Below, piece by piece: positions 1 to 54,720 of a stretch of 54,720 bases of DNA (positions within the stretch are counted from its first letter, which is position 1; each line of letters begins with the position of its first letter). The position numbers were made by a program, and so were the translations under genes. The stretch lies in NCBI GenBank assembly GCA_947642635.1, contig CANRTI010000008.1, forward strand, positions 1-54,720. Direction: 5' to 3'. The notes below the pieces were generated by a model. That model saw nothing but the letters and a program-made list of their open reading frames with translations. It was not told the DNA's origin and made no database searches. The stretch comes from an uncultured Mycoplasma sp. (lineage in GTDB: Bacteria; Bacillota_I; Bacilli_A; RF39; UBA660).

Positions 1-116
1 CCTCTTTATAGGTCACATTTTATACTGATGCACCTTCTTGTTTTGCTTTTGTTTTCTATACCGAACTTATTTTTCAAAAAAATACTGCTCTTTTACTAAA
101 TTAATTCAATACCAGA

Positions 117-150
117 CGGATTTTTTACTTCAAAATCCGTTTTATTTTCT
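117..150 (+). terminator. Intrinsic terminator-like hairpin at left edge
   Basis: An 8-bp perfect stem (CGGATTTT / AAAATCCG, 117-124 and 132-139) with a 7-base loop is followed on the + strand by a T-rich tract. It would end a + strand transcript coming from outside the window. It also lies just downstream of the stop of the minus-strand surface protein, where DGR target genes often carry a hairpin, so a second role is possible. Bases 1-116 hold no gene that I can support. Confidence 0.6.
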
Positions 151-174
151 ACCTTTATTCAAAAGTGTCCGGAA

Positions 175-1932
175 CTAAGTTATTATTATGAATGGATCAG
201 TTTGTGTTCCTGTTCCTGTTATCTCTATATTGGATTTCAGATAGAAGACTGGGCGAACCGAATACGTATAAGGCAAATCATACCCCACGCTGACAGAGCC
301 GTTCGAATCCACAAACCACGCGTAAGAACGGCTGCCATTAAAACCGTAACGCAACATTGTATATTCATATGAATGTGGTGGATTACTATCATTGTTGCTT
401 ATGTACATCCAACTTGTTTTACATGTACTTCCTGAACTAGCACAGTTTGTTCCTGTTTTACTTAATGCAAAATAATAATCTGCTACATACATTAATCCTA
501 TTTTTGCACTTACTGTTGTTGTAAATCCTTGTTCTGTTTGTAATATTGTGGCTGGTTCTTGTTTTTGATTCGTAAAATCCCCATATTTCCAGTTTACTGT
601 CTCTATTTTGTCTGCCCACCCTGATGGCATGTATGTTGTATTTCCTATAAATAGGTTACTATATTTTCCTCCGGAAATTCCGTTTAATCCTTTATATAAG
701 TCACTTGCATTCCACTTGATATCTGAAGTTCCTATATTATGCCAGTAGTATAACGTATTCAACGCCTCTTTCTTTATTAATTTAAACATTTTTCCTTGAC
801 CTTTATCTTTTGTTACTCCAATTATTCGATACATATATTTATCTTGTCCTGAGGTACTTGTACATTCTGTTTTATTTGTTGTTCCAAAACATATATAGTT
901 TGGTGGGTTTGTTCCATGATATCTCGTCTCTAATTCATCTTCTACTACTTTTGTTGGGCCAAAATCTGGTTCTTTATACTCTATTGATGCTACCTTTGGT
1001 ATCGATATTCCTTTACTATTTCTTAAATAAGCATAAAATGTTTTTACTACTGGTGTTGTAAATGTATATTCTTCACTTATTTCTTTAACTCCATTTACTG
1101 GTTTCCATGTACAATTATCGCTATTATTGGTATCTTCTAATATACAATAATCTGTTACTCGACTACTATTCCATTTTAAATTTAAAGTTATTTTCTCTTC
1201 TTCGGTTACTTTATTTTCTGTATTTTCATCATTAATATAAAACTTATTGATTATTGGTCCATCACTAAACTCTTGTACTGTTTCACATTTAAATGTTTTA
1301 TTAGTTATATTTACACTTAATTCTTTTCCTGTTAAGCCACTTTGATCTCCTGTTGTATTATTGATTGCCATTGTGGCTTTTATATCTCCTTCAATTATTC
1401 CACTTAACTTATATGTTATTGGTATCTCGATAGGACTCTTACCAGCAAGTTCTGCTAAGTCTAAATCTGTCTCATCCATCTCTAAATTATCTGTTGGACT
1501 TAATCTTATAAAACCATCACCAGTTTGTAAAGCATCTTTCATTGTTCCTGTTAATTCTATTTCTAAAACACTTTCACATTGAAACTTAGTATTTTCTTCT
1601 CCCCCAGTAACTCCTGCTACTGCTATACTTCTCTTTGTTTCTTCACTATCATAATTTTTATTTTTATCATTTGTTGCATAATATACTTTACCTGCATTAC
1701 TTAAACTCATATCGGCAGTAGTTAATTTTAAATGTAATTTCGGTGTTGGGTTATATATTGCTGCTACTCCTAATCCTTCTGTATCTCCCACTACATTTGT
1801 AGCACTCCCATTATTATTCGTTGTTATATTGTAATATGCAAATGATGCCCCTATTACAAAGGCTATTAACGTTATTACTCCTACTACTGTTAATACTACT
1901 TTCTTTTTTCTACTCTTTTCTTCTTCAATCAT
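175..1932 (-). CDS. Membrane-anchored surface protein, candidate DGR variable protein
   Basis: This 585-aa protein has an N-terminal membrane segment or uncleaved signal (residues about 11-33, ending in SFAYYN, a pattern common in TasA/SipW-type exported proteins). About 300 residues of beta-rich, Asn/Thr-rich extracellular sequence follow, then a C-terminal domain from about residue 335 with several paired cysteines. It ends in YSVRPVFYLKS and GTQTDPF, the type of ending seen on C-type-lectin/FGE-fold ligand-binding domains, including DGR targets. There is no LPXTG motif. The start is set by the RBS GAGAGGTAG five bases before ATG. It is a single gene, with a terminator-like hairpin beyond its stop. 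The codons for residues 526-565 are strikingly GC-rich and A-poor compared with the rest. The biological ligand is unknown; an adhesin or receptor role is inferred. Confidence 0.75.
   Translation of the reverse strand: MIEEEKSRKKKVVLTVVGVITLIAFVIGASFAYYNITTNNNGSATNVVGDTEGLGVAAIYNPTPKLHLKLTTADMSLSNAGKVYYATNDKNKNYDSEETKRSIAVAGVTGGEENTKFQCESVLEIELTGTMKDALQTGDGFIRLSPTDNLEMDETDLDLAELAGKSPIEIPITYKLSGIIEGDIKATMAINNTTGDQSGLTGKELSVNITNKTFKCETVQEFSDGPIINKFYINDENTENKVTEEEKITLNLKWNSSRVTDYCILEDTNNSDNCTWKPVNGVKEISEEYTFTTPVVKTFYAYLRNSKGISIPKVASIEYKEPDFGPTKVVEDELETRYHGTNPPNYICFGTTNKTECTSTSGQDKYMYRIIGVTKDKGQGKMFKLIKKEALNTLYYWHNIGTSDIKWNASDLYKGLNGISGGKYSNLFIGNTTYMPSGWADKIETVNWKYGDFTNQKQEPATILQTEQGFTTTVSAKIGLMYVADYYFALSKTGTNCASSGSTCKTSWMYISNNDSNPPHSYEYTMLRYGFNGSRSYAWFVDSNGSVSVGYDLPYTYSVRPVFYLKSNIEITGTGTQTDPFIIIT
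238..357 (-). other. Candidate DGR variable region (VR) inside the surface-protein gene
   Basis: Hand count over these 120 bases gives 59 G+C (49%) and only 16 adenines on the coding strand (13%), while the flanking coding sequence is AT-rich with frequent A. The block encodes residues 526-565, including RYGFNGSRSYAW and ending just before the RPVFYLKS tail. Position (3' end of the gene), adenine depletion and a GC-rich distal edge (GTTCGCCC) all match what adenine-specific mutagenic retrohoming leaves behind. No template repeat or reverse transcriptase is visible in this window, so the call remains inferential. Confidence 0.5.
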
Positions 1933-2014
1933 TTCTACTACCTCTCTTTTTATTAATATGGCTTTTTTCTTTATTTTTTATACTTATGTTTGATATACCG
2001 TATTTAATTCATAT

Positions 2015-2050
2015 AACAAAAAAGTTGAACACTCTCTATGCTCAACTTTA
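2015..2050 (-). terminator. Intrinsic terminator after the MMPL gene
   Basis: On the minus strand, AAGTTGA (2048-2042) and TCAACTT (2028-2022) form a 7-bp stem with a 13-base loop, followed by TTTTTTG. It lies 70 bp past the stop of the MMPL fusion gene and upstream of the surface-protein gene, so the two genes are probably transcribed separately. Confidence 0.8.
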
Positions 2051-2119
2051 TTATAACTGGTTATACTACAAAACGTCAATTAGTTTTGTGTACTTTTTGT
2101 ATAACTTAAATATATTTGT

Positions 2120-5100
2120 TTAATTAAACAAATTTTTAAAACGATCCCACAAAGATAATTTTACTTCTTCTTTATTTTGAATTACTTCTTTTTCTGGAAC
2201 TTTTACTCCATCTACAACCATTATAAATTTAGTATTACTATCAAGATTACTTTTATAACTAAATGATTGATAATCATTACTTAATTTAACTAAATCTTCT
2301 ACTTTTGTCATTAATACTTTACTATTTTTAGCTTCCTTACTAATTTTAGATATTCCCTCTTTATTAAAAGTATCAATACCTAGAGTTAACAAATTCATTC
2401 CTGTACTAGCTGTTTTAACCCCCTTATGTAATTCTTGCATTTTACTACTAATTTTATTAACTCCCTTTGTTATTTCATCTATTCCATTAACTAAAACACT
2501 AGTACCACTATTTAATTTATCCATTTCTTTTGTAAGTTGATTAACTAAAGAACTAACATTTTTAAAAGTATCTAAACTACTAGTTAAACCTTCTTTATTA
2601 CCTTCCAATAACTTAATCAACATTAAATTATTTTGATAATTATTTTCATATTGATACTTAATTTGATACAAATCCATTAAATTATTATTTAATAAATATT
2701 CATAAGTTAAATTTTCTAAATTATTATTAATATAACTTTCTTCTAATAATTTATTATTACTACTTAAAAAATTAATTGTTTTAGTATTTTGTTCAATCAA
2801 ATAATTTAATTCTTTTATTTTATTAACATAAGCATCACTATTTAATTCTTTATTAACTACTAATAAAGCATCTTTTATTTCTTCTACCCCTTCATTAACA
2901 CTTATCATCCCTTTTTTAATATCATTTAATTTATCATTAACTATATCCATATTTTTCGCTAATTCTTGACTACCAAACTCTAATGTTTTAAAACCTTCCT
3001 CTAATTTTCCAGAAGACTTCAAAATTGTATCAATTGAAGTTTGTAAAACATCTACATTACTATATAAACTATCTAATTTATCAAATATTTTTAAATCACT
3101 TTCTTCAATAATCTTCGGAGTAACTACTGAATAAATTGTTGGTAATTCAAATTTTTTAGTTGTAAAAGAAATAACCAATTTATCTAAATTTTTTAATTCT
3201 TTTACATTAAGTGAATTATATAAACCAGGTGATGTTAATCCTAATACTACATAATTACTTCCATTATCAATAACTTTACCATTATTAATTAAAACATTAC
3301 TATTAACATCATTTTGAATAACCAACCCACTTACAATTACAAAAGGTGTATATAAATTATTACCATTTATAAAATGTTTATCTTGATTTTCAAAATTTAT
3401 TTCAATAACTACATCTCCATCTTTTCCAATTAAATCTTTCAACAAAATATTTTGACCATTTAATTTATAATTAATTTTAGTTGTAATAGGTAATTTTTTA
3501 TTAGTAGTTCCTTTATAAAAAATATCACTACCCAAACTATTCCAAGTAACTAAATTATTCTCTTTAACATATTGATGCTCACTATTAATATTAATAATAT
3601 TTTCTAATTCACTATAATCTTTAATTTTATCTAATTTTTCATTATTTATTAAATGATTATTAACAACAACACTTTTAATACTACCATCTGTATTTAATTT
3701 TGTATAAATAGTTTCTTCTTTTGATAAACATATAGCTTGTTTAGGAATTAATAACAATATTCCTAAACAAATACTTAATCCTAATCTTTTCTTTTTCAAC
3801 TTCATTTTCTCATTTCCTTTCCCATTTAAAGTTGTTTTCATAATTAATTTATCATTAACTAATAAAATTGCTGGTAAAATAGTTAATACAACTAACATAC
3901 TTATAATAGCCCCTCTGGAAATTAATGTACATAATGCCCCAACCATTTCTAAATCTGAATAAATACCTACTCCAAAAGTTGCGGCAAAAAAACACATTCC
4001 ACTCACAAAAATTGAATTACTACAATAATTTAATGCATCTAACATTGCTTCTTTCTTCGAAGTGTTTTTCTTTCTGTTTTCTAAATAATTAGTAGTAAGT
4101 AAAATTGCATAGTCAATCGTGGCTCCCAGTTCAATAGTACCTAGGACAATCGGTGCCACAAATGGTAATGTTATCCCTCCAAAATATGCAAATGCCATAT
4201 TGAAAAAAATTGCAAATTCAATTCCCATTATTAATAAAATAGGTAATGATAAACTCTTTAATACTAAAAACATAATAATTAAAATACAAATAATTGAAGA
4301 ATAATTGACATTTTTAAAATCTGTATCACTAATTGTTACTAAATCTCTCATTAAAGGACCTTCCCCAGCTAATATTGAGTTTTCATCATATTCTTTAATA
4401 ATTTTATTAACTTTTTCAATCTGTTCATTTAACTCTTCACTAGCAATTTCATAAACAGAATTTAACAATAACATTTGATATTTATCGCTAACAAATATTT
4501 TTTGTAATTCTTCTGGTAACATATCTTCTGTTAATCCCAAATCTTTTAATTTACTAAATCCTAAAACAAAATCAATTCCCGCCACATTTTCTAACCGATT
4601 TATCATTTCCATACAATCAGCATTAACAACATTTTTATCTAACAAAATTATTTCTGGAGACACCAAATTAAATTTCTCTTGTAACTCTTTATTAGCAACA
4701 ATACTATCCAAATTTTTAGGTAAACTTTCATCAATTTTATAATATACTTCTACTTTTTGATTAGCTAAATAAAGAGGAACAAATAAAATTACAAAGATAA
4801 TCAAAATACTTCGATAATGTTTAACTACCAATTTATTTAATCTTGTAAATTTAATTGTAATTGGCTTATGTTTCGTTTTATTAATCCATTTATCACACAC
4901 TAATAACAAACTTGGAAAAATTGTTAATACGCCAATTACTCCCAATAAAACTCCTTTAGCCATAACAATTCCCAAATCTCTTCCTAAAGTTAAATTCATG
5001 GTACACAATACTAAAAATCCCGCAATTGTTGTTAAAGAACTACCTGTAACCGAAGTAAAAGTTTTAACTATTGCCTGGCTCATGGCATCTAGTGGATTTT

Positions 5101-5872
5101 TATAATTATTCTTATTTTTTTCATAAGCATGATATAAAAAGATTGAAAAATCAGTTGTTACTCCTAATTGTAATACAGCCACTAAAGCTTTTGTTATATA
5201 AGATATTTCTCCTAAAAATATATTTGTTCCTAAATTAAATATAATGGATAATCCAATATTTAAAAGTAATAAAATTGGTACCAAATATGAATCTAAAGTT
5301 AATTCTAATACTAATAAGCAAAGAACAACGGCAATTAAGACATAAATAACTATTTCTTTATCAGATAAATCCATTGTATCTAAAACCATCGCACTCATTC
5401 CACTAATTTTTACTTTTTCACTAGCAATTTCTTTCATGGCTCTAATTGCCTCAATAGTTTTAGATGAAGATATACTTTCTTTAAAAGTTACAAACAAAAT
5501 ATCAGTTTCTTCCTTATGAAATTTTTCTATAATATCAGTTGGTAACATCATAGTTGGAACAGTAGTTCCTAAAACATCATATAAACTAACAACTTGATTT
5601 ACCCCATCAACTTTTTCAAATTCTTTACTTAAACTCAAAATATCTTTACTAGCCATATTATTTGTCATAACGATTGTATAGGCCCCCATATCAAAATCTT
5701 CCGTTAATATTTTTTGGCCTTCCACTGTTTCAATTTCTTCTGGTAAATATACTAAAATATCATAATTAATATTTGTAAGCTTAACTCCAATAATAGAAAA
5801 TATCAAAAATATTGAAGCTATTAGTAAAATTAATTTTCTTTTAGAACATATTATATCAGCCATTTTTTTCAT
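2120..5872 (-). CDS. MMPL/RND-family transporter fused to a secreted coiled-coil protein
   Basis: The protein is 1250 aa. Residues 1 to about 685 form a complete two-halved MMPL (RND superfamily) permease: TM1 near 15-35, an extracytoplasmic domain, a TM cluster near 175-335, TM near 352-370, a second external domain, and a second TM cluster near 520-680. Such proteins export lipids, siderophores or drugs using the proton gradient. Residue 690 onward (MKLKKKRLG, then a hydrophobic stretch ending at AIC) looks like the start and signal peptide of a separate exported protein. It has a beta-rich domain and a long coiled coil (about 970-1200) resembling the external part of YhgE/Pip-type proteins. 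An SD-like AAGGAAATGAG precedes that internal Met (3805). Start: ATG at 5872 with GGAGG eight bases upstream; a TTG one codon earlier is less likely. The divergent TetR gene probably represses it. Confidence 0.88.
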   Translation of the reverse strand: MKKMADIICSKRKLILLIASIFLIFSIIGVKLTNINYDILVYLPEEIETVEGQKILTEDFDMGAYTIVMTNNMASKDILSLSKEFEKVDGVNQVVSLYDVLGTTVPTMMLPTDIIEKFHKEETDILFVTFKESISSSKTIEAIRAMKEIASEKVKISGMSAMVLDTMDLSDKEIVIYVLIAVVLCLLVLELTLDSYLVPILLLLNIGLSIIFNLGTNIFLGEISYITKALVAVLQLGVTTDFSIFLYHAYEKNKNNYKNPLDAMSQAIVKTFTSVTGSSLTTIAGFLVLCTMNLTLGRDLGIVMAKGVLLGVIGVLTIFPSLLLVCDKWINKTKHKPITIKFTRLNKLVVKHYRSILIIFVILFVPLYLANQKVEVYYKIDESLPKNLDSIVANKELQEKFNLVSPEIILLDKNVVNADCMEMINRLENVAGIDFVLGFSKLKDLGLTEDMLPEELQKIFVSDKYQMLLLNSVYEIASEELNEQIEKVNKIIKEYDENSILAGEGPLMRDLVTISDTDFKNVNYSSIICILIIMFLVLKSLSLPILLIMGIEFAIFFNMAFAYFGGITLPFVAPIVLGTIELGATIDYAILLTTNYLENRKKNTSKKEAMLDALNYCSNSIFVSGMCFFAATFGVGIYSDLEMVGALCTLISRGAIISMLVVLTILPAILLVNDKLIMKTTLNGKGNEKMKLKKKRLGLSICLGILLLIPKQAICLSKEETIYTKLNTDGSIKSVVVNNHLINNEKLDKIKDYSELENIININSEHQYVKENNLVTWNSLGSDIFYKGTTNKKLPITTKINYKLNGQNILLKDLIGKDGDVVIEINFENQDKHFINGNNLYTPFVIVSGLVIQNDVNSNVLINNGKVIDNGSNYVVLGLTSPGLYNSLNVKELKNLDKLVISFTTKKFELPTIYSVVTPKIIEESDLKIFDKLDSLYSNVDVLQTSIDTILKSSGKLEEGFKTLEFGSQELAKNMDIVNDKLNDIKKGMISVNEGVEEIKDALLVVNKELNSDAYVNKIKELNYLIEQNTKTINFLSSNNKLLEESYINNNLENLTYEYLLNNNLMDLYQIKYQYENNYQNNLMLIKLLEGNKEGLTSSLDTFKNVSSLVNQLTKEMDKLNSGTSVLVNGIDEITKGVNKISSKMQELHKGVKTASTGMNLLTLGIDTFNKEGISKISKEAKNSKVLMTKVEDLVKLSNDYQSFSYKSNLDSNTKFIMVVDGVKVPEKEVIQNKEEVKLSLWDRFKNLFN

Positions 5873-5943
5873 CAAATTCCTCCATTCGTTATAACATTTT
5901 ATTCCTTCTATTTCTAAAAAACAGCCACAAAAAAATTAAAAAA

Positions 5944-5990
5944 GTTGGATAACCAACAATTTTTAGAAATAGTATTGTTAAATAACCAAC
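5944..5990. promoter_or_regulatory. Paired inverted-repeat operators, probable TetR sites
   Basis: Two 14-base elements, GTTGGATAACCAAC (5944-5957) and GTTAAATAACCAAC (5977-5990), share the right arm ATAACCAAC. The first is a 5-bp perfect inverted repeat. They are 33 bp apart, about three helical turns, so two dimers would bind the same DNA face. They lie between the divergent MMPL and TetR genes, upstream of both, the expected place for autoregulation plus repression of the transporter. Confidence 0.65.
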
Positions 5991-6005
5991 ATTTTGTCTT
6001 TTATG

Positions 6006-6033
6006 TTTACAAATGTTTCATAAACAGTATAAT
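6006..6033 (+). promoter_or_regulatory. Promoter of the TetR-family gene
   Basis: A TTTACA -35 (6006-6011) and a consensus TATAAT -10 (6028-6033) are separated by 16 bases. RBS AGAAGGTG (6037-6044) follows, seven bases before the ATG at 6052. A short inverted repeat TGTTTA...TAAACA (6004-6026) overlaps the spacer and could be a further regulator contact. Confidence 0.7.
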
Positions 6034-6051
6034 TAAAGAAGGTGAATATAA

Positions 6052-6618
6052 ATGAATAAAAATGATTTACGAGTAATTAAAACCAAAACTACACTTTATA
6101 ATACTTTAAAAGAATTAATGCAAGAAAAGACTTTTGAGGAAATAAAAGTTAGTGATATTTGTAGTAAAGCTTTAATTAACCGTTCTACTTTTTATGCCCA
6201 CTATAACGATAAATATGAATTACTAGCAGCTTTTATTGCTGAATTAAAAAAATCCTTAACGGATGAATTAAATAAAAATACTAACATCTCTAATACTAAA
6301 GAATATTATTTAGAGATGATTAAACTTTTTTTAAGTCATATTGAAGAAAAAAGAGAAACTTATTTAGCTATCATGCTAAATAATCGCAGTAGTATTACAA
6401 TGGACATAATTTACGATGTTTTAGACCATGATATTACAACCAAATTACAAGAAAAAAAACATCTTGAACAAAATATTCCTTCTAATATAATTGTAAAATT
6501 TTATTTAGGTGGTGTTATAAATGTTGGATTACTTTGGTTAAAAAATAAAAATTTATATACTAAAGAAGAATTAATTGAATATTTTAATCATTTAATTCCT
6601 AATAACTTAAATTTCTAA
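6052..6618 (+). CDS. TetR/AcrR-family transcriptional regulator
   Basis: This is a 188-aa DNA-binding repressor. The N-terminal helix-turn-helix is visible at about residues 25-50 (EIKVSDICSKALINRSTFY then HYNDKYELL), the classic TetR recognition block. The C-terminal half is all-helical with a hydrophobic pocket-like region (YLGGVINVGLLWL) as in the TetR_C ligand-binding domains. It is divergent from the MMPL transporter, with paired inverted repeats between them, so it most likely represses the transporter and itself and is released by a substrate of the pump. Its 3' end overlaps the convergent ABC-F gene by 12 bp. The inducer cannot be told from sequence. Confidence 0.9.
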   Translation: MNKNDLRVIKTKTTLYNTLKELMQEKTFEEIKVSDICSKALINRSTFYAHYNDKYELLAAFIAELKKSLTDELNKNTNISNTKEYYLEMIKLFLSHIEEKRETYLAIMLNNRSSITMDIIYDVLDHDITTKLQEKKHLEQNIPSNIIVKFYLGGVINVGLLWLKNKNLYTKEELIEYFNHLIPNNLNF

Positions 6619-8487
6619 TAATTTAGCTAATTCTTCCCATTCCTCATTAGTAGCTTTCAATTTTTCTTCAATCTCTTTTATTTCATTCAAAATATTCTCA
6701 GATTTTTCCTTATTAGCATAAACTAAAGGATCAAACAACAAATTTTTTAATTCTTCTTTTTGTTGCTCTAATTTTGTAATTGCTTTTTCTAATTTTTGTA
6801 AATCCCGTTCTTTATTTACAACCCTTTCTTTTTTAACTTTCGTTATTTTTACATTTTTTGATATTTCTACATTAGAATCTTGTTTCTTTTTTTCTAAATA
6901 TTCTTCATAATTACAATTATAAAAACGTAAATCATCATTTTCAAAAATCAATAATTTTGTAGCAATCTTTTTAATAAAATATCGATCATGCGAAACAAAA
7001 ATAATAGTTCCCGGATAATTTACCAAAATATTTTCTAAATGTTCTTTTCCCACAATATCTAAATGATTAGTCGCTTCATCAAGTATTAATACATTTGGTC
7101 TATCATACAAAATTTTACATAATTGTAAACGAACTTTTTCGCCTCCAGATAAAACATCAATTGTTTTAAAAACATCATCTCCTTTAAATAAAAATGATCC
7201 TAGTGCACTACGAGCTTTTTCATACGAAATATCTGGTAAATAACTTTGAAATTCTTCTAAAACAGTTTGTTTAGAATTAATCATCGCCAAACTTTGATCA
7301 AAATAACCAATTTTTATATTACTCCCTAAAGCTATTTTTCCACTTATGGGACTTAGCAAATTATTAAGGGTTTTCAAAATAGTTGATTTACCTATTCCAT
7401 TGGGTCCAACTATCCCAATTTTCATCCCTGCTAAAATATTCATATTTAATTTTGCTAATGGCTTATCATAACCAAATGTCACATTTTTTAATCCAAACAC
7501 TATTGTTCCACTAGGTTTTATTTCTTCTAAATTAGTTTTAAATACTTTTGTATCTTCTTTTCGCGGTTTTTCTAAAATATCCATTTTTTCTAATTGATGT
7601 AGTCTTGACATAGCTAAAGAAGCTTTACTAGGTTTATAACGAAACCTTTCATAAATTTTCCTTAATCTCTTAATTTCTTTTTGTTGATATTCATAGTCAC
7701 TCAAAGCTTTTTCATAATTTTTTTGTTTTTCTTTTTCATAAAATGCATAATTTCCTTTATACCTTAGCATTTTACCATATTCAATATCATAAATAATATC
7801 AACAATATTATTCATAAACATTCTATCATGTGAAACTAAAATTATTGCCCCTTTATATTTCTTTAAATATTCTTCTAACCAAGTAATAGTCGAAATATCT
7901 AAATGATTAGTTGGCTCATCTAATATTAATAAATCCGGTTTTAATAATAACAACTTTATAAATGCAATCTTTGTTTTTTGACCACCTGAAAACTCTTTAA
8001 TTTTTTTAAATTTATCACTATCTTTAAAACCAAACTTATGAAGCATAATTTCATATTCTTTTCGATAACTATAACCACCTTGTAATTTATAATCTTCTAA
8101 TAAATTTGTATATTCCATTATAATTTTAGGATCATTATTTTTTTCCATTTCTTTTAAATAATCATCAATTTTTTTAGCCATCTTAATTAAATTTTGATAA
8201 GTTTTTTCAATTTCTCTCAATAAAGTATTTTCTTCATCATCAAAATCAATTTGTTTTAAATAACCAATTTTATAATTCCCAATTTTATTTATAACAAATT
8301 TTTCCTCACCAATCCCACTTTCAAATAACGTATTATCAATAATTGCTCTTAAAAAAGTAGTCTTTCCAACACCATTTCTACCGACAATACCAATATGTTC
8401 ATTATTCTTAATTTCAAAATTAATTTCTTCTAATATCGTTTTACCATTTATACTAATAGCAGCATTTTTGATACTCAAATGCATCAT
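6607..8487 (-). CDS. ABC-F family ATPase (ribosome-associated)
   Basis: The protein is 626 aa with two ABC domains and no membrane segment, the ABC-F layout. Domain 1 has Walker A GRNGVGKT (about residue 36), signature FSGGQK (about 166) and Walker B LLILDEPTNHLD. The charged interdomain linker lies at about 240-320. Domain 2 has Walker A GPNGIGKS (about 357), signature LSGGEK and LILDEATNHLD. A Lys/Glu-rich coiled C-terminal tail (about 535-626) resembles the tail of the Uup/YdiF group. ABC-F proteins act at the ribosomal E site, resolving stalls or displacing antibiotics; which one applies here is not decidable. It overlaps the convergent TetR gene by 12 bp. The RBS before the tandem ATG ATG start is weak. 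Confidence 0.93.
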   Translation of the reverse strand: MMHLSIKNAAISINGKTILEEINFEIKNNEHIGIVGRNGVGKTTFLRAIIDNTLFESGIGEEKFVINKIGNYKIGYLKQIDFDDEENTLLREIEKTYQNLIKMAKKIDDYLKEMEKNNDPKIIMEYTNLLEDYKLQGGYSYRKEYEIMLHKFGFKDSDKFKKIKEFSGGQKTKIAFIKLLLLKPDLLILDEPTNHLDISTITWLEEYLKKYKGAIILVSHDRMFMNNIVDIIYDIEYGKMLRYKGNYAFYEKEKQKNYEKALSDYEYQQKEIKRLRKIYERFRYKPSKASLAMSRLHQLEKMDILEKPRKEDTKVFKTNLEEIKPSGTIVFGLKNVTFGYDKPLAKLNMNILAGMKIGIVGPNGIGKSTILKTLNNLLSPISGKIALGSNIKIGYFDQSLAMINSKQTVLEEFQSYLPDISYEKARSALGSFLFKGDDVFKTIDVLSGGEKVRLQLCKILYDRPNVLILDEATNHLDIVGKEHLENILVNYPGTIIFVSHDRYFIKKIATKLLIFENDDLRFYNCNYEEYLEKKKQDSNVEISKNVKITKVKKERVVNKERDLQKLEKAITKLEQQKEELKNLLFDPLVYANKEKSENILNEIKEIEEKLKATNEEWEELAKLLEI

Positions 8488-8542
8488 TAATCATCTCTTG
8501 TTTCTTTGTCTTTTTCTTTCTAAATCAATTATAACATATAAT

Positions 8543-10153
8543 CTAATAATAACATACTACATTATAAAAGACCTCAAACTTTTTAGAACATTTATCACTT
8601 CTTAAAAATTTATATTTATATTTTTTGATTAAATTATTAGTAGTAGTCAAAAATATTTTTAAATGCAAATTATATTTAGCATTATCTATTTTTGAAACCT
8701 CAATTACTTTTAATAAATGTTTTAGTAATATTTCATTAATTTCTTGTTCAGTAATTTTACTAAACAAACTATTTAAATCAACATGTTGAATATTTATTTT
8801 ATAATTATTTAATAATTTAATTTTCTTATTTAACTCCTCACTCTTTTTCTTAAATTCTTCCAAACTTACTAAATTATTCAAACTAAGTTCTAATAATTTC
8901 TCTTTTTGCATTTTTAATTTATGTAAATTTTTTTGATAATCTTTAATATTTTTTTCTTCATCAATATTTTTATTTTCTTGATAAATTTGCTTTAGAAAAT
9001 TAACAACATCTTGTTGACCAACTTTTAAACTAGCTATAATATCTTTCATTATTATATTTAATTCTGATTCTCTTATATTAGGTGTATCACAAAAATGTTT
9101 TCCTAATTCTAAATATTTTGAACAAACCCAAGTTATTTCTTTTTCACTTTTACAAAAAATTCGCCGATGAAAAAAAGCTTGATCACCTCCACATTTAATT
9201 TTTGAAGTATAAACATATTTTTTTCTATAATCGCCACTTTTTTTATTATTTTTTAACTTTTCATTAACTAAATTCCATAAACTAGCCGTAACTATTGGCG
9301 GAATTTTTTCATAATCTTCATGCATTACCCACTTATCTTCTTGAAAATATTTAATCTTTTTGGTCATATAATCTACAACTTCACTTTTTTTTCCACAATA
9401 ATATCCTTTATACTTAGGATTTCTTAACATTCTTAGCAAAGTAGTAGCACTCCATTTATTACAAGATTTCGTTAGAATTCCTTTGTTATTTAAATATTTA
9501 GCAATTTTATTTAAAGATAATCCATCTATACCATACATTGTAAATATATCTCTTACAATCATTGCTTCTTCTTCAATAATTTTAAGTTTCTTATTTATTT
9601 TATCTTTTTCATATCCATATAACAAATTATTCCCAAGAATTTCTCCTCTTTTAATAGCTCTATTCATTCCAAACTTTACTCTTTCAGACAATCTTCTTAT
9701 TTCATCTTGAGCCATAGAGGCCATAATTGTTAATCTTAACTCAGCATCTGGAAGAGCAGTATTTATATTATCATTTAAAAATAAAACCGCTACACCATAA
9801 CTTAATAACTCTCTAGTGTATTTTATACTATCTAAAGTATTTCGCGAAAATCTTGATATTTCTTTTGTTACAATTAAATCAAAAACACCTTTTTTAGCAT
9901 TATCAATCATTCGCATAAAATTATCTCTTTTTATATCACTTGTACCACTTATTCCCTCATCAATATAACTAGGAACATACTCCCAACAAGGATTTTCTTT
10001 AATATAATTATCAAAATATTCAATTTGATTTTTTAAAGATGATTTTTGTTCCAAATGATCAGTTGAAACTCGAACATAGGCTGTTACGCGTAACTTCATT
10101 TCGGTTAAAGCAATTCCTTCATTTAATTTACAACGTATCTCAAACAAATCCAT
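8543..10153 (-). CDS. Large serine recombinase (resolvase/invertase superfamily)
   Basis: The protein is 536 aa. The N-terminal catalytic domain has YVRVSTD with nucleophile Ser30, followed by the resolvase blocks DEGISGT and TKEISRFSRN. A Recombinase (PF07508-type) domain lies at about 165-270 (LYGYEKD, GLSLNKIAKYLN, NPKYKGYYCGKK). A Cys-containing zinc-ribbon region (about 320-365) and a long Lys/Glu coiled coil (about 395-450) follow, the order found in integrases of phages and integrative elements. It cuts and rejoins two att sites through a Ser-DNA link. Only a small SHOCT-like gene accompanies it, and a truncated ABC binding-protein gene abuts it, so this looks like a remnant or minimal integrated element. 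Start: ATG at 10153, five bases after the stop of the small ORF. Confidence 0.92.
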   Translation of the reverse strand: MDLFEIRCKLNEGIALTEMKLRVTAYVRVSTDHLEQKSSLKNQIEYFDNYIKENPCWEYVPSYIDEGISGTSDIKRDNFMRMIDNAKKGVFDLIVTKEISRFSRNTLDSIKYTRELLSYGVAVLFLNDNINTALPDAELRLTIMASMAQDEIRRLSERVKFGMNRAIKRGEILGNNLLYGYEKDKINKKLKIIEEEAMIVRDIFTMYGIDGLSLNKIAKYLNNKGILTKSCNKWSATTLLRMLRNPKYKGYYCGKKSEVVDYMTKKIKYFQEDKWVMHEDYEKIPPIVTASLWNLVNEKLKNNKKSGDYRKKYVYTSKIKCGGDQAFFHRRIFCKSEKEITWVCSKYLELGKHFCDTPNIRESELNIIMKDIIASLKVGQQDVVNFLKQIYQENKNIDEEKNIKDYQKNLHKLKMQKEKLLELSLNNLVSLEEFKKKSEELNKKIKLLNNYKINIQHVDLNSLFSKITEQEINEILLKHLLKVIEVSKIDNAKYNLHLKIFLTTTNNLIKKYKYKFLRSDKCSKKFEVFYNVVCYY

Positions 10154-10157
10154 CTTT

Positions 10158-10304
10158 CTAATCCATCTCTAATTCTTTTAATATTTTATCTTCCGTATAT
10201 TTATACATCTGATAAGATAATAATCCATCATCATATAATCTTTTATTTACTTCTAAAGCAACTTTCAAAATCGTTTTATGATTATTTGCAATACTTTTTT
10301 TCAT
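10158..10304 (-). CDS. Small SHOCT-like protein partnered with the recombinase
   Basis: A 48-aa ORF starts at ATG 10304 and ends at TAG 10158, four bases before the recombinase ATG. RBS AGAGGTATT precedes it. The sequence runs MKKSIANNHKTIL..., then YDDGLLSYQMY and a helical Lys/Glu tail; the GLLSY.MY element is like the short SHOCT motif. Tiny ORFs of this kind commonly sit directly upstream of large serine recombinases in Bacillota elements. A role in recombination directionality or regulation is only a guess. Confidence 0.6.
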   Translation of the reverse strand: MKKSIANNHKTILKVALEVNKRLYDDGLLSYQMYKYTEDKILKELEMD

Positions 10305-10345
10305 TTAATACCTCTATTAAAAAATTATGTGACTGACTTCCTTTT

Positions 10346-10765
10346 ATGACACTTACTGAACCTTTAGCATCAAAGTTAGAAGATAATAAAAATGGTTATG
10401 TAGTAGCCAGTGTTGGTGAAATGGCTGGCGAATTTCCATATACAGCTTTTTATGCTAAAAAAAGCTATATTGCGAATAATCAAGAATTATTAACTAAATT
10501 TACAACTGCAATTAAAAAAGGATTAGACTATACTATGAACAATGATGGTGAAAAAATTGCCGAAGTTATTAAAAAGCAATTTACTGATACCGATATTAAA
10601 GATTTAAGTATTATGATTAATCGATATAAAGAAGCTGATGTTTGGTATTCAAATCCAACTGTTGATGAAAAATCATTTAATACCTTAGTCTTGTTATTAC
10701 AAGAAAATTCATTAATCGAAGATCAAGTTTCTTATAAAGATTTGGTTAATAATCTCTATGAATAA
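10346..10765 (+). pseudogene. ABC transporter substrate-binding protein, 3' fragment (NitT/TauT type)
   Basis: Only about 139 C-terminal residues remain of a protein normally about 320 aa. The fragment starts at MTLTEPLASKLE, a position about two thirds into SsuA/NMT1-type binding proteins, and continues with GYVVASVGE, FPYTAFYAKKSYI and a normal C terminus. It has no signal peptide or lipobox and no convincing RBS. An in-frame TGA lies at 10334-10336, so homology seems to break near 10337-10345. The adjacent recombinase module suggests the 5' part was lost through insertion or deletion. The stop overlaps the ATPase start by 8 bp, preserving the original operon join. Without its binding domain the transporter is probably inactive. 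Confidence 0.8.
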
Positions 10766-11507
10766 TATTATCGAAATGCATAATATTACTAAAAATTACC
10801 ATACCAAAGAAAGAGAAATTCCGGCATTAGACAATATTTCCCTAGATATCTTACCTGGGGAAATAATTTCTCTTGTAGGACCATCAGGATGTGGCAAATC
10901 AACTATCTTAAGTATTATTGCTAATCTTGACAAAGAGTTTCATGGGCAAATTATTAAAAATCCCAATTTAAAAGTAGCTTATATGCTCCAACATGATGCT
11001 CTTCTTCCTTGGTTAACAATTTATGAAAATGCTATTTTAGGTTTAAAAATTCACAAAGATCTTAATAAAGAAAATTTAGATTATGTTAATTACTTACTTG
11101 AATTATATAATCTTAAAGAATTTCAAAATAATTATCCTAAAAGTTTATCTGGCGGAATGAAACAAAGAGTAGCTTTAATTAGAACGCTTGCTCTTAAACC
11201 TGATTTATTACTTTTAGATGAACCATTTAGTGCACTTGATCAACAATCTCGCTTACTAATTAGTGATGATGTTTACAAAATAATAAAAAAAGAAAAAAAG
11301 ACTGTAATTCTTGTTACTCATAATATTGAAGAAGCTATTACATTTTCTGACCGAGTTATTGTTTTTTCCAAAAGACCTGCTACCATCAAAAATATTATTC
11401 CAATTAATTTTTCTAACAAAGAATCTATTTATGAAAGACGAAAAGATAATAACTTCCACAAATATTTTGATTTAATATGGAAGGATTTAGATATTAATGA
11501 GTCCTGA
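10758..11507 (+). CDS. ABC transporter ATP-binding protein (NitT/TauT family)
   Basis: This 249-aa protein is a full-length nucleotide-binding subunit. Walker A GPSGCGKST (about residue 42-50), the Q-loop YMLQHDALLPW, signature LSGGMKQR, Walker B LLLLDEPFSALD and the switch His in THNIEEA are all intact. The QHDALLPW Q-loop and ALD D-loop are typical of the nitrate/sulfonate/taurine/thiamine-precursor group (SsuB, TauB, ThiZ). It overlaps the broken binding-protein gene upstream and the permease downstream (11 bp), a tight operon. The gene looks intact although its binding partner is truncated; the substrate cannot be inferred. Confidence 0.92.
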   Translation: MNNIIEMHNITKNYHTKEREIPALDNISLDILPGEIISLVGPSGCGKSTILSIIANLDKEFHGQIIKNPNLKVAYMLQHDALLPWLTIYENAILGLKIHKDLNKENLDYVNYLLELYNLKEFQNNYPKSLSGGMKQRVALIRTLALKPDLLLLDEPFSALDQQSRLLISDDVYKIIKKEKKTVILVTHNIEEAITFSDRVIVFSKRPATIKNIIPINFSNKESIYERRKDNNFHKYFDLIWKDLDINES

Positions 11508-12285
11508 ACAAAAAGAATATTTAAAAAAACTAAAGAGAAAAAAATATATTATTTTAGGAATTCAAACATTGTTAATTATTTCTTTCTTAGGATTATGGGA
11601 ATTACTAGTTAATAAAGAAATAATTAGTGCTTTTATTTATTCTAGTCCTAGTAGAATAATCTTAACTCTAAAAGAATTAATTCAAAATAATAATTTATTA
11701 ATTCATATCCTTGTAACATTAAAAGAAGTTATTATTGCTTTTATTATAGGTATTAGTGGCGGATTTTTAATAGCACTTTTATTATATGAATTTAAAATGT
11801 TAGCCAAAATCATTGATCCTTTTTTAACTATGTTAAATTCTCTTCCTAAAGTCGCATTAGGACCACTTATTATAATCATTTTTGGTGCTAATATTAAAAG
11901 CGTCATTATTATGGCTTTACTAATTAATTTAATAGTAAGTATTATTAGTATTTATAATGGGTTTTTATGTACTGATGATTATCAACTGAAATTATTTCAA
12001 ACATTAGGAGCCAAGAAAACCCAAACTTTATTTAAATTAGTCATACCTAGTAGCTATCAAACTATTATTGCCTCAGGAAAATTATGCATCGCGCAAACAT
12101 TAGTCGGAGTAATCATGGGTGAATTTTTAGTAAGTAAACAAGGTATTGGTTATTTAATTGTTTATGGTAAACAAGTTTTTAATCTGAATTTAGTTATGAC
12201 AGGTATTATTCTTCTAGCAATTATTTCCTATATATTGTATAAATTAATAATTATTCTGGAAAATAAATTATTAAAACACATTTAA
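11497..12285 (+). CDS. ABC transporter permease (NitT/TauT family)
   Basis: A 262-aa inner-membrane permease. A basic N terminus precedes TM1 (about 20-40). Further TM segments lie at about 70-95, 105-130, 132-150, 195-215 and 228-250, six in all. The coupling-helix region containing the EAA-like loop (FQTLGAKKTQTLFKLVIP) is present at about 165-185. It starts inside the ATPase gene, with AAGGA upstream of ATG. The last 54 codons lie within a 174-bp segment repeated exactly at 15059-15232, so this full-length copy was completed by, or donated, that segment. It would work with the ATPase but lacks an intact binding protein in this operon. Confidence 0.92.
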   Translation: MSPEQKEYLKKLKRKKYIILGIQTLLIISFLGLWELLVNKEIISAFIYSSPSRIILTLKELIQNNNLLIHILVTLKEVIIAFIIGISGGFLIALLLYEFKMLAKIIDPFLTMLNSLPKVALGPLIIIIFGANIKSVIIMALLINLIVSIISIYNGFLCTDDYQLKLFQTLGAKKTQTLFKLVIPSSYQTIIASGKLCIAQTLVGVIMGEFLVSKQGIGYLIVYGKQVFNLNLVMTGIILLAIISYILYKLIIILENKLLKHI

Positions 12286-12293
12286 AAAGAACA
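12120..12293 (+). repeat. 174-bp direct repeat, copy 1 (3' end of permease gene)
   Basis: Base-by-base comparison shows 12120-12293 identical to 15059-15232 over all 174 positions; the copies diverge immediately outside. It covers the last 55 codons of the permease, its stop, and the first arm of the following terminator. The two copies lie 2,939 bp apart in the same orientation and bracket the 715-aa gene cassette. Confidence 0.97.
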
Positions 12294-12324
12294 TGATAAA
12301 AATAATCACTTTGTTCTTTTTTAA
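12285..12324 (+). terminator. Terminator of the ABC transporter operon
   Basis: AAAAGAACA (12285-12293) pairs with TGTTCTTTT (12312-12320), a 9-bp stem, followed by TT. The 5' arm belongs to the 174-bp repeat, while the loop and 3' arm are unique to this copy. From here to 12497 (about 200 bp) I see no gene; an AACTC/GAGTT hairpin near 12472 is the only structure. Confidence 0.75.
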
Positions 12325-12497
12325 TTGCAATTCTAAGCACACCAATTAGTATTTATGTGAAATAAATAAGGCAACAATTATTGCATAAAACAGTTTGTAA
12401 CAATTTACTTAATGGATTTTCAAAAGCAGAAAAATACTTTTGGGTCTAGCAATAGCATAGTGGATTATTAACTCGAATTAGAGTTTCCAAAAATTTG

Positions 12498-12605
12498 TCA
12501 ATTGTTAGATTTTTTTTTATTTTTCAATTGTTTTAAAATATTATTTATACATTTACTAATCTTTAAATTCTCTTCTCTTATTTTTTTAGTTTCTTCTTTT
12601 ATCAT
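12498..12605 (-). CDS. Small Lys-rich ORF coupled to the 715-aa gene
   Basis: A 35-aa ORF starts at ATG 12605, only three bases after the TAA of the 715-aa gene. A consensus AAGGAG (12613-12618) lies seven bases upstream, inside the end of that gene. The product (MIKEETKKIREEN... ending KNKKKSNN) is charged, helical and very Lys-rich. The strong, well-placed RBS and the tight spacing are the reasons to list it. No family recognised; a partner, antitoxin or immunity role for the large protein is a possibility without direct support. Confidence 0.45.
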   Translation of the reverse strand: MIKEETKKIREENLKISKCINNILKQLKNKKKSNN

Positions 12606-12608
12606 AAC

Positions 12609-14756
12609 TTATCTCCTTATTGGCAATGTAATAGATGATTGTTCTTCTCTTTTTAAATTTAAGTCTGTCATCGTCTTAATTCTTTCAATTACTAAATCAA
12701 ATTCAATCCCACTCGTTTGACCATTATTTCTATAATTAATACATTTTTCTACTTTTCTTTGTTCATTTATTAAACTATTGTAATACTGACTCAATAGTTT
12801 ACCTTTTTCATTTTCATCAGCTATTAAGGAAATTGTATCTTCTATTCTATTCAGTATTTCACTCATAGCTTCCTTCGAAAAATAATGTTCTCTTATTATA
12901 GCATGCTTATCATGATTACCTACTCTATTATTCTCAAATTCACATATTATATCAGAAATTAGAATTGCATCCTTTGTGCTCTCAAATTGCTCTAGCAGAT
13001 GTCTTATGTGGAGAATGCTATCTTTCGCACATCTTTCTCTATTTATTTTAACAATAGGTATTCCAAAATTTTGAGCTGCTTTTATTGATTCACATAATTG
13101 ATATTGTTGAACTTTTTTTTGTTCTTCTAAATAAGCTATTTTTTCAGGAGTATCTTTATAATAATCTAAATATAAATTTATATCTTCATATTCTTCTATG
13201 AACACTATATAGTCAGGATTTTTCTTATAAAATAATGGATTACTTGATAAATCTCTTCTTTCATATACTAATTCATTATAATCGCCTCTAGTATTATCAA
13301 GTAACACACTCGGATTAGTATATTCTATTCCAAGACCTATTCTTCCAATGGAATTTATAGGTTTTCCATCAATTGTTCTATTACTACCATTATATTCCTC
13401 TTCTGCTATATTAAATTTTCTACTTGCTGGAGTGGAATTAATATCTCTACCAGAACTTAATAATAACATATTATCATCCATAGTTGAAAAACCAAATATA
13501 ACGTTTTTAGGAACTGCCATAGATAAATTATTATTTCCAATTAAACTACAACAGTTTCCATGAGATCTAATAGTAGGACTATTCCAATACTCTTTATAAT
13601 TATCTTTAGAACCAAAATCCCCTTGATAAGCTCCAATTGCTGTCACAATCATTTTAAAGTTCGTTCCAACTTCATATACTAGAACATTTTGAATTATTTC
13701 ACAATGACCATTACATTTATATACAAGTGAATTTAGTTTTAATGCAAATTCTTTTCTTAAAGAGTTCTCAAATACAACAGCTCTTATGAAACTTAGTTGA
13801 GGATTCATTTCTATTGAAAAATGTCTATAAGCATTTAATAATATTTCAGCATCTTCTTCTTTGATAATATCAAGCATAGCTCTATACATTTCAAATAAAT
13901 CCATGTTATCTTGAGTCAATTCTATACTATGCAAATCATATCTACTACAAATTGCTCGAGCACTAATCAAATCAATACCAAACGTTTTAAGTAATAGTGC
14001 ATTTTTTATTGCTTCTATATTCTTATTTTCTTGTAACTCTTGTTGTTCAACTATTGTACCTATTGTACTAAAAAAAATTCCATTTGCATGCGCAAAATTC
14101 CTTAAGTCTTTATGTGTTTTTACATCCCAAGCTATATTAGTAGTATAAAGATATAACAAATTATCTATTTCTTCTCTTGTTAAAGATTCGCCATTTCTAA
14201 TGCTATTAGATATTGATTCTTCTAATTCACTATACTTATAAAATTTATTTTGCCAATAGGTAAATGGTGTTATTGTTCCCATTCTATTCAGAATAGCCGT
14301 AATTTGAGGAACTATATAATCCGCTACCTCTTTTAATCTAAAATATAAAGATTTAAATATTTCTAATTTTTCATCTGATAATGATAATATTTGTTCTTGA
14401 ACATCTTCATTTGTTACAATCATGCCCAACATATCATCTAGAAAATCGTATTTAGGCATTAAGAGACGAAGATCAATTGTTTCATTCAAATCAGCATTAT
14501 TGGATAACAACCTATTATATTTTATTTTTTGCTCATCTGACATTTCAATACCTGATATTAATTGATTAGCTTTCTCGAAATTATTTGACCATTGAGCTAA
14601 CGCAATTTTGTCATAAATATTTGAAAGCTTATCTAAATACTTATCAATATCCTTATATATGTGAATTTGAATACCATAATATTCTTCAACTACATAATCA
14701 TCACTATAAATCAATTCTCTCTTTAATTCATTTAGTAATTCTTGATTAATATTCAT
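12609..14756 (-). CDS. Large protein of unknown function, sole large gene of a repeat-flanked cassette
   Basis: The protein is 715 aa with no signal peptide or membrane segment. The first ~330 residues are mostly helical. From about 345 to 590 there is a mixed domain with distinctive blocks: HGNCCSLIGNNNLSMA (about 400), LSSGRDINSTPASRKFNI, NELVYERRDL, PDYIVFIEEYEDI (about 515) and AAQNFGIPIVKINRERCA (about 560-577). A helical tail follows. I have seen this general style (a PDY-IVF strand, then an A..FGIPIV.IN strand) in long hypothetical proteins of gut Bacillota but cannot assign a function; an enzymatic effector or toxin domain is only one possibility. RBS GGGAGAAAAAC precedes ATG. It lies between two exact copies of the permease 3' end, opposite to the ABC operon, and is followed by a coupled 35-aa ORF. 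Confidence 0.75.
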   Translation of the reverse strand: MNINQELLNELKRELIYSDDYVVEEYYGIQIHIYKDIDKYLDKLSNIYDKIALAQWSNNFEKANQLISGIEMSDEQKIKYNRLLSNNADLNETIDLRLLMPKYDFLDDMLGMIVTNEDVQEQILSLSDEKLEIFKSLYFRLKEVADYIVPQITAILNRMGTITPFTYWQNKFYKYSELEESISNSIRNGESLTREEIDNLLYLYTTNIAWDVKTHKDLRNFAHANGIFFSTIGTIVEQQELQENKNIEAIKNALLLKTFGIDLISARAICSRYDLHSIELTQDNMDLFEMYRAMLDIIKEEDAEILLNAYRHFSIEMNPQLSFIRAVVFENSLRKEFALKLNSLVYKCNGHCEIIQNVLVYEVGTNFKMIVTAIGAYQGDFGSKDNYKEYWNSPTIRSHGNCCSLIGNNNLSMAVPKNVIFGFSTMDDNMLLLSSGRDINSTPASRKFNIAEEEYNGSNRTIDGKPINSIGRIGLGIEYTNPSVLLDNTRGDYNELVYERRDLSSNPLFYKKNPDYIVFIEEYEDINLYLDYYKDTPEKIAYLEEQKKVQQYQLCESIKAAQNFGIPIVKINRERCAKDSILHIRHLLEQFESTKDAILISDIICEFENNRVGNHDKHAIIREHYFSKEAMSEILNRIEDTISLIADENEKGKLLSQYYNSLINEQRKVEKCINYRNNGQTSGIEFDLVIERIKTMTDLNLKREEQSSITLPIRR

Positions 14757-15058
14757 TGTTTTTCTCCCATTTTATTTATTTCTATTAGAAATTTGTTTAA
14801 AACTTTATATAAAATCTTTCTTATCAGTAAACCTCAAATATCAATTTATATAATTGCTTTTATTTTTATTTCATTTTTATTAAAATATTTAAATTACTTC
14901 TATATATAAATTTATTATAGCATTTCCTGATAATAATTACCATATATTTATTTCTTCAACAAGCGCTTTATCATTCTTCCATTACTTGCAAGTTCTTAAA
15001 CAAAAAAGGGTTTATTTATAAGTTATCCCTATATGTCTTACATCAAAGTTATAATAGA
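14757..15058. other. Noncoding right flank of the inserted cassette
   Basis: About 300 bp of AT-rich sequence upstream of the 715-aa gene and left of repeat copy 2. It must contain the promoter of that gene, but no pair of hexamers stands out enough to name. No ORF with an RBS, no RNA gene and no terminal inverted repeats were seen. Confidence 0.5.
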
Positions 15059-15224
15059 TGAATTTTTAGTAAGTAAACAAGGTATTGGTTATTTAATTGT
15101 TTATGGTAAACAAGTTTTTAATCTGAATTTAGTTATGACAGGTATTATTCTTCTAGCAATTATTTCCTATATATTGTATAAATTAATAATTATTCTGGAA
15201 AATAAATTATTAAAACACATTTAA
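15059..15224 (+). pseudogene. ABC permease gene fragment (last ~54 codons)
   Basis: The frame from GAATTTTTAG to the TAA at 15222-15224 encodes the same C-terminal residues as the intact permease (EFLVSKQGIGYL... LLKHI). The upstream part of the gene is missing and an ATG at 15033 that opens the frame is fortuitous, without a proper RBS. It is a residue of insertion or duplication and not a gene. Confidence 0.9.
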
Positions 15225-15232
15225 AAAGAACA
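15059..15232 (+). repeat. 174-bp direct repeat, copy 2
   Basis: Second exact copy of 12120-12293. Upstream sequence (ending CAAAGTTATAATAGA) is unrelated to the permease, so only the 3' end of the gene is present. It marks the right junction of the 2.9-kb cassette, next to nusG. Confidence 0.97.
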
Positions 15233-15259
15233 AAATATTTTTACTTTGTTCTTTTAAAT
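15224..15259. terminator. Bidirectional terminator after nusG and the permease fragment
   Basis: AAAAGAACAAA (15224-15234) and TTTGTTCTTTT (15245-15255) form an 11-bp perfect stem with A-tracts and T-tracts on both sides, so it works in either direction. It ends secE-nusG on the minus strand. Its left arm begins in repeat copy 2; the different right arm shows the two permease ends have independent terminators. Confidence 0.8.
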
Positions 15260-15261
15260 TA

Positions 15262-15795
15262 CTAATTTTTTGTTACTTGGAATAATTCTACATCTACTGA
15301 AGTTTCTTGACCAAATAAATCAATAATAATATTTAAACGATTATTTTCTGAATCGATGTTATCAACTTTACCAATCATTCCTTTAAATGGTCCATCAACA
15401 ATACTAACCGAATCACCAACTTTTAAATCATCTTCCACATTAACACGACTCATACCCATATTAACTAAAATTCGATCAATTTCTTGAGGAAGTAATGGTG
15501 TTGGTTTTGCCCCTTTACCACTAGAACCAATAAATCCGGTTACACCTGGAGTATTTCTTACAATATACCAAGCTTCATCAGACATAATCATTTCTACTAA
15601 AATATATCCTGGAAACATTTTTTTAACTTTTTCTTTTTTAACACCATCTTTTACTTCAACTTCTGTTGTTTCTGGAATAACTACCCGATAAATATAATCT
15701 TGCATACCCATCGATTCAATTTTAGCTTCTAATTTTTCTTTAACTTTACTTTCATGACCAGAATAAGTATTAACTACATACCATAATTTTTCCAT
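15262..15795 (-). CDS. nusG: Transcription termination/antitermination factor NusG
   Basis: This 177-aa protein matches the normal length. The NGN domain starts WYVVNTYSGHESKVKE and includes the conserved FPGYILVEM and TPGVTGFIG blocks. The C-terminal KOW domain has VGDSVSIVDGPFKGMIGKV (about residues 125-143) and ends NIIIDLFGQETSVDVELFQV. NusG binds the RNA polymerase clamp and links transcription with Rho or the ribosome. Its start codon touches the stop of secE (ATGGAAAAATT within the secE end), the conserved secE-nusG pair, and both are driven by the promoter at 16142-16170. Confidence 0.98.
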   Translation of the reverse strand: MEKLWYVVNTYSGHESKVKEKLEAKIESMGMQDYIYRVVIPETTEVEVKDGVKKEKVKKMFPGYILVEMIMSDEAWYIVRNTPGVTGFIGSSGKGAKPTPLLPQEIDRILVNMGMSRVNVEDDLKVGDSVSIVDGPFKGMIGKVDNIDSENNRLNIIIDLFGQETSVDVELFQVTKN

Positions 15796-16091
15796 TAATT
15801 AAACAACCCCTTTACATAAGCCATTATTAAATTTAACACTTCAAAGAATGCTACCAAAATAATACATAGTACTAATGTTGCCAATGTATATTTAACAATT
15901 TCTTTAGCACTTGGCCATTTAACTAATTTTAATTCTTTACTTAAACCACTAAAAAATGGTTCTTTTACTGTTTTATCTTTCTTTGTTTTTTTAACAGTTT
16001 TCGTTTTACTGTTTTTAACATTTTTTTCAGTTTTTTCTACTTTAGTTATTTTTTTTGTTTCTTTCTCTTTTTCTTGTACTTTTTTTGCCAT
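15795..16091 (-). CDS. secE: Preprotein translocase subunit SecE
   Basis: The protein is 98 aa from the ATG at 16091, chosen because TTGGAGG lies seven bases upstream; a longer frame to 16151 has no RBS and would start near the promoter. A Lys/Thr-rich cytoplasmic N-terminal extension (about 40 residues, many KKT/KKTK) precedes the conserved amphipathic helix FFSGLSKELKLVKWPSAKE and a single TM segment (about 68-92). SecE clamps SecY in the Sec translocon. It is followed directly by nusG. No rpmG was found between it and its promoter. Confidence 0.93.
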   Translation of the reverse strand: MAKKVQEKEKETKKITKVEKTEKNVKNSKTKTVKKTKKDKTVKEPFFSGLSKELKLVKWPSAKEIVKYTLATLVLCIILVAFFEVLNLIMAYVKGLFN

Positions 16092-16114
16092 AAATACCTC
16101 CAATAAAATTCCAA

Positions 16115-16134
16115 TTAAAAAACACTTTCGTGTT
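16115..16134 (-). terminator. GAAA-tetraloop hairpin with U-run at the 5' end of the secE mRNA
   Basis: On the minus strand AACAC-GAAA-GTGTT is followed by four further T residues. The -10 at 16142-16147 predicts a transcription start near 16135, exactly at the base of the stem. It may terminate read-through from the lyase gene, cap and stabilise the secE-nusG mRNA, or both. Confidence 0.55.
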
Positions 16135-16141
16135 CTCCTAT

Positions 16142-16170
16142 AATATAACACAGGTTTTTATCTAATTCAA
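16142..16170 (-). promoter_or_regulatory. Promoter of secE-nusG
   Basis: TTGAAT (-35, 16170-16165) and TATATT (-10, 16147-16142) are separated by 17 bases on the minus strand, immediately upstream of the 5' hairpin and secE. It begins just past the stop of the lyase gene (16174). Confidence 0.7.
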
Positions 16171-16173
16171 GAC

Positions 16174-17433
16174 TTATTTATTATAAATATTATTAATTGC
16201 AATAATTAATGCTATTTTCCCATATTCATAAGTAAGACCACCTTGTTGATATAAAATATAAGGTTCTCTTAAAGGTCCATCACAAGAAATTTCGATAGAA
16301 GATCCTTGAGTAAAAGAACCTGATGCCATAATTATTTCATCATCATAACCCGGCATAGCTGTTGGTTCTGGTAAAGCATTCGCATCAATTGCTGAACCTT
16401 TTTGAATTCCTTGACAATATTTTATTAAATCATCTCGATTTTGAAAAATAATATTTTGAACAATATCTACTCTTTTAGCATCATGTGTAGGTTCAACTAC
16501 ATAATTTAATCTTTCTAAAACTTTACTAGTTAAAATTGCTATTTTTAAACTACTTCCAACAACACTAGGAGCTAAATACAATCCTTGCAATATCTCTCGA
16601 TTAATTCCTAAAGATGGTCCAACTTCTTTACCCTCACCAGGAACTGTCAATCTTTCCGCACATAAATTTACTAATTCTTTTTTACCAGCAATATAAGCTC
16701 CATTCGGAGCAATTCCTCCACCTAAATTTTTAATAAGAGAACCAACCATAATATCTGCTCCTACTTCACAAGGTGTTATATTTTCGACAAATTCACAATA
16801 ACAATTATCCACCATTACTATTACATTAGAATCAATTTCCTTAATTAATTTAATAACTTGTTGAACTTTAGCAATTTCAATACTTTTTCTCGTTGAGTAG
16901 CCTTTACTTCTTTGAATTTCAACAACTTTTATTTTTTGATTTTTTATAACTTCTGCAATTTTTTCATAGTCAAAATCATCATTTATTAAATCAATTTGTT
17001 CATATTGGATACCAAAAGATTGTAATGAGGAAGAATTTTTTTTAATACCAATAACTTCATGAAGTGTATCATAGGGAAGACCTGTAATACTTAATAACAC
17101 ATCTTTCGGTCTTAATAATCCAAATAAAGCCACAGTTAAAGCATGAGAACCTGAAATAAATTGATTTCTAACTAAAGCATCTTCGCTTCCTAAAACTTTT
17201 GCAAAAATTCTTTCAATCTTATCGCGTCCTATATCATTATATCCATAACCACTAGTCCCATAAAAATCGCTTTCACTAACACTTTCTTCATTAAAAGCTT
17301 GTAAAACTCGCATACTATTTTCTAAAACATTTTGTTCCAATTCTCTAAAAATATCTCTTAACAAACCATCTTCTTCTAAAACAATTTTTAACACTTCCGA
17401 ATTTATATTATAATACTCACTAAACTTCTGCAT
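16174..17433 (-). CDS. Methionine gamma-lyase-related PLP enzyme (aluminium-resistance family)
   Basis: A 419-aa PLP-dependent enzyme of the PF06838 type (YnbB-like). Seen: the glycine-rich substrate region FYGTSGYGYNDIGRD (about 58-72), VMVDNCYCEFVE with the Asp that contacts PLP nitrogen (about 210), and the Schiff-base lysine in GSLIKNLGGGIAPNGAYIAG (about 232-251). The C terminus PYILYQQGGLTYEYGKIAL is characteristic. The family resembles cystathionine gamma-synthase/lyase enzymes; the in vivo substrate is not established. It overlaps the upstream SDR gene by 14 bp, so the two form an operon. Confidence 0.93.
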   Translation of the reverse strand: MQKFSEYYNINSEVLKIVLEEDGLLRDIFRELEQNVLENSMRVLQAFNEESVSESDFYGTSGYGYNDIGRDKIERIFAKVLGSEDALVRNQFISGSHALTVALFGLLRPKDVLLSITGLPYDTLHEVIGIKKNSSSLQSFGIQYEQIDLINDDFDYEKIAEVIKNQKIKVVEIQRSKGYSTRKSIEIAKVQQVIKLIKEIDSNVIVMVDNCYCEFVENITPCEVGADIMVGSLIKNLGGGIAPNGAYIAGKKELVNLCAERLTVPGEGKEVGPSLGINREILQGLYLAPSVVGSSLKIAILTSKVLERLNYVVEPTHDAKRVDIVQNIIFQNRDDLIKYCQGIQKGSAIDANALPEPTAMPGYDDEIIMASGSFTQGSSIEISCDGPLREPYILYQQGGLTYEYGKIALIIAINNIYNK

Positions 17434-18121
17434 TTTTTAGTCCTTCCATTCTCACAATTGTCCCACTACTATAATCATCATTTATTATCATTTCTATTAT
17501 TTTTAAAGCAACATCCGTTTTTCTTAATAATTCTTTTTGATTTACTCTTAACAATTCTTTCTTTAAATAATCTGGATCCATTTCTAAAACACTTTCTGTA
17601 TCAACCCAATTAGGTGCTAGTGCACATATTCGAATATTTGGTAAAGATTTAGCTAAATTTTTAGTCAAATTTTCCACTCCAGCTTTCGAAGCACTATAAT
17701 CCATACTAAGTTTACTATAAGTATCTTGGGCATCAGTACTAGACATATTGATTATAACTTTTGGTTCAAATAATTTACTAGCATACTTACATATTTGAAA
17801 AGTTCCACCTAAATTAACCCCGACTACTTCCATAAATTCTGCATATGTTTTTTCATTTAATTCATTATCTAATGCCAAAGCAGCACAATTTACTACTACA
17901 TCTAATTTTTCATGTTTATTTTTAATATTCATAAATAAATTTTGAACTGCTAATTCATCAGTTATATCACATTGATAAGTATCAAATAATACATTTTTTA
18001 TTACATTTTTATGGTATATTCCAATTACCGTCGCCCCATATTCATGAAAAATATTAGCTAAAGTAAAACCTATGCCTCTACTAGCTCCAGTTATCAAAAT
18101 CACCAGTCCTGAAAAATCCAT
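17420..18121 (-). CDS. SDR-family oxidoreductase (FabG-like)
   Basis: A 233-aa Rossmann-fold NAD(P)-dependent dehydrogenase of classical SDR type. Visible are the cofactor motif TGASRGIG (about residues 11-18), the NCAA variant of NNAG, catalytic Ser in NMSSTDA (about 130) and YSASKAG with Tyr and Lys (about 143-149), and the APNWVDTES loop. The length is typical. Operon with the downstream PLP lyase (14-bp overlap). The substrate is unknown; similarity to 3-oxoacyl-ACP reductase is general to the fold. Confidence 0.92.
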   Translation of the reverse strand: MDFSGLVILITGASRGIGFTLANIFHEYGATVIGIYHKNVIKNVLFDTYQCDITDELAVQNLFMNIKNKHEKLDVVVNCAALALDNELNEKTYAEFMEVVGVNLGGTFQICKYASKLFEPKVIINMSSTDAQDTYSKLSMDYSASKAGVENLTKNLAKSLPNIRICALAPNWVDTESVLEMDPDYLKKELLRVNQKELLRKTDVALKIIEMIINDDYSSGTIVRMEGLKNAEV

Positions 18122-18153
18122 ATAAACTCCTTTAAAACACTTATATTATATAA

Positions 18154-18669
18154 TTATTTTAAAATAGTTGCAATTATATCTGTTAAAAATGCCACTGATA
18201 ATAAAGACAAAATAATTTTTATTAAACGATTATTTTTCAAAATACATATTTTTTCAATAAAAGGATAAATTAAATATGTTACTAATAATCCACCAACAGC
18301 AAAACAAGCAGCACTTAAAAGACATACTAATCCATCAATGTTTAATAAATAACCTGTATAATCCCAAAGACGAATATGTAAAACTTTTAATAAAACTAAA
18401 CCAATTAAATATTCTAATGTTCCCGTTAAAAAGAACGAGCCAAAGAAAATAATAAATGGATTTTTTCGAAATCGATGTAGGCCACTAATAACTAATGCTC
18501 CTAATCCATAAATAGGTAACCAAGGACCATATAAAATCCCATGACTAAATAATTTCCCACTATAAAAGAAATTTAATATTAATTCATAAAGATATCCTAC
18601 TATACTACAAAAATAGAATAAGGTACTTAATTTAATCACTAAATTGCTATGTTCTTCATTTAATTTCAT
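18154..18669 (-). CDS. CmpB/PF06541-type membrane protein (putative ABC permease)
   Basis: About 171 aa from the ATG at 18669; a GTG three codons earlier is possible and both have poor RBSs. There are about five hydrophobic segments (residues about 10-30, 48-60, 72-95, 108-140, 150-171). The family signature HGILYGPWLPIYGLGALV is unmistakable. Annotated as a putative ABC transporter permease, yet no ATPase adjoins it and the biochemical role of the family is not established. It is divergent from the two coat-like genes, which start about 110 bp away. Confidence 0.85.
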   Translation of the reverse strand: MKLNEEHSNLVIKLSTLFYFCSIVGYLYELILNFFYSGKLFSHGILYGPWLPIYGLGALVISGLHRFRKNPFIIFFGSFFLTGTLEYLIGLVLLKVLHIRLWDYTGYLLNIDGLVCLLSAACFAVGGLLVTYLIYPFIEKICILKNNRLIKIILSLLSVAFLTDIIATILK

Positions 18670-18777
18670 AATTATCACATTATTATTATGGTTTATTTTA
18701 CCTACTTTTTACTACCAATTTTTAGTAGCATAGTTTATAAATAACTAATCATAATAAAATTAGGACGGTGAGAAAAA

Positions 18778-19005
18778 ATGGAAAAAGAACTTAAGAAAGC
18801 ACCTAATATTTTAGCACCTAAAGACTTAGATTATTTAAAAGATATTTTTGGATGGAATTATGCTTACTATAAAGAATGTGAAGATGCTCTTTTAAATATT
18901 GAAGATAAAGAAGTAAGCGAAATATTTAGTAATAGTAGTAAAATGTTTAATAATAATTTAACCACTATTTTAAATATTTTAAAGGAAGGCGAAAAAAATG
19001 AATAA
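18778..19005 (+). CDS. Small coat-like protein (CotF-partner type)
   Basis: This 75-aa protein is almost wholly alpha-helical and acidic. Key parts are PNILAPKDLDYLKD, an aromatic WNYAYYKECEDAL helix and KMFNNNLTTILNIL. Two-helix proteins of this type sit next to CotF-family genes in spore-formers and their relatives. The RBS GACGGTGAG lies six bases before ATG. It overlaps the next gene by 8 bp, so the two are translated together. Confidence 0.65.
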   Translation: MEKELKKAPNILAPKDLDYLKDIFGWNYAYYKECEDALLNIEDKEVSEIFSNSSKMFNNNLTTILNILKEGEKNE

Positions 19006-19312
19006 TAGTAAAATTAATAATCCACAAAAAGAAGTTTCGAAAGGGCTTAGTCTTAATGATAAAGACTATATGACTAATCTATTAATTATTTTAAAAGATT
19101 TTGAAAAAAACATGACGGTAGCACTAACCGAAGCTTCTAATGAAAACTTATATAAAAAATTAAAAAAAATATTTGATGAAGTAGCTAGTATGCAAAGAGA
19201 TGCTTATGAGTTAATGTTTAAATATGGTTGGTATACTTTAGAAGAAGCAACTAATACTAAAGTAACCAATTTAACTAAACAACTAGAAAATGAATTATCA
19301 AATTTAAATTAA
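18998..19312 (+). CDS. Spore coat protein CotF-family protein
   Basis: A 104-aa protein. After an N-terminal Asn/Lys-rich lead, residues about 18-85 fit the Coat_F (PF07875) pattern: LNDKDYMTNLLIILKDF, the TEASNENLYKKL block, and the closing YELMFKYGWYTLEEA. CotF-family proteins form a ferritin-like helical bundle and are components of the spore coat in Bacillus, although relatives occur in non-sporulators. RBS AAGGAAGGCG precedes the ATG. Paired with the small gene upstream. Confidence 0.82.
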   Translation: MNNSKINNPQKEVSKGLSLNDKDYMTNLLIILKDFEKNMTVALTEASNENLYKKLKKIFDEVASMQRDAYELMFKYGWYTLEEATNTKVTNLTKQLENELSNLN

Positions 19313-19343
19313 AAAAAGATTTCCCTACAAAGGAAATTTTTTT
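19313..19343. terminator. Bidirectional terminator between convergent genes
   Basis: ATTTCC (19319-19324) pairs with GGAAAT (19332-19337) around a 7-base loop. A-run on the left and T-run on the right serve both the coat-like operon (+) and the lipoprotein-like gene (-). Confidence 0.75.
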
Positions 19344-19803
19344 AATATTTAATATCTTCAATTAATTTATCAATTTCTTCAGCATAATCATTAGTACCAC
19401 TAATAAATATCACTGTATTACGCACTCTTGAGATAACAATATATTCATTATCAGAAACAGCAATGGTTCTAGAAAAAACATTATTAGAAGACTCATTATT
19501 TTTAGAATCTGTCGTAATATAATCTCCAATACTATCTTTATACTTAGTATAAACTTTTTTAGCATTAATATCATCATCAAAACTATAATATTCTACTTTA
19601 TAAGGAACATCTGTTTTTTCTGCTACCAAATAAGTTTTAGATTCATATTTTGGTTCTAATTCTGTATTGATTGTATATCCTAATGCTCCTAAATGTTTTT
19701 TAAAATCTTCTGGATCTAACGCATTATAAAAAACACAGCCAGTAGCAATAATTACAACCACTATAATTAATAATCCTAATAAAATACTCTTCTTACTATT
19801 CAT
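19342..19803 (-). CDS. Putative lipoprotein of unknown function
   Basis: 153 aa. A short basic start (MNSKK), a hydrophobic core to about residue 22 and then ATGC suggest a lipoprotein signal, with Cys23 as the lipidated residue; the lipobox is imperfect at -3. The rest is a small hydrophilic domain with alternating strands (TYLVAEKTD, YKVEYYSFD, EYIVISRVRNTVIFISG) and a C-terminal helix. I do not recognise the family. The start overlaps the DUF1292 gene by 8 bp, in an operon with it and the 320-aa membrane protein. Confidence 0.7.
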   Translation of the reverse strand: MNSKKSILLGLLIIVVVIIATGCVFYNALDPEDFKKHLGALGYTINTELEPKYESKTYLVAEKTDVPYKVEYYSFDDDINAKKVYTKYKDSIGDYITTDSKNNESSNNVFSRTIAVSDNEYIVISRVRNTVIFISGTNDYAEEIDKLIEDIKY

Positions 19804-20035
19804 TTTTATCCTCTTTTCTATTTTTCTTTCCTATTAAAGCCATTATTTCTTCAAATTCTTCATCCGAATCTAATTTTACTAAATAATCTTGATTTTGCTC
19901 TTTCACAACTTTTCTTAAACACATATCATCTTGATCATCAGGATTTACTAATAACATATATTTTTGATTTTCTTTTACAAAAGTATCCATTATGTAATAA
20001 TCCTTATCATCTATTTTAACAACATAAACATCCAT
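19796..20035 (-). CDS. DUF1292-family protein (YrzB-like)
   Basis: A 79-aa acidic protein starting MDVYVVKIDDKDYYIMD, with the beta-strand series typical of DUF1292 (KYMLLVNPDDQDD, CLRKVV, DYLVKLDSDEEFEEI). This family is found in most Bacillota as a small cytosolic protein, often near yrvK/yrzL, without a known biochemical function. It lies three bases after the 320-aa gene. Confidence 0.8.
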   Translation of the reverse strand: MDVYVVKIDDKDYYIMDTFVKENQKYMLLVNPDDQDDMCLRKVVKEQNQDYLVKLDSDEEFEEIMALIGKKNRKEDKNE

Positions 20036-20038
20036 TTA

Positions 20039-21001
20039 TTAAGCAGCCTTTCTTCCAAAATTATCAGCTAACACTTTTAAATTAGCATAACTTTCTTGAT
20101 AATTTTTACTCCGTGTTGTAATATATTTTGCAACTAAACCTTGAATTCTTTTTTGCGCATCTAAATCTAAACTTTCATATACCCCAAATTTATTATTTAC
20201 ATAAATTTGAGCATACTTATCAATATCTTGTTTTAAAATCTTAGCTTCATCACTATTCATGTCAATATCCACATTCGCCATAACAAAATCTAAAAATACT
20301 CGGCAATTTTTTAATTCAGAATACATCCACAATAATGAAATATCTTGACTACAAATTCTTCTTAATCTTGCAATAACTGCATCCATATTTGATAAACGAT
20401 TAAATTGCATATTATCATAAGTATTTAATATACAAGTAGCAAATAATTCAGGTTTATCTTTACAAACATTAATAATATCATCTGCTAACCCATCATAAGC
20501 AAGAGTATCTGTTGTATTAGGAATATGATAAGTTTGACTTTTCACAATATTACCAGTAAAACTAGAATCACCATTAGCTACAACTCCAATATATTGTGAT
20601 ATTTCTTTTGCTTGTTTGTTATCTTTAAGAACTAAGCCAGCAAAAACTGTACTTGCTATTATGGATACTCCCATTACACCCAATAATAATTTCTTAGCTA
20701 CTGGTGTGCTAATATGCTTTTTTTTAGCTGCTAACAATAGCGGTTTTTCTTCAGCTTTTCTAGTTCTAACACTTTTTCGATGCATTATAAACAAACGCAA
20801 ATTTTGAATAATAGTTTCATCAACTGCCCCATTCAAAATATCTTCCATACTATAATTTTGTTCATATAATAAATATTTTGCCACTTGCAATAATTCTGTT
20901 AAATCATATTTATGAGAACATAATTTTGATAAATAAAGGCCTATTTGAACAATTTGAGACTGCTCACCTACTTTAGATAACATTTCCTCTTGGACACTCA
21001 T
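20039..21001 (-). CDS. Single-pass membrane protein of unknown function
   Basis: 320 aa from ATG 21001 (RBS GGGTGAG); a GTG three codons upstream opens the frame but is less likely. The N-terminal ~100 residues are helical and cytoplasmic, with a basic patch (RKSVRTRKAEEK). One TM segment lies at about 103-125 (KLLLGVMGVSIIASTVFAG), then a mostly helical ~195-residue outer domain with scattered cysteines. It heads the DUF1292/lipoprotein operon. No family recognised. Confidence 0.75.
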   Translation of the reverse strand: MSVQEEMLSKVGEQSQIVQIGLYLSKLCSHKYDLTELLQVAKYLLYEQNYSMEDILNGAVDETIIQNLRLFIMHRKSVRTRKAEEKPLLLAAKKKHISTPVAKKLLLGVMGVSIIASTVFAGLVLKDNKQAKEISQYIGVVANGDSSFTGNIVKSQTYHIPNTTDTLAYDGLADDIINVCKDKPELFATCILNTYDNMQFNRLSNMDAVIARLRRICSQDISLLWMYSELKNCRVFLDFVMANVDIDMNSDEAKILKQDIDKYAQIYVNNKFGVYESLDLDAQKRIQGLVAKYITTRSKNYQESYANLKVLADNFGRKAA

Positions 21002-21135
21002 TATTCTCACCCACTATTATTCTATTATCACTATACTCTTTATCAATATATTTGTCAAACACTCATTTTTTAAGTTGACACTACTTTACTTTAATCTTAA
21101 TCATTTAACCAATATTTTACTTAAAATAAAAAAAA

Positions 21136-21387
21136 TTATGAATTTATAACATAAGTTACATCATAACCATAAAATGCTAAAATTCGTACAGCTTGCTTAC
21201 TTTTATGACCTTTATCACACATAATAAAATATCTTTTATTTTTATCTAATAACGTATTATGATTTAATAATAATTTATCATAATAAATATTTATACTATA
21301 AGGATTATGCTTTTCACTATAACTAACAGGATCTTTTACATCAATTAAAATTCCCATACTAGGATTATATTCACTTTCATTAAGCAT
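21136..21387 (-). CDS. Rhodanese-like domain protein
   Basis: About 83 aa from ATG 21387 (TAGGTG upstream); an upstream GTG would add five residues. A compact rhodanese fold: GILIDVKDPVSY at the start of the active domain, and the catalytic loop CDKGHKSKQA with Cys as thiol acceptor, then RILAFYGYDVTYV. Single-domain rhodaneses carry persulfide sulfur, or act as binding domains when degenerate. It directly follows virD4 in the same direction (about 60 bp) but is probably not part of that machine. Confidence 0.8.
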   Translation of the reverse strand: MLNESEYNPSMGILIDVKDPVSYSEKHNPYSINIYYDKLLLNHNTLLDKNKRYFIMCDKGHKSKQAVRILAFYGYDVTYVINS

Positions 21388-21447
21388 TTTCACAATTATC
21401 ACCTATTATAATTTATGAAAAATAAAAAAAAGAGAAAATGCTTATAC

Positions 21448-23724
<2,277 letters not shown>

Positions 23725-23782
23725 TTTTGGCCTCCTAATTCATAAATATTATACTATAAAAAATTATGAATATCAAAAACAT

Positions 23783-24547
23783 TTAATAAGATATTTTAAA
23801 ATTCATAATTTCATTTTCATAAATAATTATATTTCTTCCATTATCATCTTTTATATAATATGTATTATCCTTTTTAGAATAAGAAAATATTTTCGAAGTT
23901 ATCGCATAATAAGTATCTATTTTAATTGTCTCAAATTCTTCAAAATTCGTATATTTACTTTTCGCTTCATCAGTTAAAATATCATATGCCATTTTAGTAT
24001 CATACAATAATAAGTTACGATAATACTCTAAATAAAATGTTAAAATTTTTTCCTCATCAAGACTTATTTTCTTAAATTTTTTACTGGTATTAATTTGATT
24101 AACTTCTTCTTCATAATTTTCAGCATATTCTTTTAAACTATTCTCGATTTCCAAAATACTTATTTCATAATTTCTAATACTATCCATAACAACTAAATAA
24201 CTAACATTATTTTTATAAATACTTTTATCATTAATCATACTTGTTTCTAAAATAGCACCTCTAACAAAATAATAACTGAAATCACCAATTTTCTTAGTAT
24301 ATATTTCCGTAGCTACAAAAGATTCACTTATTGTCAAATTTTCATTAACTAAATTTTGAATACTAAAAAACATATTATATTCTTCAATTTTAGTTACTTC
24401 ACTAATATTTATTGGCTCTTCATTATCAATCGGAGGAATATCTGGTTCTGAATTTGTTAACCTTTTACTCAGTAAAAATACAACTAATGTCAAAATAATT
24501 AATAAAACAAAAATACTTACTAATATTATTTTTTTACCATTTTTCAT
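23783..24547 (-). CDS. Bitopic T4SS protein, VirB8/TcpC-like candidate
   Basis: 254 aa: a short basic cytoplasmic start, one TM segment (about residues 6-28), a Pro/Glu linker, then two extracellular alpha+beta units. The second one (about 155-254, FYLEYYRNLLLYDTKMAYDI and then strands ending IIIYENEIMNFKI) has the look of an NTF2-like fold, which is what VirB8 and TcpC use to build the periplasm- or wall-side part of the channel. Sequence identity is too weak to be certain. It sits between the VirB1-like and VirD4 genes, nine bases after the former, where a VirB8 homolog would be expected in Gram-positive systems. Confidence 0.6.
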   Translation of the reverse strand: MKNGKKIILVSIFVLLIILTLVVFLLSKRLTNSEPDIPPIDNEEPINISEVTKIEEYNMFFSIQNLVNENLTISESFVATEIYTKKIGDFSYYFVRGAILETSMINDKSIYKNNVSYLVVMDSIRNYEISILEIENSLKEYAENYEEEVNQINTSKKFKKISLDEEKILTFYLEYYRNLLLYDTKMAYDILTDEAKSKYTNFEEFETIKIDTYYAITSKIFSYSKKDNTYYIKDDNGRNIIIYENEIMNFKISY

Positions 24548-24556
24548 ATTTTCTCC

Positions 24557-27376
24557 TTATTTACAACCATTATTGACATAATTAGTCATTTCATTCATAA
24601 ATTGATTAGCTCGTCCACTACATTTTGGAGAAGGACAATTTCCATAATTAAGACAAGCTTCTGCTCCCGCTGGTCTTTCAAACCAATCACACCATTCAGT
24701 CGCCACATCAAAAGCTGAATAATTACCAGTAACTTTTTTATAAACACCTGGTTCTAATTGCTGCAACTCATGTAGAAAATATTCTATTTGCATTCCAGGA
24801 TCACCAATTGATTTATTTTTACTTTTAGCAAATTCATATAAACCTTGTTTTCTTCCTGGAGCAGTCCACTGAACAAACCCATATCCTGAATATTTATTTA
24901 CAAATTCTTGCTTACTAATTTGTCCTGAATCAACTTTTTTAGTATATTCAATAGAAGCTGTATAACCACTAGAAAAATCTCCTTCAATTCTTTGAGAAAT
25001 AAAACCACTTTCTTCCGCAATATTAATCATTATACCAATTGTAGCATTTTTGGAATAACCACTTTTTAAAAGTGATTTACATATATATTGTTTACCATTA
25101 TTCGGATCACCTTCTCCAACAAAATTTTTTGATACTGTTGGTCTTGGATATTCCTCACTAACATATTCTAAAGGATCAACTTTTACATTATTTAACTGCA
25201 TTTCAAAATGAAGATGACATCCCGTCGATGAACCCGAATTACCAATAAGACCTAATTTTTGACCTTGTTTAACTTGATCTCCTACTTTAACTGTTACAGA
25301 ATTAGGATACATATGACCATATATACTTACCATTCCATCACCGTGATCAATCATTACATAATTACCAAAACCAACTCCACAAGTATTACCATAACCTCCA
25401 TTATTATCACAACTATCATTTCGATCCATAACAGTTCCATCTTTCGTAGCTACAACAACTGTATCATTACAAGGACCAGCAATATCTAATGCACCATGAT
25501 TATCTGATGTACCTGCAATTTCCCTGGGTCCAAAAGTTGAAGTAATAGTTGTTGGCATAGGAGTTCCACCATAAATATCCCCTTTTGTTGGACTTTTACT
25601 ACCTATTGGCCACCAATAAGCATCATTCTCCGTAATATTATAAAAAGTACAGTAATCCCCTAAATTATAAATAGCTTTTTTCTCACTAATGTTATTAACT
25701 TTATCTAATTCACTAACTATCTTATCATAAATTACTTTTGCAAATGGCGAATCATAATGAACACCATCTCTTGTTCCATTTGCCATTTCTTCTTTACTAA
25801 AACCTAAATCTAAATAAATTAAATTACTTAAACCACTACCATTTATTTTCTCTTGCATATATTTATTAAATTCATCAATTTGACTATTTTGAACATATTC
25901 ACTACGGCTATCATCAACATAACCAACCGACACAACATAAATATTATTATTTTTCCAATCTCCAGTAGCTAATTCATAATACTTATTATAATATTTCTCT
26001 TTATTATCGGGATCATTTGCTCCTAACCATATTACAATATTATGAGGTTTACCCCATATTTTATCATTAACACATTCTATACCATCATGTTTACAATTAT
26101 AAGTATCCGCAGCATAAGTCGATGACACACTACCAATGAACCAATAATAACCCATTGCCCCAGCATAAACACTATTATTATTGTTAACAATTTCAAACAT
26201 ACGCATCCAATTCATCCGAGAATCTCCCACAAATATTGTATCTTTATGAACTTTAATATTCTCTTTAGCATCTTCTTCATCATTATTACTAATATTTTTA
26301 TTATAAAGAATATCTAAAATTGAAACATAACTTTGAGAATAATCTAACATTTCATTTAAAATATCATCATTAATAGGTAAAACAGATGATGAACTTAAAT
26401 TAGTAATTGCTGATTTATAAGATTCAGATATATATAACTTATCTTTTACACTAGAATACAAAGATTTTATTTTCTTTAATTCTGATTCGCTAATATCACC
26501 TATATCAGTATAAGTTTTATCACAATCATCAATAGTTATAGTTTTTGAAGAACTATTATACCCACCTTTACTTAAAGCATTAGTTTTCAAAATAATCATT
26601 AAAGCTTTTGTTGATTCACTAGATAATTCATAACTTTGTAAGTAAGAATAAGTCATTCCAATAACATAATCTTCAATATTTAAAACAATACTATCTCCAC
26701 CACATTTTTTTAAATTAATTGTTGTATCATTAAAATTACATGCTGAATCATAATATCCATCCCCATTTGCTTCTGGAGCTGTTGCAAAAAACAAAACAAG
26801 AACTAAAAAAACTACAATTATACCAGCAAGAACTAACAAAACCCAAGGATTAGCAATAATAAAAGCTTTTATTTTTTGACCAACAATTTTTAATGCTGCT
26901 TTACTTTTATCTTTTGCTTCTTTTTTTACTATATTTTTTACATTATTTAATTTATCATTACCACCAAAGTTTTTATCATTCGAATTATTACTAGTATTTA
27001 ATCCAACATTATTTCTTTTATGCAAATTACGTAATTTATCGCCAAAACTTTCTCTAGCATTAGATACATTACTCTCTTCATTAGCTTTTTTATTTTTAGA
27101 AAACTTATTTTTCCCTTGTGGTTTCGCTATATTTTCATTAGTATCATTAAAATTTTCATTATTTGAAACATTGTTATTTAAGGTATCTTCATTTTGATTA
27201 GAACTATCATCTAGCATACTATCTAAAATGTTTTCTAAATCTGTTAATCTTTCATAGCTAAAATCTTCCATTCCCACTTGTTCAGCAATAGCTTCTAAAT
27301 TTTCTAACACATTATCGCTATTATCAACATCAAGTCCCAATTTTCTAGCTTTTTCTATAACATTATCTATTTGCAT
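24557..27376 (-). CDS. Trimodular wall hydrolase: SGNH hydrolase + M23 peptidase + lysozyme (VirB1-like)
   Basis: About 939 aa from ATG 27376 (TAGGTGG RBS); a GTG four codons upstream is less likely. A cytoplasmic Asn-rich region (1-170) precedes one TM (about 173-198). The SGNH hydrolase module (about 380-560) has FVGDSRMNW and DGVHYD, giving the Ser and Asp-His of the triad. The M23 metallopeptidase (about 605-735) has STFGPRE, HGALDIA and GCHLHFEM. The C-terminal phage-type lysozyme (about 760-939) contains INIAEESGF and GYGFVQWT. Together it could deacetylate, cut peptide bridges and cut glycan while anchored at the channel, the VirB1 role in Gram-positive T4SS. It follows virB4 after a terminator. 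Confidence 0.9.
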   Translation of the reverse strand: MQIDNVIEKARKLGLDVDNSDNVLENLEAIAEQVGMEDFSYERLTDLENILDSMLDDSSNQNEDTLNNNVSNNENFNDTNENIAKPQGKNKFSKNKKANEESNVSNARESFGDKLRNLHKRNNVGLNTSNNSNDKNFGGNDKLNNVKNIVKKEAKDKSKAALKIVGQKIKAFIIANPWVLLVLAGIIVVFLVLVLFFATAPEANGDGYYDSACNFNDTTINLKKCGGDSIVLNIEDYVIGMTYSYLQSYELSSESTKALMIILKTNALSKGGYNSSSKTITIDDCDKTYTDIGDISESELKKIKSLYSSVKDKLYISESYKSAITNLSSSSVLPINDDILNEMLDYSQSYVSILDILYNKNISNNDEEDAKENIKVHKDTIFVGDSRMNWMRMFEIVNNNNSVYAGAMGYYWFIGSVSSTYAADTYNCKHDGIECVNDKIWGKPHNIVIWLGANDPDNKEKYYNKYYELATGDWKNNNIYVVSVGYVDDSRSEYVQNSQIDEFNKYMQEKINGSGLSNLIYLDLGFSKEEMANGTRDGVHYDSPFAKVIYDKIVSELDKVNNISEKKAIYNLGDYCTFYNITENDAYWWPIGSKSPTKGDIYGGTPMPTTITSTFGPREIAGTSDNHGALDIAGPCNDTVVVATKDGTVMDRNDSCDNNGGYGNTCGVGFGNYVMIDHGDGMVSIYGHMYPNSVTVKVGDQVKQGQKLGLIGNSGSSTGCHLHFEMQLNNVKVDPLEYVSEEYPRPTVSKNFVGEGDPNNGKQYICKSLLKSGYSKNATIGIMINIAEESGFISQRIEGDFSSGYTASIEYTKKVDSGQISKQEFVNKYSGYGFVQWTAPGRKQGLYEFAKSKNKSIGDPGMQIEYFLHELQQLEPGVYKKVTGNYSAFDVATEWCDWFERPAGAEACLNYGNCPSPKCSGRANQFMNEMTNYVNNGCK

Positions 27377-27420
27377 ACTAGAAACCACCTACTTAATAAT
27401 TTTAACATAAAAAATGCCTA

Positions 27421-27447
27421 AAAAAAAGAAAAACCCTAATGGGTTTT
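27421..27447 (-). terminator. Terminator between virB4 and the wall-hydrolase gene
   Basis: AAAACCC-TAAT-GGGTTTT (27430-27447) forms a 7-bp hairpin overlapping the virB4 stop codon, followed on the minus strand by TTCTTTTTTT. It probably reduces, rather than abolishes, expression of the wall-hydrolase, VirB8-like and VirD4 genes downstream. Confidence 0.75.
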
Positions 27448-29230
27448 AGTATCCTCCACCAGAGCCAAAAGAATCTAACTCTTCTTGTGTAACTACAACA
27501 TTAATTCGCATTCTTCTATTTCCACAAATAAACAATCCTTGACCTTGTGGATAAAATTTAATACCTTCTTTTTCACTTTCATTTAAATCAATTAATTGTG
27601 ATAAATCTTCAACAGCTTGTTTTCGAAGTCCCATTACTAAGTAATAAGAAGCATTATCAAAAATCGCTTTACCATGTTGAATAATTGTTGGTGCTGCAAA
27701 ATCTGTTGGCTGTTGAGTAATAATAATAGTCCCAGTATTATATTTTCGACTTCGTCTTTGAATTTGGGCTAAAAATTCTGCTCCTAATTCATTATGACTA
27801 GCTAAAAGAACATGAGCTTCATCTACCATCATGACAGTATCAACATCTTTATCTAAACATAATCCCCAAGCATATTTCAAGATGTTAAAAAATAATGCAT
27901 TTTTAATATTTTCATCACTATTCATTAATTCTTTAATATTAAATACAATAAAATCTGAATCAATTTTAATAGTTGTATGTCCTGTAAAATAATATCTTAA
28001 CTCTTTTACTAATGGTCTTACTTTTAATTCTAATCTCTCCATTACATCTCGTTCTCTAGTTGCATCAACCATCGAAAGTAATCTTCCTTTAATAGTAGCA
28101 TAAACATCATCAAAAGTTGGATACATTTCACTAGTAAGTTGTGTATAATCAGTATCATAATCAATTCGAAATCTCTTATAAGTATCTTGTACTACTTCAC
28201 TAAATAAAGTTAATACATCCTCTTCAATTGAAGGATTATAATACTTCATAAATGCTTTTAATTGTTGTAAAGTTCTAGTTAATACTGTATATCCTAAGCC
28301 TTGCGAGATTTCATCTTCATCAACATCAACCACGATTTCTAATGGATTTATCATTCCAAAATCGCCACCTTTACCTAAATCTAGGAAACTTCCTCCTAGC
28401 ATGTAGGTCATTTCTCCTAGTTCTCCTTCTGGATCAATTGCAACTATTTTACACCCATTACGAATATGTGTCCTTAAAAGCAATTTAGCAGCTGTTGATT
28501 TACCACTACCAGATGTACCTAACAAAATCAAATTAGCATTGTTACGATTATTTTCATTCCGCATTTTATATAAAAACTGATTAAATAAAACAACACCACC
28601 AGAAAAATCAACACCAAATAAACATGCATCACCAGGATCTTTAATACTATCAAAAACATAAGGATACATTGCAGCAATTGTTACTGAAGGAATAGGCGTT
28701 CCAATACGCTCTTCAATATCTTGTTTTGGAAATATTGGAACAATACTTTTTAAAACTTTTTCTTGTTCAAACATTAAAGATATACCACCCATACCTAAAG
28801 CATTTAAATATCCTCTTACTTCCATTTTCTTAATTTCTAATTCTTCTTTACTATCAGCAGTTAACATTAAATGCATTTGAAAATCAAATATTCTTGCTTG
28901 AGTAGCTGCTAACATACTAATAAATTGTTCTAAAGATTCATAATCTTGACGAATCTTTTCTTGCATTGTTTGATCTTTTTCAGACTGATATCTCGTTTTT
29001 AAATCCGCTATTTCTTTATTAATCATTCTTTGTAAAACATTAAATTGAATAGGAATATGTTTAATTACTACTTTAACACCCGAAATATTTGTAATATCTG
29101 ATAAATAGCCAACATAAATGTTTTTGGGAAAAGTAATAATTGTTATAATAGTCGAATATTTACCACCAATTCGAAACTCGGTTGGCTTAAACTCCATTCC
29201 TTTTGGAGCTACTTCACTTTTTAAACTCAT
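27446..29230 (-). CDS. virB4: VirB4-family ATPase (C-terminal ATPase half, TrsE-like)
   Basis: 594 aa. Residues 1-200 are the rest of the VirB4 N-terminal domain. The ATPase domain has Walker A GTSGSGKST (about 234-242), IVAIDPEGELGEM, Walker B MVDEAHVLLA (about 462) and GTIIITQQPTDF, the standard VirB4/TraC set. VirB4 energises assembly of the secretion channel and pilus. Its ATG shares a base with the TAA of the 187-aa gene upstream (TAATG), so the two halves are translationally coupled; staphylococcal trsD/trsE show the same split. The ATPase motifs appear intact. Confidence 0.95.
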   Translation of the reverse strand: MSLKSEVAPKGMEFKPTEFRIGGKYSTIITIITFPKNIYVGYLSDITNISGVKVVIKHIPIQFNVLQRMINKEIADLKTRYQSEKDQTMQEKIRQDYESLEQFISMLAATQARIFDFQMHLMLTADSKEELEIKKMEVRGYLNALGMGGISLMFEQEKVLKSIVPIFPKQDIEERIGTPIPSVTIAAMYPYVFDSIKDPGDACLFGVDFSGGVVLFNQFLYKMRNENNRNNANLILLGTSGSGKSTAAKLLLRTHIRNGCKIVAIDPEGELGEMTYMLGGSFLDLGKGGDFGMINPLEIVVDVDEDEISQGLGYTVLTRTLQQLKAFMKYYNPSIEEDVLTLFSEVVQDTYKRFRIDYDTDYTQLTSEMYPTFDDVYATIKGRLLSMVDATRERDVMERLELKVRPLVKELRYYFTGHTTIKIDSDFIVFNIKELMNSDENIKNALFFNILKYAWGLCLDKDVDTVMMVDEAHVLLASHNELGAEFLAQIQRRSRKYNTGTIIITQQPTDFAAPTIIQHGKAIFDNASYYLVMGLRKQAVEDLSQLIDLNESEKEGIKFYPQGQGLFICGNRRMRINVVVTQEELDSFGSGGGY

Positions 29231-29793
29231 TAATTCATCACCGTCCCAAAATTACTCGTTTCACCACCATTAAGTAGATTATCTAACATAACTCTTAAGT
29301 CATTATTACTAGTTTGAGTTGATTGTAAACCACAACTAGCTAAACCACTTATTAAACTATGCAATTTTTTTTGTAATATTTCCAACTTTTTCTCTTGAAA
29401 AATAATATAATATTCTGTATCTACAACATTATATTCCACACTCATAAATTGGTTTGCTTTATTAATATCTTGCAATATCAATTTTCTAATTTCATTACTT
29501 GTTGTATTATTATACATTTTTTGTAGCTCAGCTAAATACAAATTAATATCAACTGGACGATCAGCAATAATTACCCAAAATTCGTAATCAATTGTATTAT
29601 AAAAATTTCTTAAATTATATATCATTGTATCTTGCATTGCTTGATCCATAATAAAAATATTTCGAGGATAAATCTTAATTCCCGTAACATAATAACCATT
29701 CTCTAATTGAATCATCCCATTCATTATTTGTTTAACAGGCAACCAAGAATCTGTAAAGTTTTTATTACTTGTTATTTCTGTTGAATTCTTCAT
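29230..29793 (-). CDS. VirB4 N-terminal half as a separate protein (TrsD-like)
   Basis: 187 aa from ATG 29793 (GGATGGTG upstream); the start lies 29 bp inside the PrgI-like gene. It carries features of the extreme N-terminal VirB4 region: a strand pair QLENGYYVTGIKIYPRN, a helix of about 20 residues, FWVIIADRPVDINLYL and a long helical segment ending LISGLASCGLQS. It has no Walker motifs. It is placed immediately before the ATPase half with a one-base overlap, and is not a frameshift of one long gene because both have proper starts and stops. It presumably joins VirB4 at the membrane. Confidence 0.8.
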   Translation of the reverse strand: MKNSTEITSNKNFTDSWLPVKQIMNGMIQLENGYYVTGIKIYPRNIFIMDQAMQDTMIYNLRNFYNTIDYEFWVIIADRPVDINLYLAELQKMYNNTTSNEIRKLILQDINKANQFMSVEYNVVDTEYYIIFQEKKLEILQKKLHSLISGLASCGLQSTQTSNNDLRVMLDNLLNGGETSNFGTVMN

Positions 29794-30088
29794 TAGCACA
29801 CCATCCTCTCCAATAATACTTTTTCGGATTCATAAAATAATTAAATAAATTAGTCAAAAGTTGTAAAATATTATGATAATGTGGAACAGGCATTACTAAA
29901 AATCCACCAATTAATCCTGGCATTAACTTCAATATCAAAATTAATAAAGAATCACCAGGAACAAATAACAACATTGCTAATGTCCAAAAACATCCAACCA
30001 CAAATAATATTAAATCTGTCATTGTGAAAAAACCTAATATTAATTGTGATTTCTTTGTATTAGCAGGTATTATATAATTATTATTCAC
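29765..30088 (-). CDS. PrgI/TrsC-family membrane protein (VirB3-like)
   Basis: A 107-aa protein with two adjacent TM segments (about 22-45 and 47-70), then HNILQLLTNLFNYFMNPKKYYWRGW, the Tyr-Trp-Arg-Gly-Trp end found in PrgI-family proteins of Gram-positive T4SS. PrgI proteins correspond to VirB3 and anchor VirB4. The start is GTG with an AGGAGG eight bases upstream. It overlaps the VirB4 N-terminal half, as expected for partners, and follows virB6 by 19 bp. Confidence 0.85.
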   Translation of the reverse strand: MNNNYIIPANTKKSQLILGFFTMTDLILFVVGCFWTLAMLLFVPGDSLLILILKLMPGLIGGFLVMPVPHYHNILQLLTNLFNYFMNPKKYYWRGWCANEEFNRNNK

Positions 30089-30107
30089 TAATCATTCCTC
30101 CTTTTAA

Positions 30108-32678
30108 TTATTTGCTACTATTTCTTTTAGCCGTATATTTTTTAGAAGCTTCTCTTTTTCTTTGCTTTTCGCTTTGCAATTCTTCAGCAATTTTATCATC
30201 ACGTTGTTTTAATAAAGCATCAATAGCCTTATTTTCATCTCGAGTCGCAACATTGTCCGCAGAAATTTTTTCTTTTTCATATTCATAATAACTAGTTGTG
30301 CCTTTTGAATCTTTGTCTAAAATATCTGCCAGTTCCCAATGCGTTAAATCTTTTCCATCTGCTATCAACACATCATTTTCATCACGTGTTTCACTATGAA
30401 CCATTCCATTTCCAATTTCTCTATAGACTGTTTTAACCTCTCGCTCATCTCCATTTACATCACGTACTTTTTCAGCTTTAGTAACAATCAATCCACCAGT
30501 ATTTTCATCACGTTTTGAGGTATATTTTGCTTCTTTAACGATAAAATTCCCATTAGAATCAACTTTACGCATACCATCACTATCATATTCATAAGACTTA
30601 ACTTCAAAACTGCCTTCACTAGCCAATTTTTCATAGAAATTAGCAGTAACTGTTTTGGAATAATTTGAATTCTTACTTCCAAGTTCACTAGTTATAAATG
30701 CATTTCTAACTTCATCTCTAATTCCTTTTTCAGTAACACTAAGTTCACCATGATCTTCTAAATCTGTGATGTCTGTTCTAGTACTTAATTCTGATAATTT
30801 CCTTCTATATTCAGAAAGTCCAATTACTGTTTCTTCTTGATGTCCATCACTATTGTTGTAAGAAACTCTATATTTTCTTTTATTTTCATCAGCATAATAA
30901 AATGTTGAACCTTGCTCAGACAATTCAGATAATCTTTTACCTGTTATTGCTTCCATGTACATATTCCCATCTCTATCAACATATCTAATAGTATGTTCAT
31001 AACTACCATTATCGAATTTTTTATCTGCTTCTTTATCTAATTCTGATTTTAATTTTTTTTGCTCGCCAGCCCAACTAATTTTAGAATCTAAATTTGCTAT
31101 TTTATCATTTGTAACAGCCATTCGACCAACATTTTTAGTTTTCTTTGCTTTTAATTGTTCTGCTCCAATATCATCAATTTCAGCAACATCACCAATTGCT
31201 ATTTCTATGTTTTTACCAGTCTTACTATCAATATAAGAAATGGCTGAAGATGACTGATTTTCTACAGACGTCTTTCCAGATTTTAACTTACGCTCTTCTG
31301 CTTCTGCCGATGTTGTATATCCAAATTTTTGTCTTATAGTATCCGCTGCTATATCCCGGAATCTTACACCTGATGCTTTGGCATCTTTTCTATCTTGATA
31401 TCTTTGATGCTCAGCACCAAGATTTTTCCAACCATTCTTCCATCCTCTTATCAATGCAAAAGGATTTCCATGAGCTACACCTAAAGATGCTGCAGCTGCG
31501 GCAGCTTTACTAAGTCCAAAAAAACCACCATCTTTTAATTTATTTTTTAATCCTAATTTCATATTACCAGAATCAATTCCTGTAATATCAGAAAATAATT
31601 TTGGAGCTTGACGCATAAACATAACAATTCCCATTAAAATAAATGCTTGAGCCAATAAAGCAAGTAATATATTATAATCATATAATTGAGAAGTTAAAAA
31701 TTCAGATTTTAACATTTCTCGACATAAAAATAAACAAAAATAGAAAGCAAATATTCTTACAAAAACTTCTAAATAACAAGTTAATGTTACTTTTACCCAC
31801 TGTTTAAGTGCCCCACTCATTTTGCCTTCAGGTATAACACTTAAGAAAATAGGAATCGGACCAACTAATTGATAAAAGACCAATTTTACAAGTCTTAATC
31901 CCATATCAAAACAATAAGATATTCCCACATAAAGAAGCAAAAAACCAGCTAATAGGCTTAACAAAAAATTAAAATCAATTTCGCCATCATAAGCTTTTTT
32001 ATTAAAATCTCCATATGAGTAGAAATTCCCCTTTGCTTCAACATATTCCATTGTATCTTTAAAATTTTCCTTTTCGCCTTCAACAGTTCTTTGACAAACA
32101 TCCAATTCATCTATAGCTAGCATATTTGGATTATTTGCCTTTTCAGCTTCAATTGCTTTTTGACATGTATCACTTTCAACATTAACATTAAAAAAAGCTG
32201 TATATACTCCATTAACAATTTTAAATGCTCCTGAATAAACTCTTTGAATATTATCTTCAGATATTGGCGAATCATCACTCCCAACATTTCCGTAAGAAAA
32301 AAATTTTCCTAAAGTATTATTATTAGTTATAAAAGCATCTTGAAAATCAAATGCAAAAGAAAATATTAATGGTAATAGGGCAATCACAATACTTGCTACT
32401 ATTAAATTCACTACCATCTTTCTGATTGTTGTTGCACTCTTTTTTGATTCTTCAGCACTAACCATTCCTTTTAATAAAGAAAAAGATATAATAAATAACA
32501 TAATTATTCCTAAAACAACATAAAAGTTTTGTATAATTATATCATAAGAACTATTATCTATTAAACGTCCAGATGCTAAAATTAAAAACACTTCAAAAGC
32601 CCAAGATGCAACTGTATAAACACCTGATACTAACCAAATACCAATCCCTATTATCCCTTCTGGAATCCAATCAAACAT
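30108..32678 (-). CDS. VirB6/TrbL-like polytopic channel protein with long polar tail
   Basis: 856 aa. The first ~370 residues hold about seven TM segments (about 8-36, 50-70, 88-108, 232-255, 265-282, 293-318 and 334-356) and a hydrophilic loop with a few cysteines (about 120-225), the VirB6/TrbL architecture forming the inner channel. From about 385 to the end is a charged, soluble region with repeats of RDENG/DENDV type and strands suggestive of an extended domain; its role is unknown. RBS GGGGGTG at good distance. Preceded by a 30-aa ORF that stops four bases upstream. Confidence 0.88.
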   Translation of the reverse strand: MFDWIPEGIIGIGIWLVSGVYTVASWAFEVFLILASGRLIDNSSYDIIIQNFYVVLGIIMLFIISFSLLKGMVSAEESKKSATTIRKMVVNLIVASIVIALLPLIFSFAFDFQDAFITNNNTLGKFFSYGNVGSDDSPISEDNIQRVYSGAFKIVNGVYTAFFNVNVESDTCQKAIEAEKANNPNMLAIDELDVCQRTVEGEKENFKDTMEYVEAKGNFYSYGDFNKKAYDGEIDFNFLLSLLAGFLLLYVGISYCFDMGLRLVKLVFYQLVGPIPIFLSVIPEGKMSGALKQWVKVTLTCYLEVFVRIFAFYFCLFLCREMLKSEFLTSQLYDYNILLALLAQAFILMGIVMFMRQAPKLFSDITGIDSGNMKLGLKNKLKDGGFFGLSKAAAAAASLGVAHGNPFALIRGWKNGWKNLGAEHQRYQDRKDAKASGVRFRDIAADTIRQKFGYTTSAEAEERKLKSGKTSVENQSSSAISYIDSKTGKNIEIAIGDVAEIDDIGAEQLKAKKTKNVGRMAVTNDKIANLDSKISWAGEQKKLKSELDKEADKKFDNGSYEHTIRYVDRDGNMYMEAITGKRLSELSEQGSTFYYADENKRKYRVSYNNSDGHQEETVIGLSEYRRKLSELSTRTDITDLEDHGELSVTEKGIRDEVRNAFITSELGSKNSNYSKTVTANFYEKLASEGSFEVKSYEYDSDGMRKVDSNGNFIVKEAKYTSKRDENTGGLIVTKAEKVRDVNGDEREVKTVYREIGNGMVHSETRDENDVLIADGKDLTHWELADILDKDSKGTTSYYEYEKEKISADNVATRDENKAIDALLKQRDDKIAEELQSEKQRKREASKKYTAKRNSSK

Positions 32679-32682
32679 CTTA

Positions 32683-32775
32683 CTACACCCCCACAGTTAT
32701 ATAAACTAAAAAACTACTATTTTTACAATAAATAGTATTATTTTCAAAATTAGTCAAATTTATCCAATAATTCAT
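32683..32775 (-). CDS. Small ORF (30 aa) upstream of virB6
   Basis: ATG 32775 has AAGGAG (7-base spacing) upstream and a TATAAT-like box a little further. The product starts MNYWINLTNFEN and ends SSFLVYITVGV, then TAG. Its stop is four bases before the virB6 ATG and its last codons contain the virB6 SD. Could be a short structural peptide or a leader that couples translation. Supported only by its RBS and spacing. Confidence 0.4.
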   Translation of the reverse strand: MNYWINLTNFENNTIYCKNSSFLVYITVGV

Positions 32776-32846
32776 ATAACCACTCCTTATTCATTATAAC
32801 ATAATAATCTTAAAACTTTTAAACAAATACTTAAAATTATTATATT

Positions 32847-33380
32847 TTATTTGCAATACTTTGAAGGATTAAATAAACATTTTGTACATCTTCCAAAATT
32901 ACTATTTTTCTCATTTTGAACTTCATCTGGAAAGACAGTATTCAATGCAGCCATTATAATAGTTGGGAGTAAAAATACAACTATCCCAGCAATCACTCGT
33001 CTTATTAAAGCAGTAGTTGCTTTATTTATTGCTTTTTCATCATTAGATAGTGCTGCTCTTCCAAAATCTACCATACCTAAAACAATAATTAATAAAGGAA
33101 CAAACCAGCAAACAATTCGAATTACATAACCAACAATTCTCATCGCATTAGTCATATATACATTACTACAAATATTATTATAATCAATATCAGTTGTCGA
33201 TTCCGGTATAAATTCACCACCACCATCTTCAACTGTAACATGAACTGCCAAAATATTGTTATTATTTATTTCGTTTTCAACATAGTTTTTATCATAAATC
33301 TTAAATCCCCAAAAAATACTTATAACACTAAATAAACAAATTAACATTAAAATAATTTTTATTTTCTTATTAGTTTTCAT
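32847..33380 (-). CDS. VirB2-type pilin-like protein (long form)
   Basis: 177 aa: a signal/TM near residues 8-26, an extracellular stretch of about 50 residues with two Cys, then the two-helix VirB2-like core. Core: VIRIVCWFVPLLIIVLGMVD (about 84-105), a Lys/Asn-rich cytoplasmic loop with DEKAINKAT, and IAGIVVFLLPTIIMAAL (about 129-148), then a Cys-rich tail (RCTKCLF...KYCK). The core matches the next gene upstream closely in pattern and hydrophobicity. A second pilin or a minor/capping subunit is plausible. Transcribed with its own -10 (TATAAT, 33404-33409) after a terminator. Confidence 0.75.
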   Translation of the reverse strand: MKTNKKIKIILMLICLFSVISIFWGFKIYDKNYVENEINNNNILAVHVTVEDGGGEFIPESTTDIDYNNICSNVYMTNAMRIVGYVIRIVCWFVPLLIIVLGMVDFGRAALSNDEKAINKATTALIRRVIAGIVVFLLPTIIMAALNTVFPDEVQNEKNSNFGRCTKCLFNPSKYCK

Positions 33381-33430
33381 ACATACCGTACCTACCTACC
33401 AAAATTATAACATAAAACTAAATTGTTGAA

Positions 33431-33454
33431 AATAAAAAAATCACTATAGTGATT
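33431..33454 (-). terminator. Terminator directly after the short VirB2-like pilin gene
   Basis: AATCACTATAGTGATT (33439-33454) is a perfect hairpin followed on the minus strand by TTTTTTTATTTT. Six bases after the pilin stop. Together with the strong promoter at 33850-33878 it makes a single-gene transcription unit, suiting a highly expressed major subunit. Confidence 0.8.
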
Positions 33455-33460
33455 AATCTA

Positions 33461-33820
33461 TTATTTACCTAATATATCGCCAGAAACAGAGTTTCTTTCT
33501 GGACACTCCCCACCAGTGATGCATCTTACACAAACAAGATAATCTGATCCTTCACTAAGACTTACAGCCCCAATTGCACTAAATACAGCATTTACAATTG
33601 TTGGAATAAAGAATAAAACAATTGCTGCAATAAATCTTTTAATTAATGACGAAACTGATTTACTAATTTGTTTATCATCACTTGATACAACAGCTTTTCC
33701 TAAATCTACCATACCCATTATAATTAAAATCAAAGGTATAATTATTTTAATAAGAGTAACAACCCAACCTAATACATACCAAACATTTGCAGTATCTGCA
33801 CAAAACGCACCTAATAACAT
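33461..33820 (-). CDS. VirB2-like T4SS pilin (major candidate)
   Basis: 119 aa: an N-terminal segment with ADTANVWYVLGWVVTLIKII, helix 1 to about residue 36, a polar loop GKAVVSSDDKQISKS, helix 2 (about 63-85, FIAAIVLFFIPTIVNAVF) and a Cys-containing tail (CVRCITGGECPE). The pattern fits the T4SS_pilin/VirB2 family, in which two TM helices pack into the pilus. It has its own promoter with near-consensus hexamers and a terminator right after the stop, consistent with the highest expression in the cluster. RBS AGAAGGA precedes ATG. Confidence 0.82.
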   Translation of the reverse strand: MLLGAFCADTANVWYVLGWVVTLIKIIIPLILIIMGMVDLGKAVVSSDDKQISKSVSSLIKRFIAAIVLFFIPTIVNAVFSAIGAVSLSEGSDYLVCVRCITGGECPERNSVSGDILGK

Positions 33821-33849
33821 AAAAATCCTTCTTTCTCTTTCTTATTTAA

Positions 33850-33878
33850 ATTTTATCTAAAATATCCTTAGATGTCAA
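33850..33878 (-). promoter_or_regulatory. Strong promoter of the VirB2-like pilin gene
   Basis: TTGACA (consensus -35, 33878-33873) and TAAAAT (-10, 33855-33850) with a 17-base spacer on the minus strand. It is the best sigma-A promoter match I found in the window. Confidence 0.8.
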
Positions 33879-33919
33879 GAAAATATCCATTTTCTGACAA
33901 GTTTTTACTACGATTTATA

Positions 33920-34894
33920 TTAAAACTTCCACTTTGAGCCCTTATCACTATTTATTCTTGAAAAACCTAACGCGACTAAAAATTCATCAATTATCATATT
34001 ATTATCTAATTTTTCATCTAAACAAGGAATATTAAAGAACACTTTACTACCACTTTCTCTTTGAAAATCAGCCACATCTCCAGCATTCAAAACACTCTTG
34101 TTTAAAACAATTTTTTTATTTCTTAATTTTTCAAAGATCTTTCGATCATTTCGTATTAATTTATTCAATTTTATAATTCCTGGTTCAATTAAATAAATAA
34201 CTTCTGTACAAACATTTTCAGGTCCATCATTTAAATCAACTAATATTACTTCATAATCACTACTATTGTTAATCTTAAAAGAAATATTCATAAAATCTGC
34301 ATTCTCTAAATTATGTTCATTAAAATATTCAAAATCTGTATTATTAATTTCAAATGCTTTAACTTTATAAGCAGTTTCAAGCTGTTTTTTCAACATATAA
34401 ATTAATGTTGTAGCACCCGCATGATCAGTCATATTTTTAAAACCAATTACTCGTTGTTCTATTTTTACACTTTGACTTACTACATCACGCCTATTATTAT
34501 TCTTTGGTTTAGCACTAAAATCTTGATAACTAGCAACATCCTTATAAGAATTGGGATTTTGAATCAAATAAGGCACTGTATCAATATTTCTAGTAAAATT
34601 ATATATTCCCACAGAAACCAAAAAAGAAAGGTAATCAGAAGAATTTACTACCGCCGAATCATCTAATAACAAAATTATTTTATCCATTTCAAAATTTAAT
34701 GATAATTCTCGCATTGTATTAACATTTTCATAATTTTTTATTGCTGTAACATCTATTATCATCTTATTAAAATAAAAATTACTAAATTTATTAACTAAAT
34801 CAGAAACTGTAAATTCACCATTTATTGCTTCCAAAACATCAATATTTAATGTTCCTAACAATGTTTGATATTTATTTGCTACTATAACATTCAT
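33920..34894 (-). CDS. TadZ/CpaE-like protein lacking a P-loop lysine
   Basis: 324 aa. An N-terminal receiver-like domain (about 1-115: DVTAIKNYENV, IILLLDDSAVV) is followed by a linker and a MinD-like domain (about 145-324). The position of the deviant Walker A reads GFKNMTDHAGATTLIYML, keeping GATT but without the usual KGG..K lysines, so ATP binding is doubtful. TadZ/CpaE proteins sit at the pole or membrane and recruit the Tad machinery, and several are atypical ATPases. It lies between the pilin-like genes and the T4SS half, physically linking the two systems. RBS AAAAGGAG precedes ATG. Confidence 0.72.
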   Translation of the reverse strand: MNVIVANKYQTLLGTLNIDVLEAINGEFTVSDLVNKFSNFYFNKMIIDVTAIKNYENVNTMRELSLNFEMDKIILLLDDSAVVNSSDYLSFLVSVGIYNFTRNIDTVPYLIQNPNSYKDVASYQDFSAKPKNNNRRDVVSQSVKIEQRVIGFKNMTDHAGATTLIYMLKKQLETAYKVKAFEINNTDFEYFNEHNLENADFMNISFKINNSSDYEVILVDLNDGPENVCTEVIYLIEPGIIKLNKLIRNDRKIFEKLRNKKIVLNKSVLNAGDVADFQRESGSKVFFNIPCLDEKLDNNMIIDEFLVALGFSRINSDKGSKWKF

Positions 34895-34907
34895 ATTTTT
34901 CTCCTTT

Positions 34908-35402
34908 TTATTTTAATAACTGACTATCCCGATACAATTTTACTCCTTTTGTTTCACCATTAACTTTAAAAACCGCTAAATCTCCAAAAAAAGGAAGATC
35001 AAATTTAAAAAATAATGTCACACCAAAATAAACTTTTTTACCATTCGGATAATTTTTATCATTAATTTTGCAATTATTTCCATCACATCGATAATTTAAA
35101 CAATAATAATATTGCTTATTATTACGGGCTGACTCATATCCACCACCAACTAAATCATAAACTCCAAACTGATTAGAAAGACAATTTCCTTTAGTCTTAT
35201 AACCATTTGAAATTAAATAATTATTTATAATTTCCAAAGATTTTGTTGTGGTACCTTCATATTTTTCAATAATCCCAATCATTTCATTTTTTAACTTAAA
35301 TACTCGATTGTAAGTAACAGCAACTGCTAAAAATGCTGCAAACAAAAAAGTAAAAGCTAACACAATTTTAAAAAGAGTAGTTGTTCCAACTGTCTGTCTC
35401 AT
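34908..35402 (-). CDS. Tad-type minor pilin/pseudopilin-like protein A
   Basis: 164 aa with a short N-terminal leader (MRQTVGTTTLF), one hydrophobic helix (about 12-30) and an external domain with four cysteines (CLSNQ; CLNYRC; NNC). It shares plan and C-terminal ending (a strand FFKFDLPFFGDLAVFKVNG) with the 172-aa protein upstream, so they are paralogs. The TadE/TadF role (minor pilin) is inferred from size, topology and neighbourhood. No prepilin peptidase gene is visible in the window. Confidence 0.65.
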   Translation of the reverse strand: MRQTVGTTTLFKIVLAFTFLFAAFLAVAVTYNRVFKLKNEMIGIIEKYEGTTTKSLEIINNYLISNGYKTKGNCLSNQFGVYDLVGGGYESARNNKQYYYCLNYRCDGNNCKINDKNYPNGKKVYFGVTLFFKFDLPFFGDLAVFKVNGETKGVKLYRDSQLLK

Positions 35403-35414
35403 TATTTTTTATCC

Positions 35415-35933
35415 TTACCCAAACATTACCTTTGTTGACCCATATACATTAAATGTCATCAAACCTTTTATAACTGGAATATCTAATTGATAAAATAACA
35501 TAATATCAAAATAAATCATTGCTGGATAATCCCCAGAAGTAATTTGACATTTATTATTTTTACATTTATCTTTTAAATCCTTTTGATAAGCTTTAGCTAC
35601 ATCATTTGCTTTCACACAAAATGCTACTTCATTTGTTGTAATATTCCCATTTCGATTATATCCTATCCACGACGAATCAGGACACTTCTTACCTGTTACA
35701 CGATAACCAGCATCTTGTAATTCACTAACTATTTTTGAAACTGTTTCATTATTTAATTTATAATTAGAAGTGGCTGAAGCAGAAATTTTTTCGGTTTCTA
35801 AAATGGTTAGAATTTCATCTTTTACACCAAAAGCTTTTGAATGATTAATTGTTAAACACATAACTCCAGTAAATACTAACACAAATATAATAACTATTTG
35901 AAAAATGGATATTCCACCAATTGCTTCTTTCAT
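35415..35933 (-). CDS. Tad-type minor pilin/pseudopilin-like protein B
   Basis: 172 aa. Leader MKEAIGGISIF, hydrophobic helix (about 9-27, QIVIIFVLVFTGVMC), then an external domain with several Cys and a Lys-rich segment (DLKDKCKNNKCQ). The end MLFYQLDIPVIKGLMTFNVYG parallels the 164-aa paralog. Follows the two 77-82-aa pilin genes by 10 bp, in one transcript from the promoter at 36466-36494. Confidence 0.65.
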   Translation of the reverse strand: MKEAIGGISIFQIVIIFVLVFTGVMCLTINHSKAFGVKDEILTILETEKISASATSNYKLNNETVSKIVSELQDAGYRVTGKKCPDSSWIGYNRNGNITTNEVAFCVKANDVAKAYQKDLKDKCKNNKCQITSGDYPAMIYFDIMLFYQLDIPVIKGLMTFNVYGSTKVMFG

Positions 35934-35943
35934 AACTCACTTC

Positions 35944-36177
35944 CTAACCTTTGTATACACACTCAAACTCTTCACTAGGATTGTTTTTAGGGTGACACGT
36001 TACTGTTTCACATTTCCTATTACGACATGGTTCACAAATTGCTTTACTACATTGCGAACTTTTGTTAAAATTTTCTTTAATTAGCGGCCATAAAGTAAAG
36101 TAAAAAAAGGCCATTAGAACTCCAACAGCTATAACAACTATAACAGTAGTATTTAATTCACCAGTTGCCTCTTTCAT
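35944..36177 (-). CDS. Flp-like small pilin 2
   Basis: 77 aa beginning MKEATGELNTTVIVVIAVG, nearly identical to the N terminus of its 82-aa neighbour, with a hydrophobic helix to about residue 30. It then ends with a short Cys-rich domain (seven Cys, CSKAICEPCRNRKCETVTC), suggesting disulfides. Small size plus N-terminal helix fits a Flp/Tad pilin subunit. Ten bases after the preceding gene. Confidence 0.7.
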   Translation of the reverse strand: MKEATGELNTTVIVVIAVGVLMAFFYFTLWPLIKENFNKSSQCSKAICEPCRNRKCETVTCHPKNNPSEEFECVYKG

Positions 36178-36187
36178 AAACTAATTA

Positions 36188-36436
36188 CTAATCACAATTT
36201 CTTCGTGTGCCATTATATTCACAATAAAAATTACTACCACTTCCATCACATCTAACTTGTGAATTATCATCAAAAGTTTGAGTATAAAGTTTACCACCTG
36301 ATGCACTACAAGCCGATTGTAAAGTCATTCCAGTTTGAATTACAGGCCAAATAACTAGATAAAAGAAAGCTACCAAAGCCGCAATGGCTACAATTGTTAT
36401 AACGGTCATATTTAATTCACCAGTCGCTTCTTTCAA
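36188..36436 (-). CDS. Flp-like small pilin 1 (TTG start)
   Basis: 82 aa: MKEATGELNMTVITIVAIAA, hydrophobic helix to about residue 30, then a small external domain with four Cys (CSASGG, RCDGSG, FYCEY, NCD). The start is TTG (36436) with AAGGAGGAG upstream; no in-frame ATG exists nearby. The first gene behind the promoter at 36466-36494 and so probably the major Tad-type pilin. The Flp consensus Glu at +5 is not obvious, so classical processing is uncertain. Confidence 0.72.
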   Translation of the reverse strand: MKEATGELNMTVITIVAIAALVAFFYLVIWPVIQTGMTLQSACSASGGKLYTQTFDDNSQVRCDGSGSNFYCEYNGTRRNCD

Positions 36437-36465
36437 GTATATCTCCTCCTTTATTGTCTATTTAT

Positions 36466-36494
36466 ATTATAACTAATTTTTTTTAAAATATCAA
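36466..36494 (-). promoter_or_regulatory. Promoter of the small-pilin/TadZ operon
   Basis: TTGATA (36494-36489) and consensus TATAAT (36471-36466) with a 17-base spacer on the minus strand, 30 bp before the TTG start of small pilin 1. It follows the terminator after tadC, so the pilin genes are regulated separately from the ATPase operon. Confidence 0.78.
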
Positions 36495-36555
36495 CTTCGT
36501 TTTATAAAACTTTTTTAAAAACAGATTTTTTTGCGGTAAAATTTACACTTTTAAC

Positions 36556-36581
36556 GAAAAAAAACTAAATTTTTATTTAGT
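36556..36581 (-). terminator. Terminator after tadC
   Basis: ACTAAAT (36581-36575 read on minus) pairs with ATTTAGT across a 4-base loop, followed by TTTTTTTTC. It lies five bases past the tadC stop and closes the 44636-36586 operon. Confidence 0.8.
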
Positions 36582-36585
36582 ATTT

Positions 36586-37374
36586 TTATAAATTCATCAT
36601 TTGTAAAACAGCTAGTACTAAAAGAACCATTACGCCAAATCCTGTTGACATTAACATACTCATTGTTTTACTTTCCATTTTATCTAATCTTGCTTTATAT
36701 TTTGTTTCTCTCGCTTTTTGTTGTAAACTAGAAATAGTTCTTGAAAACATTAACATTTGTTCTTGTTTTCGATCTTGACTTCCTAAACTTAACCGATACA
36801 AAAGCCGCATCATTCGCATTGAATCACGTACAGGATATTTTCTTGCAAAATTCATATAAGGCTCTATTGAATCATTACCAGAATTTATTTCATTAATCAT
36901 CTCTTGTAAACCATCTTTAAATATATCTGGAGCATCTAATACTGATTTACCAATTGCCACTGGAACTGTATAGTGTTGAATTAATATTTCAATTCCTTTT
37001 AAATAATGGGGTAACATACTATCAATTTGAAATATATGCCTTTTATAATAAGATTTTATATTTAAGTAATCAATTTTAAATATTAAAAATCCAATAACAA
37101 ACGAAATTAATATTTTTAAAGCGTCTAATTCTTTTAAGAAGAAAAAGATACATAAAATACTAACCATCAAACCATTACGAATTCTTTTAATAAAAATTGT
37201 ATCTGGATTAACATTATCACCATATTTTGACTTAACATAAAAATCCCAATCATCTTCTTTTAGTTTTCTAAATAAGAAAAAATTGTCATTAATAAAATCT
37301 TTAATACTAAGTTGGCCATTATACGTCATAACTACAAATATCAGAATAATAATAATTATAATTTCTACTTCCAT
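36586..37374 (-). CDS. tadC: Tad platform protein TadC-like
   Basis: 262 aa: a TM at the N terminus (about 3-17), two TMs around 67-100, a helical cytoplasmic T2SSF region (about 105-235, HYLKGIEILIQHYTVPVAI then NEINSGNDSIEPYMNFARKY), and a final TM (about 240-260, MSTGFGVMVLLVLAVLQ). Platform proteins couple the CpaF motor to pilin insertion. It shares a base with the end of tadB, typical for the tadB-tadC pair. Slightly shorter than the usual ~300 aa but apparently complete. Confidence 0.8.
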   Translation of the reverse strand: MEVEIIIIIILIFVVMTYNGQLSIKDFINDNFFLFRKLKEDDWDFYVKSKYGDNVNPDTIFIKRIRNGLMVSILCIFFFLKELDALKILISFVIGFLIFKIDYLNIKSYYKRHIFQIDSMLPHYLKGIEILIQHYTVPVAIGKSVLDAPDIFKDGLQEMINEINSGNDSIEPYMNFARKYPVRDSMRMMRLLYRLSLGSQDRKQEQMLMFSRTISSLQQKARETKYKARLDKMESKTMSMLMSTGFGVMVLLVLAVLQMMNL

Positions 37375-38279
37375 TATTCTGCCCCCACATCTTCATTGTA
37401 ATACTTCTCTCCTGTAATCAAGAAATAAACATTAATCCAAATTATAATGTGCAAAATTATTTGAACATACCAAATCTCTAATAATTCAATATAATTATCT
37501 TTACCCAACATAAATTCAACAACCACAACTAATGAAAATAATACAGCAGAAAAAGTTAAAAACTTTTTATGAAAGTTTTTTCGATCCATTTGATCTCTAT
37601 ATACACCTTCTACTAAAGCATCGATATCCATAGACATATTTTCTAAAGATTCTCCAGCATCTCTAGCTCCTTCTTTTGTTATTTGTAAAAATAATTGATG
37701 CATATTCTTAACCATATAGAAAGGATATTTAGAATTAAAATACTCAATTGATTCATCAATTGTTCCATTTGTATAAGATAAATCAACCATTTTTTTAATA
37801 TCACTTAAAACAGGTTCTTCAATTATTCCAGAATCTCTAACTCCCTCTAAACTTTTAACAAAACTTTGGGTTGTATTAAATTCCATTATAACATTTGTAG
37901 TATAAGTTTGTATTTGTTCAAAAATAAATTCACTATATACTCTTTGACATCTTAAATAAGCTAAATAAGGTATAAAAGAAACTGTTAAGATAGCATATAC
38001 AACTGCCCAAATTATACTATAAAAGTAAAAATAACCAACAATTGCCGCAAAACCACCTAATAAAACAACTTGCATAGCATATTGTTTAATAGTATATTCT
38101 TGACCCAATTCTTTTGATTTTTGTCTAACAACTTTAAAAGAATAAGGGGCATACTTATTATAAATATTTCCAGCTACATCTAAAACATTTTTTTGTTTTT
38201 TACCACTTTTGGCATTGCGATAAGCAAATATAAAAACTGTTATCCCTACCATTATAAGTAATTCTGGCAATGTTCGCAT
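37374..38279 (-). CDS. tadB: Tad platform protein TadB-like
   Basis: 301 aa with TM segments at about 7-20, 71-90, 92-112 and two near the C terminus (about 238-260 and 268-290). The T2SSF domain (about 120-235) has the paired helices FIFEQIQTYTTNVIMEFNT and EGARDAGESLENMSMDID. It would interact with CpaF and TadC in the inner membrane. RBS AAAGAGGTG, five bases before ATG. The stop/start junction with tadC overlaps by one base. Confidence 0.82.
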   Translation of the reverse strand: MRTLPELLIMVGITVFIFAYRNAKSGKKQKNVLDVAGNIYNKYAPYSFKVVRQKSKELGQEYTIKQYAMQVVLLGGFAAIVGYFYFYSIIWAVVYAILTVSFIPYLAYLRCQRVYSEFIFEQIQTYTTNVIMEFNTTQSFVKSLEGVRDSGIIEEPVLSDIKKMVDLSYTNGTIDESIEYFNSKYPFYMVKNMHQLFLQITKEGARDAGESLENMSMDIDALVEGVYRDQMDRKNFHKKFLTFSAVLFSLVVVVEFMLGKDNYIELLEIWYVQIILHIIIWINVYFLITGEKYYNEDVGAE

Positions 38280-38300
38280 TTTACACCTCTTTTCATTCTT

Positions 38301-39419
38301 TTATAACGAATCAATTACTTCTAAAGAAGGATTAACTTCTCCAACTGATTCTTGTTCACTAGATTCAGTAACAAATAAATTATCTTTAATAGTAACTCCT
38401 TGACTACCTAAATAATCTTTTAAATATTTACTCGGATTATTAAAACTAAAACGTCCATCTAAATTTTTCTTATATATAACATTAAAACCTGCTTCGTTAT
38501 TCTCATCAACATAAAATTCGCAAACTTCTACAATTTCTCTTTGAAATCTTCCCAATTCTTTACTCATATATCCTTTAACATGAATTGCTAATTGAACATA
38601 TCGATGTATTGATTTTAAAAATTGATCAATATCTTGATTAGACTCCAACAAACTATATAAACGCATTGGAACATTTCTTGCACTATCTGAGTGAATAGTG
38701 GAAATAATATTATGTCCTGAAGAAATTGAATTACGAACAGAAGTAACTGCTTCGGCAGAACGAACCTCGGATAATAAAATCCATCTTGGATTCTGTCTCA
38801 TACATGTTACCAAAACATCTGAATAAGAAGCAATATTATTTGTTTTCATTGCTACTATATCCCGGTGTGGAAATATACGATCTAAATGCAACTCTAAAGT
38901 ATCTTCAATAGTAATAACTTTTTCATTTTCCTTAGTATGGCTTGCTAAATACTTAACCAACTCTGTTTTACCACTACCAGTTTCTCCACTAACAATAATA
39001 TTACAATGTCCTTCTACACAAGTTAATAAAAAATTTAATAAGTCTTCAGTAACATATCTTTCACTTATTAATTTTTCTTTATTTAAACGTATTTTTGCTG
39101 GTGTTTTACGAATAACACAAGCCACACCATTAGTTGCAATCGAATCATGTACAAAGTTAAGCCGTAATTCAGCTGACTCAGCATCCAAAAAAGGATGTGC
39201 CATATTAAACGTTTTTCCCATAACATTAGAACATTGAAATGCTAATTTTTCTAATAGCGAATTATTAATATCTGGTCTATCAACCCGATATACACCACGA
39301 TCTAATGTCTTTAACCAAATTTGACCACCATTACTATAAGAAATATCGGTAACATTATCATCATCTAAAAATTCTTTTAAAGGCCCAAAATCTATTTGAG
39401 AAAATATTGCATCATTCAA
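38301..39419 (-). CDS. cpaF: CpaF/TadA-type secretion ATPase (VirB11 family)
   Basis: 372 aa. A short N-terminal domain is followed by a full secretion-ATPase core: Walker A SGETGSGKTELV (about 142-153), Asp box ITIEDTLEL, Walker B WILLSEVRSAEAV, and His box SGHNIISTIHSDSARN. It lacks part of the N-terminal extension of usual CpaF (about 450 aa). It powers Tad pilus extension and retraction, and since CpaF and VirB11 share ancestry it may also serve the T4SS half here. The start is TTG (39419) with GGAGG nine bases upstream; no in-frame ATG is close. Confidence 0.92.
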   Translation of the reverse strand: MNDAIFSQIDFGPLKEFLDDDNVTDISYSNGGQIWLKTLDRGVYRVDRPDINNSLLEKLAFQCSNVMGKTFNMAHPFLDAESAELRLNFVHDSIATNGVACVIRKTPAKIRLNKEKLISERYVTEDLLNFLLTCVEGHCNIIVSGETGSGKTELVKYLASHTKENEKVITIEDTLELHLDRIFPHRDIVAMKTNNIASYSDVLVTCMRQNPRWILLSEVRSAEAVTSVRNSISSGHNIISTIHSDSARNVPMRLYSLLESNQDIDQFLKSIHRYVQLAIHVKGYMSKELGRFQREIVEVCEFYVDENNEAGFNVIYKKNLDGRFSFNNPSKYLKDYLGSQGVTIKDNLFVTESSEQESVGEVNPSLEVIDSL

Positions 39420-39441
39420 GTTATGACACCTCCTTTTTATT

Positions 39442-40218
39442 CTAATCTACAATTTGTGCTGCTTTACTCATAATAAAATTATATAAAGTTTCACTAGCTA
39501 CTTGTGTTTCACCAGGATTTTGTGTATATGACGCACTTCTTGGTACTGGTGTTACTTTTATTGAGTTACCAGTTATTAATTCTGAAACTTTTAATAATTG
39601 ATGATATTCATCTGGTACTGCAAACAACATAAATGCTGAATCTCCTGCTTCAGTATCCCAGAATATATCTCGACCACTTGAATCTCTTACTGATAAAACT
39701 TCAATACTTTCAATTAATGGTCCATATAATACTTGTCCATTATCATCTACAGCTTGTAAATATAAATCAATATAATCTCCAGACATAATTGAATTAGCAT
39801 AAGTCATTTCATTATTAACACTCAAAGTATAAATAGTATATCCTTCAGGAATTCCTTCAAAAATTGCGTTTGGCGACTCTTTTTTATCACATATTTGTGA
39901 AGCATAGAAAAAACCATTTTTAGGAATACTTGTTCCAGTACAAACATATTTTCCTTCTAGTTGACTAACATCGGTAATAATATCACTATCTTTTAATGTA
40001 CTTTGGGTAATTTCTTTTCTTTCAATATTATCATCTTCAATTTTTTTGCCAGTATCAATCGCTTCTATTGCATAAGGAATACTTATAGTTGTAATTGCTT
40101 TATTAACACGATCGTTATAAAACCACCACAATACGATTACTCCTGCCAAAACAGCAAGGATAGTAACAGTATTTTTATTACTTAAAAACCTTTTAATAGT
40201 CGCTGACAAATTTCCCAT
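39442..40218 (-). CDS. cpaB: CpaB/RcpC-like Tad pilus assembly protein (SAF domain)
   Basis: 258 aa: TM at about 16-30, then a SAF-like domain (about 42-110, TISIPYAIEAIDTGKKIEDD and GKYVCTGTSIPKNGFFYASQI), followed by the RcpC/CpaB region with EGYTIYTLSVNNEMTYANSI, MSGDYIDLYLQAVD and FWDTEAGDSAFMLFAVPDEY. In Gram-negatives it works with the outer-membrane secretin, absent in this cell type; here it would sit on the outer face of the membrane. RBS GGAGGAATAAGA before ATG. Operon with cpaF. Confidence 0.78.
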   Translation of the reverse strand: MGNLSATIKRFLSNKNTVTILAVLAGVIVLWWFYNDRVNKAITTISIPYAIEAIDTGKKIEDDNIERKEITQSTLKDSDIITDVSQLEGKYVCTGTSIPKNGFFYASQICDKKESPNAIFEGIPEGYTIYTLSVNNEMTYANSIMSGDYIDLYLQAVDDNGQVLYGPLIESIEVLSVRDSSGRDIFWDTEAGDSAFMLFAVPDEYHQLLKVSELITGNSIKVTPVPRSASYTQNPGETQVASETLYNFIMSKAAQIVD

Positions 40219-40230
40219 TCTTATTCCTCC

Positions 40231-40635
40231 TTAACTATTTTGTTCTAAAATAGCATCTATTCTACTAGACATATCAAATGTTTCTGCATCATTAGCAATT
40301 ACATAAGTATTTGTACTACTAGTAATCTCTATACTTACTTTCGGAGGAGCTTCATAAATACCTGTAAATACAATATCGTATTCAGTAGTCATATCCGCTG
40401 TTTCAGCAAATCTTCTTAAAAAACTTTCAATAAATTTTTCTTTATTTATTTTAAGCTCCCCATATTGCCTATAGTAAGCATAATCAACTGCATCAATCAT
40501 CGCATTTTCACTTAATTGCTTAACTGTATAATAATCTTCAGTACTATTAGAGGTTACATTTTGTATTAATAACATAATTACTACTACAAAAACTCCTAGT
40601 GCAATTAACCAATATCCCCAGTATGTTTCTTTCAT
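40231..40635 (-). CDS. TadE-like/DUF5411-like pilin-family protein
   Basis: 134 aa, N-terminal MKETYWGYWLIALGVFVV with a TM at about 8-27, then VKQLSENAMIDAVDYAYYRQYG and a small alpha+beta domain ending in an acidic tail. The start MKE followed by a hydrophobic helix resembles the small-pilin set and TadE-like minor pilins. It reads like DUF5411, a family I know only by style, so the label is tentative. Located between the 1088-aa secreted protein and cpaB, with short gaps (12-18 bp). Confidence 0.6.
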   Translation of the reverse strand: MKETYWGYWLIALGVFVVVIMLLIQNVTSNSTEDYYTVKQLSENAMIDAVDYAYYRQYGELKINKEKFIESFLRRFAETADMTTEYDIVFTGIYEAPPKVSIEITSSTNTYVIANDAETFDMSSRIDAILEQNS

Positions 40636-40653
40636 CTAAATGTATCCTCCTTT

Positions 40654-43600
40654 TTATTTCCAAGATGGCCCAATATTTATTGCTCCAAAATTCTTTTTAA
40701 AATTAGAATATTCTAAACCATATTCTGTAGTAACAGTCCATTTACTACTATCTGCTTTATCCCAAGATGTCCAATAATTAGAATTATTTTGTGTATTTTT
40801 TCTTTCATTTCCTTGTAAACGATTACCAGAAATTTTAATATTATCTCCAACATCACTTTCTAATAATCCATCAATAAATGTACTATAACAATAAATATTT
40901 TTATATACTTTACCATCACTATCTTTATAATCATAGCATTCTAAGGTGTTACTAGCATAACCACCTTTTTCTTCATTAGCTCGGTTATAATCTTGAATTT
41001 TTTTAATCATTTTACTATCTAATTTAACTTTTACACTTACATCCCCAGTTGCAGATTCCCCAGTATCAGGATCAACATCATAAATTGTTTCACCATCTTC
41101 TTCAATTTCCTTCGAAGTTGCATAAGCTTTCAACTCTAAAGCTGTATTAATAGTTGTATCATCATATTGCCAATTTACTCCCAAATCACGATCATTAGGA
41201 TTTAATACATCAGGCGTAATTGGACGATAAGTTATATTTGAGTCTCCATTTGTATAAAGACAGCCATCACATTCAACTGGACAATTATTATCAGGGCAAT
41301 CTGGATTAAAGCAATCATCTGGTTCACATTCAACTGGACAATCTGGACAATTTACTTTATAAGAACATACATAACGTCCATCTTCAATTTCATCATCATA
41401 ACTTAATTGTCCTGGGTCTTGACATTTATCCTCTTTATCACTAAGTACAGCCCCTATGACACTCTTATCAGATCCCCAAATACGACCTAACTCACCTGTA
41501 TCATAGAATTCTCCTAAATTCTTAACATTTAAATAATAAGAATATACTCCTTGACCTGTGCCAAGTCCTACTGGAAGTCCATTAACAATAGCTTCTGCAT
41601 TTTCTATATCATCTTCTTTTTCAGCATTAGGATCTTTTGCTACTACACCACCAGTTGAAAATATTGTAAAGAATTGTGTAGGCGTAATATATTTTCCAGA
41701 TGCCTCAATTGAAGCTTTCATTCTTGTAACATTATTAATAATAATATCTTTCATTGAACATTCTATAGTAACTGGAACTTCATATTGAGGTGAAAAACTA
41801 CATGTAAATTGTTTTATAGTTTCTTTAGGAATTTCACCATCATTAACCCAATCAGAAGCGCATGATTCATAAGAATCGTCTGTATCATCTGAACATCTTT
41901 GGACATTTACCTCTGATTTTTCTACTTCTCCAATTGTATCTAAAGTATCCTTAAATAAATTATTCATATAACTTTCTTCATAATCAAAAGTAATTTGTGG
42001 ATCAAAATTATATTCCAATTTATCTGACCATTCACTACAACTATTAAATTCTTTAATGGTATTTTCATATTTTTTTATTGCTGCACTTAAAGCATTAGAT
42101 TTTTCCAAAACATCTTCATTATTAACTACAGCATTAGAAACACTACCACCTTCATAATTATAAGAAATAAATGTTGTCGCACCTTTAGATGCAGCATCTG
42201 CTTCAGCATAAACATTATAAGCATCAATTACTTCTTTTCGATAATATTCTAAATCTTCTTTAAATAAATCTTTATCAATTTTAGATGTATAACAAGATTT
42301 AGTTCCAGAAATAGCAGCTTGCAATGTAAAGTATCTACCACTATTCACTTCTTTTTGACCAGGTAATGTAAAATGATAATCTTCTTTACAAGATACTGTA
42401 CAATATTGACTGTCAATTAAATTATTGGTTTTATACGAATTGCCAGCTTTATCCTTTTTGTTTATAATACATTTTAAAATATTTTTATCATCAGATTTTT
42501 CACAACTATCCGGATCAATCTCATATCCTTCTTTAATATCAAACTCTGTATCAGTATCAGTACACTCAGCTTTACCTACAATTGTATTACAATTTGCTGA
42601 ACATTCTTCTTCCCATTTTTCACATGTTCCAGGTATTCCTTCTTCACATTGATGTTTTAAATCATCACAATCAGGTACACAACCCGTAAAAATTTCATCA
42701 AAGCCAGCGCCTGAGCCAACTTTTATTTCACTACCCTCTCCAGGCACTGTTTCTTCACCGCCTTGATATAACATATAAAAGTATTGAGCAGTATTATTGT
42801 TATATCCAACAGGACGAACAGTATAAACAGTACTCTTCATTGAATCATCATAATATTTCAATTTTAAAACAAAATCCAACGGTTCACAGAAATATGTTTC
42901 AGAAGTTGAAGTAAATTCTATTGTAATAGTAATATTTCCTTTACCATTTTTTAAATATGTTTTAACTAAATCATCAGGTAATACAGAAACTTCTTTATCA
43001 TTTATTAAAATCTTATAACTCACACCATATTTTGCACAATTAGTACATTCAAAAGATGGTTCAATTTTTGCTTCTTTTGAAGTAAAACCATTTGCTTCTA
43101 ATTTATATGTTGCACTAGCCACATATGTTTTTATTTTAGTTTCTGGATCAATTTCCACTTTTTTTCTGTTTATAATTGGCTTTTTATTGATTTTTATTGA
43201 TGCATTTCCAGAAGTTTTTTGTTTAGCAGCCGCACTTAATCCGCCTTTTACTAAACGCATTATTTCATTTTGAACAGCATCATTATTAGATTGCCAATAT
43301 CCAACTTGTTGTCCAGTAACAAATGTTGGTGCTTTACCGATTGCAGAATCAACCAATTTTCTAAAATCAGCTTTATTTTTATAACCTTTAACTATTAATT
43401 CGTTGAAAAAGAATTTTAATATCCCAACACTATTATCTGCATAACCATAATAACCAGTAACATTTGAAGTTATTTGACCAGTATTACTCCACAAAAGTTC
43501 ATATAAACGAAGTGCTGTATTTGTTGCTGCTATTTCTTGAACTGTAGTTAAACCTTTAGCAACATTTTTATTATTAACAGACCACCCATTTTGTAAAATA

Positions 43601-43920
43601 TAAATTATACCTGCACCATAATTTTTCTTAACTCCATTTGCTTGTGATGGATCAGCCACTACTTCAACACATTCAAACGCTGTACCCCAACGATCAGGAT
43701 AACCCGGTTGACGACAATATGGTGTATATCTATTACCATTACTATCTACAAGTTCATACTTATAAATTCCTTCTGAATATCCAGACCACCCAAAAACTTT
43801 ATAACCATCTGAGCCATAAAATCTTACTCCTTTACAACTAGCAGCCTTTACATCTTTAACGCTAATAATCACAGTTGATAATATTATTAAAAATATTATT
43901 TTTAGTTTTTTCATTTTCAT
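40654..43920 (-). CDS. Large secreted Cys-rich surface protein, candidate pilus-associated adhesin
   Basis: 1088 aa with a signal peptide (about 1-27, cleavage after VKAA). The N-terminal domain has TPYCRQPGYPDR and, about 80 residues later, TTVQEIAATNTALRLYELLW; a Cys followed downstream by an (T)VQ-x-A block is reminiscent of thioester (TED) adhesin domains, but this is only resemblance. The middle is Cys-rich (QCEEGIPGTCEKWEEEC). Near 860-905 there is a cluster of CPDCPVEC-type pairs, then another domain to the C terminus. No LPXTG or C-terminal TM. Its ATG overlaps the stop of the 239-aa gene. Being in the Tad operon, it may be a tip or passenger protein. Confidence 0.75.
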   Translation of the reverse strand: MKMKKLKIIFLIILSTVIISVKDVKAASCKGVRFYGSDGYKVFGWSGYSEGIYKYELVDSNGNRYTPYCRQPGYPDRWGTAFECVEVVADPSQANGVKKNYGAGIIYILQNGWSVNNKNVAKGLTTVQEIAATNTALRLYELLWSNTGQITSNVTGYYGYADNSVGILKFFFNELIVKGYKNKADFRKLVDSAIGKAPTFVTGQQVGYWQSNNDAVQNEIMRLVKGGLSAAAKQKTSGNASIKINKKPIINRKKVEIDPETKIKTYVASATYKLEANGFTSKEAKIEPSFECTNCAKYGVSYKILINDKEVSVLPDDLVKTYLKNGKGNITITIEFTSTSETYFCEPLDFVLKLKYYDDSMKSTVYTVRPVGYNNNTAQYFYMLYQGGEETVPGEGSEIKVGSGAGFDEIFTGCVPDCDDLKHQCEEGIPGTCEKWEEECSANCNTIVGKAECTDTDTEFDIKEGYEIDPDSCEKSDDKNILKCIINKKDKAGNSYKTNNLIDSQYCTVSCKEDYHFTLPGQKEVNSGRYFTLQAAISGTKSCYTSKIDKDLFKEDLEYYRKEVIDAYNVYAEADAASKGATTFISYNYEGGSVSNAVVNNEDVLEKSNALSAAIKKYENTIKEFNSCSEWSDKLEYNFDPQITFDYEESYMNNLFKDTLDTIGEVEKSEVNVQRCSDDTDDSYESCASDWVNDGEIPKETIKQFTCSFSPQYEVPVTIECSMKDIIINNVTRMKASIEASGKYITPTQFFTIFSTGGVVAKDPNAEKEDDIENAEAIVNGLPVGLGTGQGVYSYYLNVKNLGEFYDTGELGRIWGSDKSVIGAVLSDKEDKCQDPGQLSYDDEIEDGRYVCSYKVNCPDCPVECEPDDCFNPDCPDNNCPVECDGCLYTNGDSNITYRPITPDVLNPNDRDLGVNWQYDDTTINTALELKAYATSKEIEEDGETIYDVDPDTGESATGDVSVKVKLDSKMIKKIQDYNRANEEKGGYASNTLECYDYKDSDGKVYKNIYCYSTFIDGLLESDVGDNIKISGNRLQGNERKNTQNNSNYWTSWDKADSSKWTVTTEYGLEYSNFKKNFGAINIGPSWK

Positions 43921-44636
43921 AACCCTAATTCCCTCTGTTTCTTCCTTTTAATATTTACAACAATAATAAATATTCCGGCGCCTATTATAACAGAAACTCC
44001 CAAAATAATCAAGCTATATTTTTTAAATGATTCCCAAATACTATTCTCATCAGTTTTTGAATTCCCAGAATCATCTTCTTTCTTAGAATGCTCTAATTCA
44101 AATTTTTCTAACTTTTTTCTAAAATTCTCTTCAGTTATTTCTGAATTCGTTTTAACATATTTTTGGCAAAGTTCAAAATCAGGGTATAAAGCACAAGAAT
44201 CAGAAAAACCAAAGAAATTTCTTCGTGGTGTTAATAGATATAATGTTTTATATAACTCATTTGGACAACTTGTCTTTGTTGTTGTATAAATCTCAATTGT
44301 AAAATTTGTTATTTTGTCTAAATTGTCCCATCTAAATACTATATTCCCATTATTTGTATCACCATAATTATACGTCTTTACTTCGTTATTAAAGTCATTT
44401 TTTATTGAAACATAAAACTCTTCTGAAATATTCAACAAAGAAACATTAATATAATCCATTGTAGTCACTTGCCCACTAGAACTTTCTATATTTTCTGTCA
44501 ATATTTCATAACTAGCTTTAATATTAGCAGCCTTTTGATTAATAGTATTTTGTTCTTGATAAGAACATAATGAAGCCGCATTTACAGTTGTAATAGAAGA
44601 AAAAGTAACTAATAAAATAGCTATAAATCTTTTCAT
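43917..44636 (-). CDS. Type I membrane protein at the head of the Tad operon
   Basis: 239 aa: a Sec signal peptide (about 1-20, VNAASLC), an outer beta-rich domain (about 25-175, VSLLNISEEFYVSIKND, IVFRWDNLDKITNFTIEIY, plus five Cys), a Glu/Ser-rich linker, then a C-terminal TM (about 209-228) and a basic cytoplasmic tail (KRKKQRELGL). Its TGA overlaps the start of the 1088-aa gene (ATGA), so both are made together; it may hold or present that protein. First gene of the minus-strand cluster. No family recognised. Confidence 0.72.
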   Translation of the reverse strand: MKRFIAILLVTFSSITTVNAASLCSYQEQNTINQKAANIKASYEILTENIESSSGQVTTMDYINVSLLNISEEFYVSIKNDFNNEVKTYNYGDTNNGNIVFRWDNLDKITNFTIEIYTTTKTSCPNELYKTLYLLTPRRNFFGFSDSCALYPDFELCQKYVKTNSEITEENFRKKLEKFELEHSKKEDDSGNSKTDENSIWESFKKYSLIILGVSVIIGAGIFIIVVNIKRKKQRELGL

Positions 44637-44667
44637 CTAGAAACACCTACTTTCTATTCTATTATAA

Positions 44668-44696
44668 ATTTTAACATAAGAATTAGGTATTAGCAA
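44668..44696 (-). promoter_or_regulatory. Promoter of the Tad ATPase/surface-protein operon
   Basis: TTGCTA (44696-44691) and TAAAAT (44673-44668), spacer 17 on the minus strand. It would drive 44636 to 36586. A divergent promoter for the CPBP gene starts only eight bases to the right (44704). Confidence 0.7.
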
Positions 44697-44703
44697 GGTA
44701 CGA

Positions 44704-44732
44704 TTGATAACTTTTTCAAGATATGATATATT
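44704..44732 (+). promoter_or_regulatory. Promoter of the CPBP-protease gene
   Basis: TTGATA (44704-44709) and TATATT (44727-44732) with a 17-base spacer, then GGTG six bases before the ATG at 44750. Divergent and nearly back-to-back with the Tad-operon promoter, so the two could share a regulator. Confidence 0.65.
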
Positions 44733-44749
44733 TAAAATGGTGAAATTAA

Positions 44750-45463
44750 ATGGACAATACTAAAAAAGTTTTTTTTCAAAAAATTACCAAAATATTAAAT
44801 AGTATTTTAAAACAATTAGGTATAATTTTTCTATATCTTGTAATATTAGCAATTTTTTATACAATGTTTCAAAATTTTTTAGAAAATAACAATTTTATTT
44901 TAAAAAACATAACAAACATTTTTATTGATTTAATTATTTTAATTATATTTTTATTAATTTTTCGAAAAACCATAATTCCCGATTTTTCTACTTTTAAAAA
45001 AAGTGCTCCAAATTATTTAAAAAAATACTCTAAATACTGGTTTATTGGTCTAATAATCATGATAATTAGTAATATGATTATCAGTAGTATTATCGGCATG
45101 CCCGAAAACGAAAAAGCTAATCGCAATCTTCTCAATGAACTACCCATTTATTCTACTCTTGCCTTAATTATTTTTGCTCCTATCATTGAAGAATTACTAA
45201 CTAGAATTATTTTAAAAGACACATTTAAAAACAAATGGATTTACATACTTATCTCGGGATTTATTTTCGGATTTCTCCACTGTACAAGTTTTATAATTGA
45301 TAATAATTTACTAGAACTTCTTTATATAATTCCTTACGGAGCTTTAGGCAGTATTTTTGCTTATATATATTATGAATCAAACAATATTTGGACAAACATT
45401 TCTTTTCATGCTCTTCATAATCTTCTTAGTCTTTCTCTAATAGTATTAGCAGGTACTTTATGA
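44750..45463 (+). CDS. CPBP-family intramembrane metalloprotease
   Basis: 237 aa with about seven hydrophobic segments. The Abi/CPBP motifs are present: EELLTR (EExxxR) at about residue 146, FGFLH at about 174, and NISFHALHN near the end (His for the metal). The family (PF02517) includes CAAX-type proteases and immunity proteins for bacteriocins; in Bacillota it often handles self-immunity, lipoprotein or pheromone processing. Here it forms an overlapping pair with a metallophosphoesterase-like gene (4 bp). Confidence 0.88.
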   Translation: MDNTKKVFFQKITKILNSILKQLGIIFLYLVILAIFYTMFQNFLENNNFILKNITNIFIDLIILIIFLLIFRKTIIPDFSTFKKSAPNYLKKYSKYWFIGLIIMIISNMIISSIIGMPENEKANRNLLNELPIYSTLALIIFAPIIEELLTRIILKDTFKNKWIYILISGFIFGFLHCTSFIIDNNLLELLYIIPYGALGSIFAYIYYESNNIWTNISFHALHNLLSLSLIVLAGTL

Positions 45464-46266
45464 AAAAGTTTTTAATAATATTTTTCCTTCTCTTATTTTG
45501 TTTATTCTTATATGGTAAATATATAGAAGTTTATCCAATCAAAATCCATGAATATACCATTAAAAATTCTAAAATACCCAAAGATTTTGAAGAATTAAAA
45601 ATCGTTCACTTTTCAGACATTCTATATGATTCTAAATACGACTCTAAAAGATTAGATAATTTAATATCCAAAATAAATGATTTAACTCCCGATATTATTA
45701 TATTTACTGGTGATTTATTTAATAGTAGTTCTAAGTATACCGAAGAAGATTTTTCTACTTTAAGTAATACTCTTACTAAACTAAATGCTAATTTATATAA
45801 GTATGCTGTAATTGGTGATAATGATCAAAAATATCTTGAAAAATACAAAGATATATTATACACTTCCAATTTTATTCTTCTAGACAATCAAAATAAATTA
45901 TTATTTTACAAAGATGAAACACCGATAAATATTATTGGTCTATCCAATACAACTAATATTAATGATTTATTAACAACTGATATTCCTTATAATTATAGTC
46001 TTGCAATCATTCATGAACCAGATAATATTGAAGAATTAAACAAAATAGGCATTGATACTATTCTTGCGGGCCACTCTCTAGGTGGAGTAATTAACATTCC
46101 ATTTTATGGTGGTGTTATCAAAAAGAATGGTGCTAGAACTTATATTAATGATTATTATAAACTAAGTCATAGTGAAATATTTGTTTCAAATGGTCTTGGT
46201 TATGAACATTTTAATTTTCGTTTATTTAATACTCCATCAATTAATGTTTACAGATTTTCAAAGTAA
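45460..46266 (+). CDS. Metallophosphoesterase-like protein with altered metal sites
   Basis: 268 aa with an N-terminal TM (about 3-20), then a YkuE-type calcineurin fold. The frame motifs are recognisable but changed: KIVHFSDILYD (usual D-x-H is D-x-L), FTGDLFN (intact), VIGDNDQ (usual GNHD is GDND), IIHEPDN (intact), and LAGHSLGG (usual GHxH is GHSL). Three metal-ligand His are missing, so activity is doubtful or uses other ligands. Starts within the CPBP gene (ATGA overlap). YkuE relatives act on lipid or sugar phosphates at the membrane. Confidence 0.82.
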   Translation: MKKFLIIFFLLLFCLFLYGKYIEVYPIKIHEYTIKNSKIPKDFEELKIVHFSDILYDSKYDSKRLDNLISKINDLTPDIIIFTGDLFNSSSKYTEEDFSTLSNTLTKLNANLYKYAVIGDNDQKYLEKYKDILYTSNFILLDNQNKLLFYKDETPINIIGLSNTTNINDLLTTDIPYNYSLAIIHEPDNIEELNKIGIDTILAGHSLGGVINIPFYGGVIKKNGARTYINDYYKLSHSEIFVSNGLGYEHFNFRLFNTPSINVYRFSK

Positions 46267-46372
46267 TTTTAACGCATTTCTAAATAATAATACATAATTT
46301 TATAAAATTTGTTATAATAAATTTACAAAAACCAATTTCTAGAAATTAAAACACTCCATACTATTATTAATT

Positions 46373-46404
46373 ACAAGATAATATTAACAGTTATCTTGTT
46401 TTTA
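46373..46404 (+). terminator. Terminator or leader attenuator before uvrB
   Basis: ACAAGATAA (46373-46381) pairs with TTATCTTGT (46391-46399), 9 bp with a 9-base loop, followed by T-rich sequence. A TATAAT lies just upstream at 46313-46318, so this hairpin may end a short leader transcript, or terminate the metallophosphoesterase operon, before uvrB. The rest of the 250-bp gap is AT-rich, with no ORF seen. Confidence 0.65.
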
Positions 46405-46517
46405 TTATTTAAAAATGTTAAGATTATGAGGTAATTCTACTTATTAAATATGAAGCAAAAAAACTTATATTTTAATTTATAATTTACAAAATAATAAAGA
46501 AACGGAGGACATTAATA

Positions 46518-48467
46518 ATGTTTGAATTAATATCAAAATATCAACCATCAGGAGATCAACCAAAAGCCATTAAAGAATTAGCAGAAGGAATAAAAAAAGG
46601 AAAAAAAGAACAAGTTTTACTAGGAGCAACTGGAACAGGTAAAACTTTTACAATTGCTAATGTGATTGCAAGTGTTAATAAACCAACTTTAATTTTAGCA
46701 CATAACAAAACTTTAGCAGGACAACTTTATTCAGAGTTTAAAGAATTATTTCCAAACAATCATGTTGAGTACTTTGTTTCTTATTATGATTATTATCAAC
46801 CAGAAGCATATGTTCCATCAAGTGATACTTATATTGAAAAAGATTCATCAATTAATGATGAAATTGATGAACTAAGACATAGTGCCACAAGTGCTTTAAT
46901 TAATTACAAAGATGTAATTGTTGTTGCTAGTGTTTCTTGCATTTATGGTATTGGTGAAAAAGAAGAATACAAAAAAAACATGTTAGTTTTAAGTCTTGGT
47001 GATAGTATCAAAAGAAGTTATATAATTGACCGATTAGTAGATATGACTTATGAAAGAAATGATTTAGATTTTCATCGGGGAACTTTTAGAGTTCGTGGAA
47101 ATTCAATTGATATAATTCCAGTTAATACTAAAGAAACTGGATTAAGAATTGAATTAGATGATGATTTAGTAGAAAGCTTAACAGTTTTTGATCCTCTCAC
47201 TGGAGTAGTTAAAGAATCCAAAAAAACTATTGTCATTTCACCAGCATCACACTTTGTCACTAGTCCTGAAAAAATGGATGAAGCAATTAGAAGAATTGAA
47301 GAAGAAAAAGAAAAACAACTCCAATTTTTTAAAGACAATAACAAATTAATAGAGGAACAACGATTAAGAGAACGAGTTAATTATGACATTGAAATGCTAA
47401 AAGAAACTGGATTTTGTAATGGTGTTGAAAACTATTCTAGACATCTAGCATTAAGAGAAGCTAATTCTACTCCAACCTGTTTAATTGACTTTTTCCCTAA
47501 TGATTTTCTTTTAGTAGTTGACGAATCACATGTTACGCTCCCTCAAGTAAGAGGAATGTATAATGGCGATCGAATGCGCAAACAAACTTTAGTCGATTAT
47601 GGTTTTCGCTTGCCTAGTGCACTTGATAACCGACCTCTAAAATTTCCGGAATTTGAGAAAAAAATTCACAATGCAATATACGTTTCCGCAACTCCTGGCG
47701 ATTATGAACTAGAAAAAGTTGCTCAAGTAACCGAACAAATTATTAGACCAACTGGCTTATTAGATCCTCTTATTGAAATTCGAAAAACAGAAGGTCAGAT
47801 TGACGACATTATTGGTGAAATAAACGAGCGAATTAAACTTAACGAACGAGTTTTGATTACCACATTAACTATTCGAATGAGTGAAGAATTAACAAATTAT
47901 CTTAAAGAAATGAATATAAAAGTTGCTTATTTACACAATGAAATTAAAACTTTAGAACGGCTAAAAATAATTCACGATTTAAGATCTGGTGTATATGATG
48001 TTGTCGTAGGAATTAATCTTTTACGAGAAGGTATCGATATACCTGAAGTTAGTCTTATATGTATTTTAGATGCTGATAAACAAGGATTTTTAAGAAACAG
48101 TCGTAGCTTAATTCAAACTATTGGAAGATGTGCTAGAAATGCCAAAGGAAAAGTAATAATGTATGCAGATACATATTCTGAAGCGATGAATATTGCGATA
48201 GAAGAAACAAACAGAAGAAGAGAAATTCAAATTGCATATAACCAAAAGCATAATATTATACCTCAAACAATTATTAAAGATATTAAAGAAGTTATTTCTA
48301 ATCAAGTAGAGAATAAATCAAAAAAGAAAACTCGAACTAAAAAAGAAACAATTGATATGATAAACAAAATTGAAGAAGAAATGAGAAATGCTGCTAAAAA
48401 TTTAGATTTTGAACGGGCAATGGAACTAAGAGATGTCTTATTTGAACTAAAAGGAGAAATGAAATAA
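46518..48467 (+). CDS. uvrB: Excinuclease ABC subunit B
   Basis: 649 aa, close to the usual ~660. Walker [12 protein letters not shown] (about 36-46), the beta-hairpin [12 protein letters not shown] (about 92-103) that separates strands at a lesion, DESHVTLPQ (motif II), SATPGDYEL, helicase motifs V/VI ([24 protein letters not shown]) and the C-terminal UvrC-binding coil ([18 protein letters not shown]) are all present. Role: lesion verification in nucleotide excision repair with UvrA and UvrC. RBS CGGAGGAC. Its TAA overlaps the ATG of the SDR gene. Confidence 0.98.
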
Positions 48468-49222
48468 TGAAAGCCCTAATAACTGGTGCTTCATCAGGCA
48501 TTGGAAAAGACATGGCTAAATACTTAGCTAATTTAAATATCGAATTAATATTAGTAGCAAGAAGAAAAGAATTACTTGAACAATTAGTAGAAGATTTACA
48601 AGTTCCTACTAAAATTATTTGCCTAGATTTAAGTATTGAAAAAAATTGTTATAAATTATATGAACAAACTAAAAATTTAAATGTTGATATTTTAATTAAT
48701 AATGCTGGTTTTGGTTTATTTGGTGAGTTTTTTGAAACAGATTTAAATACAGAATTAAAAATGATTGCAGTTAACATTACAGCTCCTCATATTTTAACAA
48801 AACTTTATCTAAAAGATTTTATTAAAAAAGATAAGGGATATATTTTAAATGTTTGTAGTAGTGCTGGCTTCATGGCAGGACCAAGATTAAATACATACTA
48901 TGCCACTAAAAATTATTTAACAAAGTTAACCATGGCAGTCAATGAAGAATTACGTCAAAGAAAAAGTCATGTCAGTATATCTGCTTTATGCCCTGGACCA
49001 ACTAAAACAGAATTCAACAAAGTTGCTCATGGAACATTCAGTATAAAAGAAACCAGTAGTAAATATGTTGCTAAATATGGCATAGATAAAATGTTTAAAA
49101 GAAAAATGCTAATTATTCCTACCATTAAAATGCAATTAGGTATTTTTGGACTAAGATTTATTCCCTATCGTTTACAACTTATTATTTCTTATCATATTCA
49201 ATATCGTAAAAGCAAAAAATAA
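48467..49222 (+). CDS. SDR-family oxidoreductase (DltE/YqjQ-like)
   Basis: 251 aa. Cofactor motif TGASSGIG (about 6-13), ILINNAGFG (NNAG), catalytic Ser in NVCSSAGFM and YYATKNY (Tyr and Lys, about 143-149), then CPGPTKTEF. A basic/hydrophobic tail (about 210-251) resembles the membrane-associated DltE-type SDRs. Overlaps uvrB by one base (TAATG), an odd partner for a repair gene; the pairing may only be transcriptional convenience. Substrate unknown. Confidence 0.9.
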   Translation: MKALITGASSGIGKDMAKYLANLNIELILVARRKELLEQLVEDLQVPTKIICLDLSIEKNCYKLYEQTKNLNVDILINNAGFGLFGEFFETDLNTELKMIAVNITAPHILTKLYLKDFIKKDKGYILNVCSSAGFMAGPRLNTYYATKNYLTKLTMAVNEELRQRKSHVSISALCPGPTKTEFNKVAHGTFSIKETSSKYVAKYGIDKMFKRKMLIIPTIKMQLGIFGLRFIPYRLQLIISYHIQYRKSKK

Positions 49223-49248
49223 TTAATCTTTATGGTTAATTATTTTTT
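49218..49248. terminator. Bidirectional terminator between uvrB-SDR and the P-type ATPase
   Basis: AATAATTAA (49218-49226) and TTAATTATT (49236-49244), 9-bp stem with A- and T-runs outside, between the convergent genes; it overlaps both their ends. Confidence 0.75.
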
Positions 49249-51291
49249 AAATATTCTTGTTGTATTTAAAATAGTCAATAAAGTTAAACCAGTATCTGCA
49301 AATACGGCTTGCCACATAGTAGCAATTCCTAAACCACTTAATAAAAGTACTAAAATTTTAATACCCATTGCAAAGAGTAAATTTTGTTTTACAATTTTAT
49401 TTGTTTTAAGAGAGATTTTCCATAATGTTAATAAACTATCTAAATTATCATTCATAATTACTACATCTGATGCTTCAATCGCCGAAGCACTTCCTATACC
49501 ACCCATTGAAATACCTACTCCTGCAATTCTAAGAGCTGGTGCATCATTAATTCCATCTCCAACAAAAGCAACCTTGCCATTATATTTCTCTAAATCTTTT
49601 TCTAACAATTTAAACTTATCTTTTGGAAGTAACTCATATTGAACTTCATCAATTCCCACTTTATTAGCTATATTTAGTGCAATATCTTTATTATCTCCAG
49701 TAAACATTTTTACTTTAATACCTTTCTTTTTTAAAAAAGCAATAGTATTTATGGCTTCATTTTTAATTTTATCAACAATATATAACTTAGCCACTAACTT
49801 ATCATTAAGACATAAACAAATCGCATTATCATTTTTATTATCTTGACAAAAATTTGTTGAACCAATTTTCACTTCAATATTATTAACATTATATTTTAAA
49901 CCTAAACCACTAATCTCTTCAAAATTATTAATTTGAAAACATTTAACATTTTTGGCATATTTTTTCATAATTGCTAGAGCAATTGGATGGTTAGAAAACT
50001 TTTCACCACTAACATAATATTTAATAATTTGTTCTTTAGAATATTTTGAATCAAGAATTTTCAAATCATAACTATAATTATTTCCTTCAGTAATAGTTCC
50101 TGTTTTATCAAAAATTATCTCTTCTATTTTAGAAACTTCTTCTAAATAATTGCTCCCTTTAATTAAAATACCTTTTTTTGAAGATGCTCCAATTCCACTA
50201 AAATAAGAAAGCGGAACTGATATAGCCATTGCACAAGGACAAGAAACTACTTAAAATACCAAAGCTCGATAAATTGCATCTGAAAAACTAATTTGAAATA
50301 ATGGTAATACTAAAGCAATTAATATAGCTAATACTAAAACTATAGGAGTATATATTTTCGCCGCTTTTGATACAAAATTCTCCGTTTTTGCTTTTTTATC
50401 GCTAGCATTCTCTACTAAATCTAATATTTGGGACACAGTACTATCTTCATACAATTTAGTAACTTTTAAAACAATTACATTTAAAGTATTAATACTTCCT
50501 GATAATACTTCATTATTAACATCAACACTTTGAAGTCGACTTTCTCCGGTTAAAGCTTTATTATCTATTTTTGACTTTCCTTCAACAACTACACCATCTA
50601 AAGGAATTTTCTCACCCTTTTTTATTAAAATTAAATCGCCTTCTTTAACTAATTCGGGTTTAATTTGTTTAACATCTTCGCCCTCTATTAAATTTGCATA
50701 AAGTGGTTTTATATCCATTGATTCACTAATAGATTTTCGGGAATTATTTACAGCTTTTTGTTCTAATATTTTTCCAATTTCATATAAAATAATTACCATT
50801 AGTCCTTCATAAATATTATTTGTTAAATACGCTCCAATACATGAAATTGTTACTAATAAGTTCTCATCAATATTAAATCCTTTTAACAACATTTTTAAAG
50901 ATTTTTTAAATGTGCGAAATAATAAAATTACATAAGCTAACAAAATAAACACTTGATTAATTATTTTTTCATCAAAAATTAGGGCCAGACATACAAATAA
51001 AATTCCCAATCCTAAACGAACTAAATCAAAAACCAATTTATTATTTTGCTCTTCTTTATCAGATAAAACTTTAACATCAGGATCAATACTTTCCACGATT
51101 TTACTAATTTTTCTTTTAATATTTTTTTCACTTAAAGTCGTTTCCACCAACAAAGTAAGTTTAGCAAAATTAACATTTGCACTTGTTACATCAGTTTCAT
51201 TATTTAATAATACTTCAATCTTATGAGCACAATTGGCACAATTTAAATTACTTAAATAAAACTTATATTTATAATTCTTCAATGTGTTCAC
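49240..51291 (-). pseudogene. Zn/Cd/Pb-type P1B ATPase disrupted by one in-frame TAA
   Basis: The two ORFs (51291-50251 and 50229-49240) are in one frame of 684 codons with a single TAA at 50253-50251. The break sits in ALVF-stop-VVSCPCAMA, where relatives read ALVFLVVSCPCAL, so a Leu codon TTA became TAA. The rest is intact: HMA domain with NCANCA near the start, TGES phosphatase motif, CPC in the metal-binding helix, phosphorylation site DKTGTIT, SNHP, GDGINDAPAL, and C-terminal TMs. It would export Zn/Cd/Pb. The start is GTG 51291, or a TTG three codons later, overlapping arsR by 23 bp. Recent inactivation or strain-specific readthrough. Confidence 0.88.
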
Positions 51292-51562
51292 ATCCTAACA
51301 AAAATATTTTTTTAACATGTTCATCTGCTAAAGCATAATAAATCATATTTCCAACTTTTCGATACTTAACTAATTTCGCAGTTTTTAAAATTCGTAATTG
51401 ATGGGACACAGCCGATTGACTTACTGCAATCTTTTTTGTAATATCACTAACACATAACTCATCTTCAAGTAAAACATTAATTATTTTTATTCTTGTCGAA
51501 TCCCCAAATATTTTAAATAATTCTGCAACATCAATAATTTTAATTTCATCCATTAAATCCAT
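51269..51562 (-). CDS. ArsR/SmtB-family metal-sensing repressor (CadC/SmtB-like)
   Basis: 97-aa winged-helix repressor: FKIFGDSTRIKIINVLL (about 16-32), DNA-recognition helix VSQSAVSHQLRIL (about 47-59), and wing KYRKVGNMIYYAL. Metal ligands of the alpha5 type are visible (DEHVKKIFLLGCEH, Asp-x-His and His). The alpha3 site keeps ELCVSD with only the first Cys of the CadC ELCVCD motif, hinting at Zn/Co sensing rather than Cd. The gene precedes the ATPase in an operon; RBS GGAGG, six bases before ATG. Binding to the palindrome at 51575-51598 is inferred. Confidence 0.93.
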   Translation of the reverse strand: MDLMDEIKIIDVAELFKIFGDSTRIKIINVLLEDELCVSDITKKIAVSQSAVSHQLRILKTAKLVKYRKVGNMIYYALADEHVKKIFLLGCEHIEEL

Positions 51563-51574
51563 TTTATACCTCCG

Positions 51575-51598
51575 ATATATGAATTTATGTTCATATAT
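51575..51598. promoter_or_regulatory. SmtB/CadC-type operator
   Basis: ATATATGAA-TTTATG-TTCATATAT: perfect 9-bp arms separated by 6 bases, just upstream of the arsR start. It closely resembles the 12-2-12 imperfect palindromes of the ArsR/SmtB family (ATATGAA...TTCATAT), so the repressor likely binds here and regulates its own operon. Confidence 0.8.
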
Positions 51599-51663
51599 AA
51601 ATATATTAGCATAATCAAAAAAATATGTCCACTAAAAAAGAACTAAATCAAACATTTAATTCT

Positions 51664-53361
51664 TTATTTTTTAGTTTTATTTAAATATTTTTGGACATAT
51701 TCTAAAACTTCAGCAATATTAAGTTCCAAAATATCCTCACTAATTCGTTCTTTAATTTCTACTATATTATCAACAGCTTTTCTTCCCACAGTTATTCTTA
51801 AAGGTATACCAATTAAATCTAAATCTTTAAATTTAATTCCGGGTCTTTCATTACGATCATCTAAAACAACATCAATACCATTATTTTTTAATTCTTGATA
51901 AATACTTTCAGATAATGCCATTTGTTCTTTATTTTTGCTATCTATGACCACAATTCCTACTTCAAAAGGCGCAATATTAGTTGGCAAAATCATACCATTA
52001 TCATCATTATTTTGTTCAACAATACTTGCTAAAATTCTTCCAATACCAATTCCATAACTTCCCATTGTTACAACTTGTTCTTGATTATTTTGATCTAAAT
52101 AAGTTAAATCTAACGCTTTAGCATACTTAGTTCCTAACTTAAATAAATTACCAATTTCAATCCCTTTTTTAAAAAACAAATTACCCCCACATTTTGGACA
52201 GATATCACCTTCTAACACATTACTTATATCACCAACCACATCATATTTAAAATCTTTCAAATTAACATTTAAATAATGATAATTTTCTTGATTGGCGCCA
52301 CAACAAAAATTGACCATGTGCGTAATTTCTAAATCTATTACTGCCTTTTTATCTAAATCAATCGGACCTGTAAAACCAGGAACAGCTTTACTATTTTTAA
52401 TTAATTCATCATCAGCAAAATCTATTTGTTGAGCATTTAATAATTTTGCTAATTTCAACATATTTAGTTCCCGATCTCCTCTTACAAAAGCCGCAACTAA
52501 TTCACCATCAACATTAAGTAATAAAGCTTTTACTGCCTTTTTTATCGAAATATTTAAATAATCACAAACTGCATTTATAGTTTGCATTCCCTTAGTTTCA
52601 ACTAATTCTTTTTCTTTACAATCACTTTCTGAACTATTAAGTAAACTTTTTTCTGCTACTTCCATATTAGCAGCATAATTACATTTATCACAAAGAACTA
52701 TAACATCCTCACCAATATCCGTTATTGCTTGATATTCTTCCGATAAAGATCCACCCATTGCTCCAGTATCTGATCTAACCATTTTATATTTTACATCTAA
52801 TCGGTCAAATATTTTATCATAAGCATTCTTCATTTTATTATAAGAAATATCTAACCCATTTTCATCAACATCAAATGAATAAGCATCTTTCATAATAAAT
52901 TCTCTTACCCTTATTAATCCATAACGTGGTCTTGGTTCATCCCGAAATTTATCTGCTTGTTGATAAATTGTAAAAGGCATATCCTTGTAACTTTTAATCA
53001 TTGATTTAGCTGCAATAGTAAATAATTCTTCATGTGTTGGTCCTAAAACAAATGGTTTATCAAAGCGATCATTTAATTTAAACATATCTTTTCCAAAAAA
53101 AGTAGCGCGATTAGAAATTTCATAATAATCTCTAGGAATTAAACTAGGCATCAACAATTCTTGAGCTCCCGCATTATTCATTTCTTCTTGAACAATTTTT
53201 TTAATTTTATCTAAAACTTTTAAGCCCATCGGTAAATACATATAAATACCAGTTCCAACTTTTTTAATCATCCCTGAGCGTACTAATAAATTTCCACTTT
53301 TACTCTCTTCGTCTTTAATATCTTCCTTAAAAGTCACAAAATAACTATTACTTAATCGCAT
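51664..53361 (-). CDS. proS: Prolyl-tRNA synthetase (bacterial type)
   Basis: 565 aa, the normal bacterial form with the ~180-residue editing insertion (about 225-400) between class II motifs 2 and 3. Motif 1 (PMGLKVLDKIKKIVQEEM), motif 2 (RPRYGLIRVREFIMKDAYSF), motif 3 (GSYGIGIGRILASIVEQ), LGPTHEE, and the C-terminal anticodon-binding domain starting around 455 (FEVGIVVI) are present. It charges tRNA-Pro. The upstream gap of 45 bp is too short for a T-box leader; the RBS AGAGG is seven bases before the ATG. Possibly cotranscribed with the GH25 lipoprotein gene. Confidence 0.98.
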   Translation of the reverse strand: MRLSNSYFVTFKEDIKDEESKSGNLLVRSGMIKKVGTGIYMYLPMGLKVLDKIKKIVQEEMNNAGAQELLMPSLIPRDYYEISNRATFFGKDMFKLNDRFDKPFVLGPTHEELFTIAAKSMIKSYKDMPFTIYQQADKFRDEPRPRYGLIRVREFIMKDAYSFDVDENGLDISYNKMKNAYDKIFDRLDVKYKMVRSDTGAMGGSLSEEYQAITDIGEDVIVLCDKCNYAANMEVAEKSLLNSSESDCKEKELVETKGMQTINAVCDYLNISIKKAVKALLLNVDGELVAAFVRGDRELNMLKLAKLLNAQQIDFADDELIKNSKAVPGFTGPIDLDKKAVIDLEITHMVNFCCGANQENYHYLNVNLKDFKYDVVGDISNVLEGDICPKCGGNLFFKKGIEIGNLFKLGTKYAKALDLTYLDQNNQEQVVTMGSYGIGIGRILASIVEQNNDDNGMILPTNIAPFEVGIVVIDSKNKEQMALSESIYQELKNNGIDVVLDDRNERPGIKFKDLDLIGIPLRITVGRKAVDNIVEIKERISEDILELNIAEVLEYVQKYLNKTKK

Positions 53362-53406
53362 ATTTTTACCTCTTTCTAATACTTATATCAAAACTTATTA
53401 ATAAAT

Positions 53407-54603
53407 TCATTTTTTATACATTATATCAATATCAACAGCACCATTAATGCCATCTATTTTCCCATCATTACATAATTGCCAAATAACATAATCACCTTCA
53501 TAATTAGTTTTATTAGTATAATGTGCAAGCCATACTGGATAATCTAATTTATTAGCCCAAATACTCTCCAAATAATATTTACTACTATAAAGCATCGCTT
53601 CATAACCACTCTCTTTAATTGTATTCATAAAAGTATCAGCAACTTCATTAATTTCATGAAAACTAATTTTATAAGAATTCCATTTTGACCAATTTTCCCA
53701 ATCAAACACTACTGGCAAATCTAATTTTTCACCATCTAATGTTTTTAGAACCCATTTAGCATGCTCTTTTGCTTCATCTTCACTTGTAGCAATACTATAT
53801 AAATAAACACCAACTTTCAAACCAGCTTTTTTAGCATTTTTCATATTTTCTACATAATAAGGATCAATTTCTAACTCCCCTTTAGCAGTTTTTTGAACCC
53901 CTATTCGCATTAAAACAAAAGTTGCACCAGCATTTTTAACTTGTTCAAAATCAATATCTTGTTGCCATTTTGAAACATCAATTCCAATTTCAGTATTATC
54001 TTTCTTATGAGCATTTATCACATCACTAAATAAAGTTCTTTTAGGTTCAACTGTAGTTGTATTACCACCAGAATTAATCTTTTTTTCTACTACATTTAAA
54101 GTAACATTAACCTTTTTAATATTATTACTTTTATCACTTAACTCATATACTAATTTATATGTTCCTTTAGTATTTAAATCATAATCTCCCGTAATTTTAC
54201 AAGAAACTTCTCCGTCATGATTATCACCATAAGTTATTAAATCACAAAGTTCTTTCTCTTCACCAACAAAAATTGTTTTATTAGTTCCCCCAAAAACAAT
54301 TGGTGCTTCTGTATCTAAAATATTAACTTTAAACTTATAAATAAATTTTTTTCCATCTTTTTTATAAAACACTTCATACTCTTTTTCTCCTAAAGTATCC
54401 GTATCTAGTTTATAATTATCACTAGCCAATTCTATATTATCAGTTGTACTTAATTCAACAATATCTTTTAAAAAAGTATCACTATAAACAGGAATATTAC
54501 TCTCAATCAACTTTACAAATTTTTGATTTTCGTCCTCAAATACTTTTTCCTTACAACCAACTAGTAATAAAGAAATAAAAACTAACAATATTATTTTTTT
54601 CAT
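53407..54603 (-). CDS. GH25 lysozyme lipoprotein with Ig-like domain
   Basis: 398 aa from ATG 54603 (GGGGTG RBS); earlier in-frame codons up to 54630 lack a spaced RBS. Lipobox LLLVGC (Cys about 17) anchors it outside the membrane. A bacterial Ig-like/DUF5011 domain follows (about 75-180, IVFGGTNKTIFVGEEKELCD). The C-terminal GH25 muramidase (about 200-398) has IGIDVSKWQ, MKNAKKAGLKVGVYLYS, and the catalytic VVFDWENW (about 298-305). It hydrolyses the N-acetylmuramic-GlcNAc bond. A -10 TATAAT lies just upstream. Remodelling of the cell's own wall is the likely role. Confidence 0.9.
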   Translation of the reverse strand: MKKIILLVFISLLLVGCKEKVFEDENQKFVKLIESNIPVYSDTFLKDIVELSTTDNIELASDNYKLDTDTLGEKEYEVFYKKDGKKFIYKFKVNILDTEAPIVFGGTNKTIFVGEEKELCDLITYGDNHDGEVSCKITGDYDLNTKGTYKLVYELSDKSNNIKKVNVTLNVVEKKINSGGNTTTVEPKRTLFSDVINAHKKDNTEIGIDVSKWQQDIDFEQVKNAGATFVLMRIGVQKTAKGELEIDPYYVENMKNAKKAGLKVGVYLYSIATSEDEAKEHAKWVLKTLDGEKLDLPVVFDWENWSKWNSYKISFHEINEVADTFMNTIKESGYEAMLYSSKYYLESIWANKLDYPVWLAHYTNKTNYEGDYVIWQLCNDGKIDGINGAVDIDIMYKK

Positions 54604-54639
54604 ATACATCACCCCATTATTATAACACAAACATCTAAA

Positions 54640-54667
54640 TATAAAAGAAAAAGATGCTATGCATCTT
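54640..54667 (-). terminator. Terminator of the gene at the right edge
   Basis: AAGATGC-ATA-GCATCTT on the minus strand (54667-54651), 7-bp stem, 3-base loop, then TTTTCTTTTATATTT. It ends the transcript of the partial gene on the right and separates it from the GH25 gene. Confidence 0.75.
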
Positions 54668-54720
54668 CAGACTGTTGACAAAGTTCAATGGTCTTTTCTT
54701 TTGAGAAAAAATGTAATATA
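54657..54720 (-). CDS. 3' end of a gene running off the right edge
   Basis: One minus-strand frame is open from the edge to TAG (54659-54657), giving a tail ILHFFSKEKTIELCQQSEDA. Its stop lies within the terminator stem, the usual layout in this genome. Too little for a product; other frames close early or look less protein-like. Confidence 0.4.
   Translation of the reverse strand, partial: ILHFFSKEKTIELCQQSEDA

Follow-up and report, generated by a model that had tools for sequence, protein, structure and literature searches.

The window, that is, the whole stretch of 54,720 nucleotides analysed here, corresponds to contig C8 of an assembly totalling 1.31 Mb (45 contigs). Its left end carries an ORF of 585 aa on the minus strand (175..1932), which we read as a DGR target gene, with a hydrophobic N-terminal segment and a C-terminal domain ending in a VR. 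The hydrophobic segment (VVLTVVGVITLIAFVIGASFAYY; 1834..1902, minus strand; read from the translation) is likely a membrane anchor. The C-terminal domain (178..942, minus strand) is common to the target genes of related genomes (36-54% identity), and the VR core, GCGTTACGG...GTTCGCCCAG (249..352, minus strand), was delimited by template comparison and composition. VR and template diverge after GTTCGCCCAG. The stop codon lies at 175-177, so the VR core is near the 3' end of the gene. An insertion-sequence end (1..177) with the terminal repeat CTTAGTTCCGGACACTTTT abuts this stop codon; the contig starts 174 bp past the stop codon, inside the insertion-sequence end, whose repetition accounts for the contig break. 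The same end abuts the last codons of three different targets at the same position (1-177 of the window, the end of C6 and the start of C2). Further into the window there are parts of an ICE (8543-10153, 21448-23724 and 24557-27388: large serine recombinase, type IV coupling protein and M23/phage-lysozyme cell-wall hydrolase).

The initial annotation had singled out the block at 238-357 as adenine-poor (13%) and GC-rich. On the coding (minus) strand it contains 14.2% A, 20.8% C, 28.3% G and 36.7% T (49.2% GC), compared with 42.8% A over the whole gene. The composition control consisted of 3,676 windows of 120 bp, taken at 12-bp steps from 40 ORFs of the same contig (A: mean 38.9%, sd 5.8, minimum 15.8; GC: mean 27.3%, sd 5.1, maximum 48.3): none had A at or below 13.3%, one had GC at or above 48.3% and none combined both, so the unusual composition is borne out, with 0/3,676 control windows comparable. 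The block does lie at the C-terminal end of the ORF carrying RPVFYLKS, as had been described.

The same annotation had called this ending C-type-lectin-like. The RPVFYLKS motif is present, and the fold itself is weakly indicated by a low-confidence model. Pfam had no family matching the 585-aa protein (a paralogue matches DUF6273), and a sequence search against solved structures returned no match to the target domain. Both structure predictions made were of low confidence (pLDDT of the target-domain model, 57.5). Six of the seven structural matches of this low-confidence model were C-type lectins (Z 2.3-3.8); its top structural match was an IgA peptidase (9qa6, Z 9.2), and the one significant Foldseek match was also an IgA peptidase.

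Copies of the gene end and their mismatches

The end of the target gene matched 22 places in its own genome. Thirteen of these are full-length paralogous gene ends; the shorter copies match the GC-rich block alone and lie within ORFs of 51-76 aa with N-rich translations (for example, RYGYNGSGYNAWDVNSNGNVNNWNLNNTNSVRPAFYNL). AAY-rich codons are the hallmark of DGR templates.

Mismatches were counted between each VR and the best template from the same genome. The clearest pair of the assembly is the C6 VR and the template at C4:39.8k, with changes at 10/31 A and 0/65 non-A positions (p 3.9e-6). Two related genomes gave pairs of the same kind: 14/26 A and 0/67 non-A positions changed in G003 (p 6.5e-10), and 15/34 A and 0/62 non-A positions in G009 (p 1.4e-8). 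The window VR differs from its best template (C4:37.7k) at 15/28 A and 6/65 non-A positions, with one 3-bp gap (p 9e-6), and these non-A mismatches and the gap indicate that its exact template is absent from the assembly, probably owing to an assembly gap. Pooling 18 VRs against their best templates, 265/555 A and 83/1154 non-A positions were changed. The A bias was gone in several paralogous gene ends (C4, C7, C29), which look like retired targets. Pooled over all loosely orthologous template pairs, the A bias was uninformative because the genomes are AT-rich. A template adjacent to a VR was also considered as the source of that VR and discarded: it did not match in G000, and the best template usually lay elsewhere.

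These AAY-rich noncoding near-repeats, differing from the VRs of the same genome mostly at template A, support the initial reading of the block as a VR, and the proposed limits (238-357) proved nearly exact, the template-homologous part being 249-352. The near-identical copy that a genome search was expected to reveal was found in part: A-biased copies exist, the exact template of the window VR does not appear among the 45 contigs.

Architecture and dispersal of the template genes

The templates appear to be stand-alone noncoding RNA genes, with a promoter-like box and a terminator-like end predicted from their sequences. When the copies were aligned with their flanks, identity ran from a TATAAT box to a terminator-like stem, with none beyond. 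The noncoding unit of about 280 bp comprises the TATAAT box, the leader GGTARTCTT, a template of about 110 nt and a structured 3' element of about 130 nt, which ends in the terminator-like stem. We extracted 59 template genes across the loci of the genus, 55 of them with a readable leader; an exact TATAAT was found upstream in 48 of these 55, mostly 7 bp before GGTARTCTT. The 130 nt 3' of the template form five helices with 32 pairs in an alignment of 39 sequences: 98.4% of the cells are paired and 16 of the 32 pairs show changes on both sides, values as high were reached by 0/500 shuffles, and slid partners were paired at 40-45%. No Rfam family matches this element.

There was no template within the window itself and there were nine intact ones elsewhere in the genome, in agreement with the placement of the template outside the window originally proposed. 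A tenth is split between C7 (5' half) and C38 (3' half), and each half borders the same insertion-sequence end; the interrupting end (C7 end / C38:5878) is the one carrying CTTAGTTCCGGACACTTTT. A template fragment stands at the start of C22; a weak structure-model match at C22:1044 (E 2.4e-4) looks like chance and was rejected. Next to a template gene, L043:1152-7943 (G000 C22) encodes a 2,263-aa ORF that, by eye, contains numerous Ig-like or cadherin-like repeats and ends in a dockerin-like part.

Across the genus, 40/59 template genes had no RT within 2 kb, and for 21/59 a target gene lay upstream on the same strand at no more than 2 kb, most within 340 bp. The largest number of templates in one genome was 13 (G008). 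The structure-model search, run on 117 sampled genomes, extended the template genes to another six genera of the family, at one or two copies each, some RT-linked and some beside a remote target only; phage and plasmid records yielded no template genes.

Genes for PF12784 PD-(D/E)XK nuclease 'transposases' adjoin many templates, often 90-140 bp downstream on the same strand (L100:3011-3832; L101:3335-4219 and 5259-6191; L103:1782-2669; L107:3605-4489; L042:5694-6527). By our count in six template-rich genomes, about 11/25 PF12784 copies are within about 1 kb of a template; the family is also found in template-free genomes. These nucleases might move or duplicate templates.

The reverse transcriptase locus

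The RT predicted outside the window was not found in the assembly, and the prediction stands for the relatives, where 13 genomes of the genus have a DGR-type RT next to such templates. An RVT_1 profile search of the window's own genome gave nothing, and its assembly showed no gene for RT, Avd or MSL. A concatenated query of RT-locus proteins also had no match in this genome, missing even miaA, so its null alone proves nothing. RTs of several kinds are found in 27/38 genomes of the genus; in 13, template genes co-occur with an RT of about 375 aa (motifs IGNMTSQ and YMDD) in the order target, template(s), MutS_I-like protein, Avd, RT and small protein, followed by tmcAL and miaA in several genomes. 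Strong template matches occur in 14 genus genomes, 13 of them with the DGR-type RT; the window's genome is the sole exception.

Pfam and NCBIfam agreed on MutS_I, bAvd and RVT_1 in the loci of the relatives, with E-values of 5.9e-6 (bAvd) and 1e-9 (DivGenRetAVD) for Avd, both under the curated cut-off, and 1.5e-5 for MutS_I, over its cut-off. The closest solved relative of the RT in the PDB is 8ub7, which we take to be the BPP-1 DGR RT; judged by its sequence, the RT of the relatives is of the DGR type. It was not found in viral contigs. The small protein behind the RT in most genus loci (about 95 aa; L098:9911-10192 in G003) has no Pfam or NCBIfam match and is possibly a further DGR accessory.

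The assembly that carries the window also lacks tmcAL, which 36/38 genus genomes have, and a 323-aa gene of the RT-locus region found in 7/9 genomes, which makes an assembly gap at the RT locus likely. The 600-aa upstream neighbour of the RT locus is absent too, in a search made without a positive control. The simplest reading is that the RT of this strain likely lies in the gap.

Interpretation and comparison with known systems

The A-specific VR/TR mismatches, the template genes, the covarying structure and the RT/Avd/MSL locus of the relatives lead us to classify the system as a DGR variant. The block at the end of the target gene is very probably the VR of a surface DGR target, served by one RT locus and by many dispersed, trans-acting template RNA genes. 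Each template gene would be transcribed by itself, and its 3' element would bind and recruit RT and Avd, much like the BPP-1 spacer RNA. The RT, with Avd and the MutS-domain-I-like partner, would copy the template RNA, misincorporating opposite adenines, and the mutated cDNA would replace, by homing, the VR of any target matching at non-A positions, so that an AAY codon of the template becomes NNY in the target gene. Compatibility of many templates with many targets would be maintained by the conserved blocks GCG-TGG, GTG and GTTCGC. We infer that the system is active. The choice of AAY positions and of fixed ones (e.g. TGG or CCT) changes from template to template, so that each template is a different mask of variable residues.

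Loss of the RT in this strain, leaving templates and VRs that no longer change, would agree with the missing RT, Avd and MSL genes, with the template split by an insertion sequence and with the decay of some targets. We nevertheless consider such a relic unlikely: the assembly is also without tmcAL and the 323-aa gene next to the RT locus, both of which nearly every tested relative possesses, promoter-like and 3' parts are conserved in nine intact templates, and one VR equals its template at all non-A positions, as expected after recent homing.

Numerous scattered partial copies of the end of a variable gene, in an assembly lacking an RT, are also what silent coding cassettes of the vls/pilS kind would leave, the short copies then acting by ordinary homologous gene conversion and without reverse transcription. 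This is highly improbable, given that VR changes fall almost only at template A (no non-A change in the three clearest pairs), that the short copies are AAY-rich and have a promoter-like box, a covarying RNA structure and a terminator-like end, and that 13/14 genus genomes with strong template matches encode a DGR-type RT. We give almost no credence to an explanation without mutagenesis, according to which a GC-rich domain, horizontally acquired or biased in composition, underwent ordinary divergence; the GC and A contents of the block, far from those of the rest of the gene, would suit it, and the concentration of mismatches at template A over the 18 VRs already contradicts it.

Beyond diversification of targets by dispersed template genes, the templates themselves may form an evolving library that duplicates, recombines and has its adenines rewritten by the same RT through template-to-template mutagenic homing, a tentative proposal that we hold to be rather doubtful. 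If true, the organism would evolve the choice between fixed and randomised residues in its surface receptors. In three of six genomes, variation is much more frequent in template columns with A than in the others (15/23 vs 4/42; 18/23 vs 7/42; 16/24 vs 5/41), with no such A bias in the adjacent 3' element (a misregistered G000 3' row was ignored). Two near-orthologous templates differ by AGC/GAC, each one A change away from AAC, and, among 72 non-AAY codons found at AAY positions, 52 have C or T as their last base and TGG accounts for 11 of the other 20. Some of the A-column pattern could stem from relaxed or positive selection acting on these codons; A-column variation and codon endings fit either template rewriting by the same mechanism or codon selection, and the data do not separate the two. 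The templates at G032 C63:6282 and G008 C6:4065 are 99% identical and their 3' elements 78%, a value lowered by the contig end that cuts the G032 copy; the pair is a sign of recombination between template genes.

If true, autonomous trans-acting template genes would demonstrate that a DGR can have its template RNA, RT and target wholly separate from one another, and the unit of about 280 bp, with promoter and terminator, would be a minimal template-RNA module of natural origin, usable for targeted mutagenesis in the laboratory. The natural templates, of which there are dozens, also provide comparative data on the recognition RNA, which to our knowledge has so far been detailed in few systems. 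Searches restricted to a few kb around the RT (the DiGReF default is 5 kb; PMC3521204) would miss most of these templates, so the numbers of templates and of diversified genes in small-genome gut Bacilli are probably underestimated.

The system resembles the BPP-1 DGR (mtd/avd/TR/brt) in its RT and Avd homologues, in the A-directed VR changes at the 3' end of the target, and in the structured RNA, similar in length, that follows the template. BPP-1 has a single template between avd and the RT gene, and a spacer between TR and brt, whose RNA recruits RT and Avd (PMC12875486); here, in contrast, every template gene comes with a promoter-like box, a 3' RNA element and a terminator-like end of its own, and the majority lie far from the RT. 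More than one template per genome is a feature shared with the multi-template DGRs in the excerpted part of the MetaCSST survey, which lists up to 6 unique TRs in one record and a single TR in 79.9% of 271 DGRs with several VRs, and in which stand-alone template genes with a conserved promoter and 3' RNA are not described (PMC6642488). Nor did we find a DGR with many dispersed autonomous template genes described in the open-access literature, where earlier descriptions may have been missed. Targets far from the RT, as found here, are served in trans in Treponema denticola, cyanobacteria and Thiohalocapsa (PMC4891356, PMC7517822, PMC10907252). Remote targets and several templates are already known, and the many dispersed autonomous template genes appear to be new for DGRs: in those three cases dispersed targets use the template(s) of the DGR locus, whereas here it is the templates that are scattered, with up to 13 of them per genome.
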